Below are positions 1 to 64,000 of a DNA stretch of 64,000 nt, in pieces. This stretch comes from Cytophagales bacterium (GTDB lineage Bacteria; Bacteroidota; Bacteroidia; Cytophagales; UBA9547). The notes below the pieces were generated by a model that was not told the DNA's origin, made no database searches, and was given only the letters and a program-made list of their open reading frames with translations. The stretch's first letter is position 1; each line of letters opens with the position of its first letter. Both the position numbers and the translations under genes were made by a program. The stretch lies in assembly GCA_013297755.1 (NCBI GenBank), contig JAAFIH010000021.1:1-64000 (forward strand). The letters run 5' to 3'.

Positions 1-118
1 AAATGGACTAAATCATTTTGCCTTTAAAGCTCAGCTTTATACTAAAGCAATGGCTTTAGCTATTAATGAACTTAGAAATAATAAATTGGGAATCCAACTC
101 AAATTTGATTTTGCGTAA
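1..118 (+). CDS. C-terminal fragment of an unrecognised protein (5' end outside window)
   Basis: An open frame runs from base 2 to a TAA at 116-118 and gives 38 residues ending in LKFDFA. The composition is protein-like (FAFKAQLYTKAMALAINELR), whereas the other two plus frames are quickly closed. I do not recognise the family, and only the very C-terminus is visible. It ends 460 bp before the next gene. Confidence is limited by the short length. Confidence 0.5.
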   Translation, partial: NGLNHFAFKAQLYTKAMALAINELRNNKLGIQLKFDFA

Positions 119-578
119 CATGAGTTAATAAAAAAAAATACATAGTTTATATACAAATACAGTTGAAATGATAAAAAACTTTGAAGTATGTGGTTAGTAA
201 ATAAAAAAATAGAGATGATAAATTGGATAAAACTCTACTTTCAGGGTAAAGGCATTTAAAATATTTTATTATATAATAATAAAATATTACTTTAAAAATA
301 ATATTTTAAGAAATATTTTTATCAAAAGCTCCTCCCTATGGATTTTGTGGCTTGGTAACAGAAATTGGTTTGGGTTGGGCTTAAAAAAACAGGTTTATAC
401 TAAAAAAAATCTTAAATGTGTTTGCCATGCTCTGCTTTAAACAGAAATATTTTTAAAAAACGATTCATTTTTCAAAATAAAGTCTATATATAAAAATTCT
501 CAAAACTTAAAATTATAGATTTATAATCCAAAATTCTATATAAAATTTATCTTTGTTGCAAAATGTATTTTTGCAGCC
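119..578. other. Intergenic region with a degenerate repeat-family A fragment
   Basis: This is 460 bp of very AT-rich DNA without a convincing gene. Bases 328-388 match, in reverse orientation, the internal module of the repeat at 38351-38482; the shared core reads GTAACAGAAATTGGTTTGGG. Bases 410-430 contain the reverse complement of GGCAAACACATTTAA, also found near 36660. A TATCTTTG box (548-555) just before the next gene could be its -7 promoter element. Confidence 0.5.
548..555 (+). promoter_or_regulatory. Candidate -7 promoter box for the type IIG gene
   Basis: TATCTTTG fits the Bacteroidota -7 consensus TAnnTTTG exactly and lies 24 bp upstream of the ATG at 579, giving a short leader. 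A second match, TATTTTTG at 566-573, is too close to the start to serve easily. No good TTTG is present at the -33 position, so this is only suggestive. Confidence 0.35.
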
Positions 579-3500
579 ATGGCTCTATTTGATATACAAC
601 TAAAAACCAATCCTACGATTTTTTCACGCAAAAAAATTGCAGCTGCAGCTCAGGTTTTTAGGATTGATGCCATTGCTGGAATAGCCGAAAAAAAACAAAA
701 ACTGACTGGTTGGATTAATGGTATAAAAGATGGCTCTATTACTTCTCAAAAAGAAGAGGCCTTATGCCATGATTTTTTGAATCTATTTTTTGGCGAACTG
801 CTCGACTATGATTATCAACAAGGCGAAGAACAGACCAACCTCGAAAAACAACTCAAAAACCAAACTGATGGCAAAAAAGCTGATGGGGCTTTGGGCTATT
901 TTAATGCCAAAACTGGAGAAAAATTGGTAAGAGTTGTGATAGAAATAAAAGATGGACAAACGGATCTCGACAAGCCACAAAATCGCAAAAACGACCATCG
1001 CACACCTGTACAACAAGCCTTTGACTATGCCAGCGATGCTGGTGGCACTTGCCATTGGGTAATAGTGAGCAATTTTATAGAAATACGTCTCTACAATTAT
1101 AGGGATAGAGGAAAATATGAACTTTTTTATATCACAGAATTTTTAGAAAACGAGCTTGAGCTAAAGCGATTTTATTATTTACTCTACAAAACCCAGTTGA
1201 TAAGCAAATTTGACAAATCAACCATTGACAGAAAATATGACGAACGACTAGCAGAACAGCTCAACATAACATCAAAATTTTATCAACAATACAAACAGCT
1301 TAGAATTGATATTTTAGATAATTTTAGACTTTTAAACCCTGATAAAAATCCACTTTGGTTGCTCGAAAAAACACAAAAGCTATTAGATAGAATTGTATTT
1401 TTGTGTTTTTGTGAAGATACAATTCCTGAATTAATACCAGGAGACACCATAAAAAAAATGATTGATATTTGGAGAAACAACACACTACAAGACCATAAAT
1501 TCTTACTCTGGAATCTATGTATTGGTTTGTTTCATGCGATGGATAAAGGCAATAAAAAAGCCGACATTCAACCTTTTAATGGTGGTTTATTTGCAGAAGA
1601 CCAAGAACTTGATGCTCTAAAAATAGATAGTTTTATACTCATAAAAGCGTTAGAGCTTAGCAAATGGGATTTTGAAAGTGAACTTAATGTAAATATTCTA
1701 GGTCATATTTTTGAACAATCAATTTCTGATTTAGAAGATTTGCAAGCCCAATTATCTAATTCGATTACTATAAAAGATGGTGTCAGAAAAAAAGATGGTG
1801 TTTTTTATACTCCCGAATATATTACTAAATACATGGTTGAAGAGGCCATTGGTACTTGGCTAGAGCAACGCAAAATAGAGCTCAATTTTGCAGATTTAAA
1901 AGAACTAAAACATGAAGATTATGCAGAATTAGCAAATGCCAAAAATGCAAATGCCAAAAAAAAGAAAGAAATAGATGATAAATTTAGGGCTCACCGAGAT
2001 TTTTGGTTGGCTTACAAATCAAAATTAGACAACATTACAGTTTTGGATCCAGCTTGTGGTTCTGGTGCGTTTCTAAATCAATCATTTGATTATTTATTTG
2101 CAGAACAAAAAATTGTAGCCAAAGAAATAGAACGATTATTTCCTGCAATAAAAACAGATTGGTGGGAAGTGCAACGACAAATTCTGATGAATAATTTGTA
2201 TGGTGTAGATCTTAATTTTGAATCAGTAGAAATTACTAAATTATCGCTTTGGATAAAAACGGCCAATAAAACCAAACCTTTGAGTTTTATTGATAATACT
2301 ATAAAATGTGGAAACTCACTTATTGATGATCCAGAAATTGCTGGCAAAAAAGCCTTTGATTGGCACAAAGAATTTCCTCATATATTTGAAAAAGGGGGGT
2401 TTGATGTAGTGATTGGAAATCCACCGTATGGCTCAAATCTACTTGAAAATCAAAAAAAATATTTACATACATGGGATTCTTTAACACCAGATTATGAAAT
2501 TTTCTACTACTTTATTACAAAAGGATTGGAAATTTTAAATCATAAAGGAATAGAAACTTTCATTTTTCCAAATACGTTTTTGGCTAGACAATTTGGAAGA
2601 AAATTTAGAGAAAATTTAATAAATAAACATCAAATATTACTCTTAACAGATCTATCACAAGACGAAACTTTTGAAGAAGCAAGTGTACGAACTTGTGTAG
2701 TAAGTATAGGAAAAAATTATATTGATAATCGTACAAAGTTTTCTATATATCAAAAAAAAGAAGCAAAAATTAATAATGACAAATATTTAACTTCTGTATA
2801 TTTACAGGAGAATATTACAAATTGGCTTACGCTATTTTCTACTTCCGAAACTATAAATTCATTAATTAAAAAAATAAAAAATAATACTATTCCACTAGGG
2901 AATAATTTATGTGAAGTTTCTCAAGGATTAATTCCTTATGATAAATATCGTGGGCATGATGCAGAAACAATAAAAAACAGAATTTGGCATTCTAATTTTA
3001 AAAAAGATAAAACCTATAAAGAAGAATTAGCAGGAAGTGATATAAAAAAATACAATATCAATTGGAATGGAAAAAGTTATATAAGTTACGGAAAATGGCT
3101 AGCAGCCCCCAGAAATTCGATTTTTTTTACTAATCCTAGAGTTCTGGTGAGAGAAATCTGCGAAAAATCAATCATTGCTTCTTATACAGAAAAAGAATAT
3201 TATAATACGCCATCTATCATTAATATAATTTCTAAGTCAGAGCTTGTTAGTTTAAAATATATTCTTGCGTTATTAAATTCTAAACTTTTTGGATGGTATC
3301 ACTATAATACTTCTCCAAAAGCAAAAAAAGGGCTATTTCCCAAAATTATAGTAAACGATGTTAGAGGTCTTCCTATCAAATCTATTTCTTTGCCCGACCA
3401 ACTCCCTTTTATTGAAAAAGCAGATAAAATGATTTTATTAAACGATCTTTTACAAAAAGAAAAAGATACTTTTTTGAAAATATTTTCATCAAGTTTTAAA

Positions 3501-3755
3501 GTCTCTAAAATAACATCTAAACTCGAAAATTGGTATGAAACCACTTTTTTGGAATTTCAAACAGAAATCAAAAAACAAAAAATAGACATTCCACTCAAAG
3601 AACGCATCCAATGGATTACTCTTTTTGAAGAATCTCAAGCCAAAATCAAAAATTTAGTACTTGAAATAGCTCAAATTGATACAGAAATCGAACATTTGGT
3701 TTACAAACTTTATGATTTGACTGAAGAGGAGATAAAGGTGGTAGAAAGTGTGTAA
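579..3755 (+). CDS. Type IIG-like restriction-modification protein (Eco57I-type N6-adenine methylase with N-terminal nuclease)
   Basis: This 1058-residue single polypeptide appears to combine cleavage, methylation and target recognition. The N-terminal part carries a PD-(D/E)XK-like set: D102 (KKADGAL) followed by E122-I-K124 (IEIKDG). The methylase core has motif I DPACGSGAF at 490-498, which binds S-adenosylmethionine, and motif IV NPPY at 614-617, typical of gamma-class N6-adenine methylases (Eco57I/TaqI group). The last ~400 residues should hold the target recognition domain. Length matches the family (about 900-1100). No separate specificity or restriction subunit lies next to it, as expected for type IIG. 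The start ATG at 579 fits well with the TATCTTTG box upstream. The recognition sequence cannot be deduced. Confidence 0.9.
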   Translation: MALFDIQLKTNPTIFSRKKIAAAAQVFRIDAIAGIAEKKQKLTGWINGIKDGSITSQKEEALCHDFLNLFFGELLDYDYQQGEEQTNLEKQLKNQTDGKKADGALGYFNAKTGEKLVRVVIEIKDGQTDLDKPQNRKNDHRTPVQQAFDYASDAGGTCHWVIVSNFIEIRLYNYRDRGKYELFYITEFLENELELKRFYYLLYKTQLISKFDKSTIDRKYDERLAEQLNITSKFYQQYKQLRIDILDNFRLLNPDKNPLWLLEKTQKLLDRIVFLCFCEDTIPELIPGDTIKKMIDIWRNNTLQDHKFLLWNLCIGLFHAMDKGNKKADIQPFNGGLFAEDQELDALKIDSFILIKALELSKWDFESELNVNILGHIFEQSISDLEDLQAQLSNSITIKDGVRKKDGVFYTPEYITKYMVEEAIGTWLEQRKIELNFADLKELKHEDYAELANAKNANAKKKKEIDDKFRAHRDFWLAYKSKLDNITVLDPACGSGAFLNQSFDYLFAEQKIVAKEIERLFPAIKTDWWEVQRQILMNNLYGVDLNFESVEITKLSLWIKTANKTKPLSFIDNTIKCGNSLIDDPEIAGKKAFDWHKEFPHIFEKGGFDVVIGNPPYGSNLLENQKKYLHTWDSLTPDYEIFYYFITKGLEILNHKGIETFIFPNTFLARQFGRKFRENLINKHQILLLTDLSQDETFEEASVRTCVVSIGKNYIDNRTKFSIYQKKEAKINNDKYLTSVYLQENITNWLTLFSTSETINSLIKKIKNNTIPLGNNLCEVSQGLIPYDKYRGHDAETIKNRIWHSNFKKDKTYKEELAGSDIKKYNINWNGKSYISYGKWLAAPRNSIFFTNPRVLVREICEKSIIASYTEKEYYNTPSIINIISKSELVSLKYILALLNSKLFGWYHYNTSPKAKKGLFPKIIVNDVRGLPIKSISLPDQLPFIEKADKMILLNDLLQKEKDTFLKIFSSSFKVSKITSKLENWYETTFLEFQTEIKKQKIDIPLKERIQWITLFEESQAKIKNLVLEIAQIDTEIEHLVYKLYDLTEEEIKVVESV

Positions 3756-3762
3756 TTAAAAC

Positions 3763-4368
3763 TTAAATTAAACCTTCCAAAACATCTCTAATATTAACAC
3801 GTTTTCCGTTTTTGTAAGGCACAATCCAAGCATCTTTTACGCCCATTTCTCTGAGGTATTTTTTGAAAGTTTCGGCCTCCCAGTAGTCATTAAAGTAACC
3901 AAGAGTATATTTTTTAACACCATCATCGTCTACATCGCCACTAAAATTTTTGTTATTTTCAAAATATTTTCTCAAATCTTTGTTTTTGAAAGCTCCAATT
4001 TGAACTTTAAAAATAACACCTTTGGTGAGTAATTCTTTTTTTTCGGGCGTTGTAGTAGTAGCATCTGTGGCGTTTCGCTCAGGTGCTGTGGCAGTATTTA
4101 TACTACTTTTATAGTTTGAAAATTCTTCTTTAACTTTTTTAAGTTCTTCCGATTTTTGGGCAGATGATGTTTCAATCTCTGAAATGGCATTTTTTTTGGC
4201 TGCAATATCAGCTTTCAAACTTTCGTTTTCTTCCATAATTCTTTTCAATTCTAATGGATCGAGTTCTTTTTTCTTTTTTTCCCATATTTTTTTATCATCT
4301 TGGGCTAGCGTACATAAACAATGGAAAATTGTTAAACAAAATATTGATTTTAGAAATATATTTTTCAT
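3763..4368 (-). CDS. Secreted coiled-coil protein with SPOR-like C-terminal domain
   Basis: This 201-residue protein starts with a signal peptide (hydrophobic residues 4-20, likely cleavage near ALA/Q). Residues 25-90 are charged and heptad-like (KKKKELDPLELKRIMEENE), consistent with a coiled coil. After a Thr/Pro-rich linker, residues ~115-180 resemble a SPOR domain (FKVQIGAFKN ... YTLGYFNDYWEAETFKKYL), the fold that binds denuded peptidoglycan glycan strands. It is probably periplasmic and envelope-associated. It converges on the restriction gene, with stop codons only 7 bp apart, and is divergent from mlaE. The exact role is unknown. Confidence 0.75.
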   Translation of the reverse strand: MKNIFLKSIFCLTIFHCLCTLAQDDKKIWEKKKKELDPLELKRIMEENESLKADIAAKKNAISEIETSSAQKSEELKKVKEEFSNYKSSINTATAPERNATDATTTTPEKKELLTKGVIFKVQIGAFKNKDLRKYFENNKNFSGDVDDDGVKKYTLGYFNDYWEAETFKKYLREMGVKDAWIVPYKNGKRVNIRDVLEGLI

Positions 4369-4532
4369 TTTTTGAGTTTTATAGTTAATTTAAAGTGCTT
4401 TAAATCAGATAAATATACTATTTTTTTTTACGAAATTACTAATTTTATGTTTAATTAAAAATATATTTTTAGAAACATAGCTAAAAAATTAATTTATAAT
4501 AAAAATATAAAAAAAATTAATAGTTTTGAACC

Positions 4533-5276
4533 ATGATTAAATGGCTTAGATATTTAGGCAAATATTTTATTTTTATATCATCTATGTTTGTCAAGCGTGA
4601 GCGATTTGGGGTTTATCCTAAATTGGTCATAGACGAATGTGTGATTATAGGACTCGATTCTATTGTGATAGTATCGATTGTTGCCACTTTTATAGGTGCA
4701 GTTTCGTCTATACAGACGGCTGCCAACTTAGTTAGCGATTTTATTCCTTTGTCGGTAGTTGGCACTGTAGTGCGTGATATGGAAATTTTGGAATTGGCTC
4801 CCACTATTACTTGTGTGGTATTGGCGGGCAAAGTAGGATCCAGCATAGCTGGCAATTTGGGTACCATGCGTATCACAGAGCAGATAGATGCACTCGAAGT
4901 AATGGGTATAAACTCGGCTTCGTATTTGGTTTTACCTAAAATAATTGCTGCACTTATTACTTTTCCACTGCTAATATCTATGGCTGGTTTTTTGGGTATT
5001 TGGGGTGGATATATGTCGGCAGTTCTTACTGATGCAGTGCCTGGAGAAGATTATGTATTAGGTATTCGTACTGGATTTCAGACATCAAACGTAACTTTGG
5101 CTTTGCTTAAATCTGTGGTGTTTTCTTTTCTAATATCATCTATTTCGGCTTTTCAGGGCTTTTTTACACGTGGTGGGGCTTTAGAAGTGGGCAAATCCAG
5201 TACCAATGCTGTTACCAATAGCTGTATTGCTACCCTAATTGCCGATTATCTATTGGCTCAATTATTTTTATCTTAA
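4533..5276 (+). CDS. mlaE: MlaE-family ABC transporter permease (lipid trafficking)
   Basis: This 247-residue membrane protein matches the MlaE/YrbE permease family, which moves phospholipids between inner and outer membranes with an MlaF ATPase and an MCE-domain MlaD protein. It has about five hydrophobic segments and the conserved region around ELAPTITCVVLAGKVGSSIA and GTMRITEQIDALEVMGI, the family's coupling signature. Length is normal. Unusually, no ATPase or MCE gene follows: the next 840 bp are non-coding and begin with a terminator hairpin at 5371. A TAGTTTTG box (4521-4528) lies so close to the ATG that transcripts from it would be nearly leaderless. Confidence 0.9.
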   Translation: MIKWLRYLGKYFIFISSMFVKRERFGVYPKLVIDECVIIGLDSIVIVSIVATFIGAVSSIQTAANLVSDFIPLSVVGTVVRDMEILELAPTITCVVLAGKVGSSIAGNLGTMRITEQIDALEVMGINSASYLVLPKIIAALITFPLLISMAGFLGIWGGYMSAVLTDAVPGEDYVLGIRTGFQTSNVTLALLKSVVFSFLISSISAFQGFFTRGGALEVGKSSTNAVTNSCIATLIADYLLAQLFLS

Positions 5277-5370
5277 AATTGTTTTTTGTATTTTTTTAGG
5301 TTAACTATTTTTTATAAATTTCATTTTTCACTTATTGAAGCTTTTTTTTTCTTGTAATAAATTACTAATG

Positions 5371-5393
5371 GGAGTTTCTTAAACTCCTTTTTT
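5371..5393 (+). terminator. Rho-independent terminator after mlaE
   Basis: A 7-bp perfect stem GGAGTTT/AAACTCC with a 3-nt loop (CTT) is followed directly by six T residues. It sits 94 bp downstream of the mlaE stop codon, supporting a monocistronic mlaE transcript. Confidence 0.7.
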
Positions 5394-5460
5394 ATTTTCG
5401 AGTATATTACACTTTCTTACTTATAAGGATATGTAGAAATTTTAAAAAAAGTAAATCTTA

Positions 5461-5570
5461 TATTGAACCTAAAAACAAATATTACAAGTTTATTTTAAAC
5501 CCCTCTTTTAATTTCTCCCTAAGTGGTAGAAAAATTATAGGAATGTAATTTTAATTTTTCGGTTTGATAT
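5461..5570. repeat. Interspersed repeat family A, copy 2 (short form)
   Basis: This 110-bp copy begins TATTGAACC and ends GGTTTGATAT, so its ends are inverted relative to each other. It shares ACAAATATTACA and GGAATGTAATTTTAATTTTT with the copy at 38351-38482. The centre is the short variant (CCCCTCTTTTAATTT), as in the copy at 63751-63863. Confidence 0.75.
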
Positions 5571-6003
5571 TATACAAACCTTGCCTCAATAATCCAAAAA
5601 ACGAGAAAAACTTGAAAATGATTTTCTTTAGGGAAACCAGACAACTGGATAGTTTTGGATTTAAAAAAATATATCAAAAAAAATAAAAATAAACAAATAA
5701 TAGTACATATTAATCTAACATTTTTACTATATCAGTTTTTGAAATTTATATATTTTTAAAAACAATTTTTAAGCCATTTACATAAAGAATGATAAAATAA
5801 AACAAATATTAATATCAAGATAGGATTATATTTAGCTTATTATTATGATTTTACAATAGAATACGATAAAGAATATATACATTTTTAAAGTTATTTTATC
5901 CATTTATTTATATATAACTACCTGATTATCAATGATTTATATTAAAAATAATCTTTTCTTTTTATCAAAATATTTTTTTTAGAAAAAAATATCAATTTGT
6001 TAC

Positions 6004-6034
6004 TTTGAAATTTATAAAATAAATTTAATATTTG
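6004..6034 (+). promoter_or_regulatory. Candidate promoter of the giant T9SS type B gene
   Basis: TTTG (6004-6007) is followed after 18 bp by TAATATTTG (6026-6034), close to the Bacteroidota pattern TTTG-N19-TAnnTTTG but with one extra base between TA and TTTG. It would give a leader of about 75 nt before the ATG at 6116. Confidence 0.35.
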
Positions 6035-6115
6035 CAGTTAATAAATGTTTAAAAAATTCTAACAAATTACATACCCCATATTTATAAAAATTATAAACTT
6101 TAAACAATTTTAAAA

Positions 6116-9100
6116 ATGAAAAAAAATATACAAAACGCAAAAAAAAATACTCTTAAATTTTGTTTTATTTTGGTATCTATACTATTCATAGGTCTGAATA
6201 CTACATATTCTCAAAATATATGGAATGGACTAACCAATAGCAACTGGAATACAGCTTCAAACTGGTCTTTGGGGTCTGTGCCTGGTATAAATGAATTTGT
6301 TGAAATTCAAACTTCTACCACACCAGGCTTTTTTTTTCCAAGACTGACCAGCAATGTTACTATCACATCTTTGAGAATTTCTAATGCTCCAACTCCTTTT
6401 ACAGAAAAAGATGTAATTTTAAATGTAAATGATTTTAAATTGACTATTGGTAGAGTTTTGTCTGCATCTGTAGCAACTGGTATATTTAAACTCGAAAATG
6501 TAGGTTCTGGTACAGGTCTAAATTTTGTATTATCCTGTTCTGGGGCATGTAATAATGGGCAGTTTTCAGTTCATGGTACAGTAGATGGAGTAACATTAAG
6601 TGATAAAATGTCATCTGATGTTAGCGTAGATTTTAATATTTACAACACTACTATCAGCCCATCTTTTAAATTAACTAAATTCACTAAAAACTTGACAATC
6701 TCAGGCATGGCATCAACTGATCCCTGCATTGTTTTTAAAGGTTTTAATTACGATGACACTGGTTATACTTTTGGCCCTCCTGGTGATTTTAATTACTGGA
6801 ATTGGAATATTACAGGTGGCCTTTGTACCTTGAGTGGCCATTTGTTTTTAGTCAATAGAACAAATAAAGTTTTAAGGCTAGGATGGAGAGGTTTTAAAAT
6901 CGGTGGAAATTTATATGTATCTAATACTGGTGGTGGTGTAATAAGAACTGCTGAGGTTACAAGGCAAACATTGATAAGTTTAGAAACTGGTACTGTGGCT
7001 TTAGTGCCTAGCGAAACACTACCCCAAAATGGGTTGATACAGTTGTTGAACATCAATCAAAAAGTGGCTAATTTTAATCTTGATTTGACTACTTGCCCTA
7101 GTGGGTGCAGTGTATCGCCCACTGGCAATGCTGGTCTAAGTATGTCAGCAAATACATTTGCTGGTACATTTTTTCTTAAAACACCTAGTCTAAATATGTT
7201 GCCATTACGAGATCCAGATGCTGATTATGTTTTTTCAAATACCCTAGATAATAATACTTTTTTAAATACATTTAGTCTGATCAAAACAGGAACTCAAAAC
7301 GATGTTTTGGCAGGAGGAAATGTGTTTAAGGGTGCAGTTAATATTACCAATCTTGGTACAGGGAGCCTCAATTTTAGTACTCCAACATCACAATCTGTGG
7401 CATGTGGATTTGTGGGAATTTGTGGTTCATGTCAAAGTTCTGTTATTGGCGATTATACAGATTACGATGTATCTATGCCAGGAGATAATTTTCAGACCAA
7501 CATTACTGTTGAGCATGGCTGTTCGGCAGGTCCAGTCAATTTAGTGTCTTCTTCTAATAGTTTTACAACCATTACTGGCGATTTGATGCTTAAACTAAGG
7601 CAAAATACAACTATCACTGGTGGTTTAAAATTTAAGGGAACAGGAGCTACACAAAATTTTGCAGTGAACGATGCTTGTAATACCAATCCTATTCTATCTG
7701 TTGGCACAGTTCAACCAGCCTTGCCCACTGGCAATCTGCGAATGGATTATACGTCTGGCTTGGCTAGTTTTCAAAAATTATTCATATTTGATAAAGCCAC
7801 CATTTTTACTAGTGGAAAAATAGATGCCAACAATAACATTATTCAAATGAATGGACTAGGAACTGCTCACACAGGCACCAATAGTTCGTACATTATTGTA
7901 AATACCATTAGTGGAGTACGAAGAAACATACCTAATTCGGCCTCACCCATGACCTACCCAGTGGGTACAGCTAATGATTATTTACCTATAAATATTGAAA
8001 ATGCTAGTACAAATAATGCACCTGTGTTGATACAATTACGATCTGGGGTTTTGAGAGATTATGCTAATTTTACCTCTTCGGGTACAAATGTGGGTTCTAA
8101 ATTTATAAATTCAGTATGGTTTGCCAATAGTACAGTTGTAGGGCTAACAGCACAGTTGCAAGGTGGTTGGAGCAGCAATGCTACTTTGACAGGGTTTGCT
8201 CCAGGTACTTCAGCACGTATGGCACGAAACAATGGTACCGTTTGGGAATGTGTAGCCTCAAGTGGTGTAGCTAGTGGTGGCAATCCTGCTTTTGTTCCAA
8301 ATTATTCTACCCAATCAAGTTCTGCTTTACCAGGTATTTACTCTGTGCTTTCAGATAGAGTACTAGCAGGTGTTGCCCAAACAATTTGTGGAGTTACAAA
8401 TACAACAGCTATTATGGCAGCAACAGCCTTTACAAGTGGCACTTGGACAGTTCAAAGCCAACCCAGTGGTGCAGCTGCCGCATTTTCGAGTAACACTGCT
8501 ATTAATGCAACCGTTTCTGGATTGACAGTGGATGGCAATTATACATTACGTTGGACTTCAACAGGCGATTGTGGCAATAATTCAGATTTTAGCGATGTAG
8601 TCATAACCAAAAGAGGATCTACCAATATTCCAAGAATTAGCTATGCTATAGCTCCATTTTGTAATGTTGGTACATCATCAGTAGCAACGATTACACCAAA
8701 TTCGCTATCAGGAGGCACATTTTCGGCTGTTGGTGGATTGAGTATAAATGCCTCGACTGGCGTTATTAATTTAGGTTCTAGCCCTGCTACAAATCATATT
8801 GTAAACTACACTGTTTCTATTTTAGGTTGTGGTATGTCTAGCACTACTTTAGGAATTACTATTAATTCTGTGCCTGGGGTTACTTTATCGTATGCAGGAT
8901 CACCTTATTGCAATAATGGATTGGCTACACCAACAACAAATACTGGTGGAGGATTTTTTAGTACTTCAGCTGGTGGTTTGAGTTTGAGTACTAATAATGG
9001 TACCATTGATTTAGCTTCTAGTTCTGCTGGTACTTATGTAGTAAAATACAATTTATCAGTTTTGGGGTGTGCTTTGAGTACTGTTTCTTCAACTATTACA

Positions 9101-12100
9101 GTAACAACACTGCCAAATACACCAATTTTAAACTATGGATCAAATGCTTTTTGTAGTAGCAATACCATTACTATAACATCTATTGTAAATACATTTGTTG
9201 GTGGTACATTTGCTAGCACAGCAGCTGGATTTTCATTTAATGGCTCAGGAACTATTACTATTCCTCAAAATACTGTTGCTGGATTATTTGTAATTAGATA
9301 TGATATACCAGCTGGCGGTGGTTGTCCTTTGGTTTCAGGAAATACAATTATTACGTTGAGTGGCGTTCCAAAAGCACTTTCTATTAGTGGAGTTACAGGC
9401 ACACAATGTTATAATAGTTCACATATTCTTACTGCAAATGGCACAGTTTCAGGTACATCCATTACTTGGAAAGAAAATGGAATAATCAGAGGTTCAAATG
9501 CAGCTACTCTAACTACAAGTAGTCTTACTTCAAACATCAATACTTATTTTGCTATTATCAACAATGGCGTTTGTGCGGCCGTTACAAGCTCAGGTTATAC
9601 CATAAATGTGCATCCAAACCCTACAATAACAGGTTTTAATGTAAACAAAACATTTGCTTGCACCTCTCAAGATGTAACCTTAGGCAATACAGCAATTGTA
9701 GGAACATTGAGCTATGCAGTAAATACTGGAGCTGGATTTAATATATTTTCGGGAAATACTTACACTTTTAATAATACCATTCTTGGAAATGCTTTTAGCT
9801 TTGTTGGTTATGCCTTTGTTGGGGGTTGTCAAACGGTAACATCTCCTATATTGATTGTCAATTCTAGTACTTGTGGATTGACTGCAGATTTTACAACCAA
9901 TCCTAATCCTGTATGTCTTACTTCTGGGGTTGTAACTATTACCAATACTTCTTTTTCTAATGGTGGAACAATTACAGGCTATTTATGGAATTTTGCTGGT
10001 GGTTCTGGTGGAAACATCAATACTGCTGGCCCACATGTAATTACTTTTACAGGTGCAGGAACAAAAAATATCACTTTATCTATTGTAGGTACTGGTGGTG
10101 TAACCAATACCACATCTCAAATTGTAGTAATAAATTCTTTGACAGGAAGCACCATTTCATATACTACTCCTTCTTGTAATATAGCTTCTTCTTTAAGCCC
10201 AAGTGTTTTTAATCCAGTATCAGGTGGTATATTTAGCACATCAGGTGTCAATTTGAGTTTGGATGTAAATACTGGTGTTGTAAATCCAGCAGTTAGTACC
10301 CAAGGCACTTATACCATACAATATAATTACACCATTCCAGGATGTGGGGCATTAAGCACAACTACAACTTTAAGAATTAATAGTGTGCCAGGCATAACAT
10401 TTAATTATTCGGCTTCGCCATTTTGTAAAGATACTGGCGGCAATACATTAGCTCCAAATGCAACCATAGGTGGCGTTGGAGGTATTTTTTCTGGCCCTTC
10501 TGGATTGGTATTTGCAAACAATACTACTGGTTCTGTGAATTTAGCTGCTTCGAGTACAGGTACTTATAATGTAACTTATACCATTTCTATTCCTGGTTGT
10601 GGCAATGTAGCAAGTACAGTAGGTAGTGCTTTGACTATTAATTCTATTCCTGGAGTAAACATAATTTACCCAACACCTACTTGTAACACACAAAGTACAA
10701 TGGTTGCTTCTACAGTTTTAAATACAGTTTCTGGTGGCACTTACTCATCTCAAAATGGATTATCGATTGCTAATAATGGTACAATAACCCCAACAACAAG
10801 CCTTCAAGGTAATTATCGTATATTGTACACTTACACTATAGCAGGATGTGGCCAACAAATATACACCACTGCTGGCATTGCGATAACTTCATTGCCATCA
10901 ACACCTATTTTAGATTATGGTTCCAATGCTTTTTGTAGTAGTACCTCCCCTACTATTTCATCTATTCAAAATACATTTACAGGAGGCGATTTCAATACTA
11001 CAGCTTTAGGATTTACAGTAAACAATTTTGGTACAATTACCATTCCAAGAAATACCCTAGCAGGCGTATTTGCTATAACTTATGATATTCCTGCTCAAAA
11101 TGGATGCGCTGCAGTTACAGGAAGCACTACTATTACGTTGAGTGGCGTTCCAAAAGCACTTTCTATTAGTGGAGTTACAGGCACGCAATGTTTTAATAGT
11201 TCACATATTCTTACTGCAAATGGCACAGTTTCAGGTACATCCATTACTTGGAAAGAAAATGGAATAAATAGTGGAAATGCTGCCAGATACACCACAACTG
11301 GACTTAATACTGGTACAAATACATTTTATGCCATTATCAACAACAATGTATGTACGCCAGTAACAAGTACAGGTTTTGATATAGAAGTATATTTAAACCC
11401 AACTATTTCGGGTATTAGTTCCAACAAACCATTTGCTTGTCGTTCGCAAAGTATCTCTTTAACGGAAGATGCCAATCAACTGGGTACTTTATTATTTGCA
11501 GTAAATACAGGAGCTGGTTTTAGTATGTTATCTGGCAATACTTACGAATTTTTGAATACCATCGTAGGCAATGCTTTCAGCTTTGTAGGCTATTCGTTTG
11601 TGGCAGGTTGCCAAACCTTAACATCGCCAGTTATAATTGTAAATTCAAGTGTATGTGGTCTAACTGCAGATTTTGATAGAAATACAACCCAACAATGTTT
11701 AATAAATGCAACTGCCTCTGGGGTTACTTTTACAAACCGTTCTACTACTGCTGGTGGCACAATTACAGGTTATTATTGGGATTTTGGATCTGATGCAAAC
11801 CCAGCCACAACTATCATTGGTATTAATTCAACTCCTTATAATATCAATGTAAAATATGCAAATTCTGGACTTAAAACAATTACTTTGACTGTCATAGGAA
11901 CTGGTGGAGTTACAAATATAACCTCCAACGATGTATTGATAGACGCTGTAAGCCAAAAAGGATTGATTTCTACATCAATAGCACTTCCTATTTGCTATAA
12001 TACTGCCAACGATTTGCAATTAAGCAATAGCCTTGGCGATATTCAATGGTATAACACCTTGATTGGTATCATGAATACTGAAACATCAACCTTGCTAGGA

Positions 12101-14794
12101 ACGGGAGCTTTGCTAAATGATAATACCTATTATGCTACCCTCAAAAATGGCGTTTGTCCTATGGTAACTACTGATGGGTTTGCAGTAAATGTACGTACCC
12201 AAGCCACTGTAACAGGATACAATTTGCCAACAGAATTTCAATGTTTGGGTGCAGATGCCCCCATAACTGCTACAGGAATCAATGGCACAGTTACTGGATG
12301 GCAAACATCAGATAATAACATTAATTGGACAAACATAGCATTTTCTGGTTCAATACTTATGAATGTTCAAAATTTGGATGATAGTCAGTATTACAGAGCT
12401 ATCGTAACAAATGGTGTTGGTTGTACACCAGTAGAGGTTACAAATACTGTATTAGTTACAGCTACTGGGTGCTCGGCCAATGTAAGTTTTACAGGGTTAC
12501 CAACCAACACTTGCTCTGATTTTGCTGCCAATACAGGCTTTGTATTAGAAAACAAATCAACCTCTCAAGCTCCATTTTTGGGTTATGCTTGGAATTTTGG
12601 TGCAGGTGCAAGCCCTCAAACATTTGCAGGAATATCAAATATGCCAACAGTACGATACACAACATCTGGTATCAAAACTGTATTCTTGACTGTAACCATA
12701 GCTGGAGGCAAAGTATTTACCAATGCCTCTACTATGGTTGGGGCATCACTTTTGGTAGATCAAAAACCTACAGCCACATTTACATACCCTAATGGAAGTA
12801 ATTATTGTCAAAATTTTGGCGTAGTATCTACTGCAACATTTGTAGCCACAGGCACAAGCACAACAGGTAACTTCTTTAGTAATAATAGTGGCATTTCTAT
12901 CAACACCAAAGGCGAAATCAATACCAATGCTTCTACTGCCAATACTACTGGTACAATATTTTATGCCTTAGATGCTACTGCTGGCTGCCCACCAAGTACT
13001 AGCACAGGTGTTAGTTTTACTATAAGACAAAATCCTAGTACAACAACACCAGTTTATACCAAAGATGTATATTGTGCTTTAGGAAATACACAAGCCTCAA
13101 GTTCAGGAGCAGATGTAAATGTAGGATATTATAGTCTCAACGATGGTTCCGTAAGATTGGCGACTACTTCTGGTGGTAGTTTTAATATTGCAAATATTAC
13201 TACATCCTTGAAACAATATCAAGTTACATATATCATAAAAGAAACTGCCACTTGTAAAGAAGAAACTTCTACACCCAAAACACTGACCATCAATGGAGAA
13301 AATTTAAGTCCATACATTATCAATTATATTTTAGGAAACGAGCAATGTGCAAGTAGCAATGTACCCACATCAGGTATTCCAACTGGAGCATTGCCTACGT
13401 CCTCTATTGGCAGATTTAGTTCTAACATTGCCAATGCAGTTGATATCAATACAGGCAATATCACGTATAGTGCATTTCCAGTAGGAACTACAAATCTTAA
13501 TGTGCAGTATTCTTACACTTATCCAGGCGAAAATTGTGTGGCCATCAACAGTACTCCTTATGCAATAGCTATTACAAAATTGAGCAAACCACTGTCTGAC
13601 ATAGTACCACTAAGTTATAATACTGCCTCTACCCCCAAAGGATTGACGGGTAATTTATGTAATAATCCAAATACAATCATTGCAGTAAGTCCTAATTTTA
13701 CCTATACTGGTGGGGTATTTACAATAACTGGTGGTGCCAATATCAATACTTTGACTGGCGAATTAAACTTATCAAATATGCTTGGAGAATATAGAATTAC
13801 GCACACAATATCAGCCGCTGGCAAATGTGAAGCTCCACCTATGAGTGAAACAATAATTACTGTAACAACTGCAAATTTTGAAAACATTGTAGCCAATCAA
13901 GTTTTTGATAGAGCAATTTGTGCTTACTACAACGACAAAAATATAACCTCAGGTAATGTATTTTATCTTACAGGATATACAGAAGGTAGTGTAAATTGGC
14001 AGGTAACAACCCCCAAAGGTTTAATTACATATACTGAAAACGAGCCAATAGTAACTAAAAGAACTTTTGTGGAGGGTGGACAAATAACTATCAAAGCCAC
14101 AGTATCAAACAAAGATTGTATCAGTGCCGAACGTACGCTCAATTTGAGAGTAGACGATGAACCCAAAGGTGGTAAAACGATACCAATGACACCCAGAGAT
14201 ACTTTGATGTGCTACAACACACTTTCTACTAATATTACTTTGGATGAATATAGAGGCGATGGTTTCAAGTGGGAATATATATATATTAAAGCAAACTTTA
14301 CAGAAGATATAGCTGGAGTATCAGGCACATATACCTTTGAAAGCCAAGCTTTTATACAACCACCAGCCCAACCAGCACCCACAATTATTCACAACACTAG
14401 ACCATTTGAGTTAGATGCCGATTTCCAAAGCACTTTATATTATAGAGCCAAAGTTACCAATGGCGAATGTATTAGAGACAAAAATTTGCAAGATGTGTTC
14501 TCTTCTTACTTAAAGTTGAGAAAATGCAAAAAATATCCTTTTATACCCAACGCCTTAGAACCTAATGGAGCTAATTCTAATAATACCATTTGGAATATTC
14601 AACAGCTGCGTTTGCCAGACGATGCCGAAATAAAAATCATGAACAGATATGGCGTAGAAGTAGTAAGATTAACAGGAAAAGACATACAAAACAAACCCTT
14701 TGATGGGGATGGTTTACCAGCAGGAACTTACTATTATTCTATCGACACCAAAGATGGCAAACCATTTGTAGGCGACCTTACCATAATGAGATAG
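6116..14794 (+). CDS. Giant repetitive surface protein with T9SS type B (gliding-motility-associated) C-terminal domain
   Basis: This 2892-residue protein has an N-terminal signal peptide (hydrophobic residues ~14-32, ending near TYSQ). A beta-rich region carrying NIWNGLTNSNWNTASNWS follows at the N-terminus. Many modules of the pattern SGGTFS-GLS-G-I-G-Y-V-Y-GC come next; these look like Ig-like beta-sandwich repeats. Three PKD-like domains are seen near residues 1262-1340, 1858-1941 and 2125-2211 (each with a YLWNF/YYWDF/YAWNF core). Residues ~2805-2892 match the gliding-motility-associated C-terminal domain (IPNALEPNG ... INRYGVEV-like MNRYGVEVVRL ... PAGTYYYSID), the type B signal for export through T9SS and surface anchoring. 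A ~780-bp block is duplicated inside the gene at a 1782-bp offset. It is probably an adhesin or motility-related surface filament; the substrate is unknown. A strong hairpin follows the stop codon. Confidence 0.92.
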   Translation: MKKNIQNAKKNTLKFCFILVSILFIGLNTTYSQNIWNGLTNSNWNTASNWSLGSVPGINEFVEIQTSTTPGFFFPRLTSNVTITSLRISNAPTPFTEKDVILNVNDFKLTIGRVLSASVATGIFKLENVGSGTGLNFVLSCSGACNNGQFSVHGTVDGVTLSDKMSSDVSVDFNIYNTTISPSFKLTKFTKNLTISGMASTDPCIVFKGFNYDDTGYTFGPPGDFNYWNWNITGGLCTLSGHLFLVNRTNKVLRLGWRGFKIGGNLYVSNTGGGVIRTAEVTRQTLISLETGTVALVPSETLPQNGLIQLLNINQKVANFNLDLTTCPSGCSVSPTGNAGLSMSANTFAGTFFLKTPSLNMLPLRDPDADYVFSNTLDNNTFLNTFSLIKTGTQNDVLAGGNVFKGAVNITNLGTGSLNFSTPTSQSVACGFVGICGSCQSSVIGDYTDYDVSMPGDNFQTNITVEHGCSAGPVNLVSSSNSFTTITGDLMLKLRQNTTITGGLKFKGTGATQNFAVNDACNTNPILSVGTVQPALPTGNLRMDYTSGLASFQKLFIFDKATIFTSGKIDANNNIIQMNGLGTAHTGTNSSYIIVNTISGVRRNIPNSASPMTYPVGTANDYLPINIENASTNNAPVLIQLRSGVLRDYANFTSSGTNVGSKFINSVWFANSTVVGLTAQLQGGWSSNATLTGFAPGTSARMARNNGTVWECVASSGVASGGNPAFVPNYSTQSSSALPGIYSVLSDRVLAGVAQTICGVTNTTAIMAATAFTSGTWTVQSQPSGAAAAFSSNTAINATVSGLTVDGNYTLRWTSTGDCGNNSDFSDVVITKRGSTNIPRISYAIAPFCNVGTSSVATITPNSLSGGTFSAVGGLSINASTGVINLGSSPATNHIVNYTVSILGCGMSSTTLGITINSVPGVTLSYAGSPYCNNGLATPTTNTGGGFFSTSAGGLSLSTNNGTIDLASSSAGTYVVKYNLSVLGCALSTVSSTITVTTLPNTPILNYGSNAFCSSNTITITSIVNTFVGGTFASTAAGFSFNGSGTITIPQNTVAGLFVIRYDIPAGGGCPLVSGNTIITLSGVPKALSISGVTGTQCYNSSHILTANGTVSGTSITWKENGIIRGSNAATLTTSSLTSNINTYFAIINNGVCAAVTSSGYTINVHPNPTITGFNVNKTFACTSQDVTLGNTAIVGTLSYAVNTGAGFNIFSGNTYTFNNTILGNAFSFVGYAFVGGCQTVTSPILIVNSSTCGLTADFTTNPNPVCLTSGVVTITNTSFSNGGTITGYLWNFAGGSGGNINTAGPHVITFTGAGTKNITLSIVGTGGVTNTTSQIVVINSLTGSTISYTTPSCNIASSLSPSVFNPVSGGIFSTSGVNLSLDVNTGVVNPAVSTQGTYTIQYNYTIPGCGALSTTTTLRINSVPGITFNYSASPFCKDTGGNTLAPNATIGGVGGIFSGPSGLVFANNTTGSVNLAASSTGTYNVTYTISIPGCGNVASTVGSALTINSIPGVNIIYPTPTCNTQSTMVASTVLNTVSGGTYSSQNGLSIANNGTITPTTSLQGNYRILYTYTIAGCGQQIYTTAGIAITSLPSTPILDYGSNAFCSSTSPTISSIQNTFTGGDFNTTALGFTVNNFGTITIPRNTLAGVFAITYDIPAQNGCAAVTGSTTITLSGVPKALSISGVTGTQCFNSSHILTANGTVSGTSITWKENGINSGNAARYTTTGLNTGTNTFYAIINNNVCTPVTSTGFDIEVYLNPTISGISSNKPFACRSQSISLTEDANQLGTLLFAVNTGAGFSMLSGNTYEFLNTIVGNAFSFVGYSFVAGCQTLTSPVIIVNSSVCGLTADFDRNTTQQCLINATASGVTFTNRSTTAGGTITGYYWDFGSDANPATTIIGINSTPYNINVKYANSGLKTITLTVIGTGGVTNITSNDVLIDAVSQKGLISTSIALPICYNTANDLQLSNSLGDIQWYNTLIGIMNTETSTLLGTGALLNDNTYYATLKNGVCPMVTTDGFAVNVRTQATVTGYNLPTEFQCLGADAPITATGINGTVTGWQTSDNNINWTNIAFSGSILMNVQNLDDSQYYRAIVTNGVGCTPVEVTNTVLVTATGCSANVSFTGLPTNTCSDFAANTGFVLENKSTSQAPFLGYAWNFGAGASPQTFAGISNMPTVRYTTSGIKTVFLTVTIAGGKVFTNASTMVGASLLVDQKPTATFTYPNGSNYCQNFGVVSTATFVATGTSTTGNFFSNNSGISINTKGEINTNASTANTTGTIFYALDATAGCPPSTSTGVSFTIRQNPSTTTPVYTKDVYCALGNTQASSSGADVNVGYYSLNDGSVRLATTSGGSFNIANITTSLKQYQVTYIIKETATCKEETSTPKTLTINGENLSPYIINYILGNEQCASSNVPTSGIPTGALPTSSIGRFSSNIANAVDINTGNITYSAFPVGTTNLNVQYSYTYPGENCVAINSTPYAIAITKLSKPLSDIVPLSYNTASTPKGLTGNLCNNPNTIIAVSPNFTYTGGVFTITGGANINTLTGELNLSNMLGEYRITHTISAAGKCEAPPMSETIITVTTANFENIVANQVFDRAICAYYNDKNITSGNVFYLTGYTEGSVNWQVTTPKGLITYTENEPIVTKRTFVEGGQITIKATVSNKDCISAERTLNLRVDDEPKGGKTIPMTPRDTLMCYNTLSTNITLDEYRGDGFKWEYIYIKANFTEDIAGVSGTYTFESQAFIQPPAQPAPTIIHNTRPFELDADFQSTLYYRAKVTNGECIRDKNLQDVFSSYLKLRKCKKYPFIPNALEPNGANSNNTIWNIQQLRLPDDAEIKIMNRYGVEVVRLTGKDIQNKPFDGDGLPAGTYYYSIDTKDGKPFVGDLTIMR
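9113..9892 (+). repeat. Intragenic block duplication, copy 1
   Basis: This block of the giant gene recurs at 10895-11674, an offset of 1782 bp (594 codons). The core 9349-9485 is identical to 11131-11267 at all but about two of 137 positions, while the flanks are more diverged. It encodes parts of Ig-like modules ending in TCGLTADF. Confidence 0.8.
10895..11674 (+). repeat. Intragenic block duplication, copy 2
   Basis: This is the second copy of the block at 9113-9892. The very similar core 11131-11267 is embedded in more diverged sequence. That pattern suggests either recent gene conversion or strong constraint on this piece. The two copies encode nearly identical peptide around SGVPKALSISGVTGTQC. 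Confidence 0.8.
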
Positions 14795-14798
14795 CCAT

Positions 14799-14845
14799 TA
14801 TAATGGCATTTTTTCTTTGATTAAACAATGAAAAAATGCCATTAT
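14799..14845 (+). terminator. Hairpin after the giant gene
   Basis: A 16-bp perfect stem pairs 14800-14815 (ATAATGGCATTTTTTC) with 14830-14845, with a 14-nt loop. It starts a few bases after the stop codon at 14794. The downstream T tract is short, but the A-run/T-run inside the stem could act in either direction. Confidence 0.6.
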
Positions 14846-14987
14846 TTATAAAATGTAAAATTTTAAAATTAGTAAAATCATACATTGAAACCTAGACAGA
14901 TTTCATATTGATTTTATTAAAAAATAAACACAAATTACAAAATCGAAAAAGAAAAACTTTTTATTATACATTTGAAAAAAAACAATT

Positions 14988-15707
14988 TTGAAATTAGATA
15001 TTTTAGCCATAGCCGCACACCCAGACGATATAGAACTTGCATGTGCAGGCACCATCATGCATCACATAGCACTAGGTAAAAAATGCGGTATTTTAGATTT
15101 AACTTTAGGAGAAATGGGTACCAGAGGCACTCCCCAGTTACGAGAAATTGAATCAAAAAAAGCCAACGAAATACTCCATATTGACATAAGAGAAAATTGC
15201 AATATGGGGGATTGTACATTTGAAAACAATTTTGAAAATCAGTTAAAGATAATCAAAAAAATACGAAAATATAAACCTGAAATATTACTTATCAATGCTC
15301 CCGAGGACAGACATCCAGACCATGGTCGTGCATCAAAACTGACATCTGATGCCGCTTTTTATGCAGGTTTATTAAAAATAAAAACAACCTACAACAACAT
15401 AGAACAAGCTCCTTGGCGGCCAAAACAAATTTTTAGTTATGTACAAGATACCCTCCTAAAAGTAGATTTTGTAGTTGATATAACCCCTCACTTTCAAAGA
15501 AAACTGGCCGCTATCAAAGCCTATCAAAGTCAATTTTATGACCCCAACAATACCAACGAACCAAGCACTTATATTGCCGATGAAAAATATTTTTCTTACT
15601 TAGAAGCCAGAGCCATAGAATTTGGACACAGCATTGGAGTAAAATATGGAGAAGGTTTTATCAAACACAAACAAATAAATGTTAAAAATATTTTTGATAT
15701 TTGTTAA
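14988..15707 (+). CDS. bshB1: Bacillithiol biosynthesis deacetylase BshB1
   Basis: This 239-residue zinc-dependent PIG-L/LmbE-family hydrolase removes the acetyl group from GlcNAc-malate in bacillithiol synthesis. Zinc-binding residues are visible: AHPDD at 10-14 (H11, D14) and HPDH at 109-112 (H112). The C-terminal region with YQSQFYDPN and the EARA..FG..IGVKYGEGF end are typical of BshB1. The start codon is TTG (14988); no suitable ATG exists nearby, and the residues after it (KLDILAIAAHPDD) align with the family's N-terminus. bshA and bshC are not in the window. It is the first gene of a plus-strand block and is followed after 33 bp by a STAS gene. Confidence 0.92.
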   Translation: MKLDILAIAAHPDDIELACAGTIMHHIALGKKCGILDLTLGEMGTRGTPQLREIESKKANEILHIDIRENCNMGDCTFENNFENQLKIIKKIRKYKPEILLINAPEDRHPDHGRASKLTSDAAFYAGLLKIKTTYNNIEQAPWRPKQIFSYVQDTLLKVDFVVDITPHFQRKLAAIKAYQSQFYDPNNTNEPSTYIADEKYFSYLEARAIEFGHSIGVKYGEGFIKHKQINVKNIFDIC

Positions 15708-15740
15708 AAAATTTTTGCACTAAAAAATAATTATAAACAC

Positions 15741-16061
15741 ATGGTACTGAATACTTTAAGTCAAAATAATATTTTAATTTTACAAGTTATTGGCGATATA
15801 GATGCCAGTAATTGTTTGGTTTTGGATAGTGCCATAGCCAAAGCCATAGAACAAAAACAAACTTCGATCGTAATAGATTGTAATCAACTGCAATATATAT
15901 CATCTGCTGGTCTGGGAGTGTTTGTGTCTTACCTTTCAGATTTTGAAAAACTAAATATTTATTTTGCATTGATGGGTGTAAACGATAATGTAAAAAACAT
16001 ATTAAATATTCTAGGTCTTGAGAAACTTGTCAAAATCATTGACCAATTACCCACCGTCTAA
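15741..16061 (+). CDS. STAS-domain anti-sigma factor antagonist
   Basis: This 106-residue single STAS domain is of the SpoIIAA/RsbV type. The phosphorylatable serine region is YISSAGLGV (Ser54/Ser55). Its usual job is to sequester a partner anti-sigma kinase when unphosphorylated. The partner gene follows immediately and overlaps it, so the pair forms a partner-switching module. No sigma factor gene is adjacent, so the controlled output is unknown; in Bacteroidota such pairs may regulate targets other than sigma factors. Confidence 0.88.
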   Translation: MVLNTLSQNNILILQVIGDIDASNCLVLDSAIAKAIEQKQTSIVIDCNQLQYISSAGLGVFVSYLSDFEKLNIYFALMGVNDNVKNILNILGLEKLVKIIDQLPTV

Positions 16062-16476
16062 ATGTAATTTTTTTGGGTACAATACATTATGTGCAAAAGA
16101 AAATTTGGCTCAAATAAGAGATTTTTTAAAATCAAATTTATCTATCAAACATGTAGAAGACCCCACTCAAAATCAAATAATACTGGCAGTAGATGAGATA
16201 TGTTCTAATAGTATTATCCATGCAAACCAAGAAAATAACAATAAATGTATTGACATTTACCTAAAATACACAGAATCTCAAATCTTAATAGAAATTATAG
16301 ATAAAGGTAGTTTTTTTGATTTTTCGACTTACCATGAACCCAATTTACAAACATTGATAGAACAAAAACAAAAAGGAAGTATGGGATTGATGCTAGTAAA
16401 AAAAATAATGGATACCATAGAATTTTCTAGAATAAATAATAAAAATATTTGTAGAATGATAAAAAAAATAAACTAA
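16018..16476 (+). CDS. RsbW-like ATP-binding anti-sigma regulatory kinase
   Basis: This ~150-residue GHKL/HATPase_c protein resembles RsbW/SpoIIAB serine kinases, which phosphorylate the STAS antagonist. The N-box is DEICSNSIIHA and the ATP-lid region is KGSMGLMLVKK. The open frame has no ATG at its start. Candidate starts are TTG at 16018 or TTG at 16039, both inside the STAS gene, so the two are probably translationally coupled (overlap 23-44 bp). It acts in the cytoplasm. The gap to the next gene (97 bp) may hold a separate promoter, but none is convincing. Confidence 0.85.
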   Translation: MRNLSKSLTNYPPSKCNFFGYNTLCAKENLAQIRDFLKSNLSIKHVEDPTQNQIILAVDEICSNSIIHANQENNNKCIDIYLKYTESQILIEIIDKGSFFDFSTYHEPNLQTLIEQKQKGSMGLMLVKKIMDTIEFSRINNKNICRMIKKIN

Positions 16477-16573
16477 TTTTTTTCTTTAATAAAACTAAAA
16501 TTCAGAAATTTACTTTTTAATCATAACTTGCACTTAAATAGCAAAACAAGACTCCCGAATTTAAAAAATTAAA

Positions 16574-17530
16574 ATGAAATCAGATATAGAATTAGCAGAC
16601 GAATTAGCCCAATCTTACCAAAATTTATTATTAGAAATAAAAAAAGTAATTGTAGGACAAGATGAAATCGTAAAATTATTACTCACTGGTATATTTAGTA
16701 GAGGTCATTGTTTGCTTGTGGGTGTGCCAGGATTAGCAAAAACACTATTGATACAAACCATTTCCCAAACGATGGACTTAGATTTTAAACGTATCCAATT
16801 TACCCCAGATTTGATGCCATCTGATATTACAGGTGCCGAAACTTTAGATTCTAACCGTAATTTTAAGTTTGTAAAAGGACCCGTTTTTGCAAATATAGTT
16901 TTGGCCGATGAGATAAATAGGACACCACCCAAAACTCAAGCATCGCTACTCGAAGCCATGCAAGAACAATCAGTAACGGCAGCTGGTGTAAATTACAAAA
17001 TAGAAAAACCATTTTTTGTACTTGCTACCCAAAACCCCATCGAACAAGAAGGCACATATCCCCTGCCAGAGGCTCAGTTGGATCGATTTATGTTTAATTT
17101 AAAACTTGACTACCCTACTTTTGAACAAGAAGTAGGTATCGTAAAAAATACTACAAACGAGAAAAAAATTACTCCAAATAAAATATTAAATGCTCAGCAA
17201 ATCATTGATTTTCAAGATATTGTACGCAAAGCTCCAGTGGCTGACAATGTCATAGATTATGCCGTAAAATTAGTTCAAAAAACTAGGCCAAACACACAAA
17301 ATGCTTCCAAACAGGCCAACGACTGGCTCGAGTGGGGAGCAGGCCCTAGAGCATCGCAGTTTTTGGTAATAGGAGCCAAATGTAATGCTTTGATACATGG
17401 AAAATACTCGCCAGATATAGAAGATGTCAAAACAGTGGCAGTGCCTGTATTGAGCCATAGGATAGTAAGAAATTTCAAAGCTGAAGCCGATAATATAACT
17501 GTCGAAAAAATAATCCAACAAATGCTTTAA
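16574..17530 (+). CDS. MoxR-family AAA+ ATPase
   Basis: This 318-residue protein has Walker A GVPGLAKT (50-57) and Walker B IVLADEINR (near 108-115), followed by TPPKTQASLLEAMQE and the sensor region ATQNPIEQEGTYPLPEAQLD, which are characteristic of MoxR chaperone-like ATPases. These usually act with DUF58 and von Willebrand A proteins to activate metal enzymes or envelope functions, but no such partner lies here. Instead kdsD begins 3 bp after its stop, so the two are very likely co-transcribed. Length is normal. Confidence 0.92.
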   Translation: MKSDIELADELAQSYQNLLLEIKKVIVGQDEIVKLLLTGIFSRGHCLLVGVPGLAKTLLIQTISQTMDLDFKRIQFTPDLMPSDITGAETLDSNRNFKFVKGPVFANIVLADEINRTPPKTQASLLEAMQEQSVTAAGVNYKIEKPFFVLATQNPIEQEGTYPLPEAQLDRFMFNLKLDYPTFEQEVGIVKNTTNEKKITPNKILNAQQIIDFQDIVRKAPVADNVIDYAVKLVQKTRPNTQNASKQANDWLEWGAGPRASQFLVIGAKCNALIHGKYSPDIEDVKTVAVPVLSHRIVRNFKAEADNITVEKIIQQML

Positions 17531-17533
17531 TCC

Positions 17534-18496
17534 ATGTATGCCACAGAATTTAAGTCTATTATTTTGCAAGAAGCCAATGCTTTGATGCAAGCTAGTACTC
17601 AAATATTGGATAGCGAAATTCTTAAATCAATTCAATTATTGAATGATTGTAAAGGAAAAGTCATCGTTACAGGCGTAGGTAAATCAGGGATTATAGCCAC
17701 CAAAATTGCAGCCACCCTAACCAGTACTGGCACAATGGCAGTCAGCCTTTCGGCCTCAGATGCCATGCACGGAGATTTAGGAATTGTCAATCAAAACGAT
17801 GTGTTGATAGCTATCAGCAATAGTGGCGAAACTCAAGAAATACTGGCCATATTGCCACATTTAAAAATCAGAAAAATAAGTATAATAAGCATTGTAGGAA
17901 ACACAAATTCAACACTGGCCTTAGCTAGCGATGCAGTATTAAACGCCAAAATAACTAAAGAAGCAGGTCATTTGCACCTAGCACCTACCACAAGTACAAC
18001 TTTGGCACTTGCCATAGGTGATGCTCTGGCCATGTCGGTAATGAAATCAAAAAATATTACTGAAAATGACTTTGCAATAAACCATCCTGCAGGTCAACTG
18101 GGCAAAAGACTTGCCCTGAAATTATCTGATATAATGCACTCCAATATAGTAAGTTATTCAAAAGAAATTGAATGGAATAATATTCTTGTAAATATTACCA
18201 AAAGTAAATTAGGAGCAATTACAATTACAAACGAAAACAATGTACTTGAGGGCATAATTACAGATGGAGATATAAGAAGAACGATAGAAAAAACAGAAAT
18301 ATCAGCATTAAAAAGCCTAAAAGCACAAGATATAATGACTAAAAATCCTATTACTATATTAGATAGCAAACTGGCTTTCAATGCACTTCAATTAATGGAA
18401 AATGGTAACTCTCAAATATCAATCTTACCAGTAGTTGATACCAAAAATGAAATAAAAGGAATAGTAAGATTACATGATATAATAGGAAAAATTTAA
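17534..18496 (+). CDS. kdsD: Arabinose-5-phosphate isomerase (KpsF/GutQ/KdsD family)
   Basis: This 320-residue enzyme interconverts ribulose-5-phosphate and arabinose-5-phosphate, the first step toward Kdo for lipopolysaccharide. The N-terminal SIS sugar-isomerase domain (about 35-170) shows VTGVGKSGIIATKIAATL and SDAMHGDLGIV, with the late histidine region EAGHLHLAPTTST. Two CBS domains follow (about 205-320). Length and order match the family. It starts 3 bp after the MoxR gene. Repeat element C lies ~95 bp downstream of its stop. Confidence 0.92.
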   Translation: MYATEFKSIILQEANALMQASTQILDSEILKSIQLLNDCKGKVIVTGVGKSGIIATKIAATLTSTGTMAVSLSASDAMHGDLGIVNQNDVLIAISNSGETQEILAILPHLKIRKISIISIVGNTNSTLALASDAVLNAKITKEAGHLHLAPTTSTTLALAIGDALAMSVMKSKNITENDFAINHPAGQLGKRLALKLSDIMHSNIVSYSKEIEWNNILVNITKSKLGAITITNENNVLEGIITDGDIRRTIEKTEISALKSLKAQDIMTKNPITILDSKLAFNALQLMENGNSQISILPVVDTKNEIKGIVRLHDIIGKI

Positions 18497-18592
18497 AGAA
18501 GTATCAAAATATCTTTTTAATTAAAAAAAATCGCATATATATACATTATTGAATATTATTACTAAAATATAAAAATAAAAAACCAAGATTTA

Positions 18593-18679
18593 GTGTCGTA
18601 TATTTTAAACATATTTTTTGCCTCTATCATAGTGTTTCTCCTTTGGAGAAAGATAATCTGATTCTTAGTTAAACGACAT
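18593..18679. repeat. Palindromic element C, copy 1
   Basis: This is an ~87-bp element starting GTGTCGTA and ending AAACGACAT, with a central hairpin TTTCTCC-TTT-GGAGAAA. It matches the two copies at 33441-33525 and 33540-33626, sharing GGAGAAAGATAATCTGATT. It occupies the 262-bp gap between kdsD and the nifU-like gene. Confidence 0.8.
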
Positions 18680-18737
18680 TTAATCAATATTTATAAATTT
18701 TTGTTAAATAAAATATTACTTTAGTTTAAAAAATTGT

Positions 18738-18745
18738 TAAATTTG
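18738..18745 (+). promoter_or_regulatory. Candidate -7 box for the nifU-like gene
   Basis: TAAATTTG matches TAnnTTTG and ends 13 bp before the ATG at 18759. There is no clear TTTG element at the expected upstream distance, so it rests on the -7 match and its position alone. Confidence 0.35.
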
Positions 18746-18758
18746 CAAAAATACATTT

Positions 18759-19001
18759 ATGTCTGAAATAAAAAACATTATTGAAGCTGCACTAAATAAA
18801 GTGCGTCCATATCTTGAAGCTGATGGCGGCAATGTAAAACTTTTGGATGTAAGCCCAGATTTGGATGTTACATTAGAGCTTGAGGGTGCTTGTGTGTCAT
18901 GTCCTATGAGTACCATGACCATGAAAGCTGGCATTGAAGACACTATACGCAAAGCCGTTCCAAATGTGAGAAATATTACTGCTGTCAATCTTGTTGTTTA
19001 A
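18759..19001 (+). CDS. NifU-family C-terminal (Nfu) iron-sulfur scaffold protein
   Basis: This 80-residue protein consists only of the NifU C-terminal domain. It carries the cluster-binding CxxC as C45-V-S-C48 in GACVSCPMSTMTM, preceded by VRPYLEADGGNVKLLD. It is expected to carry and deliver Fe-S clusters in the cytoplasm. Length is normal for stand-alone Nfu proteins. It is followed after 14 bp by a pseudouridine synthase gene, suggesting co-transcription. Confidence 0.92.
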   Translation: MSEIKNIIEAALNKVRPYLEADGGNVKLLDVSPDLDVTLELEGACVSCPMSTMTMKAGIEDTIRKAVPNVRNITAVNLVV

Positions 19002-19015
19002 TTTTTTTTTAGTCA

Positions 19016-19708
19016 TTGCAACACAATAATACACCATTAGAAGTGTTATTTGAAGATAATCATCTAATAATTGTAAATAAAAAATCGGGTACTTTGGTAC
19101 AATCCGACCAAACTGGAGACACCCCTTTGGTAGATGAAGTCAAAGATTATTTAGCAAAAAAATACAACAAACCAGGTAATGTATTTTGTGGTGTCATTCA
19201 TAGATTGGATAGGCCTGTAAGTGGTTTGGTTATTTTTGCTAAAACCTCAAAAGCACTTGTTCGTATGAACGAACTTTTCAAAGAACATACCCATATCGAA
19301 AAAAAATATCTAGCCATTGTGCTTCATAAACCCAAAAATGCTGAAGATACTCTTGTGCATTGGTTGGTAAAAAACACTCAAAAGTTATACGCTATGGTAT
19401 ATACCAAAGAAGTAAGAAATAGCCAAAGAGCAGAGCTTAGTTTTAAACATCTATCATCCATAGATAGAAATCATTTATTGGAAATAACGCTTAAAACGGG
19501 TCGTTTTCATCAAATAAGAGCCCAATTATCTAAAATTGGTAGTACTATTGTTGGTGATTTAAAATATGGAGCTCCTGTGCCTAATACTGATGCAAGTATA
19601 TGTTTACACTCATATATGTGTACTTTTTTGCATCCAGTAAAAAACGAAAAAATGACTGTAATTGCACCTTTGCCTGTATCTAATGCATGGATTAATTTTA
19701 AAATGTAA
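19016..19708 (+). CDS. RluA-family RNA pseudouridine synthase
   Basis: This 230-residue enzyme contains the signature GVIHRLDRPVSGLVIFAKT with catalytic Asp65 in HRLD. It has no N-terminal S4 RNA-binding domain, so it resembles the short RluA/TruC-type members; whether rRNA or tRNA is modified cannot be told. The start codon is TTG (19016), since no ATG lies near the N-terminus and the frame reaches the conserved EVLFEDNHLIIVNKKSG soon after it. It is packed between the nifU-like gene (14 bp) and the MFS gene. Confidence 0.9.
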   Translation: MQHNNTPLEVLFEDNHLIIVNKKSGTLVQSDQTGDTPLVDEVKDYLAKKYNKPGNVFCGVIHRLDRPVSGLVIFAKTSKALVRMNELFKEHTHIEKKYLAIVLHKPKNAEDTLVHWLVKNTQKLYAMVYTKEVRNSQRAELSFKHLSSIDRNHLLEITLKTGRFHQIRAQLSKIGSTIVGDLKYGAPVPNTDASICLHSYMCTFLHPVKNEKMTVIAPLPVSNAWINFKM

Positions 19709-19720
19709 TTGATAAAAAAT

Positions 19721-20929
19721 ATGTTAAAAAAAGCGATGAATACAGCTGTGATTGTAGCAGCACTAGGATATTTTGTAGATGTATATGATTTGGTTTTGTT
19801 TTTGATTGTTGGCAAACAAAGTTTGGCAGATATTGGTATAGCGAGTATTGATATAGACGATAAATTTCAATTCTTACTAAGTATTCAAATGTATGGGATG
19901 CTTATTGGTGGAATATTTTGGGGAATTTTAGGAGACAAAAAAGGTCGTCTTTCGGTTCTTTTTGGCTCAATTATTACTTATTCTTTGGCAAATGTAGCCA
20001 ATGGATTTGTTACTTCTATGGAAATGTATATTGTATTGAGGTTTATTGCAGGTTTTGGTTTAGCAGGCGAGTTAGGTGCTGGTATAACGCTAGTATCTGA
20101 AATTATGGATAAAGAATCGAGAGGCATTGGCACAATGATAGTAGCCGCCATAGGTGTAGTGGGAGCAGTTGTGGCTGGTTTTGTGGGGCAAATAGGTTGG
20201 CAAATTTCTTACTTTATTGGTGGTGGGCTTGGCCTTTCGTTGTTGTTGCTTAGGGTTGGAGTTTTTGAATCTGGGATGTTTGAAAAATCAAAAAAAGAAG
20301 TAGTAATGGGTAATTTTTTCCAATTATTTAAAAATAAAAAAACCACTATTAAGTATCTAAATTGTATTCTTATTGGTTTGCCAGTTTGGTTTATTATTGG
20401 AATTTTAGTAGGTTCTGCTCCCAAATTTGCATCACAACTAGGGATTGTAGGAGCAATAACCAATCCTATAAGTGTGGCTTTGTGCTATGCAGGCTTGGTC
20501 TTTGGGGATTTGGCCAGTGGCTTGTTGAGCCAAATACTTAGAAGTAGAAAAAAAATATTTTATTACTTTTATTCCTTGAGTTTAATTTTTATTTTTCTAT
20601 ATTTATCTGTTATTGGTGCATCAAGTACTTTGTTTTATTCGATTATATTTGGATTAGGATTTTCGGTTGGCTTTTGGGCCATATTTGTAACCATAGGTGC
20701 CGAGCAATTTGGCACAAATCTGCGAGCCACTACTACAACTACCATTCCAAATTTTGTGCGTGGATCGCTTGGGATGATAGTTATATTATGGCAATTTTGC
20801 ACAAAATCATTGGATTTAGGGCTATTTTGGGGTACAGGTTTAGTGGCTTTGATTGTGTTTAGTATTTCATTTTTTGCTTTATCACAAATTGAAGAAACTT
20901 TTGGCAAAGATTTAGATTACTACGAATAA
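19721..20929 (+). CDS. MFS transporter
   Basis: This ~402-residue major facilitator superfamily permease has about 12 hydrophobic segments. The loop 2-3 signature is GILGDKKGRLSVLFGS, and ERxxG-like GAGITLVSEIMDKESRGIG lies in the N-terminal half. The fold resembles sugar/metabolite:H+ symporters of the inner membrane, but the substrate is not predictable. ATG at 19721 is preferred; an in-frame TTG at 19709, directly after the previous stop, would add four residues. It converges with amt, with a strong hairpin between them. Confidence 0.88.
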   Translation: MLKKAMNTAVIVAALGYFVDVYDLVLFLIVGKQSLADIGIASIDIDDKFQFLLSIQMYGMLIGGIFWGILGDKKGRLSVLFGSIITYSLANVANGFVTSMEMYIVLRFIAGFGLAGELGAGITLVSEIMDKESRGIGTMIVAAIGVVGAVVAGFVGQIGWQISYFIGGGLGLSLLLLRVGVFESGMFEKSKKEVVMGNFFQLFKNKKTTIKYLNCILIGLPVWFIIGILVGSAPKFASQLGIVGAITNPISVALCYAGLVFGDLASGLLSQILRSRKKIFYYFYSLSLIFIFLYLSVIGASSTLFYSIIFGLGFSVGFWAIFVTIGAEQFGTNLRATTTTTIPNFVRGSLGMIVILWQFCTKSLDLGLFWGTGLVALIVFSISFFALSQIEETFGKDLDYYE

Positions 20930-20993
20930 TATCTATTCATTAAAAATCTTACTACAAAAAATATTACAATATCAATTTTGAGGAAAAAAAATA

Positions 20994-21033
20994 TGCGAGC
21001 TTTATCAAAAAATACTTGCTGATAAAGCTCGCA
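20994..21033 (-). terminator. Rho-independent terminator of amt (minus strand)
   Basis: A 14-bp perfect stem pairs TGCGAGCTTTATCA (20994-21007) with 21020-21033, with a 12-nt loop. On the minus strand it is followed by a T-rich run (complement of the A-run at 20984-20990). It lies 8 bp after the amt stop and may also stop transcripts from the MFS gene. Confidence 0.8.
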
Positions 21034-21040
21034 ATAAATT

Positions 21041-22393
21041 CTATTTTGCAATAAAATCAGGATAAGCCTCCATGCCATGTTCTACTGCATCAAGACCATA
21101 AATCTCTTCTTCTTGCGATACTCTTAAGCCAAATATCAGTTTGGTAATCAAGAAAATGATCATAGCACCTGCAAAAGCCGCAATTCCACAAGCTCCAATG
21201 CCAATAAGCTGCGACATTAGCTGACCTGAAGAGGCTTTTGAACCAAATAATCCTACAGCCATTGTACCCCAAATGCCACAAACAAGATGCACTGAAACGG
21301 CTCCTACTGGATCGTCAATTTTAATTTTATCAATAAATAATACACTTAATACTACTATAATTCCTGAAATTCCACCTATGATGACAGCATCTAAAACAGA
21401 TGTTAAATCTGCACTTGCCGTAATCCCAACTAAACCTGCCAAAACACCATTTAAAACCATTGTTAAATCAAATTTTTTGCTCAATGTAAATATAGTAATA
21501 GCAGACAAAAACCCTCCTGCGGCCGCAGCCAAAGATGTAGTAACTAATACTCTCGATACAGCTCCTGGATTTGCAGACAATACTGATCCACCATTGAATC
21601 CAAACCACCCTAACCACAACAAGAAAACGCCAATAACTGCCGATGTCATGTTATGACCAAGAATGGGCGTAATTTTTTTGCCTTCATATTTTCCTAATCT
21701 AGGGCCAAGTAGCAAAATACCAGCCAATGCTCCCCATCCACCCACTGAATGAACTAAGGTAGAACCCGCAAAATCATAAAAACCTAATTTATCCAACCAA
21801 CCTAGGCCCCATTTCCAACTTCCTATAATAGGATATATCAAGGCCACAAAAAAAATGGAGAAAAATAAAAAAGAAACTAATTTTACCCGCTCGGCTACTG
21901 CACCAGAAATAATTGTTGCACAAGTGGCAGCAAACATGGCCTGAAACAAAAAATCAGTCCAAAATGTATATCCTACATTGTAGGCAATGGTTTCGCCACC
22001 TTCGGGCATTGTAATACCCATACCTGCAAAGGCAAACAACCCAGATGCACCTTCTTCAAAGCCTGGATACATCAAACTAAACCCACACAATGCATAGGTA
22101 AGCAACCCAATCAAGGGAATTAGTGTATTTTTAAACAATATATTTATTGTATTTTTTGAACGTGTCAAACCAGACTCTAAGGTAGCAAATCCAAGGTGCA
22201 TAATGAAAACTAAACCTGTAGCCACCATCATCCATAAATTATTGGTTGTGAATACAGAAGTAGCTATTTGAGATGCCAAATCAGCTTGACTTGCTAGCAA
22301 TGATTTTTGCTGAACCATCAACGAATCAATCATAGATTGTTGAGATTCTATTAATGTTTGAACGCTTGTGGTTTTTACAGTTAAAGTATCCAT
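21041..22393 (-). CDS. amt: Ammonium transporter
   Basis: This 450-residue Amt/MEP/Rh channel has about 11 membrane segments. The twin pore histidines are visible as H215 (STLVHSVGGWG) and H369 (SVHLVCGIWG), and the FWTDFLFQAMFAATCATI region is typical. Residues 1-50 form an extra hydrophilic segment with heptad-like spacing (VQTLIESQQSMIDSLMVQQ) before the first membrane helix, longer than in the E. coli protein. It lies downstream of and co-directional with a P-II gene, the classical glnK-amt arrangement in which P-II blocks the channel when nitrogen is plentiful. The start ATG is 22391-22393. Confidence 0.95.
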   Translation of the reverse strand: MDTLTVKTTSVQTLIESQQSMIDSLMVQQKSLLASQADLASQIATSVFTTNNLWMMVATGLVFIMHLGFATLESGLTRSKNTINILFKNTLIPLIGLLTYALCGFSLMYPGFEEGASGLFAFAGMGITMPEGGETIAYNVGYTFWTDFLFQAMFAATCATIISGAVAERVKLVSFLFFSIFFVALIYPIIGSWKWGLGWLDKLGFYDFAGSTLVHSVGGWGALAGILLLGPRLGKYEGKKITPILGHNMTSAVIGVFLLWLGWFGFNGGSVLSANPGAVSRVLVTTSLAAAAGGFLSAITIFTLSKKFDLTMVLNGVLAGLVGITASADLTSVLDAVIIGGISGIIVVLSVLFIDKIKIDDPVGAVSVHLVCGIWGTMAVGLFGSKASSGQLMSQLIGIGACGIAAFAGAMIIFLITKLIFGLRVSQEEEIYGLDAVEHGMEAYPDFIAK

Positions 22394-22413
22394 ATTTCAA
22401 AAGGTTAAAGGTT

Positions 22414-22455
22414 ATTGATTATTGATTATTAATTATTAATTATTAATTATTAATT
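22414..22455. repeat. 7-bp tandem repeat between glnK and amt
   Basis: Six consecutive 7-bp units are present: two ATTGATT followed by four ATTAATT. They lie in the 153-bp gap upstream of amt, 20 bp before its start codon. Copy-number slippage could alter the amt leader, but no function is shown. Confidence 0.8.
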
Positions 22456-22546
22456 ATTTGTAATAGGTAATGGGTTAGAGGTTAGAGTTTTTATTCGTTA
22501 TGGGTTCTTGTTTCTTGTTTTTCAATGTTGATTTAGGATTAATAAT

Positions 22547-22870
22547 TTAGGAAATTCTAATGACAGATTCAATATCAGAAACGTATATTTTGCCATCGCC
22601 AGCTTCGTTTGTTTTTGCTGATTTTTTTATACATTCAACCACACTTTCTACATCCACGGAGGGGATAATCAATTCTAACATTCTTTTAGGAATTAAAGTA
22701 GCAGAATCAGCCAAACTCACTCCTCTGTAAGAACCTTTTTGCTCATTTTGAAACGATACATTTTTGACTTCATAAAAATTAAAATATTCAACCCCAATTT
22801 GATGAAGGCTTTTTCGTATGTCTTCAAATTTTGATGTTCTAACCAATGCTTGTACTTTCTTGAATTCCAT
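22547..22870 (-). CDS. glnK: P-II family nitrogen regulator with altered T-loop
   Basis: This 107-residue P-II signalling protein keeps the C-terminal ATP-binding motif AGDGKIYVSDIESVIRI. The T-loop is unusual: where canonical GlnB/GlnK have YRGAEY with uridylylated Tyr51, this protein has YRGVSL, so the modification tyrosine is replaced by leucine while Tyr46 is kept. It is expected to sense 2-oxoglutarate and ATP/ADP and gate the neighbouring Amt, but not by UMP attachment at residue 51. It is followed by amt on the same strand. Confidence 0.92.
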   Translation of the reverse strand: MEFKKVQALVRTSKFEDIRKSLHQIGVEYFNFYEVKNVSFQNEQKGSYRGVSLADSATLIPKRMLELIIPSVDVESVVECIKKSAKTNEAGDGKIYVSDIESVIRIS

Positions 22871-23042
22871 AAAATATAATTATTTAAAGATAAAATTAAA
22901 CTAACAAAAGAATTTAGAAATATTAATATTCTAATATTGCATATATAATTTAAACTTACATATTTGAAACATCATTTACAATAAATATTCACTTTATTTT
23001 AAAAATATATTAAATATTTAACCACATTTTAAAAAAAATTCA

Positions 23043-23050
23043 TATTTTTG
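23043..23050 (+). promoter_or_regulatory. Candidate -7 box before the 117-residue gene
   Basis: TATTTTTG matches TAnnTTTG and lies 38 bp upstream of the ATG at 23089. No clear -33 TTTG is present. Confidence 0.3.
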
Positions 23051-23088
23051 ATAAAATATGATTCAAAAACAAACCTAATACATATAAT

Positions 23089-23442
23089 ATGAGAAATATC
23101 AAACATCATGTAATAATTGTAACTGTCAATGATTTTAAGCTGGCAGAAAAAATAAAAAATGACATATCTATATTGTACAAAAAGAATATGGAAGTAAAAA
23201 ATGCTCATGAATTGATTAGTCCAATTACACCAAGTTTAATCAATAATTTTTACAGCTTTTTCATAGCCCCTGATGGTAGCAAAGAAGGATACGACCTCTC
23301 TGAGGATGGAGATAATATTCGTGAAAAAATTGTAACTCATCTAAAGTCTTATAAAGGTGATGGATTTTCTGTACCTGTAAACTTTGTGGAGATATTTTAT
23401 GGAGACGATAAACTAAAGCCAGAAATTCTCAATTATCTTTAA
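23089..23442 (+). CDS. Hypothetical cytoplasmic protein, 117 residues
   Basis: I do not recognise the family. The protein is 117 residues with alternating beta and helical stretches (HVIIVTVNDFKLAEKI; VPVNFVEIFYGDDKLKPEIL). It has no signal peptide or membrane segment. It contains SKEGYDLSEDGDNIREKIV, which suggests a compact alpha/beta domain. It stands alone between divergent glnK and convergent arginase-family genes, with its own promoter-like box. Codon use looks native. Confidence 0.7.
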   Translation: MRNIKHHVIIVTVNDFKLAEKIKNDISILYKKNMEVKNAHELISPITPSLINNFYSFFIAPDGSKEGYDLSEDGDNIREKIVTHLKSYKGDGFSVPVNFVEIFYGDDKLKPEILNYL

Positions 23443-23725
23443 AAATGAAAATAAAAACTGCGTTTTTTAAAAATTTTAAAAAGGGTCTCTAGTAAAATCT
23501 TTTTTTATTTTAGTATTAATTCTTTTATTCAAAATATCAGAAAAGAGAATTAAAATAAGTTTTTTTAGAGATTCTTTTTTAAAAGGTAAATTATTACATT
23601 AAAAAATAAATTCCAAGATAATATGAATATTCTTACTAAGAATATTAGAGTAATTCTATGATTTAATTGTAGCAGATAGTTTAATTCAATGCTCAAATTT
23701 AATCAATAAAAATATGCTAATATTA

Positions 23726-24883
23726 CTAAATCAATTTAGCATGTGTGCTTATCCAGCGAATAGGTAGTTCGCCTTTTGTGGCAGTTTCGTAATCAGAATA
23801 GCTACATGGCATAATAGATACACGCTGAAATTTATCTTTTCCTGTTGGATAGGGAACTTCCATCCACCACATTTCTGATATTTTGTGTTTATAAAAAGTG
23901 ATTTTTGTAGGATTATTTTTCATCGTAACCGAAAATTTAATAAATCCATCTCCTCTAAAATTGGTATCTGATTTTCGATTATAAAAACCATCAAAAAAAT
24001 ACCAAATCATGGTGGCAATCAACCCTGCCGTTTGTCCTTTTACGTCTTCGTCTGGGTAGTATTCATAAATACCCAAAGACGACAATTTATTACTCATACC
24101 AGCATACCAAGTAAGCTGACAAGCCTCTTCGCCAGTCAGGCCAAATGGCGTTGCATTAGGGTTGCCTGGTGCATCGCTTATGCGAATGGCAGTAATATCT
24201 ATCGTTAGCATGTCTGCTTGCCTAATAACAGGCTCCATCTCTTCTAAATTTTTGCGAACATGACCAATTCTATAATTTTCAAAATTTAATTTTTCTAACA
24301 CTTCTACATTTTCGTAATCATTGGCAAACGATTGATAACCAATATTTGAAAAATTAAATAAATAGTTGGGTTCGTGCATCAATATTTGATGGGTATGATT
24401 TTTGTTATGTCCATGATGAGTACTAGATTCTAAATCCAAAATAGCATCTACATTGGCTACTGTAATCAATTTATCAAACTTTTCGTAAGCAAAAAACTGC
24501 CCCATATCTAAGTCGTGGGTTGTGCCAATAATGACAGGCACAATATTATATTCTAGCAAAATTTCGCATACTTCTTTCAATCTCAAGTAAGTATCTTCAA
24601 TTTTAATTCCATTTCTTAGATTACCTAAATCTACGATATGAGTGCTTTTATTTCCTCTTTTTAGTTTATACAATTTCTTACGAATGGCATCGGCCCCACG
24701 ATCAATCCCTGAGGTATAAATATTTCCTCTATCCTCTGTCAGTCCTATGAGAGCTATATCAGCACTTTTCCACTCTGGAAACTTATCTTTGTGTATTCTT
24801 AATTGGTTGAAAATTGTGTTAGGATCTGTTATCAAATCATATACTAACTCGTCTACTGAATCAAAGAATATTTTTAAATCCAT
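23726..24883 (-). CDS. Arginase/formiminoglutamase-family protein with degenerate metal site
   Basis: This 385-residue protein has the arginase/agmatinase/HutG fold pattern. The metal-binding motifs are altered. GGDH is represented by GTTHDLD (H123). DAHxD becomes DAILD (D146, Ile148 instead of His, D150). SxDxDxxDP becomes TIDITAIRISDAPG (D229 kept, the second Asp replaced by Thr231). It may therefore bind metal differently or be non-catalytic. Bacteroidota members are often annotated as formimidoylglutamase. No hut genes are nearby. It is followed upstream on the same strand by yidD and an M48 protease gene. Confidence 0.8.
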   Translation of the reverse strand: MDLKIFFDSVDELVYDLITDPNTIFNQLRIHKDKFPEWKSADIALIGLTEDRGNIYTSGIDRGADAIRKKLYKLKRGNKSTHIVDLGNLRNGIKIEDTYLRLKEVCEILLEYNIVPVIIGTTHDLDMGQFFAYEKFDKLITVANVDAILDLESSTHHGHNKNHTHQILMHEPNYLFNFSNIGYQSFANDYENVEVLEKLNFENYRIGHVRKNLEEMEPVIRQADMLTIDITAIRISDAPGNPNATPFGLTGEEACQLTWYAGMSNKLSSLGIYEYYPDEDVKGQTAGLIATMIWYFFDGFYNRKSDTNFRGDGFIKFSVTMKNNPTKITFYKHKISEMWWMEVPYPTGKDKFQRVSIMPCSYSDYETATKGELPIRWISTHAKLI

Positions 24884-24952
24884 TTTTTATTTTAAAAAAT
24901 AAATAAAGCACAAAAAAATCTTACTTTATCCACAATATCACAATTTCAAATA

Positions 24953-25162
24953 TTATGGAACTGGCTGGTAGCCACTGCCCCCCCAAGGATGACAACTACA
25001 AATACGCTTTAGGGCCAACTTGCCTCCTTTGATTACACCATGTTTTTCTATGGCTTCTATGGCATACACAGAGCAGGTAGGTGCATACCTACAAGCCATA
25101 GGCAAATAGGGCGAAATAGCATATTTATAAAATTTAAAAACTAAAATAAGTAATTTTTTCAT
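24953..25162 (-). CDS. yidD: Membrane protein insertion efficiency factor YidD
   Basis: This 69-residue small protein has an N-terminal amphipathic/hydrophobic part and the family's cysteine pattern [11 protein letters not shown] and [13 protein letters not shown]. YidD associates with the inner membrane and helps YidC-dependent insertion. Usually it sits beside rnpA/yidC; here it is 10 bp downstream of an M48 protease gene, so the two are likely co-transcribed. Length is typical. Confidence 0.95.
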
Positions 25163-25172
25163 ATAAATAAAT

Positions 25173-26405
25173 TTATTTCTCCATATTTTTTATTCTTTGC
25201 AATAAAGTAGGATGAGAATAATTTAAAAATACATACAATGGATGAGGCGTAAGATTACTTAAATTATTGGCTGATAATTTTTTTAATGCTGTTATTAAAG
25301 GCGTTGCCGAATAAGTATTTTTAGCAAAATTATCGGCTTGATATTCATTTTTTCTTGATAAAATAGACATAAAAATACCCAAAAATGTAGATATGGGACT
25401 AAACAACATTCCAAAAGCCATCAAATTGAGGTGCAAATAGCTTTTATCGGCCCCAAGGGCTTGCGACAAATTATCATTAAATGCAAAAAGTGAGAATATA
25501 AACAACATAATTCCCATTTGCACTACTGCAATTAACATAGATTGAATGATATGTTTGTGCTTATAATGGCCAACTTCGTGTGCCAAAACCGCCACCAGTT
25601 CTTCTTCTGTGTGGTCTTTAATTAAGGTATCATAGAGAACAACTTTCTTTTTGGCTCCCAATCCCGAAAAATAAGCATTGGCTTTGGCCGATCGTTTAGA
25701 GCCATCTACTACAAATAAATTATCCATCGAAAAATCAACTTTTTTGCAATAGGTAGTAATGGCGGTTTTGAGGCTTCCGTCTTCGAGTGGAGTAAGTTTA
25801 TTAAATAATGGCACAATGAGAGAAGTGTAAAACATATTAATAAAAATAATAGTAACCGACAAAAAAGCCCATGCTGCCACCCAAAAACTTGTGCCAAGCC
25901 AACTAACCGTCAGTAGCAAAGCCGAAATAATAACACCACCAATAACTATGGCCAAACCATGTCCTTTGAGCTTATCGGCAACAAAAGTTTTGGCATCCAT
26001 CTTGTTGAATCCATATTTTTCTTCAATCACAAAAACCGAATACCATTGAAATGGTAAAGTTATAATATCATTTACAAAATATAAAACTGCACAAAAAAGC
26101 AAAGCCAGTGCTATGGGGTGGGTAGTAAATTGTAATAAAAAAGAATTTAATGCACCAAAACCACCACTTACTAATAACACAATAGAAACTATAAAAGACA
26201 ACGAACCTGTAATAAATCCAAATCGTGTTTGCTCTGATTGATAGGCCTGAGAAGTAGCATATTTTTCGGGTTCATAAATATCTTGTAATTGTGGAGGCAA
26301 CTGCGTAGATTTATGTTTTAGGTTAATATATTCTACAACAGTGTCTACAATAAATTCTACAATTATAATAGTTAAAATAATGATTAATAGGGAGTTTGGC
26401 GTCAT
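25173..26405 (-). CDS. M48-family membrane metalloprotease (Ste24/CAAX protease-like)
   Basis: This 410-residue integral membrane zinc peptidase has the HEXXH motif as HEVGH at 276-280 and the third ligand Glu354 in [11 protein letters not shown]. Several membrane segments lie at about 5-25, 65-85, 95-115, 150-200, 290-310 and 330-350. The architecture is like Ste24 with M48_N and M48 domains. Bacterial members take part in membrane-protein quality control. It is upstream of yidD (10 bp), an arrangement fitting membrane biogenesis. The gene diverges from tRNA-Leu. Confidence 0.93.
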
Positions 26406-26449
26406 CTAGGAAATAAAATAAATAAATTTATGCGAATATGATAAAAAAT

Positions 26450-26479
26450 TTGGAATATAAAACATTTTGTCTACTTTTG
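26450..26479 (+). promoter_or_regulatory. Promoter of tRNA-Leu
   Basis: TTTG (26450-26453) and TACTTTTG (26472-26479) separated by 18 bp closely fit the Bacteroidota housekeeping promoter (TTTG-N19-TAnnTTTG). Transcription would start about 20 bp before the tRNA. Confidence 0.7.
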
Positions 26480-26504
26480 CACTCCATTAATTACAAAATG
26501 GCAT

Positions 26505-26588
26505 GCCCAGATGGCGGAATCGGTAGACGCGCTAGTCTCAAACACTAGTAACTTCACTGTTGTGCCGGTTCGACCCCGGCTCTGGGTA
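26505..26588 (+). tRNA. tRNA-Leu (CAA)
   Basis: This is an 84-nt class II tRNA. The acceptor stem GCCCAGA pairs with TCTGGGT (26581-26587). The anticodon stem CTAGT/ACTAG encloses the loop CTCAAAC with anticodon CAA, which reads the leucine codon TTG. A long variable arm and T-loop GGTTCGACCCC follow. CCA is not encoded. A terminator hairpin begins 5 bp downstream. Confidence 0.97.
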
Positions 26589-26592
26589 CTTT

Positions 26593-26624
26593 AAAAAGCG
26601 AAATAGTCATATTTCGCTTTTTTT
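26593..26624 (+). terminator. Rho-independent terminator of tRNA-Leu
   Basis: A 12-bp perfect stem AAAAAGCGAAAT/ATTTCGCTTTTT (26593-26604 with 26611-26622) with a 6-nt loop ends in a T run. Confidence 0.9.
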
Positions 26625-27139
26625 ATGTTCTGTTGATTTTTTTTTGTAAATAATTTCATTTTTTTGAGGAAAACCAATTTTCTATGTTTTAAAATATTTT
26701 ATTAAGGCAAACGCAATATAAAACTTCTCAAAACCCATTTCTCTGCCCAATTTTACAAGCACACTGCCTAGCCTAAAACATCCATTTTGCCTATATTCAC
26801 TGAACCCAAGAGAGAAAGAACTTTGTTATTTGGGATTTTTATGCAAATAGATTTGAACACAAGTAATATTTTTTTTAATACTGTTGCCCCACATATTTTA
26901 TTACTTGTTTACAAAAAAATAAACAAAAAACCATATTATCAGCAGCATTGCAAATAATATGTTAATAAAGCCCATTTAATTATTATTAATTCAAAAAAAT
27001 GGAATTTAAGTAATATTTCTTCTAAAAAAAAGTCCCAACACTTTGATTCTGCGGTATTGTAGCATAAATTGAATTAAGGGTGGGGATTTTATGATTGAAA
27101 TAACTAAATGGTTTTTCTATCAAAATATTTCATCGAAAA
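26625..27139. other. Intergenic region with degenerate repeats B and A
   Basis: No gene is seen in this 515-bp stretch. Bases 26741-26822 resemble repeat family B (CCCAATTTTACAA ... GCACAC ... TTTTGCC ... AACCCAAGAG). Bases 27032-27092 resemble the internal module of family A in reverse (TTGATTCTGCGGTATTGTAG), compared with TTGGATTCTGTGGCATCGTA read on the minus strand at 38351-38482. Both are diverged copies. Confidence 0.5.
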
Positions 27140-27394
27140 CTACAGCCTTTCTACAAGCACCACGTCATATACACGTTGTATATTGGCATAAATTCTATTA
27201 GACGACAATTCAGTATCTTCAAAAGAAATAGTGCAAATGGCATTAAACTCATCTATTTTGTCATAATGCAATTTATCTAAAATTAATCCTCTTTTTCTGA
27301 AATTCATTACTATTTTATCAATAGTTTCTGGCGAATGAGTACAAAAAATTTTCCAATTATTTTGTACCAACACTGGCAATTCTGTTGTATTCAT
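27140..27394 (-). CDS. Probable acetolactate synthase small (regulatory) subunit, ACT domain
   Basis: This 84-residue protein lies 14 bp downstream of ilvB on the same strand. Its predicted beta-alpha-beta pattern (WKIFCTHSPETIDKIVMNFRKRGLILDKLHYDKID, then ICTISFEDTEL) fits a single ACT-like domain, as in the short IlvM type rather than the ~160-residue IlvN/IlvH type. Sequence resemblance is weak, so the assignment depends on size and position. It would bind the catalytic subunit and mediate activation or valine feedback. No valine-site residues can be assigned confidently. Confidence 0.7.
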   Translation of the reverse strand: MNTTELPVLVQNNWKIFCTHSPETIDKIVMNFRKRGLILDKLHYDKIDEFNAICTISFEDTELSSNRIYANIQRVYDVVLVERL

Positions 27395-27408
27395 GTAATA
27401 AATTTAAT

Positions 27409-29160
27409 TTATATTTTTTTTGATGCAAACATTAACTCTTCTCTCTCTTCTCTTCTTGGATCAAAATCGTCTTCTGGGTAATAAATGGTGTCGCTCAAAC
27501 TTGTGCCAGGAGCCACCATTGGCAACACGTTTTCGGATCTTAATACTTTGGCATGCAACAAAAAAGGGCCTTTATGGTTTTGAGCCATTGCTATTGCATT
27601 TTCAAAATCTTCGGCATTGTCTACCGAAATTGCTTTTACATAATTTGCTTCTGCAAGTTTTACAAAATCTGGGTTTAATAAATCAACACCAGAGTAATTT
27701 TTGGCATAAAATTGCTCTTGCCACTGACGCACCATACCTAGATAACAATTATCTAAAATCAAAATTTTAACATTGATACTATCTTGTACCAATGTAATCA
27801 ATTCTTGTATATTCATTTGGAAACCGCCATCTCCAGTGATACACCAAACTTCATTTTTTGGCATAGCAATAGCTGCTCCCATCGCTGCCGGAAAACCAAA
27901 ACCCATAGCTCCAAGACCTGCCGAGGTAAGAAAATTGTTAGGAGAAACTTGGGTCAGGTACTGCGAAGACCACATTTGATGCTGCCCAACATCTGTACTT
28001 ATGATAGCATCTGCTGGTAAGTTTTGCCTTAAAATTGTCAAAGCATTAATCATATCAAACTTACTTTCATTCGATGGTTTGATAGGAAAGCGTCTTCTCA
28101 TATTATCCAAATGGTTAATCCAATTTTCACGGTTTTCACGGTTGGATACCGACAAAGTAGAAGGAAAACTTTGATAAAATAATTTTAAATCAGAATGAAT
28201 AAAAGCGTGGGTTGGCAAGTTTTTGGCGTACTCACTTTTGTCAATATCTACATGCACAATTTTGGCATTGGGTGCAAATTTGTCGAGCCTGAAAGTAATT
28301 CTATCATCAAATCGTATGCCTAGAGCGATTATCAAATCGGCTTCTTGCACAGCATCGTTGGCATATTTCATACCATGCATACCCAACCAAGAAAAATACA
28401 AAGGATTGGTATCTTCAAAAACACCAATACCTAATATTGTAGATACAGCAGGGATACGTTCTTGGGCTACAAAATCACGAATTTCTTGCCAAGAATTAGA
28501 CAATAAATTGCCATGTCCTGCAATAATTAGTGGTTTTTTTGCATTAGAAATAAGTGAAATGGCTTTTTCAAATTCAAGAGCATTTACATTGCTAAGTCGC
28601 TCTATTACAGGTACTTTCACAAACTGTTCCCAACCCTCATCCAATTCTATTTCCATAGCTTGCACATCTCTTGGAATATCTACAAGCACAGGCCCAGGAC
28701 GACCAGAAAGTGCAATTTTATAGGCTTCTGATAATATTTTTGGAGCATCTTTGATGTGTTTCATCAAAAATGCTTTTTTTGTAATAGGTATGCAAATACC
28801 CGACATATCTGTTTCTTGAAAAGCATCTGTACCAATCAAATGTGTCATTACTTGACCAGTGAGCGCTAAAAGCGGAATTGAATCAGCCCAAGCATCAGCA
28901 ATACCAGTAACCAAATTGGTGGCTCCAGGACCAGAAGTAGCCAAGCACACCCCTATTCGGCCAGTTACACGTGCATATCCCTCGGCTGCGAAAGCGGCCG
29001 CTTGCTCGTGCCTTACCAATATATGTCGCATACTACTATGTGGTATCTCATCATAAATGGGCAAAATTGCCCCACCGGGATAAGCAAAAATATCCTTCAC
29101 TTGTAGTAATTCTAGTAGCCTGATAATGTATCTAGAGCCTTTTAATTTTACCTTATTCAT
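27409..29160 (-). CDS. ilvB: Acetolactate synthase large subunit
   Basis: This 583-residue thiamine-diphosphate enzyme condenses pyruvate to acetolactate (valine/leucine) or with 2-oxobutyrate (isoleucine). The catalytic glutamate is E52 in VRHEQAAAFAAEGYARVTG. The ThDP/Mg motif starts with GDGG at 443-446 and ends near LDNCYLGMVRQWQEQFY. Biosynthetic (FAD-type) features such as LVDIPRDVQ are present. The small subunit candidate follows. ilvC, ilvD and leu genes are not in the window, so the pathway is split across the genome. No leader-peptide attenuator could be recognised upstream. Confidence 0.96.
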   Translation of the reverse strand: MNKVKLKGSRYIIRLLELLQVKDIFAYPGGAILPIYDEIPHSSMRHILVRHEQAAAFAAEGYARVTGRIGVCLATSGPGATNLVTGIADAWADSIPLLALTGQVMTHLIGTDAFQETDMSGICIPITKKAFLMKHIKDAPKILSEAYKIALSGRPGPVLVDIPRDVQAMEIELDEGWEQFVKVPVIERLSNVNALEFEKAISLISNAKKPLIIAGHGNLLSNSWQEIRDFVAQERIPAVSTILGIGVFEDTNPLYFSWLGMHGMKYANDAVQEADLIIALGIRFDDRITFRLDKFAPNAKIVHVDIDKSEYAKNLPTHAFIHSDLKLFYQSFPSTLSVSNRENRENWINHLDNMRRRFPIKPSNESKFDMINALTILRQNLPADAIISTDVGQHQMWSSQYLTQVSPNNFLTSAGLGAMGFGFPAAMGAAIAMPKNEVWCITGDGGFQMNIQELITLVQDSINVKILILDNCYLGMVRQWQEQFYAKNYSGVDLLNPDFVKLAEANYVKAISVDNAEDFENAIAMAQNHKGPFLLHAKVLRSENVLPMVAPGTSLSDTIYYPEDDFDPRREEREELMFASKKI

Positions 29161-29413
29161 GGTAATTCTTTTAGTTTTCTAATTAAAAGTCCAAATTAAT
29201 AATAATTTGTTAATATGCGAAAATAATTAAATTATTTTTTTCTAAAATATTCATACATAAAAAAAAATAAAAAAAAAGTTAGTAATAAAATAAAAAAATA
29301 CTAAAAAGATTTATTTTGTAATTTGTAGAACTTGTGTATAATTTATTACTGATAAAAGTTTATAAAAATAATTAAAATAGTTTATTTGCGAATCATTAAA
29401 AACAGCACATATT

Positions 29414-30649
29414 TTGGAAAATAAAATCACTTGTCCATCCTGTGGACATTCTTTTGAAGCCGAGCAAGCCATTGAACAAAAAATTAAACAACAGTTTAAT
29501 GAAAAATGGAAAATAGAAATGGCAAAACGAAAGCTAGAAAACGAAGCAGAAATTTCTAAAAATGCCAAAGAAAATGAAGCTAAAATGGCACTTTTGAGGT
29601 CAGAATATGAAAAAAAAATACTCGAAGAGCAAAAAAACTTAATTGAAGAAAGAAAAAAACTAGAAATTCAAACAAAAGAAAAACTGAAATTAGAATTCGA
29701 GCAAGAGCTAAAATCATCAAAAGAAGAAGTTGAGTTAAAATCAAAATTAATTACAGAACTTAAATCAAAAGAAATAGAGTTTGTAAAAAAAGAGCGTGCT
29801 TTTTTGGAATTAAAAGACCAGTTAGAATTAGATTTTCAAAAAAGAATTTTAGAAGAGCAAAAGCAGATTCAAGACATTGCAAGAAAAAAAGCTGAAGACG
29901 AAAACCAATTCAAATTATTAGAAAAAGACAAAAAACTAGAGCAACTCATAGAGCAAATCGAAATAATGAAGAAAAAAGCCGAACAAGGCTCTATGCAAAT
30001 GCAAGGCGAAATACAAGAAATTGCTTTAGAAGAGTTACTTAAAATTACTTTTCCATTTGATGCTATCCAAGAAGTTGGTAAAGGAACTGTGGGAGCTGAT
30101 ACTATACAAACAGTAAGAAATTCGTCTGGCAATGTGTGTGGTACAATCATTTATGAATCTAAAAGAACCAAAAATTTTAGTAATGAATGGCTCGATAAAT
30201 TAAAAAAAGATTTAAGAGCCCAAAAATCAGATATTGCCGTTATTGTAACTGAAACTATGCCCAAAGATATGGATAGATTTGGTCAGAAAGAGGGTATTTG
30301 GATATGTACTTTTGCCGATGTAAAGGGGGTAGCTACTGTATTGAGAGATAGTATTTTGAGAATAAACGAAGTAAGAGCTGCACAAGAAAACAAAGGTGAT
30401 AAAATGCAGTTTTTATATGATTTTCTTACTAGCAACGAGTTTAAGCAGCATATAGAATCTATTGTAGAAGGTTTTACCTACATGAAAGATAGTTTGCTAA
30501 AAGAAAAAATAGCCATGAATAAAATTTGGAGCGAAAGAGAAAAACAAATAGATAAAGTAATGATTAACATGAGTGGTATGTATGGCTCTATCAAAGGCAT
30601 AGCGGGCAATGCCATTTCTGATGTAAAAATGCTTGAATTGGGCGAGTAA
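29414..30649 (+). CDS. DUF2130 protein: zinc-ribbon, coiled coil and nuclease-like C-terminal domain
   Basis: This 411-residue protein begins with a Cys pair and His (CPSCGHSF, C7/C10), suggesting half of a zinc ribbon. Residues ~20-195 are a long charged coiled coil. The C-terminal DUF2130 region contains D229 (GADTIQ) and E248-S-K250 (IIYESKR) followed by a helix with KKDLRAQKSDIAVIV, a spacing like PD-(D/E)XK nucleases such as Mrr. The biological role is not established. The start codon is TTG at 29414, placed just before the conserved Cys pair. It is followed 24 bp later by eboE, possibly in one transcript. Confidence 0.8.
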   Translation: MENKITCPSCGHSFEAEQAIEQKIKQQFNEKWKIEMAKRKLENEAEISKNAKENEAKMALLRSEYEKKILEEQKNLIEERKKLEIQTKEKLKLEFEQELKSSKEEVELKSKLITELKSKEIEFVKKERAFLELKDQLELDFQKRILEEQKQIQDIARKKAEDENQFKLLEKDKKLEQLIEQIEIMKKKAEQGSMQMQGEIQEIALEELLKITFPFDAIQEVGKGTVGADTIQTVRNSSGNVCGTIIYESKRTKNFSNEWLDKLKKDLRAQKSDIAVIVTETMPKDMDRFGQKEGIWICTFADVKGVATVLRDSILRINEVRAAQENKGDKMQFLYDFLTSNEFKQHIESIVEGFTYMKDSLLKEKIAMNKIWSEREKQIDKVMINMSGMYGSIKGIAGNAISDVKMLELGE

Positions 30650-30673
30650 ATATAGTAATAAATTTAATTTTAA

Positions 30674-31861
30674 ATGCAAATATCAAATCATCATTTAACT
30701 TATTGTACAAACATACACACTGGCGAATCTTGGAGTGATACTTTTGATGAAATAAAAAGTAATATTCCAGAAATAAAATCAAATGTTTGTCCCAATCAAA
30801 AAATGGGTATTGGTTTGAGACTTTCTAACAAGGCTGCTAGTGAACTAAATACTGATAAATTAAATAAATTTATTACCTGGTTGCAAGAAAACAATTTGTA
30901 CGTCTTTACTGCAAATGCTTTTCCTTTTGGTTGTTTTCATCAATCAAAAGTAAAAGAAAATGTGCATACGCCCGACTGGACCACAAATGAAAGAGTAGCA
31001 TACACCAAAAAAATGGCTATTATCCTAAGCCAATTACTTAATATTGGTAACGAACAAAGCATTTCTACCTCACCATTAAGTTATAAACATTGGCATAAAA
31101 CCAGTGAAGAAACTGAAAATTTAAAAATAAAATCAGCAAAAAACTTACTTAAATTAGCATTTTTTTTGCATGAATTAGAACAAAAAACTGGGCGATATAT
31201 TCATTTAGCTATCGAGCCAGAACCAGATGGAGTTATAGAAAATAATAAAGAATTTATTACTTTTTATATAAAATATTTATTACCATTAGCCAAAAAAAAT
31301 CAGTTTATTGGCGAGTATGTTGTAAGAAGACACATAACCCTTTGTTATGATATTTGCCACTATGCAGTGATGTATGAAAATCACGAAAAATGTATAAAGG
31401 ACCTTATTGAAAATAATATCAAAATTGGGAAAATTCAAATTAGTTCTGCTTTAAAAATAGATTTTATACATATACAAAAAAGTGAGATTAAAACCTCGCT
31501 ATCAAAGTTTGTAGAATCTACTTATTTGCATCAAGTAGTGCAATTAAATATAGATAATACTTACACTCACTTTAAAGATTTGGATGTGGCACTTCAATTA
31601 AAAAATGAAGATTCAAAAGAATGGAGAGTACATTTTCATGTGCCTATTTTTGATGTAAGTTTTGAAGCCATATCATCAACCCAAAAAGATATTTTAGAGG
31701 TATTGGCATTGAATCAAAAACTTCGATTTTGTACCCATTTAGAAATCGAAACCTACACTTGGGATATATTGCCAGGAAGCCAAAAAAAACCATTAATCAC
31801 GTCTATCATTCAAGAAATAGAATGGACAAAAAAAGTAATAATCCCTCTAAAAAATGATTAG
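30674..31861 (+). CDS. eboE: EboE-like metabolite traffic protein (TIM-barrel)
   Basis: This 395-residue protein resembles EboE, a xylose-isomerase-type TIM-barrel member of the eboABCDEF cluster, which is implicated in moving precursors of compounds such as scytonemin to the periplasm. Supporting stretches are LTYCTNIHTGESW, FTANAFPFGCFH and LAIEPEPDG, with histidine/glutamate clusters likely to bind metal (CYDICHYAVMYE). No other ebo genes are in the window. It follows the DUF2130 gene by 24 bp and converges with the DUF4332 gene. Confidence 0.82.
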   Translation: MQISNHHLTYCTNIHTGESWSDTFDEIKSNIPEIKSNVCPNQKMGIGLRLSNKAASELNTDKLNKFITWLQENNLYVFTANAFPFGCFHQSKVKENVHTPDWTTNERVAYTKKMAIILSQLLNIGNEQSISTSPLSYKHWHKTSEETENLKIKSAKNLLKLAFFLHELEQKTGRYIHLAIEPEPDGVIENNKEFITFYIKYLLPLAKKNQFIGEYVVRRHITLCYDICHYAVMYENHEKCIKDLIENNIKIGKIQISSALKIDFIHIQKSEIKTSLSKFVESTYLHQVVQLNIDNTYTHFKDLDVALQLKNEDSKEWRVHFHVPIFDVSFEAISSTQKDILEVLALNQKLRFCTHLEIETYTWDILPGSQKKPLITSIIQEIEWTKKVIIPLKND

Positions 31862-31869
31862 AGGGATTA
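31839..31869. terminator. Hairpin between eboE and the DUF4332 gene
   Basis: An 11-bp perfect stem TAATCCCTCTA/TAGAGGGATTA (31839-31849 with 31859-31869) overlaps the eboE stop codon. T tracts are weak, so termination is plausible but unproven. Confidence 0.45.
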
Positions 31870-31875
31870 GATAAA

Positions 31876-32283
31876 TTAATGCGACACTTTAGGTTCTAGA
31901 GATTTAGCAATATCGATCATGTCTTGCAATTGCGACTCGCTTGGTACACGTCCAGTAAGTTTTTTTTCAGCATTGATTTCATCCATTTTTACTTTCAAAT
32001 TAGCGGCATTTCTATTTCTAAATTCTTTTACAGTGTCTACCCCAGCAGCTTCTAAAAGCTCGGCAAACTGCCCTGCTACACCTTTTATTCTAAATAAATC
32101 GGCATGATTGGCCCATTTTAGAATCAAAGCATCGCTTATTCCAGTGGCTTTGGCCACCTCTTCACGACCTTTTTTGGTAGCTGCTTTTTCTAGATAAGCC
32201 TCTACTGTGGACAAACCTTCATTTTTGAGTTTTTCTGCATAAGCTGGACCTATGCCCTCGATTTCACTAATTCCGTAAGCCAT
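31876..32283 (-). CDS. DUF4332 domain protein (helix-hairpin-helix-like)
   Basis: This 135-residue protein starts MAYGISEIEGIGPAYAEKL, a helix-hairpin-helix-type opening typical of DUF4332 proteins. A second unit follows with ADLFRIKGVAGQFAELLEAAG. Such repeats often bind DNA or proteins without sequence specificity. A start 66 bp further upstream is possible but adds a poorly conserved hydrophobic stretch, so the ATG at 32281-32283 is preferred. There is no signal peptide; it is probably cytoplasmic. The function is not known. Confidence 0.82.
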   Translation of the reverse strand: MAYGISEIEGIGPAYAEKLKNEGLSTVEAYLEKAATKKGREEVAKATGISDALILKWANHADLFRIKGVAGQFAELLEAAGVDTVKEFRNRNAANLKVKMDEINAEKKLTGRVPSESQLQDMIDIAKSLEPKVSH

Positions 32284-32490
32284 ATTATTGATTATTTTTA
32301 AGTTGATAATATTTTTGCGAAATCTATTTACAATAATTAAAATGCACAAATAATTAGTCGAAAAAAAACAAACATTTAAAGGTATATATTTAAAACTAGT
32401 GTATAAATCAGTTCAATTAGTAAAAAAAATAGCTATATAGTAAAAAGAATAGTATGCAAATTACAATGTTATTGTATCATTTCAACTAAA

Positions 32491-33354
32491 TCAAAAACCA
32501 GCATCTGTATCGTCTCTTAGCGATTCTATTATTTGTCGTATTTCCTCTAATTTTTCTTGATTATCAACTTTGTCAAACGAAACCATCATGTTTCTTAAAA
32601 CCCTACGAATAATATCTAAATTATTGCAAGGTTCAAAAAAAATATCATTATTTTTTAATCTTAAATGTGTTACATAATTACTGATATCTTCTTTTGTAAA
32701 AATCAAACCTTTGTTGAATGCGTTGATATAAAACTGCAATTCAGGGGTTTTGTAAGTAAGAATAAATAAATTAGGTAGATTTACTCCCCAAATTGGCATT
32801 TTAAGTTTTTGGGCAATCAACATATATACTACGCAAAGTGAAATTGGGTTACCTTTGCGTGTTTCCAATACCAAATTGATCATCGAATTATTGATAGAAT
32901 GAAAATTTTTGGTATTGGCAGAAAATTTTAGTTTATTAAAAAAAGCAGCATTAAATGCTCTTACTTTATCAAAAGGCAGGTCTTCTGTGATTTTTATTTC
33001 TACCCAAACTTCATAAAAAAGCTGCTCCAATTCAGCTTTCAATTTTTCGAGTTCTAAATCTGGGTATTGATAAGTGGCCAAAATCCAAAATCCTTCTAAT
33101 AAATCTCTTTTTTCTGAATTTTTCCATTCCAATATTTTAGCTTTTACCTGTCCAAACTGAAGTACATGAATAAGGTCTTCAATTCTTTTTTGAACATTAG
33201 AATCTAAATTATTGCCCCACTCGCTTTCTAGGTATGGAATTAAGGTACCGCCCAACGACAAAATTTGTTTTTCAACATGGTTTAAAACCTCATTATCATC
33301 GTCTGAAAGTAATGAAACAAGTGCTTTTAAATTTTTGTCGTCTAATGGCTCCAC
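32491..33354 (-). CDS. SirB1-like transglutaminase-core family protein
   Basis: This 287-residue protein has an N-terminal helical part (about 1-75) and a C-terminal part resembling the SirB1/transglutaminase-like core. The key stretch is RKGNPISLCVVYMLIAQKL, followed by GVNLPNLFIL where relatives usually read GVxxPGHFL. The Gly-His pair is therefore replaced by Asn-Leu, which may remove a catalytic or structural histidine. The cellular role of the family is unclear. It has no signal peptide. It stands alone between the DUF4332 gene and the element-C tandem pair. Confidence 0.75.
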   Translation of the reverse strand: MEPLDDKNLKALVSLLSDDDNEVLNHVEKQILSLGGTLIPYLESEWGNNLDSNVQKRIEDLIHVLQFGQVKAKILEWKNSEKRDLLEGFWILATYQYPDLELEKLKAELEQLFYEVWVEIKITEDLPFDKVRAFNAAFFNKLKFSANTKNFHSINNSMINLVLETRKGNPISLCVVYMLIAQKLKMPIWGVNLPNLFILTYKTPELQFYINAFNKGLIFTKEDISNYVTHLRLKNNDIFFEPCNNLDIIRRVLRNMMVSFDKVDNQEKLEEIRQIIESLRDDTDAGF

Positions 33355-33440
33355 TATAAATTGATAAAATTGGTACCAAAAATACTATTTTAAAATTATA
33401 TTCAAAAAAGTAATTAAAAAATGACTATATAAAAATCAAT

Positions 33441-33525
33441 ATTGTTGAGTTAAACATTTTTTAATGTCTTTATCTTAGTCTTTCTCCTAAGGAGAAAGAT
33501 AATCTGATTATTAAGTAAACGACAT
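33441..33525. repeat. Palindromic element C, copy 2 (slightly truncated)
   Basis: This copy carries the central hairpin TCTTTCTCC/GGAGAAAGA and ends AAACGACAT. Its left end (ATTGTTGAGT) has lost the TGTCGTTT terminus seen in copy 3. It is separated from copy 3 by 14 bp; TGATTTAAAAAT follows both copies. Confidence 0.85.
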
Positions 33526-33539
33526 TGATTTAAAAATAA

Positions 33540-33626
33540 ATGTCGTTTCCTTAAACATTTTTTAATGCCTCTATCTTAGTCTTTCTCCAATGGAGAAAGA
33601 TAATCTGATTATTAAGTAAACGACAT
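33540..33626. repeat. Palindromic element C, copy 3 (complete)
   Basis: This complete 87-bp element starts ATGTCGTTTCCTTAA and ends TTAAGTAAACGACAT, nearly perfect inverted termini, with a central hairpin TCTTTCTCC-AAT-GGAGAAAGA. It is in tandem with copy 2 and resembles a small palindromic REP/MITE-type element. Confidence 0.88.
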
Positions 33627-33652
33627 TGATTTAAAAATTGATTTTCGAAAAA

Positions 33653-34579
33653 CTATCTACAAATGGGCAACAATACATCTGTTGTTTTATCTGCTTCTAT
33701 TACAAAAGTAGAAGTCCATACACAAGGTTTTTGAACATTTGTGTTTGTTGCAAAATAAGTGTAAGTACCTGGCATAAGATTAAATATATTACTTGTAGAA
33801 GTATTTGAAATTTGACCAAAACTTACACCATCAATGCTCAAGTTCAATGGGAAATCATCGTTTTTGAGATTTGAAGCAAGGAAACTAACTTTGCCAACTG
33901 AGCAAGAGGGTAGCTCTACAAGTTTTAGCTCACCACGACTGATACTTATAAAATCCGTCCAAACGCATCCATCTTCGTTTTGTGCTTGATATTTGTAAGT
34001 ACCATATCTACCCGAAAAATTGGCCACACCAGGACTACCAACACCGCTTGGAATAGTTATGGCATTTGATAAAACTGTAATGGATTGCTTTATAGGAACA
34101 GATACCCCAGAAATAGAAATTGAAATGGGAACTTTACTTGATTTATTTGCTAAAGAATAAAATAAGATTGTGCCATCGTTTGGTTTGAGCCTTATTGTGG
34201 TGCTTATTTTGAGGTTTTTGGGCAAATTGTTTATATTGCTTGATTCGTTTGTAAGTATTATATTACGTTGGGTATCTTTCCAAATAATAAAGGCATAGTA
34301 AGATTTATCTTTTTCTATTGATACAGTAACATTGCCATTACCATCCGTAATATAAGAGTCAGTTGGAGAAATGGCCTTGGTTTGAGCCACTGATTTGTCA
34401 TAATTTGCAGAATTATCAAACAAAAAGACCTCTGCTGCAGCAGCAGGTGTGTCTTTATCAGAAAGTACTGTTAAGTTTAATACCACAGATTTAGATGGCT
34501 CTTGTGCCACTTTATTAGAACAAGATACTAAAAACGATAGGTAAATAAAAGTAAATAAAATACAAATTAAATGTCTCAC
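33653..34579 (-). CDS. Secreted lipoprotein, 308 residues, function unknown
   Basis: The signal peptide ends in a lipobox LVSC with lipidated Cys20, so it is an envelope lipoprotein. Residues ~33-130 look like a carboxypeptidase-regulatory/Ig-type beta domain (VVLNLTVLSDKDTPAAAAEVFLFD ... GNGNVTVSIEKD). The C-terminal half has two related units ending in CVWTDFISI and CVWTSTFVI, each preceded by GTYKYQA or GTYTYFA, suggesting tandem beta-sandwich repeats. The last residues are a Cys-Arg after ADKTTDVLLP. I do not recognise a specific family. Confidence 0.75.
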   Translation of the reverse strand: MRHLICILFTFIYLSFLVSCSNKVAQEPSKSVVLNLTVLSDKDTPAAAAEVFLFDNSANYDKSVAQTKAISPTDSYITDGNGNVTVSIEKDKSYYAFIIWKDTQRNIILTNESSNINNLPKNLKISTTIRLKPNDGTILFYSLANKSSKVPISISISGVSVPIKQSITVLSNAITIPSGVGSPGVANFSGRYGTYKYQAQNEDGCVWTDFISISRGELKLVELPSCSVGKVSFLASNLKNDDFPLNLSIDGVSFGQISNTSTSNIFNLMPGTYTYFATNTNVQKPCVWTSTFVIEADKTTDVLLPICR

Positions 34580-34721
34580 TTCAAATGTAAAAGTAGTATT
34601 TATTTATTTGTTTCAAAACTAAAATGTAACCAATTTTAATTAAAATTGAATAAATTAAATAAAATATTGATTTGATTTACATGTTTTATTACTAAAATAT
34701 ATAAATTAATAAAAAATATTT

Positions 34722-35582
34722 TTATAAAATCATTTTTTCAATAGGAACTACCAAAATACCTTGTGCACCAGCTTTTCTTACATTATCAATTACATTCCAA
34801 AAATCATTTTCCAACACCACAGAATGAATAGAACTCCAACCAGACTGAGCCAATGGCAATATGGTTGGACTTTTCATTCCTGGTAATAATGATTTAATCT
34901 CTTCAATGGCTTCGTTTGGGGCATTTAGTAAGATATATTTGTAATCTTTTCCTTTTTGGACAGATTCTATTCTGAAAATTAAATCATTAATAATACTTTT
35001 TTTGTCTTCTGAAATAGCTCCTGGTGCATGGATTAACACTGCTTGAGAATCAAACACTGTTTCTACTTCTTTCAATCCATTGCTTATGAGGGTAGAACCA
35101 GTACTTACCAAATCGCAAATGGCATCAGAAAGGCCAATGCCAGGAGCAATTTCTACGGAGCCACTCAAAAACTCAATTTTGGGACTGCATCCTGCTGCGT
35201 GCAAAAATTTTTCTGTCAATTTTGGGTAGCTGGTGGCTATGCGTTTGCCATCAAAATATTTTAAATTACCTTTATTGTAAGATACATCTTTAGGAATGGC
35301 CAAAGACAAGCGACATTTGCTAAAACCCAATTTTTTGAGTGTATTCATACTAAATTCTGATTCTACAAGCACATTTTGACCTACAATGCCTAGGTCGGCC
35401 ACGCCATCAAACACATATTGAGGTATGTCATCGTCTCTTAAATATAGTATTTCGATAGGGAAATTTTCGGCTCTAGATAACAGTTTACGGTCGGCTCCAG
35501 CAAATTTTATGCCACATTCTTTTAATAATTTTACAGAATCTTCATTAAGACGACCTGATTTTTGGATTGCTATTCTTATCAT
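34722..35582 (-). CDS. hisG: ATP phosphoribosyltransferase (long form)
   Basis: This 286-residue enzyme is the first of histidine biosynthesis, joining ATP and PRPP. The N-terminus MIRIAIQKSGRLNEDSVKLL and the motif DLVSTGSTLISNGL (PRPP-binding area) are diagnostic. The C-terminal ~75 residues form the regulatory HisG_C domain of the long form that gives histidine feedback (GMKSPTILPLAQSGW). Other his genes are not in this window. It is divergent from the THX gene. Confidence 0.95.
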   Translation of the reverse strand: MIRIAIQKSGRLNEDSVKLLKECGIKFAGADRKLLSRAENFPIEILYLRDDDIPQYVFDGVADLGIVGQNVLVESEFSMNTLKKLGFSKCRLSLAIPKDVSYNKGNLKYFDGKRIATSYPKLTEKFLHAAGCSPKIEFLSGSVEIAPGIGLSDAICDLVSTGSTLISNGLKEVETVFDSQAVLIHAPGAISEDKKSIINDLIFRIESVQKGKDYKYILLNAPNEAIEEIKSLLPGMKSPTILPLAQSGWSSIHSVVLENDFWNVIDNVRKAGAQGILVVPIEKMIL

Positions 35583-35647
35583 GGCTCAAATTTGAGGTTA
35601 TAAATTATATTTTACAAAACTATTATCACTATTTTTATAAAAAACTA

Positions 35648-35677
35648 TTGTAACACTGATAAAAAAGTATATTTTTG
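35648..35677 (+). promoter_or_regulatory. Promoter of the thx-ppgK unit
   Basis: TTG (35648-35650) followed after 19 bp by TATTTTTG (35670-35677) closely matches the Bacteroidota promoter consensus. It lies 23 bp before the THX start codon. Confidence 0.6.
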
Positions 35678-35700
35678 CAAAAAATAATTTTAAAACTTTC

Positions 35701-35877
35701 ATGGGAAGAGGAGATAAAAAAACAAAAAAAGGTAAAATGACAATGGGTTCGTTTGGGGTTACACGTCCAAGTCGTCCATCAAAAAGTGCAAAAACTACGA
35801 TTGCAACCCCAGTAGTAGCCTCAGAAGCACCAAAAGCAAAACCAGCTTCAAAAGCAAAACCAGCTGCAAAAGCATAA
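35701..35877 (+). CDS. 30S ribosomal protein THX
   Basis: This small 58-residue gene begins [20 protein letters not shown] and continues TRPSRPSK, matching the conserved start of the Bacteroidota/Thermus THX peptide that binds the head of the 30S subunit. The C-terminal ~30 residues are an extra Ala/Lys/Pro-rich tail with AKPA-type repeats, longer than the usual ~25-45-residue protein. It has a good promoter just upstream and is followed 14 bp later by polyphosphate glucokinase. It is easily missed because of its length. Confidence 0.88.
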
Positions 35878-35891
35878 ACATTAATAAAGAT

Positions 35892-36623
35892 ATGACTATT
35901 TTAGGTGTAGATATTGGTGGTTCGGGTATCAAAGGTGCAGTTGTGGATACAACTACTGGACTTTTGTTGCAAGAACGCCATCGTATAGATACACCTCAGC
36001 CTGCTACACCAGAGGCCATAGCTAATACAGTAAAAGAATTGGTCAATTTTTTTGATTGGAAAGGAAAAATTGGGGTTGGCTTCCCAGCAGTTATTCGCAA
36101 TGGTGTAGCCAAAACTGCTGCCAATGTAGATCCAACTTGGGTAAATGTAGATGTTAATAGTTTGATTAGCAAAGCTACTGGGCTTGAGGCTGCTGTCATA
36201 AACGATGCTGATGCTGCTGGTATTGCAGAAATGAATTTTGGCATTGGCAAAGGCCGCAAAGGGGTAGTTTTGATGATTACCATTGGTACAGGCATTGGAT
36301 CTGCTCTATTTTTGGATGGTAAATTAGTACCTAATACAGAATATGGTCATCTCATTTTTAAAGGAGATTCTGCCGAAAAATACTGCTCTGATTCTGCACG
36401 CAAAAAAATTGACATGAAATGGGATGAGTGGTCAAAACGATTAAATATTTTTTTGAAACACATCGAACGAACTATCAACCCTGATTTGATCATCATTGGT
36501 GGTGGCGTTGCCAAAAAACAAGATAAGTATTTTCACTTATTGTCTTTAGATACAGAGTTAAAAATTGCTACGCTCGAAAATAGTGCTGGGATAGTGGGTG
36601 CTGCTATGAATGTAAATTTATAA
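35892..36623 (+). CDS. ppgK: Polyphosphate glucokinase (ROK family)
   Basis: This 243-residue ROK-family kinase is expected to phosphorylate glucose using polyphosphate, possibly also ATP. The phosphate-binding motif is [15 protein letters not shown], the catalytic area is [15 protein letters not shown], and [14 protein letters not shown] and the [10 protein letters not shown] phosphate motif follow. Length fits PPGK (about 240-270), shorter than typical ROK glucokinases. It is cytoplasmic and very likely co-transcribed with the THX gene 14 bp upstream. Confidence 0.9.
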
Positions 36624-36718
36624 AAAACATATTTTTTCTTTACTCTAATCTATCACAGGGCAAACACATTTAAAATATTTGAATTAAAAAAAACTATTTT
36701 TTTAATAACACCAACCTA

Positions 36719-36840
36719 AGACCAAATTTTACAACTGCACAACCTAGAACAAAACTTTTCGTTTTGCCCTGTTGTAGCAGAATCCAAAAGGAGGAACTTT
36801 AAATTCAACAATTTAAAAAACATTCTTTTTTTTAGTAATA
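36719..36840. repeat. Interspersed repeat family B, copy 2
   Basis: This stretch matches 38511-38640; shared pieces include TTTTGCCCTGTTGTAGCAGA (TTTTGCCTTGTTGTAGCAAA in the other) and AATCCAAA followed by a G-run and ACTTTA. It occupies most of the 293-bp gap between ppgK and pyrC; the rest of the gap is AT-rich. Confidence 0.7.
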
Positions 36841-36916
36841 TTTTTTTAAAAATTTATAAAATTTATAAGTGCTTTTGCCCTTGTTTTTAGTAGTACAACT
36901 GGTAATATTTAGTTGG

Positions 36917-38251
36917 TTAGCGGTCAAATTTTAATCTTTCTCCAGCTCCAAATTCTATAATTTTATTGTCGGCAAAGGCAATATTTCCATTAATAAATGT
37001 GTGTGTAACCTTACCTGTAAATGTTTTATTTTCAAAAGCCGACCATCCACAATGATACAGAATATTTGATTTTTGAACCATCCATTGATGATGTATGTCT
37101 ACAATTGCTAAATCAGCCTTGTATCCTTCTCTGATAAAACCACGTTGGTTTATATCAAAGAGCTGGGCAGGTTTGTGGCACATTTTATCTACTATTTTTT
37201 CTAACGAAATCTTACCTTGATGGTAAAATTCGAGCATCACATTGAGGCTATGCTGCACTAAGGGTCCGCCAGAAGGTGCTTGCAGATAGGGTTGTTGTTT
37301 TTCGTCCCAAGTATGTGGGGCATGGTCGGTGGCAATAATATCTAGCCTGTCGTCTAAGAGAGCGTCCCAAAGTGCTTTTTTGTGTTTTGCATCCTTTATA
37401 GCAGGATTCCATTTGATCAAATTACCTAGCGTATCATAATCTGAGGAATCAAACCATAAGTGATGTATACAAACTTCGGCAGTAATATTTTTATTTTTTA
37501 ATGGTAATTGATTTGTAAAAAAAACTAGCTCATCTTCAGTAGAAATATGCAATACGTGTAGTTTTGTGCTGCATTTTTTGGCTATACTTATGGCATATTC
37601 TGTCATGGCAAAACAAGCTTTTTCATTTCTTATTTCAGCATGGGCTTGGGGTGGAATATTGGTGCCGTATTTTTGTTTGGCTTTTTCGAGGTTAGCTTTT
37701 ACTATGGTATCGTTTTCAGAATGTATAGCTATCAACATTTGGGCGTTACAAAAAATTTGTTCCAATGTTTTTGGGTTTTCTACCAACATATCGCCAGTAG
37801 AGCTGCCCATAAATATTTTTATGCCACAAATATTATTTTTATCAGCTTGCAATACTTCAGCAGCGTTTTCGTTGGTAACTCCCATAAAAAACGAATAATT
37901 GGCCAACGAATGTTGTGATGCAATGTCATATTTTTGTTCTAATTTTTGGATAGTAGTTGCTGGTGGGTTGGTATTGGGCATTTCCATAAAACTGGTAACA
38001 GCCCCAGCCACTGCTGCTCTAGATTCGCTTCTGATGGTAGCTTTGTGGGTGAGGCCTGGCTCTCTAAAGTGTACCTGGTCGTCTATTATGCCAGGAATAA
38101 TATATTTGCCTGAAGCATCTATTTCTTGGGCATTTATGCCATCAATGTGAGGAGCAATTTTTTCGATTCTTCCATTTTTGATTAAAATATCAGAAACAAA
38201 AATCCTATTTTCATTGATAATATGCCCATTTTTTATTACTATTGATACCAT
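36917..38251 (-). CDS. pyrC: Dihydroorotase
   Basis: This 444-residue amidohydrolase catalyses the third step of pyrimidine synthesis. The first metal motif reads DDQVHFREPG, with Gln where most family members have the first His of HxH. From memory this variant is common in Bacteroidota dihydroorotases. Other motifs are present: IAIHSEND, KLHVLHISTEDE and ATDHAPHTWDEK. The C-terminus carries the amidohydrolase beta-sandwich (KADLAIVDIHH). It stands alone, with repeat-rich gaps on both sides. Confidence 0.93.
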   Translation of the reverse strand: MVSIVIKNGHIINENRIFVSDILIKNGRIEKIAPHIDGINAQEIDASGKYIIPGIIDDQVHFREPGLTHKATIRSESRAAVAGAVTSFMEMPNTNPPATTIQKLEQKYDIASQHSLANYSFFMGVTNENAAEVLQADKNNICGIKIFMGSSTGDMLVENPKTLEQIFCNAQMLIAIHSENDTIVKANLEKAKQKYGTNIPPQAHAEIRNEKACFAMTEYAISIAKKCSTKLHVLHISTEDELVFFTNQLPLKNKNITAEVCIHHLWFDSSDYDTLGNLIKWNPAIKDAKHKKALWDALLDDRLDIIATDHAPHTWDEKQQPYLQAPSGGPLVQHSLNVMLEFYHQGKISLEKIVDKMCHKPAQLFDINQRGFIREGYKADLAIVDIHHQWMVQKSNILYHCGWSAFENKTFTGKVTHTFINGNIAFADNKIIEFGAGERLKFDR

Positions 38252-38350
38252 GTTGAAAGTACAAATTTTTAATAATTTTTATAAAAGTTAAAAATAAATA
38301 AAAAAATCAGATGTTTAATTTTTTTTCAAATCAAAGCATAAATAAACTAG

Positions 38351-38482
38351 TATATTGAACCGAAAAACAAATATTACAATTTTATTTTAAACCCAACCCA
38401 AACCAATTTCTGTTACGATGCCACAGAATCCAAGTGGGAGAAAAGTTATAGGAATGTAATTTTAATTTTTCGGTTTGATATA
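38351..38482. repeat. Interspersed repeat family A, copy 4 (long form)
   Basis: This ~130-bp element starts TATTGAACCGAAAAACAA and ends TTTTTCGGTTTGATATA, giving inverted termini around AACCGAAAAA. The long internal module AATTTCTGTTACGATGCCAC then AGAATCCAAGTGGGAG also occurs, diverged, at 328-388 and 27032-27092. Confidence 0.85.
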
Positions 38483-38510
38483 AAAACCCTCAAATTAAAT
38501 TTCAAAAGCC

Positions 38511-38640
38511 TTATACAAACCCAATTTAACAACAGCACACCCTTGAATAAAACTTTAGTTTTGCCTTGTTGTAGCAAAATCCAAAGGGGGGGACTTTAGA
38601 TTCAAATACACAAAAAACTTCCTTTTTTGGTAATATTTTA
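38511..38640. repeat. Interspersed repeat family B, copy 3
   Basis: This is the partner of 36719-36840, with matching order of blocks: CCAATTTAACAAC, GCACAC, AAAACTTTAGTTTTGCC, TTGTTGTAGCAAAATCCAAA and AAAAAACTTCC. It lies directly next to a family A copy. Confidence 0.7.
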
Positions 38641-38718
38641 TTTTTATTGGATAATATTTTTAAATGCCTTTCCTTTAGTATTCAAAGTGATAGATGTTTT
38701 AGAAGATTTCTTACTGCA

Positions 38719-41700
38719 TTATTCTTTTATCAATTTCAAATGTAGAGATTTGCCATTGATAATGCAATTTAGTATATATGTGCCTTGCGATAATCCAAGT
38801 TCGTTGCTATCAATATCGATTGTATGTTTTCCTTTTGATAAAATTTGTTTGTAATCAAAATTTAGTTTTCTACCCAATAAGTCATATATCGAAAGTGTAA
38901 CATAACTTTCGTTTTGGTCTATTTCTAATTTAACAGATGTAAAACCAGTAAATGGATTAGGGTAAACTTCTATTAAATTTTTAGTCGTTTGGAGTGTGTC
39001 TTGTATTAGATTTTCAGAATCTAAAACTGTCATACGTGTGTTGTTGTAAGGGGAACTGCCACATTGCGAATATTTTGTAGCAAAATTATTACCTGCGTAA
39101 TATACATCTTTATCAAAATAGTTTCCAAGTGTGTAGACATTAGAAAAATTATCAGTTTTCAAAGAAAAATGATTTAAAAATAAAACTTTATTAGGTAATC
39201 CTGGAAAATTTGGAACACTTAAAGTAACTGGTACCCTCCATTTCTCACTTCCATTACTACCATTTATTCTTTGAAGAAAACTACCATTGGTAGAATATAT
39301 ATTTCCATAATTATCCAAAATCCAATTTCCAATTACCAAATTAAATTCAGACCAAACTTGATTACCAATATAATTCAACTTAATAAGAGAACCGTCAAAA
39401 CTTTTAATATAAATGTTTCCTTTTTTGTCAGATTTTATTTCAAACGCATGCTTGTTACTTAAAATTTTTGTATATTTTATTTCACCGTTAAAATCTTTTT
39501 TAATAATTTTTAAATCATTACCAATATTTTCTGCACTATAAAAGTTACCTAAATCATCCGTTTCTATAAGTGGTATTGAAAGGTAGTCTGTTGTACTTAT
39601 TTCATTATTTGAAGATGAATATTTTCTAACTACTTTTTGAGTTGCACCAAATCCACCTGCTACATACAAATTACCATATATATCAGTTTTAATGATAGGA
39701 CTATTAATATCAGATATTGTAAATACTACTTCTCCAATGTTGTTTATTTTGGTAACAAGATTTTCATTTTGGCAAGAAACATATAAATCACCATTTTTTC
39801 CCTTATTCAAAATTGATTTACCACAATCTCCTATATTTAAGTTAATTGACCATAATGGAGTTCCTGTATAAGAGTCATATTTTATAAGTATATTTGTTGT
39901 AATATTGTTTGTAGTATTCTTTCCCAACACCCATGTACCAAAATTTTTATTTGACACAATTTCTACACCACTAAATCTACTGCCACTTGTACCTAAATTA
40001 ATACCACAATTTATAGATAAATTATCTGGATTATATACATTTTGCCATTTTTGAATACCATTAGTCCCAATTTTTGTTACTGCAAACGTACTTAAATTAC
40101 AATTATAATATCTATACCCACCACCTGATGAAAGTATATATAGATTATTTTCTACATCAAAATCAATAGAATAATTCGTTATATAAAATGGTATATCAAA
40201 TTGTGTAGCCCATTCTTTATTCACACTTGGACTTGTATTAACTTCAAATACTACTGAAGCAGATTTTTGTTCGCAACCATTGGTTGTGGTGTAGGTAAGT
40301 GTATTGAATTTGGGTAAAAATGATTGAGGTGTAAATATCCCATCTGCACTTATACCACTACCCGACCACAACCCACCTATGGGCAAAGCCTCGATTTTGA
40401 AAGGTGCTTCGTAAGAACATATTGCACTATTGACTGCACTTGTAATTGTTGGACTTTCAAATGAGGTTGTATTGATGTTGCCAACCATAGTTGTAGTAAA
40501 AGTAATGCAGTCTAACATTTGTTTTGCTTCGAGTTTGAAAATGCCAGTATTCAATCCCAAAATTGTACAAATATTTGCATTAGCATTTTCTAAAATAGCA
40601 CTACCATTTACTTCCCAATGGTATTTTGCATCTTTGTCAAATGGCAAAGAAAAGGTATTTTTACTATTTGGACATATAGATAAATTCCCTGAAATACTTA
40701 TTACACCTGATTGAACTATTCCAGTTGATATGCTCAAATTTCGCTCTGCCACTGCTACTCCACATAAGCCTGTGGCCGATAGGCTATATAACCCTGATTC
40801 TGAAGTTTTTAAACTTTGCCCTGTGGCGGTAGTAATATTTGTGCCATTTCGGGCCCACTGAAACACAAAAGGCCCTGGGTAGCTATTGCCAGTAGGGTCG
40901 GCCACAAAAGTGGCTGCTACAAAATTGGTAGCACATACTGTTGTAGGTGTGCTTGTAAGAATGGCAACTACTGGGGCTGGCAATACAGTAATATTGGCAG
41001 ATTTTGTGTTTGTACAATTATTGGCATCTGTGTATGAATATATAATTTTATTAATACCAACATTTGTAATATTAGGCACAAAATTATTACTAACTACACC
41101 AGTACCTGTCCACACACCAGTAGATGGACTTGGCAGTATGCTCAAATCTACTGCATTGGCATTGAAACATACCCCTGCCAAGCTAGAAATTGTAATCGTA
41201 GGCAGGGCAAACACTGTAACAGTAGTCATACTGCTTGGCGTAATGGCACTAAAGCATCCATCTTTTAAGGCTCTTAGGGTATAAACGCCTGCTTGGGTGG
41301 GTTGTATACCTGCTATGGTTGGGTTTTGGATAGAAATGCTATAATTATTACTTGCATTTGTCCATTGATAGGTGGCTCCTGCAATGGTGGAAGCACGCAA
41401 AACTACATTTTCGTTTTGGCACACTGGGCCATTGTTGCTGGCCTCTGGGGCTGCTGGCAAACCTACAATAGTAATAATTTTGGAGGCTGTATTGACACAG
41501 CCAGATGGGCTTGTGTAATTATACATGAGTATATGTGTGCCAATATTGGCCCCTGAAGGTGTAAATAAATTGTTGAGTAAAGCCACCGAATTTTTGCTCC
41601 ACACACCACCCAAAGGCGAAGCAACACTTGGCACAAATGCAGGCTCGTTCATACATACACGCTCGGCAGGGCCAAAAGCAATCATAGGGCCTACTGTGAT

Positions 41701-44700
41701 AGTGCTAGAGGTGGCATTGCTACATTTGGTTGCAGGGCTTGTGTAGGTATAGGTAATGCTATGCACCCCAAACCCAGCCACTGAGGCTATAAAAAAGTAG
41801 CGATTTCCAATTTTTTGCACTCCCATACCCGAAAATGTGCCGCCATTGGGCTGGGCAGTTAGCACATAGCGAGGCGATTTGAAGCAAAGTTCTACTGGTG
41901 CAAATATAGAAAGACCTGGGAGGGAGTTGACTATAACGGTAACTTTGCGTGGCAAACTCTCGCAACCTCTTACAAAACCAGTTACTGAATAGACACCAGC
42001 TTGGTCTAATGTAACATTTGGAAATGTATAAAAATTAGCAAAAGTGCTGAATAGTTCCTCTTCTGGATTTTTGAATACATAGCTACTACAAAAATTGCCT
42101 GTTATAGATAGCACCAAATCGTTGCCCTCGCACACGCGCACTTTAGGTACAATAGGAGCCGAAGGTATAGTTTGTACTGTGATAGTAGTAGTAGCAAAAT
42201 TGTTACAACCCAACACATCTGTATAGGTGTAGGTGTAGGCAATAGGTGTATTTATTGGCAAATTAGCATTTACAGTAATTCTGCCATCTCTGGTAATATT
42301 GGTGCCAGACCAAAAAGCTGTGCCAGGTGTACTATTGGTTCTAAATCCATTTGGGGGCAAAGGACCAAAACCAGTAAGCGTAAGTGGCCGTGGACGATCG
42401 CAATAATTGGTTTGGGCAGGAAGGGTAATGAGGGGGCGAGTGTCAAAAATTTGTTCTGTTGGCGAAAACCATTCAATTGCTGATAAGCCATCACTATTAC
42501 ATCCTATTGATAATATAACTTTGTACTTTTTGCAGTTTTTAAAACTTATACCAAGTAGTGTTCTTAAATTAACATTTTTATCAAAAATACCTGTCGTAGT
42601 AGCCACAAATATTGCACCTAAAATTGTTTGATTTTGGTTATCAAGCTCAAATACTTCGTATTTTCTAACATTATGATATGATATTGCAGGTGAGTTTATG
42701 AATAAATCTATTGTTGTGCCATTTATTGTTACTAAAACATCAAAGTTAGTATTCAATTTTGTATTAGACATAAAAATACAAGCTGATTCACAATTATTTC
42801 CCAAAATACTAGAAAATGGTGTCATTGGATTTTTCCCAATAAAGTAATTTTCAGCTAAAATAAAATTTGTGCTTTTAGGTATTTTAAATTTTGAATTAGG
42901 ATTTGGTAGTGGGCTATCTATGCATACATAGCCTTCGTTACTTACTTTTACGCTACCATTAACATCAAAAGCAAAATTTGAAAAACTACTTCCACTAGGT
43001 TTTGCTAAAAGAGTACCACCTTTATTAATTGTAAGTGTTGTATTTTCAAGAAAATAATGTTGCAAATCATCCATTGCATAATACATTTTGTCATTTATTA
43101 CTATGTTTTTGTAAATAACGCAAGGTTGATTTTGAGGATTACCATTTTTGGTTAAAATAAATGGTTTATTTAAAATGGCATAGTCATCTAAACTAGCCCC
43201 TGAAAATGTTGCAGTTGGTAAATTGGTTGGCAACCAAAAGAAGTTTATATTTTGGGTAATGTTTTCGTTTGGCACTGGATCATTATTGGCATCCAAACCT
43301 GATTTGAAAAGTGTAATATTAATTTTTAAATTATTCCATCCTCTTTTCATACCCAAAACTGTACGTGGGTCAAAACTAAAAATGTTAGGAAAGCTATTAA
43401 GTTCATTACCTAAATTACCAACTACACCAGGAGTTATTTGAGAATCCCAAACACTACTTGGCACTGTTATATTATTGATCATTACATTTTCCATTGTTAC
43501 TCCAGTTGCAAACTCAACAGCATTCCATTTGCCTGATGTGATAAATGCAACAGAAATTTGTTCATCTATCACAGATTCAAAAACTTTTATTTTGGGTATG
43601 CACAAATTTGGAGCAAAAAGTTTAAAACCAGTTTCATAGCCCCATTTATTGGCTACTATAAATCTATACCTGTATGGATTTTGAACATCTGATATTGGAT
43701 TTGGGGATATGGCTACTGGATAGTATAATTCATTGCCATATTCGCTTTTGCCAAAAGTGCCGCTATTAGATAAATATCGACCATATTTGTCTAAAATATG
43801 TAGTTTGCCTTTAAAATCAGTAACATACCATTTTTCTTCTGTTTGCATAAATGCTAAGTTTGAAAGTTGAAATGTATCTGCTACAAAAGTTACGTGTGAT
43901 AATTTTATTTTGGAATTAGTATTATCATATTCGTTGAAAAACGAAAATATACGATTATTACTAGTTAATGCCATAGTAGTTCCGTTTTCGTAAGCATCTA
44001 TTCTTATTATATTGGCTGTTTGATAATCTACATTATCGTTGGTTGGGTGTGTAAAGTAGTCATATTTTTGGACAGACAAAGCTAGATCTGGCATTCCATT
44101 AGCACCCAATGGGATTTTTGAGAGTCCATTATCGTCTGCCAAAAGCAAAAAACTCTCTGCACTACCACTACCTAAGTTTTTATATCCTGCTATATCGTTT
44201 GGTTTATTAAAAGTGATATTATTATACGTGGCGTTATTGATGATTCCTATTTTGGAAACAGAAAATTCTCCATCAGCTGTGTGATTAATTTTAAGCACTT
44301 TTATTTCTGGTAAATTATAATAATTGCCTGCATCCAATACATACAAATAACCGTTGATATAATTTACTGCAATGGGTTTATAAAATGAATATTCGCCTGC
44401 CTTATTGCCATATTGCCATGGATTGAGTCCTTCTCGAATAAAAGTAAGATTATTGAAAATTACATCTGTAACTACAGATGTAAGCAAATAATTAGAAAAT
44501 TGGGTATAGTTGGCATTAAATGGCTCTATAAAAGCTGTAGCATCTGAAATAGTGCCAAAATAGGAATCTTTAAATTCTGTTTCATTGCCTGGTACATCTT
44601 TGCCTGAAAGTACAGTGCCAAATTGTACTTTAAATTTTTTGGTGCCGCATACATTTACAAACAATATTTTTTCGCACCATTCAAATTCTAGTTTAAGAGG

Positions 44701-45297
44701 GGTAAAATTTATTTGGCTGAAAGTAACATCTTCACTTGCAGTTTCGGCTCCTAAAGTATTTTTAAATCCATCGTTTAAACTCAAAAAATATTCAGGGAAT
44801 TGAATCTTAGACACGCCATTTTCATTTTTCAAATAAGGCAATTCTATAACATTATACGCTAATGTATCTATGCTTGATGTGTTGCTAGCAGAGGCTGTTC
44901 TTGCATTTGTTGCATTATTTCTAAGGGCAAAATCAGTGATTACTGCCCTGCCTTTGGCATTGTTTTGTATTGTAAAACGAAGGCTAAAAACTTGGTCATT
45001 TTCGGTATTTTTTATTTTGTATGCCCCATTGTCTGTACCCAAAAATTGGTAAGGTATAACAGTATAAGTACGATAAAAAGCATTGTTTTGGGCTGCAGCT
45101 AGTAGTTTTTTGCTACCTGTGCTAAATACAAAATTTTTGATAAAATCTTGGTATTTGTCCTCGCTTTCAAAATATGATTTGAGCAGTTGCACATTACCTT
45201 CTTTGATATGTTGGGCAATGTCTGATTGTTGTGCAATTGTTGATTGTAATAAACAAAATGTAAGAAATAATAAAATTATTTTTTTTGATGTTTTCAT
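38719..45297 (-). CDS. Giant secreted protein with T9SS type A C-terminal sorting domain
   Basis: This 2192-residue protein has a signal peptide (residues 1-22, ending STIAQ). After an N-terminal region (~25-250), a beta-propeller-like part follows (~280-560, e.g. INGYLYVLDAGNYY and FLLLADDNGLSKIPLG). A parallel-beta/CARD-like stretch comes next, then Ig-like modules at ~1030-1610 (many with IVGLPAAPEAS-type openings and CVN/CTN cysteines). A second propeller-like part (~1640-2080) carries ENNLYILSSGGG and NGDLYVSCQNEN. Residues ~2105-2192 are the type A sorting signal (VYPNPFTGF ... IYDLLGRKL ... LSQGTYILNC). It is exported through T9SS and surface-exposed or released. It starts 3 nt after the 392-residue paralogue, so it is the last gene of a five-gene operon. 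The function is unknown. Confidence 0.92.
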   Translation of the reverse strand: MKTSKKIILLFLTFCLLQSTIAQQSDIAQHIKEGNVQLLKSYFESEDKYQDFIKNFVFSTGSKKLLAAAQNNAFYRTYTVIPYQFLGTDNGAYKIKNTENDQVFSLRFTIQNNAKGRAVITDFALRNNATNARTASASNTSSIDTLAYNVIELPYLKNENGVSKIQFPEYFLSLNDGFKNTLGAETASEDVTFSQINFTPLKLEFEWCEKILFVNVCGTKKFKVQFGTVLSGKDVPGNETEFKDSYFGTISDATAFIEPFNANYTQFSNYLLTSVVTDVIFNNLTFIREGLNPWQYGNKAGEYSFYKPIAVNYINGYLYVLDAGNYYNLPEIKVLKINHTADGEFSVSKIGIINNATYNNITFNKPNDIAGYKNLGSGSAESFLLLADDNGLSKIPLGANGMPDLALSVQKYDYFTHPTNDNVDYQTANIIRIDAYENGTTMALTSNNRIFSFFNEYDNTNSKIKLSHVTFVADTFQLSNLAFMQTEEKWYVTDFKGKLHILDKYGRYLSNSGTFGKSEYGNELYYPVAISPNPISDVQNPYRYRFIVANKWGYETGFKLFAPNLCIPKIKVFESVIDEQISVAFITSGKWNAVEFATGVTMENVMINNITVPSSVWDSQITPGVVGNLGNELNSFPNIFSFDPRTVLGMKRGWNNLKINITLFKSGLDANNDPVPNENITQNINFFWLPTNLPTATFSGASLDDYAILNKPFILTKNGNPQNQPCVIYKNIVINDKMYYAMDDLQHYFLENTTLTINKGGTLLAKPSGSSFSNFAFDVNGSVKVSNEGYVCIDSPLPNPNSKFKIPKSTNFILAENYFIGKNPMTPFSSILGNNCESACIFMSNTKLNTNFDVLVTINGTTIDLFINSPAISYHNVRKYEVFELDNQNQTILGAIFVATTTGIFDKNVNLRTLLGISFKNCKKYKVILSIGCNSDGLSAIEWFSPTEQIFDTRPLITLPAQTNYCDRPRPLTLTGFGPLPPNGFRTNSTPGTAFWSGTNITRDGRITVNANLPINTPIAYTYTYTDVLGCNNFATTTITVQTIPSAPIVPKVRVCEGNDLVLSITGNFCSSYVFKNPEEELFSTFANFYTFPNVTLDQAGVYSVTGFVRGCESLPRKVTVIVNSLPGLSIFAPVELCFKSPRYVLTAQPNGGTFSGMGVQKIGNRYFFIASVAGFGVHSITYTYTSPATKCSNATSSTITVGPMIAFGPAERVCMNEPAFVPSVASPLGGVWSKNSVALLNNLFTPSGANIGTHILMYNYTSPSGCVNTASKIITIVGLPAAPEASNNGPVCQNENVVLRASTIAGATYQWTNASNNYSISIQNPTIAGIQPTQAGVYTLRALKDGCFSAITPSSMTTVTVFALPTITISSLAGVCFNANAVDLSILPSPSTGVWTGTGVVSNNFVPNITNVGINKIIYSYTDANNCTNTKSANITVLPAPVVAILTSTPTTVCATNFVAATFVADPTGNSYPGPFVFQWARNGTNITTATGQSLKTSESGLYSLSATGLCGVAVAERNLSISTGIVQSGVISISGNLSICPNSKNTFSLPFDKDAKYHWEVNGSAILENANANICTILGLNTGIFKLEAKQMLDCITFTTTMVGNINTTSFESPTITSAVNSAICSYEAPFKIEALPIGGLWSGSGISADGIFTPQSFLPKFNTLTYTTTNGCEQKSASVVFEVNTSPSVNKEWATQFDIPFYITNYSIDFDVENNLYILSSGGGYRYYNCNLSTFAVTKIGTNGIQKWQNVYNPDNLSINCGINLGTSGSRFSGVEIVSNKNFGTWVLGKNTTNNITTNILIKYDSYTGTPLWSINLNIGDCGKSILNKGKNGDLYVSCQNENLVTKINNIGEVVFTISDINSPIIKTDIYGNLYVAGGFGATQKVVRKYSSSNNEISTTDYLSIPLIETDDLGNFYSAENIGNDLKIIKKDFNGEIKYTKILSNKHAFEIKSDKKGNIYIKSFDGSLIKLNYIGNQVWSEFNLVIGNWILDNYGNIYSTNGSFLQRINGSNGSEKWRVPVTLSVPNFPGLPNKVLFLNHFSLKTDNFSNVYTLGNYFDKDVYYAGNNFATKYSQCGSSPYNNTRMTVLDSENLIQDTLQTTKNLIEVYPNPFTGFTSVKLEIDQNESYVTLSIYDLLGRKLNFDYKQILSKGKHTIDIDSNELGLSQGTYILNCIINGKSLHLKLIKE

Positions 45298-45300
45298 AGT

Positions 45301-46479
45301 TTATTTATCCTTGAATATTGACTCTGCTTGTTTTATCGAAAATAAATCTTTTCTCGTGTTTTTTTCATTTTTTAAAGATGTACTTCTATCAATATTAAAT
45401 TTCATATAATCATACAAATACTTAGTATCCTTTGCATAAATCTTGTATATTCTGTTTAAAATTTTGGCAGGTGCATCTAAACTTTGACTTGAATCATAAT
45501 TATAGTAAGCATATCCTGTTAAAATATCGAAAATTTCTTCATGGTATAGATAAGGCGAATACTGCAACCTATCTTTAAAAAACTTTATAGTTTCTTCATC
45601 TTTAGTAATAAATTTTATCATTTCGGAAATTTTATCTTTTGGCGGTTCTAAAAAATACTTTGTTTGCATAGAAATACCTTTATATTCAAAATATTCTTTT
45701 ATTTCGTACTTATATTGCTTGTATAGTAAATAATGGGCTATATTGCTATTTTTATCTTGCAATAAATTATAGTTTTTTCTTATATTGTTTTCACAATATA
45801 TAAAAGATTGCAAGGGTTCTAGTTCTAACAATACTCGTTCGTCAGCTTCCAAATGTTTTGACAAAATGAGTGAATCGTGTTTGTTGCTATTAATATTAAA
45901 ATAAAAATCGGTAGAAAGGTAGCCATTAGGTTTTAGTTTTAAAATAAAAGTAGTTTTATAGCTACCCTCACAAAATTGATAAAAATAATTAAGAGTTTGA
46001 TATTGCACAATTGTATCTCTAGGCATAAGATTGTAATTATAAGATTTATGTTCTTTAATTAGCCATGGTTGATAACCGTGGTCAGAGCGTATCTCAAAAT
46101 GTCTAAAGTTAGGATAAAACGTGCATTTCGCACGTGCTGTATCACCATGCATAAATGTAGTTTTTAATTTTTCTAACCATATTTCCATCTCTTGTTTACA
46201 CTCTTGAGGTTGAATTTCAAATTTGCCTAGTGTGTTTTTTTTATAAAATACTGCACCAGCATAGTCAAATAAAGGATACACTTTAATAGTGTCTTTGGTT
46301 GGGTTATATATTCTGCCAATCAATTGTAACCATATAAACGAAGGATGTGATATAAAAGTCAAACTATCTTTATAATTTGTAATTTTCATTGAAGCAGAGT
46401 CAGACTGTGCATTTGTTTTTAATATAAAACAAATTGAAATAGCTGATATTAAAATTTTGATGTGGTTATTCGCAGTCAT
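45301..46479 (-). CDS. Secreted protein of unknown function, tandem paralogue 2 (392 residues)
   Basis: The signal peptide is MTANNHIKILISAISICFIL plus KTNAQ, nearly identical to the neighbouring 397-residue protein. Residues ~185-322 are almost identical to it (KPNGYLSTDFYF through EIFDILTGYA), whereas residues ~45-180 and the segment near 330-380 differ clearly. The N-terminal half looks like a beta-rich domain (IGRIYNPTKDTIKVYP ... FYKKNTLGKFEIQP); the C-terminal half is helical. I recognise no family. The upstream junction shows it arose by tandem duplication. It is 3 nt before the giant T9SS gene. Confidence 0.8.
   Translation of the reverse strand: MTANNHIKILISAISICFILKTNAQSDSASMKITNYKDSLTFISHPSFIWLQLIGRIYNPTKDTIKVYPLFDYAGAVFYKKNTLGKFEIQPQECKQEMEIWLEKLKTTFMHGDTARAKCTFYPNFRHFEIRSDHGYQPWLIKEHKSYNYNLMPRDTIVQYQTLNYFYQFCEGSYKTTFILKLKPNGYLSTDFYFNINSNKHDSLILSKHLEADERVLLELEPLQSFIYCENNIRKNYNLLQDKNSNIAHYLLYKQYKYEIKEYFEYKGISMQTKYFLEPPKDKISEMIKFITKDEETIKFFKDRLQYSPYLYHEEIFDILTGYAYYNYDSSQSLDAPAKILNRIYKIYAKDTKYLYDYMKFNIDRSTSLKNEKNTRKDLFSIKQAESIFKDK
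45516..45930 (-). repeat. Near-identical segment shared with the upstream paralogue (copy 2)
   Basis: About 400 bp here match 46808-47222 with only around a dozen differences, while the flanking coding sequence is much more diverged. This suggests gene conversion or selection against change in the helical C-terminal half. Confidence 0.85.
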
Positions 46480-46586
46480 TTCCTCAGATAGATAAACGGT
46501 TGATTAATACATTTCTGTGCCCTTCACAGAATTCAAGTTTTGATACTTGTAAGTTATAAAATTATTTTTTTTGATGTTTTCATAGT
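46480..46586. pseudogene. Tandem-duplication junction with remnants of two genes
   Basis: Bases 46480-46534 copy the 3' end of the metallopeptidase gene (compare 47781-47835; ends at GAATTC). On the minus strand the copy's reading frame is broken by a TGA where the original has AGA. Bases ~46556-46586 copy the 5' end of the giant T9SS gene (TTTGATGTTTTCATAGTTTA, as at 45288-45307). Between them lie ~20 novel bases. The unit duplicated was therefore protease tail + 390-residue gene + giant-gene head. Confidence 0.85.
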
Positions 46587-47780
46587 TTATTTATCCTTGA
46601 ATATTGACTCTGCTTGTTCTATCGAAAATAAGTCTTCTCTCTTATTTTTCCCTTTTATTAAAGAAGTACTTTCTTCAATTTTAAATTTCATATAATCTAG
46701 CAAATACTTAGTATCTTTGGCATAAATGTTGTATATTCTGTTTAAAATCTTGGCAGTAGTTTCCAAATTATAAACGTGTTCATCGTTATAGTGAGCATAG
46801 CCTGTTAAAATATCAAAAATTTCTTCATGGTATAGATAAGGCGAATACTGCAACCTATCTTTAAAAAACTTTATGGTTTCTTCATCTTTAGTAATAAATT
46901 TTATCATTTCGGAAATTTTTCCTTTTGGTGGTTCTAAAAAATACTTTGTTTGCATAGAAATACCTTTATATTCAAAATATTCTTTTATTTCGTACTTATA
47001 TTGCTTGTATAGTAAATAATGAGCAATATTGTTATTTTTATCTTGCAATAAATTATAGTTTTTTCTTATGTTGTTTTCACAATATATAAAAGATTGCAAA
47101 GGTTCTAGTTCTAACAATACTCTTTCGTCAGCTTCCAAATGTTTTGACAAAATGAGTGAATCGTGTTTGTTGCTCTTAATATTAAAATAAAAATCGGTAG
47201 AAAGGTAGCCATTAGGTTTTAGTTTTAGGATAATGGTTTGTTTGTATTTGCCAGGAATTTTATATCCATAGAACTCAAGATAAAACCAGTATCTATAAAT
47301 TTGTTTTGGTGTAACATTAAACTCATAAGATTTATATTCCATATCTTTTAATTTAGTGCTTTTTTTTGGGTAATAACCATATCTTTTTTCTGATGGATAA
47401 TCTGATGCAAAAGCACATTCTGCACGTGCAGTATCGCCATGCATAATGGTAGTTTTTAATTTTTCTAGCCATATTTCCATTTCTTGTTTGCATTCTGGTG
47501 GTTGTATTTCAAAATTACCTAAACTATTCTTTTTAAAATAAATAAAACCAGCATCCCCATCTCTAACTGGGTAAACTTTGAGTGTGTCGTTGGTTGGGTT
47601 GTATATTTTAGCACGTAACCATATTTTTTTAAAGTTATAATCTGGAAAATAAATAAAATTCAAACTATCTCTATAATTTGTAATTTTCATTGATATTGAG
47701 TCAGGCTGTGCATTTGTTTTTAATATAAAACAAAGTGAAATAGCTGATATTAAAATTTTGATGTGGTTATTCGCAGTCAT
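46587..47780 (-). CDS. Secreted protein of unknown function, tandem paralogue 1 (397 residues)
   Basis: This 397-residue protein has the same signal peptide as its paralogue (ending KTNAQ). The beta-rich N-terminal half (IWLRAKIYNPTNDTLKVYP) has diverged in its middle, and the helical C-terminal half is nearly identical. The ATG overlaps the last 14 nt of the protease gene (ATGACTGCGAATAA), implying translational coupling. Codon use and AT content match the surroundings. No family was recognised. Its tight coupling to a metallopeptidase lipoprotein suggests partners, substrate or inhibitor, but this is inference. Confidence 0.8.
   Translation of the reverse strand: MTANNHIKILISAISLCFILKTNAQPDSISMKITNYRDSLNFIYFPDYNFKKIWLRAKIYNPTNDTLKVYPVRDGDAGFIYFKKNSLGNFEIQPPECKQEMEIWLEKLKTTIMHGDTARAECAFASDYPSEKRYGYYPKKSTKLKDMEYKSYEFNVTPKQIYRYWFYLEFYGYKIPGKYKQTIILKLKPNGYLSTDFYFNIKSNKHDSLILSKHLEADERVLLELEPLQSFIYCENNIRKNYNLLQDKNNNIAHYLLYKQYKYEIKEYFEYKGISMQTKYFLEPPKGKISEMIKFITKDEETIKFFKDRLQYSPYLYHEEIFDILTGYAHYNDEHVYNLETTAKILNRIYNIYAKDTKYLLDYMKFKIEESTSLIKGKNKREDLFSIEQAESIFKDK
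46808..47222 (-). repeat. Near-identical segment shared with the downstream paralogue (copy 1)
   Basis: This is the partner of 45516-45930, encoding the shared helical C-terminal half of the two paralogues. Confidence 0.85.
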
Positions 47781-49770
47781 TTCCTCTGATAGATAAACGG
47801 TTGATTAATACATTTCTATGTCCTTCACAGAATTCTCTATTTTCGTATTGTTTGCTATAAAATTCTTCACTTGTAAGGTTAGATGTTGTGCTCGACCAAT
47901 ACTTGAACGCACACCAGTTGCTTCCATAGCCATTGCACCAATAATTATGCGATTCCAGATTATCGTCTGTATTGCATGGAAATATAGTGCTGCTACCATT
48001 TTCCATTGTTTTCATGTCCCAACAATGCCCAAGTTCGTGTATGGCATTAAGTGCTTGTCTTTTCTTAATTTCAACTGCATCTGTATTTTGCTTAGCTATA
48101 TTATTACTAAATACAATTGCAATTGGTGCATATACCTCATCAGGTGTGTTTATTTCAGAACTTCCTTTTAAAGTAATGCCATATTGGCAGCCATCTGTGG
48201 TACAAGTATTGGTAAAATAAGTATTAATTCTTGTAGTTAGTTCATTGTTAGGTTTGCCTTTAATAAAAGGATTATTTTGATAGTCGTACACTATAAATCC
48301 TTTGGCATTAAGCAAATAAGCTTTGTTTTCGAGATATAATTGTTTCTTTTCAGAAGTTAAAAACCAACGTGTAGAATTTCTAGTTGTATTTGTAAGAATT
48401 AAAGACAATTTATTTTGCTCAGTAGCCAACATCTTATAATACCAATCATACAAAGCCGCTACCACCATTTCTTTTGTAATTACTTTATCTTTAAAAGTAT
48501 TCAAATTAAATTTATCATCTAATAATTGAGCATCCAAAATAATATTACCATCTGCATCAATAAAATCTGTGCTTAATTTTTTCTGGGTCAAATTGGGATA
48601 GATTTGAGCATCTGTAGTTTTGTTATTATTGTCATCCCAAAAGGCTTTTTTCAAAATATCTGTAAAAGATGAATTGCCAATACTAAAATTACCAAAATTA
48701 TAACTATCATTACCATACAAAGATACAATATTAAAATATCTTTCCGAAAATGAAGTTATTGTAGAATTGTATGTATTAAACAACTGATTATTAAGTACTT
48801 GTATAGTATTATCACCAGTCTTAATAATATTAAAACTAGATAAATTTGATGGTAAATTAACACCAGTATAAGTTGCTAGGGCAAAAGTATGTTCACCTGG
48901 TTCTCTTAAAATTAAAGTAACTACACTTTCTAAATATGTTGGTTTTTGGTTATAATACTTAATTCTATTTCTATTAAGGCTTTTTCTAACTATTTTTACT
49001 CCATCCATATATTGATTATTTTTTATTAATATTAACGCATATTGAGTAGACTCTGAAAACGATGAAATATCGCATCTAACGTACATAGGCCTAGTATTCG
49101 TAAGACTGGAAATAAAATATTTATTTGAATTTGTACATATTTCTTCTACTTTTGTTTCTGTTTCTGTTCTGACATTTGTATAATTAAGACAACCAATATT
49201 ACTATAAAAGGGAAACTCATCTGGTGCTTCTTCTATAGGTCCACTTTTTGCAAAACTTTCGCAAGATACATCTGATCCATCAATGAATTTATTTCTTAAA
49301 TTGGCATAGTCGTTATCTATTTCTATGGCATATTGGGGCAATACACCAAAACTTCCTCCAGGATTACTTTTTTTTCGTAATTCTAATTCTCTACCTCTTC
49401 CACCTTTAAGTGGTGTTCCATACCTATCAGCATAATAATAACATTTATCATTCAGCAAATTAAAATCACACTGTGATTCCTTATAACATGCATCCCAAAC
49501 ATAGTAAGGTATACCATTGTTAAGATTAGGATGTGATTCAGATATTATTTTATAACAAATATGTACATTTGCTAACTTACATTTTACGGCTTTTTCAGCA
49601 TCATCACAAACTTTACATAAACATGGAAAAGGATACGTATCATCATATGCTGTAGTTGCCCGGGATCCTATTGTGATTACACATGATGATTTTTTTGAGC
49701 TAGTACACCCACCCCAAAGGACTATCCCTACAATCCAAAAAACGAATTTTACTAAATACTTTATTTTCAT
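47767..49770 (-). CDS. Lipoprotein zinc metallopeptidase (HELGH), 667 residues
   Basis: The signal peptide ends in a lipobox LWGGC (Cys22 followed by TSS), so it is anchored to a membrane. A cysteine-rich N-terminal part follows (FPCLCKVCDDAEKAVKCKLA). Then comes a region with a glycine-poor beta pattern (CDISSFSESTQYALILIKNNQ, resembling a carbohydrate/prepeptidase beta domain). The catalytic motif is AIHELGHCWDM with H578, E579 and H582; the third zinc ligand is not obvious. C-terminal cysteines (SHNYWCNGYGSNWCAF, REFCEGHRN) may form disulfides. I do not recognise a named family; gluzincin or metzincin-like is possible. It sits 19 bp after the barrel gene and overlaps the 397-residue gene by 14 bp. 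Confidence 0.8.
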   Translation of the reverse strand: MKIKYLVKFVFWIVGIVLWGGCTSSKKSSCVITIGSRATTAYDDTYPFPCLCKVCDDAEKAVKCKLANVHICYKIISESHPNLNNGIPYYVWDACYKESQCDFNLLNDKCYYYADRYGTPLKGGRGRELELRKKSNPGGSFGVLPQYAIEIDNDYANLRNKFIDGSDVSCESFAKSGPIEEAPDEFPFYSNIGCLNYTNVRTETETKVEEICTNSNKYFISSLTNTRPMYVRCDISSFSESTQYALILIKNNQYMDGVKIVRKSLNRNRIKYYNQKPTYLESVVTLILREPGEHTFALATYTGVNLPSNLSSFNIIKTGDNTIQVLNNQLFNTYNSTITSFSERYFNIVSLYGNDSYNFGNFSIGNSSFTDILKKAFWDDNNNKTTDAQIYPNLTQKKLSTDFIDADGNIILDAQLLDDKFNLNTFKDKVITKEMVVAALYDWYYKMLATEQNKLSLILTNTTRNSTRWFLTSEKKQLYLENKAYLLNAKGFIVYDYQNNPFIKGKPNNELTTRINTYFTNTCTTDGCQYGITLKGSSEINTPDEVYAPIAIVFSNNIAKQNTDAVEIKKRQALNAIHELGHCWDMKTMENGSSTIFPCNTDDNLESHNYWCNGYGSNWCAFKYWSSTTSNLTSEEFYSKQYENREFCEGHRNVLINRLSIRGNDCE

Positions 49771-49789
49771 TGTTTATTATTTTTATTGA

Positions 49790-50647
49790 CTAAAATTTCA
49801 AATAAATACCTATTTGCAAACTACTAAGACTATACAAAAACTGAAACTCGTTGTATGGCTTGCCTAGTGTATTGGGGAATCTTTCTGTTGTATATGCAAC
49901 TATTCTAACATCTTTATCAAATTTAGTTACTGTAAAATATTCAGCAAAAAGATAACTTGGCAAATAGTTTTCTAGCAATGCCTCATAATTTGCTCTTGTG
50001 CCAATGGCATAGCCAAAAGACAAATAATTTAATACAAACCTTACTTTAGGCGAAACATCGTAATACAACCCTGGTCTTACATACAAACTATTTTCAAACT
50101 CAAAAACGACATTATTATTTTCTCCAAAATATTTGTAATATGACCTATCAATTGGTGGCTTTGGTCGTTCGTTTGAAAAAATAATTTGATTTAAAGTAAA
50201 TTTTAGACTGTATCCACCTTCTATCAATAAGCCTATTTTAGCAGAAAATGGTATTTTGTAAGTAATATATGGATTAAAAAATAATCTATTTTTGTAAGTT
50301 TCTGATTTAAAATATTCCAATACATTTTTATTTCTCATCAAATCGTCTTCTGGTATATTTATTTCTAATCCATAAGTGTAATAAGCAAATTTAATATCCT
50401 CTTTGGCAAAACCATAACCAGCACCTAAGCCAATACTTATTTTTTTTGAAATATCAAAACCTACTCTAAACATAAAATTTGCACCCCATTGTTTTTGTGA
50501 TTGCACATATTGTGAACTATCAGTGTTTGTAAAATAAATATTTGGATTAATTTGTAAGCCTGTATGAACTGGCAAGACAGCAAAAATTTTGTTGCATAAA
50601 ATAAAATTAAAATAAAAAACTACAATTATTAATTTAACATATTTCAT
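49790..50647 (-). CDS. Outer-membrane beta-barrel protein
   Basis: This 285-residue protein has a signal peptide (residues ~5-23) and repeated amphipathic strands with Gly/aromatic patterning: GANFMFRVGFDISKKISIGLGAGYGFA, RLFFNPYITYKIPFSAKIGLLIEGGYSLKF, LYVRPGLYYDVSPKVRFVLNYLSFGYAIG. It ends LSSLQIGIYLKF, a C-terminal aromatic residue typical of barrels. The length fits an 8-12 strand barrel. It is first in the operon with the metallopeptidase, the two paralogues and the giant T9SS protein, and may assist their localisation. Confidence 0.8.
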   Translation of the reverse strand: MKYVKLIIVVFYFNFILCNKIFAVLPVHTGLQINPNIYFTNTDSSQYVQSQKQWGANFMFRVGFDISKKISIGLGAGYGFAKEDIKFAYYTYGLEINIPEDDLMRNKNVLEYFKSETYKNRLFFNPYITYKIPFSAKIGLLIEGGYSLKFTLNQIIFSNERPKPPIDRSYYKYFGENNNVVFEFENSLYVRPGLYYDVSPKVRFVLNYLSFGYAIGTRANYEALLENYLPSYLFAEYFTVTKFDKDVRIVAYTTERFPNTLGKPYNEFQFLYSLSSLQIGIYLKF

Positions 50648-50792
50648 TTTTAATTACTTTATTTAAAATTAAATCATCCCAACCACCACCACTAAATACT
50701 TTAAAGCTACATTACACTTCATCTTATTTTATATTTCTTGTAAACTTACTGCAAAAAAAATCAAAATCTATTTTTGATATGCTATATTTTAC

Positions 50793-50800
50793 TACTTTTG
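50793..50800 (+). promoter_or_regulatory. Candidate -7 box for the XRE regulator
   Basis: TACTTTTG matches TAnnTTTG; another match, TATTTTTG, lies at 50769-50776. Both are upstream of the preferred ATG at 50833 and would transcribe away from the barrel operon. The position favours the internal start over the longer frame that begins at 50779. Confidence 0.4.
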
Positions 50801-50832
50801 GTATAAAAATAAACACTTTTAATTATCAAGGC

Positions 50833-51207
50833 ATGAAAATAGGTGAAAAAATACGCAAAGTAAGAGAACTCAAAAATCTAAGCCAAGAAAATATTGCAAC
50901 AGAACTAGAAATGTCATTGGCTGGCTATGGCCGCATAGAGCGAAACGAAGTGGATATTAACCTCGAAAAACTACATAAAATAGCTAGTATATTTAAAATA
51001 AAACCAGAAGAACTTCTTACTTTTGATGATACTTTTGTGTTTAATATTAGCGGTACAAATAGTTATGCTGGCTATAATAATAATCCAGTTTACAACCATT
51101 CATTTCCAATAGAAATCAAGCAACTATACGAAGATAAAATTACTCTCCTAGAAAAATTATTGCAATCAAAAGATAATGAAATATTACTTATGAAAAAATT
51201 AAATTAA
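50833..51207 (+). CDS. XRE-family HTH transcriptional regulator
   Basis: This ~124-residue regulator has an N-terminal Cro/C1-type helix-turn-helix (KIGEKIRKVRELKNLSQENIATELEMSLAGYGRIERNEVDINLEKLHKIA). The C-terminal part is a short linker plus a coiled-coil-like helix (IKQLYEDKITLLEKLLQSKDNEILLMKK), probably for dimerisation. The ATG at 50833 begins the conserved domain; an 18-residue extension from 50779 is possible but overlaps the promoter boxes. It is divergent from the barrel-protease operon across ~190 bp, so it may regulate that operon or the adjacent modules; this is inference from position. Confidence 0.9.
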   Translation: MKIGEKIRKVRELKNLSQENIATELEMSLAGYGRIERNEVDINLEKLHKIASIFKIKPEELLTFDDTFVFNISGTNSYAGYNNNPVYNHSFPIEIKQLYEDKITLLEKLLQSKDNEILLMKKLN

Positions 51208-51218
51208 TTGTTTAAAAA

Positions 51219-51375
51219 CTTTGCTGTTCGTGATTTGTAATCACGAACCTTTGCTGTTCGTGATTTGTAATCACGAACTTCTATCATAAGTTTTTCAAAC
51301 CATATTTCAATTCTACTATTTTCGGATTGAAAATCATATAATACAGATTCCAGATTGCAAATCTGGAATAGCTGA
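51219..51375. repeat. Hairpin repeat D, copy 1 (with an extra 30-bp unit)
   Basis: Two tandem 30-bp units (51219-51248 and 51249-51278) each contain the palindrome GTTCGTGATT-TGT-AATCACGAAC. They are followed by ~97 bp ending with the hairpin ATTCCAGATT-GCA-AATCTGGAAT. Bases 51249-51375 match 52739-52865 in the same orientation, so the two copies flank the 402-residue gene as direct repeats. Confidence 0.88.
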
Positions 51376-51410
51376 ATAAAACGATTGTAGTGGCTATTTT
51401 TTTCATCCTG

Positions 51411-52619
51411 TTATTCTTTACTAATTTTAAGTGCATACTCTTTTATTCTAGGGTCGTAAAGCCATATTTTACCATTGGCATAATATCCCCTTTCTTTGTA
51501 ATATTTAATAGAATGTTCTAACTCAAATGCAAGTTCAGGAATTAACTTGCGAAGCCTCAAAGGCAATACTTTAAAATACTTTAATATTTGTAACCCTATT
51601 TTTACTTGCATTTCATAGTCGTTATCATAAACCAATTGTGCGCTTAAAATATCTCTATAAAACTCTAACAAGTGACTTGGTTTTATAATAGTAGATATTA
51701 TAGTGGGAAATTGTTTATCTGAAAAGACCAGTTTTTGTGTCATTTTTTTGAAACTCAGTGTATCTTTTTTAGTTTTCAACTTTTGCTCCATTATATTTTC
51801 ATTAAAAGTAGTAAGATGAAAATCAACGTAAAATTTATAAATAGGTGTTTTTGCATATTTTTTCTTAAATTTCATGAAGGTATCATTATAAAAATACTGA
51901 TATTCAAAATAATTATATTGATAGTACTTATTTTTATCAGAATAGTTTCTCGTCATTTTTGATACTTTTTGGCAAGAATCAAGGAATTTTTTAAACATTT
52001 CTTTTCTCTTTTCGTCATAATTACTTTCAAGATTAGTGATGTAAAACTCCTTTTCTGCTTCTGTATATGAATTTTCGCCATAAGGTTTTCTGTAAATTAC
52101 TTTTGCTTTTATTACTGTATCGCTCAAATTGGCTAAACTAGGTTCGTTTTCAAATCTATAATTAGTAGACCAATCCCAAGGTCTTTCTAATTTATTTTTG
52201 CCTGGTTTTAGTTTATATCTCTCTTTGTATCTTTTTGAGGAAAAAATAGGCAAACTTCTAATATCCCCCAGATAACTTATACTTAAATTTGCAGCTTTTA
52301 ATTTTAACTCTTCTTTAAGATCAATTTTTAATTTTGCAATTTTGCAATAATCAAACATGATTTCAATACCTGTAGCTGCACCCAAAGTTACCCAAGCAGA
52401 ATCTGATGTATTAAAATATTTTAAAATATATCCAGTATTATGATAGCTCACTACTGTATCCTTAGAATGATTATATACATAAGGAAAAGGGTGGCCTCTT
52501 TTTATATCTACTGTATCATCATCAAAACTATTAAATTTAAAAGACACCACAGAAGTGTCTAAATTTTGTGAATTACTACAAACTATACTTATAGCAATTA
52601 AAAATAGTGTTTTTTTCAT
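51411..52619 (-). CDS. Secreted protein of unknown function (402 residues), likely distant relative of the tandem paralogues
   Basis: This protein has a signal peptide MKKTLFLIAISIVCSNSQ, a beta-rich N-terminal half (VYNHSKDTVVSYHNTGYILKYF ... WVTLG) and a long helical C-terminal half. The layout matches the 392/397-residue pair: similar length, export signal, and IYNPTKDTIKVYP versus VYNHSKDTVVSYH at the same place. Identity is low. It is directly downstream (4 bp) of a short remnant that looks like the C-terminus of a metallopeptidase, repeating the protease-partner gene order. No family was recognised. Confidence 0.78.
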   Translation of the reverse strand: MKKTLFLIAISIVCSNSQNLDTSVVSFKFNSFDDDTVDIKRGHPFPYVYNHSKDTVVSYHNTGYILKYFNTSDSAWVTLGAATGIEIMFDYCKIAKLKIDLKEELKLKAANLSISYLGDIRSLPIFSSKRYKERYKLKPGKNKLERPWDWSTNYRFENEPSLANLSDTVIKAKVIYRKPYGENSYTEAEKEFYITNLESNYDEKRKEMFKKFLDSCQKVSKMTRNYSDKNKYYQYNYFEYQYFYNDTFMKFKKKYAKTPIYKFYVDFHLTTFNENIMEQKLKTKKDTLSFKKMTQKLVFSDKQFPTIISTIIKPSHLLEFYRDILSAQLVYDNDYEMQVKIGLQILKYFKVLPLRLRKLIPELAFELEHSIKYYKERGYYANGKIWLYDPRIKEYALKISKE

Positions 52620-52623
52620 TTTT

Positions 52624-52738
52624 TTAATTATTAATTCCTAATACATTCATCATTATTTGCTTGTGCACATCGCAAATATTAAAGTTATCTGCCTGATTTT
52701 TATAAAAGCCGCCAGCTCCATTTTCGCCACACCATGGT
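52624..52738 (-). pseudogene. Truncated 3' remnant of a metallopeptidase-like gene
   Basis: On the minus strand an in-frame stretch ending in TAA at 52624-52626 encodes PWCGENGAGGFYKNQ, then ADNFNICDVHKQIMMNVLGINN. The tail NICDVHKQIMMNVL parallels the end of the 667-residue protease (REFCEGHRNVLINRL): Cys, His and hydrophobic spacing agree. Upstream coding sequence is cut off at repeat D (52739), and no start or catalytic motif remains. It ends 4 bp before the 402-residue gene, mirroring the intact protease-paralogue junction. Confidence 0.6.
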
Positions 52739-52865
52739 CTTTGCTGTTCGTGATTTGTAATCAAGAACTCCTATCATAAGTTTTTCAAACCGTATTTCAA
52801 TTCTACTATTTTCGGATTGAAAATCATATAATACAGATTCTAGATTGCAAAGCTGTAAAAGCTGA
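52739..52865. repeat. Hairpin repeat D, copy 2
   Basis: This direct repeat of 51249-51375 is closely similar over 127 bp. Differences are concentrated in the hairpins: AATCAAGAAC instead of AATCACGAAC, and AGATTGCAAAGCTGTAAA instead of a perfect stem. Together with copy 1 it brackets the 402-residue gene and the protease remnant. Confidence 0.88.
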
Positions 52866-53104
52866 AAATGGAAGAATTTGTTTATGGGGGTAATAATACT
52901 TTATAACTCAAAAAAGTTTGTGGTACCCCAATAAAAAATTACAGCAACGTATTCAACTGATTATCAAGAATTTATGAAAAATTTGATATAAGTTGGGCTA
53001 ATCCTTCTAATAAAATTTCATTTTTACATGATTTTTCAAACCTAAAACTTTTATTTAAAATTTTAGTAATTTTTAGCAAATTTTCATCAATTAAATACCC
53101 CTAT

Positions 53105-54997
53105 TTATAAAGCTCCTTTTTTGATGTCTTCAACTACTGCAGGATCTAGCAAAGTAGATGTATCGCCAAGATTTGAGGTTTCGCCTTCGGCTATTTTTCG
53201 GAGTATTCTTCGCATAATCTTACCAGACCTTGTTTTGGGTAATCCTTTTACAAACTGTATTTTATCAGGTTTGGCTATGGGGCCAATTATTTTGGTAACT
53301 TCAGCCAGTATTTCTTTTCGTGTTTGATCTGGGTTTTCAACCATACCATCTGTAATCACATAGGCATAAATTCCTTGTCCTTTGATGTCATGTGGATAGG
53401 CCACTACTGCACTTTCTACAACTTTGGGATGCTCGTTGATGGCGTTTTCTACTTCGGCAGTGCCTATTCTATGGCCTGATACATTCATTACATCGTCTAC
53501 TCGACCCAAAATTCTATAATATCCTTCTGCATCTCTTTTGGCGCCATCGCCAGTAAAATACAATCCTTTGTAGGTCGAAAAGTAAGTTTGTTTGCATCTT
53601 TCGTGGTCGCCATACGTTGTTCTGATGGCACTTGGCCAAGGAAATTTAATACACAAATTGCCCTCTACACCATTTCCTTCTACTATTTTGCCATCGCTAT
53701 CTACCAAAACTGTTTGTATGCCAGGGAGTGGAAACCCAGCATGGGCTGGTTTATCAACGCCAATATTGGCTAGGGGTGAGATTAAAAAACCACCAGTTTC
53801 GGTTTGCCAATAAGTATCGCAAATGGGGCAGTTGCCATGCCCAATTTTTTCGTGGTACCAATGCCAAGCTTCTTCATTGATGGGCTCACCAACCGAACCC
53901 AGTATTTGCAAAGAATCTAGTTTGTAAGCTGCCGGAAATTCATTTCCCATAGCCATAAGCGAGCGAATGGCTGTTGGGGCAGTATAAAAAATATTTACTT
54001 GATGTTTGTCGATAGCATGCCAAAAACGACCAGCATCTGGGTAGGTAGGTATGCCCTCAAACATCAATGTGGTGGCTCCCGCCAATAGGGGGCCATATAC
54101 TATATAGGTATGTCCTGTAATCCAACCAACATCGGCCGTGCACCAAAATATTTGTCCTGGCTTGTACTGAAACACATTTTGGAAAGTATATTGTGCAAAA
54201 ACCATATAACCAGCTGTGGTGTGTACTACGCCTTTGGGTTTGCCTGTAGAGCCAGAAGTATATAAAATAAACAACTCGTCTTCGGCATCTACAGAAGCAG
54301 CTTTGTGTATGGCCGATGCTTTTTGCATCTCTTCATGGTACCAAACATCACGCCCAGACACCATATCTACTGCCTGACCTGTTCGTTTCAATACAATCGA
54401 TTTTTTGACAGATGGAGTTAATTTAAGGGCCTCATCTGCAATTTCTTTGAGTCCAATTTGCTTATTTCCTCTAAAACTTCCGTCAGAGGTTACAAGAATA
54501 TTAACAGCAGAATCGTTGATTCTATCTACCAAAGAATTGGCCGAAAATCCGCCAAAAACTACCGAATGTAAAGCTCCAATTCTAGCACAAGCTAACATAG
54601 CAATAGCAGCCTCAGGCACCATGGGCATATAAATACAAATTCTATCGCCTTTTTTAGCCCCATTGGCTAAAAGCACATTAGAGAATTTGCAAACTTCAAT
54701 GTGTAGTTGATTGTAAGTAAGTTTTCTTACTTCTTCTGATGGATTATTTGGTTCAAAAATAATGGCTGTTTGGTCGCCTCTGGTAGCCAAATGTCTATCA
54801 AGGCAATTTTCTGAAATATTTAATTTAGCACCTTCAAACCATTTTATATTGAGGTCTATAAAATTCCAATCGAGTACTTTGTCCCATTTTTTGTGCCAAG
54901 AAAAAGTTTCGGCTTGTTCGGCCCAGAAAAGTTCTGGCGTTTCTACACTTTTTTTATACTCTGATTGATATTCTGCAAAAGTGGCTATTGATTTCAT
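53105..54997 (-). CDS. acs: Acetyl-CoA synthetase (acetate-CoA ligase)
   Basis: This 630-residue AMP-forming ligase turns acetate, ATP and CoA into acetyl-CoA. Motifs are the P-loop-like LYTSGSTGKPKGVVHT, the AMP site WQTETGGFLISPL, and the hinge GRVDDVMNVSGHRIGTAEVE. Lys593 in TRSGKIMRRILRK is the residue usually regulated by acetylation. The N-terminal 50 residues (TPELFWAEQA, FSWHKKWDKVLDWNF) are typical. Length is normal. It is monocistronic with no related genes adjacent. Confidence 0.97.
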   Translation of the reverse strand: MKSIATFAEYQSEYKKSVETPELFWAEQAETFSWHKKWDKVLDWNFIDLNIKWFEGAKLNISENCLDRHLATRGDQTAIIFEPNNPSEEVRKLTYNQLHIEVCKFSNVLLANGAKKGDRICIYMPMVPEAAIAMLACARIGALHSVVFGGFSANSLVDRINDSAVNILVTSDGSFRGNKQIGLKEIADEALKLTPSVKKSIVLKRTGQAVDMVSGRDVWYHEEMQKASAIHKAASVDAEDELFILYTSGSTGKPKGVVHTTAGYMVFAQYTFQNVFQYKPGQIFWCTADVGWITGHTYIVYGPLLAGATTLMFEGIPTYPDAGRFWHAIDKHQVNIFYTAPTAIRSLMAMGNEFPAAYKLDSLQILGSVGEPINEEAWHWYHEKIGHGNCPICDTYWQTETGGFLISPLANIGVDKPAHAGFPLPGIQTVLVDSDGKIVEGNGVEGNLCIKFPWPSAIRTTYGDHERCKQTYFSTYKGLYFTGDGAKRDAEGYYRILGRVDDVMNVSGHRIGTAEVENAINEHPKVVESAVVAYPHDIKGQGIYAYVITDGMVENPDQTRKEILAEVTKIIGPIAKPDKIQFVKGLPKTRSGKIMRRILRKIAEGETSNLGDTSTLLDPAVVEDIKKGAL

Positions 54998-55277
54998 TGA
55001 TGATTTAAAAGTATGTTTTAATTTTTTTGTAAATTACTTTGTAATTTTTCATTATTCAAAGAATATAGTGTATTAAATTTAGAAAAAAAAATAATGAAGT
55101 TATAATTAATTAAATCATCAGTCGTTGTGAACTTATAAAAGGTAACTCAAAAAAATTAAATTCAATTTAAGTGCTTTCGATGTATTTTGTTACGCTGTGG
55201 CTTTAATGAGTTTTGGTGGGGCTTATTTTAAAAAAATAGACTTTAAAAGTTCTCTTAAAAGAAAAAATAATCAACTA

Positions 55278-55844
55278 TTAATCCAACCGTTTAGTAATTG
55301 ATTCATTAATATGTTGAAATAAATGTATGGGTAGTAGGGTACGCCACTGAACCACATCCAAATCTCCACCAAAATTGATATAGCTATCAATACCAAACTT
55401 ACGCCACTCTTTTAGTACAAAATCTCTAAACCCAATACTGGCCAGCCATCCATTTTCTACATCTTCAAACCATTCTTCGTAGTAGCAATCGTCAGAGCCA
55501 TGAAAATTTAAAATATTTTCTCCAATAATGATAAATTTAGTAATTTTATTAGCAATCAATACATCAATTACATTGGTTTTAAAAAACATAATATCATTGT
55601 GCAGGGCATCGTTCCACTCGCCAATACACTCAATAATGGCATATTTTTGTTTATAATCTACCATCAAAAGTTTGATATATAGCGTTTCAGATCCTATATA
55701 ATCCCAAGCTGGATGTATAAAATAGCCATAAATAGTTTCTGTAAGTAACTCATAGTTGTATTGTTTATTATAAAAAGGAGATTTTTTATCCAAACTACTG
55801 TCATAATAGTTTAACCATCTAAAATGTGGCTCTATATCGTGCAT
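55278..55844 (-). CDS. Conserved hypothetical protein, 188 residues
   Basis: The protein has no signal peptide and an alpha/beta pattern with many aromatic residues (HFRWLNYYDSSLDKKSPFY; YGYFIHPAWDYIGSETLYIKLL). A central IIIGENILNFHGSDDCYYEEW stretch follows, then a C-terminal part GFRDFVLKEWRKFGIDSYINFGG. I recognise no catalytic motif and cannot name the family, though the look is of a conserved single-domain cytoplasmic protein. It is isolated, with AT-rich gaps on both sides; 55186-55240 upstream of acs may be a very degenerate repeat-A copy. Confidence 0.7.
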   Translation of the reverse strand: MHDIEPHFRWLNYYDSSLDKKSPFYNKQYNYELLTETIYGYFIHPAWDYIGSETLYIKLLMVDYKQKYAIIECIGEWNDALHNDIMFFKTNVIDVLIANKITKFIIIGENILNFHGSDDCYYEEWFEDVENGWLASIGFRDFVLKEWRKFGIDSYINFGGDLDVVQWRTLLPIHLFQHINESITKRLD

Positions 55845-56153
55845 AATTCTTTTTTATGAAATAATCTAAAATTAAATTTTAACTAAAAATGTTTGAATTT
55901 AGTTAAATCTTAAAAAAAATAAATAAATTGGTGTACTATAAATTCTAATTTAATAGCTAAGGAATGAATAAATTAATGTTTCATAAAATAAATAGAAAAG
56001 ATATATTTTGTAAAAAAATCTTTGAAATATTTTAGATTTATAAAAGTCGAAAAGTAATTTTAAATAAAAATAAAACCTAATTATAAATATTTTTTTAAAT
56101 AAAATTCATTATATTAAATTAAAAATATACTTTTAATATTTAAAAATAAAATT
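55845..56153. other. AT-rich intergenic region upstream of asnB
   Basis: These 309 bp are extremely AT-rich and contain no open frame, hairpin or clear TAnnTTTG promoter box that I can support. Confidence 0.5.
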
Positions 56154-57980
56154 GTGTGTGGATTTTCGGGCATTTTTTCGCCTTATGTTACTGATTCTAT
56201 AAAAATTCAAAATTCACTTTTTGCTATAAAACATCGTGGGCCAGACGATCAAGTTATAGTAGGATTTTCTGATGCTGCTACTCCTTTTTACTTGGCCACC
56301 GATTTGTCCAGTGTAGACACCAAGCAAAAACATAATTTTGGTTCTCAAAAAAATGCTTCTTTTAATTGGCTTGGATTCACGAGGCTTTCTATCGTAGACG
56401 AGTCCTCTAATGGAATGCAACCATTTTATGATGCCCCTTCAAAAACTATTTTTATGATGGTTGGCGAGATTTATAACTATTCTGAAATTAAACAAACTTA
56501 CTTTTCTGATCATTCAATTTTTGTATCACAATCAGATACAGAAGTAGCTTTTAGACTTTATTTATTGTTGGGTAACGATTTTGTGGCTCAACTTCAGGGT
56601 ATGTTTTCTATAGTAATATATAAAATATCTGAAAATAAAATTTACGCCTGGCGAGACCCTACTGGTCAGAAACCGTTTTTTTATAGTATTTATGACAATA
56701 CTTTTAATTTTTGCTCAGAAATAAAAGGAATTTTGGCAGCACAGCCCCAGCTCAATGAAATTGAAACTAAATCTGTAGCTTACAATATGTATTTGGGTAC
56801 TTGCCCTGCCCCACTTACATTATACAAAAATATATATAGTTTAGAACCAGGCCATATATTAGAAGTAAATTTATCTGATTTTAAAAACCATTCTTACGCT
56901 TATTGGCATTGGAAATATACATCAAAAAATGAAATATTACCTTATGCACAATTCGATGAATTACTAAATACAACCATTCAAAAGCATCAAACTGGATTCC
57001 CCAAAAAGACACTTGCCCTCAGTGGTGGTATAGATTCATCTTTATTGGCTTGTTATTTATCAAAATATGACAAAAATATTGTGGCCATCACCCTTGGTGA
57101 TTTTCAAGATAAAAACAACGAAATTAATGCCGCAAAATTAAGTGCTGCATGGGCCAAAATACACATTGAAATATCCAATTTTGATGACTATGATTTGAAC
57201 ACACTCATAAGATACGAAGACGAACCAAATAGTATGCCAGAATCAGCATATTTTGTAGCTCAAAAAGCACAAAAATTACAATCAAAAGTAATATTTAGTG
57301 GTTTAGGTTTAGACGAAATATTTGGGGGTTACGAATATTATTCAGAATTAAGTGCATATAAATCTATAAATAAAATATCATTTTTGGCCTCAAAAATTCC
57401 TTTTATAGGCTCTAAAGCAAACAAATTATTGGATTTACACCAATTTGGAATTTTAGCTTTGCCATTCATAAAAAAATCGATGTACGATTGGCAACAAATA
57501 AAACTATGTTTTGGCCAAGAGAGCCATGATTGGCAACATCCTTTAGAATATATTTTAAATAAAATAAATAAAAACATTACTGATTTTACTTATTTTCCAG
57601 TATTAAAACAGTATTCTATGTTGGATATATATTATTATATCAGTAGCCATCATGCTTTGCGAAACGATCAAGCAAGTATGAGGTTTTCGCAAGAAATGAG
57701 ATCACCATTTATTGACTCTCACTTTATACAAACTTTATTTCATTATGATAGTATTTTTGAGGGAATCAATAAAAAAACCAAACCTTATTTGCGTCATTTT
57801 GCATCAAAAATTATAGCTCCATCGCTAGAAAATTTACCAAAAAAAGGATTTAATTCTAATTTTATGTTGCAAAACAATCAGGAAATTAAAAAATTAGCCA
57901 TTCATTCAACATTTATACCTTTGTTAAATGAAAAAACAAGATGGAATTTGGCCAGTATTTCATTGTTATTAAATAAATAA
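56154..57980 (+). CDS. asnB: Glutamine-hydrolysing asparagine synthase family protein
   Basis: This 608-residue protein starts with GTG at 56154; this start is required because Cys2 (MCGFSGIF) becomes the N-terminal nucleophile of the class II glutaminase domain. HRGPDD and the loop MVGEIYNYSE support that domain. The synthetase domain has the pyrophosphatase motif SGGIDSS at 290-296 and FSGLGLDEIFGGYEYY. It either makes asparagine or amidates a sugar acid. A flippase gene follows after 24 bp, which favours a role in glycan biosynthesis (inference), since AsnB-like amidotransferases occur in polysaccharide clusters. Confidence 0.9.
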   Translation: MCGFSGIFSPYVTDSIKIQNSLFAIKHRGPDDQVIVGFSDAATPFYLATDLSSVDTKQKHNFGSQKNASFNWLGFTRLSIVDESSNGMQPFYDAPSKTIFMMVGEIYNYSEIKQTYFSDHSIFVSQSDTEVAFRLYLLLGNDFVAQLQGMFSIVIYKISENKIYAWRDPTGQKPFFYSIYDNTFNFCSEIKGILAAQPQLNEIETKSVAYNMYLGTCPAPLTLYKNIYSLEPGHILEVNLSDFKNHSYAYWHWKYTSKNEILPYAQFDELLNTTIQKHQTGFPKKTLALSGGIDSSLLACYLSKYDKNIVAITLGDFQDKNNEINAAKLSAAWAKIHIEISNFDDYDLNTLIRYEDEPNSMPESAYFVAQKAQKLQSKVIFSGLGLDEIFGGYEYYSELSAYKSINKISFLASKIPFIGSKANKLLDLHQFGILALPFIKKSMYDWQQIKLCFGQESHDWQHPLEYILNKINKNITDFTYFPVLKQYSMLDIYYYISSHHALRNDQASMRFSQEMRSPFIDSHFIQTLFHYDSIFEGINKKTKPYLRHFASKIIAPSLENLPKKGFNSNFMLQNNQEIKKLAIHSTFIPLLNEKTRWNLASISLLLNK

Positions 57981-58004
57981 ATTATCAAATAATATTACTC
58001 AAAA

Positions 58005-59210
58005 ATGATTAAATACAAAAAGCTAACATCCCTTAGTTGGCTTTCGATGGCAAGTATTTTGGTACAATCGAGTTCGTTTGTGGCTACATTATTGCTTATC
58101 AAGATGTATTCGCCTGCCCATTTTGGTAATTTATCAGCATTTTTGAGTCTAATTTCTATACTAGGATTTATCTCTACGTTCAATTTAGATTATGCCATTG
58201 TGCTTTCTAAATCCGAAAATGATAGTAAAATTACTTTTCATAAAATTTTTACTATACTCTGTATTTTTACTTTTATTTATACCCTTATTTTTTCGATTAT
58301 TTACAATCAATATAGTTGCTATTACCCTATTGGCATATTTTTAATTACCCTCAATCAGTTATTTGAATATTATCTTATCAAAAATAATAGATTTAAAAAC
58401 ATTGCTCTTAGTAAGATTATATCTATTAGTACAATTATTTTTCAATACTATTTTGGCCTTATTCACGCCAAAGATGGATTAATTTTAGGCTTTTTAGTGG
58501 GTCAGTTTTTGTCGTGTTTGTATCTATTTTGTGTACTAGGATTTGATTGTTTGAAGTTAAATTTTTCATGGAAATCGCTTTACAATGATAATTTAGTACT
58601 TGTAAATTTTGGTTTTCCATCCAATCTGATTGATTTATTGGCCCATCAACTTATACCAATTCTTATCTTGAGTTATTTTTCGAGTTTTGAAACTGGTATT
58701 TATTTTTTGGCCGCCAAATTGCTAGCTTCTGGTGCACTTCTTACTGCAAATTCATACAGTAAAATATTTCATTCCAAAGCAGTACAATTATATAATCATC
58801 AAAAACTAACTTTTCTTTATCAATATTCTATCAAAAGTCTTAAATATTTGTCAATATTAGCATTTATGTTTTGCACATCAGTTTATATTTTTTCTTACTT
58901 TGCTATTCCTTATTTAGATAAAAAATGGTTGTATGTGCCAGTATTTATTCTTATTTTAACGCCATATTTTATGATGAGAATTATATTCAATCCTTTTAGT
59001 TTTTTTATCGAAATATTACGAATCAATAAAACTGGTTTATATTTTAATATATTATTATTGTCTGTTACAATGCTCGGTATTGGCGTTGGTATATATTTAG
59101 AAAGTATCAAAATAGGGCTTTTTGTACTTTCTATTGGCAATGCAATACTGATTGGATTGATTATTTACTATATATTTAATTATCTAAAAAAAATAAGTGT
59201 TGATATTTGA
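58005..59210 (+). CDS. Polysaccharide flippase (Wzx-like)
   Basis: This 401-residue membrane protein has about 12 predicted helices. The N-terminus LSWLSMASILVQSSSFVATL and the arrangement of paired helices separated by short loops match the MATE-like oligosaccharide flippase superfamily (RfbX/Wzx). It would translocate lipid-linked glycan units across the inner membrane. It lies 24 bp after asnB and is probably co-transcribed. No glycosyltransferase genes are adjacent, so the rest of the glycan pathway lies elsewhere. Confidence 0.85.
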   Translation: MIKYKKLTSLSWLSMASILVQSSSFVATLLLIKMYSPAHFGNLSAFLSLISILGFISTFNLDYAIVLSKSENDSKITFHKIFTILCIFTFIYTLIFSIIYNQYSCYYPIGIFLITLNQLFEYYLIKNNRFKNIALSKIISISTIIFQYYFGLIHAKDGLILGFLVGQFLSCLYLFCVLGFDCLKLNFSWKSLYNDNLVLVNFGFPSNLIDLLAHQLIPILILSYFSSFETGIYFLAAKLLASGALLTANSYSKIFHSKAVQLYNHQKLTFLYQYSIKSLKYLSILAFMFCTSVYIFSYFAIPYLDKKWLYVPVFILILTPYFMMRIIFNPFSFFIEILRINKTGLYFNILLLSVTMLGIGVGIYLESIKIGLFVLSIGNAILIGLIIYYIFNYLKKISVDI

Positions 59211-59240
59211 TTATAAAAATTTATTATAATATTATTACTT

Positions 59241-59282
59241 AAAAAAGGTTTATTCTACAAAAAAATAGAATAAACCTTTTTT
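59241..59282. terminator. Bidirectional terminator between flippase and icd
   Basis: A 17-bp perfect stem AAAAAAGGTTTATTCTA/TAGAATAAACCTTTTTT (59241-59257 with 59266-59282) has an 8-nt A-rich loop. A-run and T-run ends serve both strands, which suits two convergent genes. Confidence 0.9.
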
Positions 59283-59303
59283 TTAACATTAGATTATAAA
59301 AAA

Positions 59304-60536
59304 TTATTTACCCAAAGCTTTTTTCAAGTTGCTATCGAGAGCATCCAAAAATTCTTCGGTATATAAATAATGTTCGCCATGTTTCACTTTGTTACCGTGC
59401 ATACAAACGGCCAAATCTTTAGTCATTTTGCCACTTTCTACTGTTTGAACACAAACTTTTTCTAAAGTTTGACAAAAATTAATAAGTTCGTTGTTGCCAT
59501 CAAGTTTGCCTCTAAATTCTAGACCACGTGTCCAAGCAAAAATAGATGCAATAGGGTTTGTAGAGGTTGGTTTGCCAGCTTGGTGGTCTCTGTAGTGGCG
59601 AGTAACAGTACCATGAGCGGCTTCTGATTCCATCGTTTTGCCATCTGGGGTTATCAGTACAGATGTCATCAATCCAAGAGAGCCAAATCCTTGTGCTACA
59701 GTGTCAGATTGCACATCGCCATCGTAGTTTTTGCAAGCCCACACAAAATTTCCATGCCATTTCAAGGCAGATGCCACCATGTCATCAATCAATCTATGTT
59801 CGTAAGTTATGCCAGCAGCTTCGTATTTTGCCTTAAATTCGGCTTGATAAATCTCTTCAAAAATATCTTTAAACCTTCCATCGTATTTCTTCAGAATGGT
59901 ATTTTTAGTAGATAAGTACAAAGGCCATTTTTTTTGCAAAGCAGTATTAAAACAAGAGTGAGCAAAACCTCTGATAGATTCGTCTGTGTTGTACATAGCC
60001 ATAGCTACGCCATCGCCTTTGTAGTTATATACTTCGTAAGACTGCACAGGAGAGCCATCTTCTGGCGTGTATGTTATTTGTAATTTACCTTTCCCTTTTG
60101 TTACAAAATCAGTTGCACGATATTGGTCTCCAAAAGCATGACGACCCACCATGATAGGAGCAGTCCAGTTAGGCACCAATCTTGGCACGTTGGCACAAAC
60201 GATGGGTTCTCTAAAAACAGTACCATCCAAAATATTTCGGATAGTTCCATTAGGAGATTTCCACATTTGTTTCAAATTAAATTCTTTTACTCTTTGCTCA
60301 TCAGGCGTAATTGTGGCACATTTTATGCCAACACTATATTTTTTTATGGCTTCTGCCGCATCTACAGTTACTTGATCGTTGGAGGCATCACGATGCTCCA
60401 TACCTAAATCATAATATTTAATATCTACATCCAAGTAGGGTGTAATTAATTTATCTTTTATGAATTTCCAGATAATGCGAGTCATCTCATCGCCATCAAG
60501 TTCCACTACGGGATTTGCAACTTTAATTTTGCTCAT
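59304..60536 (-). CDS. icd: NADP-dependent isocitrate dehydrogenase
   Basis: This 410-residue enzyme of the citric-acid cycle makes 2-oxoglutarate. It is of the eukaryote-like homodimeric type II, seen in [42 protein letters not shown], and the NADP-region stretch [17 protein letters not shown]. Metal/substrate residues lie in [12 protein letters not shown] and YDGDVQSD. Length is typical for that type. It converges with the flippase gene across a bidirectional terminator. Confidence 0.97.
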
Positions 60537-60982
60537 GGTATTTAGTTCTTATTTACTATTTGTTGTATGAATAATTTTGCAAATTTATATGAAAAGTGAA
60601 GATTTTCTAATTAATTGTTAATTTAGTTGATACAAGTCTAGATTTTGAGTTATTTAGTATCAATTTATTCAATTTTAAGTAGAAAAAGTAAAAAAATAGA
60701 TATGATATTTCTAAATTGAGTTAGTTTATTTTTTACGTAACTTCATTGATAAATATTATAATAAAAATAATTAAACAGAATTTTAAAAATCATTAAATTC
60801 TTTATGATTTTGTAATTTAAGCCACTTTGTATAATAGTAAATTTATAAAATAAATGAAGAAAAAGAATCAAATATTGATGTTCTTAAAATAATATTTTTT
60901 TTAATAATACGTTTCAAATTTGAAAATGTCATAAATATCCTATTATTTTACATTCTAATTATTTTTTAAAAAAAAATATAAA
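60537..60982. other. AT-rich intergenic region between icd and the TMTC-like gene
   Basis: This 446-bp divergent region contains the icd -7 box at 60580-60587. I see no coding sequence and no repeat copy in the rest. Confidence 0.5.
60580..60587 (-). promoter_or_regulatory. Candidate -7 box for icd
   Basis: On the minus strand this reads TAAATTTG, an exact TAnnTTTG match, 43 bp before the start codon. No -33 TTTG was found at the normal spacing. Confidence 0.4.
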
Positions 60983-62902
60983 ATGAGTAAATTACAAAAA
61001 ACAGTTGCGGCCACAGCTACAACTACAAAAAAAGCATCTACATACACATCGCAACCTTTGGCATCGAAAAGACCAATTTTTGAGCGTTTAACACCTTATT
61101 TAATCATCTCGGCCCTTTGTTTGATTGCTTATGGACAAACTTTTTGGTTTGATTTTACAGGCCTAGACGATAGTTTTTTCTTGGTTGTATATGCACAATA
61201 TTTTGCAGAACTTAAAAACTTTTGGCGTGGATTCAAAGAATCAGGCGTACTTGATTATTACAGGCCAGTATTGTTTGGCTCAATGATAGTAGATTATCAA
61301 ATATCGGCTACTAATCCCTGGTTTTATCATGTTACCAATGTGTTTTACCATTTGGGTGCCTGCTTGGTTTTGCATAGATTGTTGATAAAACTAGGCTACG
61401 ATCGCACTTTTGCATTGATTACAACAGGCATATTTACAGTGCATCCTTTACTTTCGCAAGCTGTATCGTGGGTGCCAGGTCGAAATGACTCTATGATTGC
61501 TTTGATGATGGTAGCATCGCTCAATTTCTTTTTAAATTATGTAGAAAAACGCAAATTAATGGATGCTATTTTGCATTGGTTCTTTTTTGCTATGGCACTT
61601 TATACCAAAGAAACTTCGGCTTTCTTACCTTTTTTGTGTATTGGATATGTATTATTATTCAAAAAAGTATCCGAAAATATTACTCTTGGTATGGTTATTG
61701 GCACAGGATACGCCATTATTGGTTTGGTGTGGTATGCTATCAGAGCCGAGGCATTAGAATTAGCCAACAAAAACGGAACTCGTTTTACATCTATCATTTA
61801 TGGCGATTCTTGGATAGGAAATCTACCCGTTTTACCAGAACAAATCGGCAAAATGTTTGTGCCATACAACCAACAAAATTTTGCTAAGTTTTCGGGGGTT
61901 TCTACTGGTTTGGGTTTGGCGGTAATTGCAGCATTTATATTAATCACAGTGTTGCTCAAAAAAGTAGACAAACGTGTGGTCATGTGGTGTGCATTGTGGT
62001 TTAGTATGTTTTTTATACCTACAATTATTTTTATTTTTGCAGATTCTGGCCGCTACGATTACCTAGAACATCGTATTTATGTACCATTTTTGGCAGTAAT
62101 AGTTTTATGGAACGAGTGGATTAGAGCCTATTTTGCAGGAGACGAATCTCGCGAGGCTCATCGTAGCTATTTTCAATATGGCTTGATTGGTGTTTTGGTC
62201 ATATTTTTGGGTGTAAATATTGGATATAGCTTAAATTTCAAAAATCCAGAAAATTTTTGGAAAAAAGCCATAGAAGGTGCTCCACTTTCATCACAAGTTT
62301 ACAGAGGTATGGGTAAAGTATATTATGATGCAGGAGAGCTTGAAAAAGCTGAAGTCAATTTTATGAAAGGGGTAGATTTGAACCCAGCTGAAGTAAATAC
62401 AATATCAGATTTGGGCAAAATGTATGAAAACAAAGGTGGCAATGCCGCTGCCAAAGGCAATGCAGATTCTGCCAATATCAACTATAATTCGGCTAAGCGT
62501 TGCTATACTCGCTGCCTCAAAGTTGATTCACTGGGTCCAATGAGTGCTATGTTTATGTCTGATATGGCACGTATTTATGAGAAAAAACGACAACTTGACT
62601 CAGCTGGCTATTGGTACGAAAAAGTGATTCGTAGAGACCCCAACAACTGGCAAGCCAAATTTGGATTAGGTGTACTTTCTTACCAAAAAGGCGATGTGCA
62701 AGCCTGCGAACGCTACTGGCTAGATGTGGCTAGAATCAACCCTGCTTACAACGACACATATATTAATCTAGCTGTGCTTTATTATTTTAGTAAAAATTAT
62801 GCTCAAGCAATTTCTTGGTTGGATAAGCTAAAAGCTAAAGGTGTAGACCCTGCATCGCTTAATCCAGGATTGGTTAATTCTTTGGCTCAATATAGAAAAT
62901 AG
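60983..62902 (+). CDS. TMTC-like GT-C membrane protein with C-terminal TPR repeats
   Basis: This 639-residue protein has about ten membrane helices (residues ~38-420). The periplasmic acidic pair LDDSFF (D62, D63) and HPLLSQAVSWVPGRNDS (~154-170) are features of the TMTC/DUF1736 branch of GT-C glycosyltransferases. After the membrane part, residues ~440-639 hold about four TPR units (e.g. YDAGELEKAEVNFMKGVDL; YEKKRQLDSAGYWYEKVI). It may transfer mannose-like sugars to envelope proteins or serve in membrane assembly; neither is proved. A Thr/Ala/Lys-rich cytoplasmic leader precedes the first helix. A strong terminator follows. Confidence 0.82.
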   Translation: MSKLQKTVAATATTTKKASTYTSQPLASKRPIFERLTPYLIISALCLIAYGQTFWFDFTGLDDSFFLVVYAQYFAELKNFWRGFKESGVLDYYRPVLFGSMIVDYQISATNPWFYHVTNVFYHLGACLVLHRLLIKLGYDRTFALITTGIFTVHPLLSQAVSWVPGRNDSMIALMMVASLNFFLNYVEKRKLMDAILHWFFFAMALYTKETSAFLPFLCIGYVLLFKKVSENITLGMVIGTGYAIIGLVWYAIRAEALELANKNGTRFTSIIYGDSWIGNLPVLPEQIGKMFVPYNQQNFAKFSGVSTGLGLAVIAAFILITVLLKKVDKRVVMWCALWFSMFFIPTIIFIFADSGRYDYLEHRIYVPFLAVIVLWNEWIRAYFAGDESREAHRSYFQYGLIGVLVIFLGVNIGYSLNFKNPENFWKKAIEGAPLSSQVYRGMGKVYYDAGELEKAEVNFMKGVDLNPAEVNTISDLGKMYENKGGNAAAKGNADSANINYNSAKRCYTRCLKVDSLGPMSAMFMSDMARIYEKKRQLDSAGYWYEKVIRRDPNNWQAKFGLGVLSYQKGDVQACERYWLDVARINPAYNDTYINLAVLYYFSKNYAQAISWLDKLKAKGVDPASLNPGLVNSLAQYRK

Positions 62903-62917
62903 AAATATTTTTATTAT

Positions 62918-62953
62918 AAAAAAAAGACGCACCAACAAATGCGTCTTTTTTTA
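62918..62953 (+). terminator. Rho-independent terminator of the TMTC-like gene
   Basis: A 13-bp stem AAAAAAAGACGCA/TGCGTCTTTTTTT (62919-62931 with 62940-62952) with an 8-nt loop lies 17 bp after the stop codon. Confidence 0.92.
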
Positions 62954-63078
62954 TTTTTAATATTTTAACATTAAACTAATTTTCAATAAAAAGTATAAAA
63001 AAATCTATTGAATACCTACGCTCCTTTGAATCTTTCCTTCTAGGATTATATGGCATTGCAACAGACATAAATTTAAGT

Positions 63079-63085
63079 GTTAGGC
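63079..63085 (+). other. GTTAGGC core at the left edge of a cassette-like unit
   Basis: GTTAGGC fits the integron recombination core GTTRRRY. It lies 8 bp before the ATG of the small membrane-protein gene. The upstream sequence (from about 63003) shares TACCTACGC-type sequence with the centre of the attC-like site downstream and may be the right half of an earlier site. Supporting evidence is modest. Confidence 0.4.
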
Positions 63086-63093
63086 ATCATTTT

Positions 63094-63606
63094 ATGGAAA
63101 CAAGATCGAAAGCGATATACAATTCAAAAATGAGTTATCTGGGACAGACAGGTTTTACTATTCTGACTGGATTGTTTTTCATTGCTATTTTAGTGGTTTT
63201 TTATTTAGACTTGGAACTCCTGAAAAAGCAAGAAGGACATTATTTACTATTTATGTCTCCTTTTGTAATTCTTGTAACATATTTATTATGGAAAAGTATT
63301 TTAACAAAAATCAATATTGTTTCAATTAACTTCGAACAGATTATATTGAAGAACATTGTAACTAGACAATCGAGAATATTTACATTTAATCAATTAGCTG
63401 GTTATAAGGATTCATTTAAAAATGGCTTTTCGATTGAAATTATTGATAAAAATGGGGTTGCTTTAACTGAATTAATTGGTTACTACTACCAAGATTTCCA
63501 AGAACTTATAGACAAACTCAATCTTGAATATTTAGGTAGAAAACAAACTTGGACAGACAAAATACTTGACAATATATTCGTGACAAGAAATAAAAACGAT
63601 GCCTAA
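63094..63606 (+). CDS. Small membrane protein in a cassette-like setting
   Basis: This 170-residue protein has two hydrophobic segments (~18-39 and ~50-68) followed by a soluble beta-rich domain (INIVSINFEQIILKNIVTRQSRIFTFNQLAGYKDSFKNG), like PH-domain or YcxB-type proteins. The function is unknown. The stop codon TAA lies inside GCCTAAC (63601-63607), the left core of an attC-like hairpin, and GTTAGGC stands 8 bp before the start codon. This is the usual anatomy of an integron gene cassette. No integrase is in the window. Confidence 0.72.
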   Translation: METRSKAIYNSKMSYLGQTGFTILTGLFFIAILVVFYLDLELLKKQEGHYLLFMSPFVILVTYLLWKSILTKINIVSINFEQIILKNIVTRQSRIFTFNQLAGYKDSFKNGFSIEIIDKNGVALTELIGYYYQDFQELIDKLNLEYLGRKQTWTDKILDNIFVTRNKNDA

Positions 63607-63723
63607 CATCAAGTTTGCGAATGTGGGGTGTTAGTACTCGTTGGATACTTACGCAGGAGGTCGAAGTTTCGCTCTCCTTCAAATTAAATCACGACCCCAC
63701 AGTCGCAAACTTGTGGGCGTTGC
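63601..63723 (+). other. attC-like recombination site (imperfect inverted repeat)
   Basis: The site starts with GCCTAAC (RYYYAAC core). The arm CAAGTTTGCGAATGTGGGGT (63610-63629) pairs with ACCCCACAGTCGCAAACTTG (63694-63713) with one mismatch. The right core is GGCGTTGC, only a partial match to GTTRRRY. Total length ~123 bp is within the attC range. The GC content is higher than the surrounding DNA. It could instead be another palindromic repeat. Confidence 0.55.
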
Positions 63724-63750
63724 TTTTAAATATATTTTAAAAAAATAAGT

Positions 63751-63863
63751 TATATCAAACCTAAAAATTAAAATTACATTCCTATAATTTTTCTCCCACT
63801 TGGAGATAAATTAAAAGAGGGGTTTAAAATAAAATTGTAATATTTGTTTTTCGGTTCAATATA
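63751..63863. repeat. Interspersed repeat family A, copy 5 (short form, inverted)
   Basis: This 113-bp copy in the opposite orientation to 38351-38482 starts TATATCAAACC and ends GGTTCAATATA. The central AATTAAAAGAGGGGTTTAAA corresponds to the short variant at 5461-5570. It ends ~20 bp before trpF. Confidence 0.82.
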
Positions 63864-63882
63864 ATTAACATTATTATCAAAA

Positions 63883-64000
63883 ATGAATGACATGAAATTA
63901 AAAATTTGTGGCATGAGACAAACTGCCAACATAAATGAAGTTGTGGCACTGCAACCAGATTTTATGGGATTTATTTTTTATGAAAAATCGGCTCGCCATG
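63883..64000 (+). CDS. trpF: Phosphoribosylanthranilate isomerase (5' part, cut by window end)
   Basis: The visible N-terminus MNDMKLKICGMR followed by QPDFMGFIFYEKSARH matches TrpF, the TIM-barrel enzyme that isomerises phosphoribosylanthranilate in tryptophan synthesis. The motif KICGMR contains the catalytic cysteine, and FYEKSAR the phosphate-side loop seen in the family. The start may be 63883 or the second ATG at 63892, which gives the standard MKLKICG beginning. The gene continues beyond the window. Confidence 0.9.
   Translation, partial: MNDMKLKICGMRQTANINEVVALQPDFMGFIFYEKSARH

Follow-up and report, generated by a model that had tools for sequence, protein, structure and literature searches.

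A tandem duplication of a secreted-protein gene with readable borders and mosaic divergence between its copies

In the window analysed here, the first 64,000 nucleotides of contig JAAFIH010000021.1 (assembly GCA_013297755.1, a Cytophagales bacterium), two adjacent genes for secreted proteins, copies A and B, are tandem duplicates. Both borders of the duplicated unit can be read, a same-genus relative carries a single copy at the same locus, and the divergence between the copies is a mosaic of low and very high stretches. We moderately favour an old tandem duplication that was partly homogenised by gene conversion.

The duplicated unit and its junction

Copies A and B lie head-to-tail on the same strand (ORF list, BLASTP) and share 298 of 405 positions (BLASTP), as a sequence-only reading of the ORFs of 397 and 392 aa had proposed. 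The features of the locus are listed in Table 1.

Table 1. Features of the duplicated locus, in window coordinates
Feature	Position	Strand	Basis or remark
Giant T9SS type A cargo protein, 2192 aa	38719-45297	-	ORF; Por_Secre_tail, TIGR04183
Microhomology ATAAAATT (sense AATTTTAT), giant-gene border of unit	45270-45277	-	
Copy B, secreted protein, 392 aa	45301-46479	-	ORF list; signal peptide judged by eye
Putative protease 3'-end remnant, 33 codons including stop	46466-46564	-	46466-46479 common to start of copy B
Duplication junction, 107 bp	46480-46586	-	Lies between A and B
Proposed crossover, 8-bp microhomology ATAAAATT common to both junction parents	46556-46563	-	
Giant gene 5'-end remnant, 31/31	46556-46586	-	Junction alignment
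Copy A, secreted protein, 397 aa	46587-47780	-	ORF list; start overlaps protease stop
Putative HExxH (HELGH) metalloprotease lipoprotein, 667 aa	47767-49770	-	ORF; source of the protease remnant in the junction
Microhomology ATAAAATT, protease border of unit	47857-47864	-	
Outer-membrane beta-barrel-like gene, 285 aa	49790-50647	-	Upstream in same operon-like row

The junction between the copies was said to keep the end of the protease gene and about 30 bp of the start of the giant gene, with both recombination borders readable, and each part could be recovered. Its first 55 bp matched 47781-47835 at 52/55 positions (local score 103; the highest among 2000 random pairs from a first-order Markov model was 39), and 46556-46586 matched 45270-45300 at 31/31 (score 64; the highest among 2000 random pairs was 33). 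The in-frame TGA reported for the protease fragment was found at 46484-46486 on the minus strand. Independently, a protein search of the genome recovered protease residues 635-667 at 46469-46567, at 73% identity and with a single TGA and a single TAA in the match. The protease stop and the start of A overlap by 14 bases, and copy B accordingly also begins with 14 bases of protease 3' end. On the other side, the first 28 coding bases of the giant gene were captured in the duplicated unit, and its former ATG begins a mini-ORF of 9 codons (46554-46583, stop TAA). The junction itself has one old-looking edge (8/20, below) and one new-looking edge (31/31).

The old-looking edge is the stretch that had been described as about 20 unmatched bases (46535-46554). 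In an ungapped alignment it agreed with the protease gene at 8/20 positions, which taken alone is weak, and the alignment continued, still ungapped, into TATAAAATT at 46555-46563, a word that the protease gene has at 47856-47864. A shared 8-mer in gap-free register between junction and protease would arise by chance, within ±3 positions, with a probability of about 0.001-0.005. The final 200 bp of the protease gene have a second 8-mer in common with the initial 100 bp of the giant gene, so what makes ATAAAATT stand out is its register rather than its length. The stretch seems better read as diverged protease codons running up to an 8-bp microhomology, and on this reading depends the proposal that the crossover took place at ATAAAATT, the word common to both genes. 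The same bases could instead be true non-homologous filler from the formation of the junction, which would be compatible with any reading of the duplication's later history. Filler would fit the protease identity of only 8/20 and the existence of another, gapped alignment that pairs TGTAAG with the giant gene, but we consider it unlikely, given that the shared 8-mer is reached without any gap and that 46535-46554 is open in the protease frame at equal length (remnant FYNLQVSKLEFCEGH, protease FYSKQYENREFCEGH, G001 protease FRNKRSNSLEFCEGH; G001 is the same-genus relative). At the eight variable residues of this stretch the remnant agrees at two with the protease and at two with the G001 protease.

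The giant protein matched Por_Secre_tail (Pfam, 3.4e-08) and TIGR04183 (NCBIfam, 5.4e-09), whereas neither A nor B showed Por_Secre_tail or another C-terminal sorting domain in Pfam or NCBIfam. The copies matched no family in the libraries searched (Pfam, NCBIfam and PADLOC), and PADLOC matched 0 of 7 proteins. A profile built from the two copies and their G001 homologue hit one antibody chain in the PDB (E 0.36), taken as chance, and the structure predicted from the two proteins of the window was too poor to use (mean pLDDT 31.9). For the protease, which we take by eye to be a lipoprotein of the metalloprotease class with an HExxH (HELGH) motif, sequence searches gave no Pfam, NCBIfam or PDB match. 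The barrel-like gene matched OMP_b-brl at 7.8e-05 and 23.3 bits, under the Pfam cut-off of 28.7. The 402-aa gene at 51411-52619 has a similar plan to the copies and was rejected as a third paralogue (BLASTP E 1.5, hhalign probability 2.5).

A single-copy relative

Related genomes had been proposed as the place to look for the single-copy ancestor. G001 is single-copy at this locus, where loss of a second copy is possible. The gene order there is the same: giant gene (56%), a 366-aa homologue (BLASTP E 1e-10 to A and 1e-8 to B), protease, a 229-aa gene and an XRE-type regulator (80%). The 229-aa gene showed no significant match to the 285-aa barrel-like gene in the same place (E 0.30). G001 is the only outgroup with the gene: of 390 genomes sampled from the order, with one genome per species, 2 carry it, the own genome among them. 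With 46850-47250 as a DNA query, the genus yielded copy B and otherwise matches of 25-33 bases only, and tblastn against plasmid records gave no match.

Mosaic divergence and its explanation

Divergence between the copies is uneven. Six stretches with 1-10% differences each (36/847 combined) alternate with stretches that differ at 181/424 positions, and a two-state divergence model was better than a one-state model by 96.5 log units, a gain reached in 0 of 200 permutations. Among the divergent islands, two span very few positions (16/29 and 12/43 differences) and one is a run of four changes. Synonymous differences are clustered likewise, at 30/69 in columns 43-193 and 18/220 elsewhere (0 of 300 permutations), and the level in the islands roughly equals the one that separates the species at other genes (giant gene 575/1205, pyrC 139/311). 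The earlier expectation that later divergence would date the event is not supported, since synonymous divergence differs about fivefold within the gene pair, and parts of the pair would thus have different coalescence times.

At the protein level, residues 182-331 are identical between A and B at 145/150 positions and between A and G001 at 35/142. Residues 118-181 gave 20/56 (A-B), 15/49 (A-G001) and 11/49 (B-G001). Residues 43-117 were intermediate, at 50/70, 18/64 and 20/65 for the same pairs, and as they lie inside the synonymous island, protein divergence there is well below species level. Where a segment offered 42 or more positions for comparison, A-G001 identity was 21-31%, so low that saturation may hide rate differences among segments; the patch 332-342 offered two comparable positions.

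These patterns would be accounted for as follows. The starting point would have been an operon-like row of barrel-like protein, putative protease, secreted protein and giant T9SS cargo, part of which, about 1.3 kb, was duplicated in tandem by illegitimate recombination at the 8-bp ATAAAATT, joining the last protease codons to the first giant-gene codons. As the unit would have included the protease end that overlaps the start of the secreted-protein gene, each copy retained its start context. The duplication would be old, and conversion between the adjacent copies would repeatedly have homogenised their ends and the C-terminal half, sparing islands in the N-terminal part (about residues 43-181), two short patches in the C-terminal part and the edge of the protease remnant, which is non-coding, either because conversion never reached these islands or because selection blocked their overwriting. 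Constraint fails to explain the homogenised tract, as residues 182-331 are not conserved in G001. Divergence at 46535-46554 would point to age rather than to diversifying selection, because the protease remnant is non-coding. The short islands and the four-change run, which would require several tract ends, count against conversion. Conversion is here read from the divergence in one bacterial genome and one outgroup. More speculatively, and with considerable doubt, A and B may have been kept functionally different for long, perhaps since near the split from G001, with an N-terminal recognition-like part held apart by selection and a C-terminal part kept common by conversion, giving two specificities on one shared docking half. 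The divergent islands provide a short list of residues for functional testing.

The main rival to old duplication with conversion is a young duplication, of about 4% divergence, whose islands were imported later from foreign alleles or whose pair was formed between two divergent alleles. The low divergence of the six stretches would suit it, as would the sign of lateral exchange in the neighbouring gene 51411-52619, which is 83% identical in DNA to its counterpart in another genome (G002) over 1055 bp and differs at 40/252 synonymous positions, compared with 155/339 in pyrC. It is nevertheless a possibility we would not favour. A donor diverged enough to supply the islands would be expected to be equally different in the C-terminal half, as A and G001 are, leaving little homology for exchange; several separate imports would be required, one of them within the protease end; and a whole-protein search of the own 70-contig genome at E 0.001 returned only A and B, although short donors would escape such a search. 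Less probable still is a single duplication of uniform age with islands made by diversifying selection or local hypermutation. Amino-acid changes do concentrate in the islands, with dN of 0.77 in columns 123-190, where the alignment has many gaps, and 0.015 in columns 191-340. Synonymous changes, however, concentrate in the same way, including in the well-aligned block 101-122 (dN 0.019, dS 0.77), and this clustering largely refutes a uniform age. Local hypermutation is not indicated, since residues 118-181 are no more divergent from G001 than residues 182-331, a comparison that saturation limits. The variable region of a diversity-generating retroelement target would carry adenine-specific substitutions and have a reverse transcriptase and template nearby. 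In columns 36-190 all twelve kinds of change occur and 91 of the 141 involve the base A, a pattern that, between two variable copies, would be compatible with such an element or with its absence. An origin of the short patches by template switching was rejected: the longest words that they have in common with the rest of the 76.9-kb contig measure 11-12 bases, and random stretches gave medians of 13 and 12.

Relation to known systems

The divergence pattern is of an already known kind. Converted duplicates with divergence peaks, described in a review (PMC3924837) and in a study of the copepod GOT1 pair (PMC3728101), alternate in the same way between low and very high divergence, and their converted parts lend a duplication a younger look than its true age. 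Those examples are eukaryotic and cover more genes or populations, unlike the single bacterial genome and outgroup available here. PE_PGRS17 and PE_PGRS18 of tubercle bacilli (PMC1762029) are adjacent bacterial paralogues between which gene conversion was likewise inferred; there the exchange was tracked across strains, whereas here it is read from divergence. For the proposed crossover, a Salmonella survey (PMC3411829) describes spontaneous tandem duplications at short junction microhomologies, with a short direct repeat at the novel joint and the parts in the same orientation, as here. The survey deduced a verification cut-off of at least 11 bp for duplications, and the 7-bp and 9-bp candidates tested were not verified; the microhomology proposed here is 8 bp, and its joint was read from a genome assembly instead of a growing culture. 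The locus offers a bacterial case in which the joint, the single-copy relative and uneven later divergence are all readable from sequence, and it cautions that mean divergence is unsafe for dating duplicates.

Small secreted genes adjoining giant genes in a further genome (G008) were considered as relatives of the copies and set aside, having no detectable match to them. In G009, too, a small secreted gene adjoins a giant gene.

The tandem genes and their single-copy relative

Copies A (397 aa) and B (392 aa), identical at 298/405 positions by BLASTP, are transcribed in the order barrel-like gene, protease, copy A, junction, copy B, giant gene (see table). The protease ORF, which we take to be a HELGH metalloprotease lipoprotein, had no match in Pfam, NCBIfam or PDB. 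It is evolving fast, with 237/642 residues common with the same-genus genome G001 versus 98/122 for a nearby regulator.

Gene row around the duplicated unit
Feature	Position	Strand	Remark
Barrel-like gene	49790-50647	minus	OMP_b-brl match below Pfam cut-off
Putative metalloprotease lipoprotein, HELGH motif	47767-49770	minus	motif and class judged by eye
Copy A	46587-47780	minus	
Junction, 107 bp, between copies A and B	46480-46586	minus	
Copy B	45301-46479	minus	
T9SS cargo protein (giant), 2192 aa	38719-45297	minus	sorting domain present

Both copies begin with a signal peptide, judged by eye. A T9SS sorting domain was not found in either with Pfam or NCBIfam, whereas the giant neighbour has one, and neither copy had a naming match in Pfam, NCBIfam, PADLOC or, by sequence, PDB. 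Gene order leads us to infer that A and B may work beyond the inner membrane as partners of the giant cargo, either in the periplasm or at the surface. Because the overlap of the protease stop with the gene start lies within the duplicated unit, copy B retained this start context.

A family search of 10 genomes with a single-sequence query found the gene only in its own genome; a profile built from A and B detected it in 2 genomes, its own and G001, out of 390 sampled from the order. The single-copy state sought by the sequence-only reading exists in G001, where the giant gene (56%), one 366-aa homologue (E 1e-10 to A, 1e-8 to B), protease, a 229-aa gene and an XRE-type regulator (80%) follow the order and orientation of the window. 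The 229-aa gene occupies the position of the barrel-like gene, to which it had no significant match (E 0.30). The single copy is either the ancestral state or the result of loss of the second copy.

Elsewhere, a dispersed repeat of ~39 bp (85-90% alike) occurs at 38402-38440, between the pyrC and giant ORFs, at 331-369 (-), and at L029:1-39 in genome G002. In G008, a 1516-aa ORF (L010:1046-5596, +) that presumably resembles a Cas9 lies upstream of a row with protease and giant-gene relatives.

Junction and crossover

The junction was confirmed as a protease 3' end joined to a giant-gene 5' end: bases 46480-46534 match the protease end at 47781-47835 (52/55), and 46556-46586 match the giant-gene start at 45270-45300 (31/31). 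Both local scores exceeded all of those from 2000 pairs of random first-order Markov sequences. A whole-genome search with the protease recovered its residues 635-667 at 46469-46567, with one TGA and one TAA. The intervening 46535-46554, previously called unmatched, aligns to the protease without gaps at 8/20 positions, weak by itself, and runs in register right up to TATAAAATT, a sequence that lies equally far along in the protease. Read in the protease frame, this stretch contains no stop and has the same length as its counterpart (remnant FYNLQVSKLEFCEGH, protease FYSKQYENREFCEGH, G001 protease FRNKRSNSLEFCEGH).

The inner end of the giant-gene fragment is ATAAAATT, a word found 9 times in the 13,893 positions of the locus; the chance of its lying no more than three positions away from the right register is ~0.001 to 0.005. 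A second 8-mer is also common to both border regions, so register, not the word itself, is what counts. Because of this register, and the open frame and equal length of 46535-46554, we read the crossover as a probable 8-bp microhomology. Word to word, the unit measures 1301 bp in A and 1286 bp in B, a difference of 15 bases that corresponds to the five extra codons of copy A. The giant-gene fragment also leaves a 9-codon mini-ORF (MKTSKKIIL, then TAA; 46554-46583, -) shortly after the copy A stop, in the spot expected for the giant gene's start.

Mosaic divergence and duplication history

From microhomology to microhomology, A and B differ at 217/1271 ungapped columns. A two-state model exceeded one state by 96.5 log units, a gain reached by 0/200 permutations scored at fitted parameters. 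Differences were 5/138, 2/41, 6/68, 14/442, 8/82 and 1/76 in six low stretches, and 13/30, 4/4, 51/148, 85/170, 16/29 and 12/43 in six high ones (islands). Over degenerate codons at conserved residues, synonymous changes were clustered, with 30/69 in columns 43-193 versus 18/220 elsewhere (0/300 permutations). NG86 dS was 0.10 (columns 1-35), 1.7 (36-100), 0.77 (101-122), 1.1 (123-190), 0.17 (191-340), 0.58 (341-355) and 0.32 (356-405), the higher values being close to saturation and imprecise. Portions of one gene pair thus appear to differ in age, which is not given by a single duplication and independent drift.

G001 served as control, its counts agreeing to within a few positions across three alignment settings. 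Residues 182-331 match at 145/150 between the copies yet at 35/142 between either copy and G001, so this near-identical tract is not a conserved one. For residues 118-181, identities were 20/56 (A-B), 15/49 (A-G001) and 11/49 (B-G001); residues 43-117 were intermediate (50/70, 18/64 and 20/65). The ends gave 37/42 between copies against 9/42 and 8/42 to G001 (residues 1-42), and 44/55 against 13/49 and 12/49 (343-397); residues 332-342 gave 2/11, with just 2 positions comparable to G001. The testable islands are no more divergent from G001 than the remainder, a test limited by low identity.

We favour an old tandem duplication, with gene conversion between A and B occurring later. The island synonymous level (30/69) is near that between species (pyrC 139/311, giant gene 575/1205). 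The junction's non-coding protease edge has diverged while its giant edge has not, which speaks against a young duplication with imported islands. The latter, which we favour less, would require several imports, and their donor should itself have diverged in the tract that provided the homology; yet at residues 43-117 the copies are more alike than expected if the duplication dated from near the species split, and a neighbouring 402-aa gene carries a between-genome exchange signal. Under old duplication with conversion, selection possibly keeps the islands apart, which fits theory in PMC3924837 and PMC3728101. According to the review PMC3924837, converted duplicates appear younger than their true age, and here lies the weakness of the earlier claim that the event is datable.

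The 402-aa gene (51411-52619) has a relative in G002 (L029, G002:C133) with 83% DNA identity over 1055 bp; this copy, near a contig end, shows stop codons in its 5' part and no match to the window gene in that part. Synonymous differences are few (40/252; pyrC between those genomes 155/339), which suggests lateral exchange of the gene between the window genome and G002.
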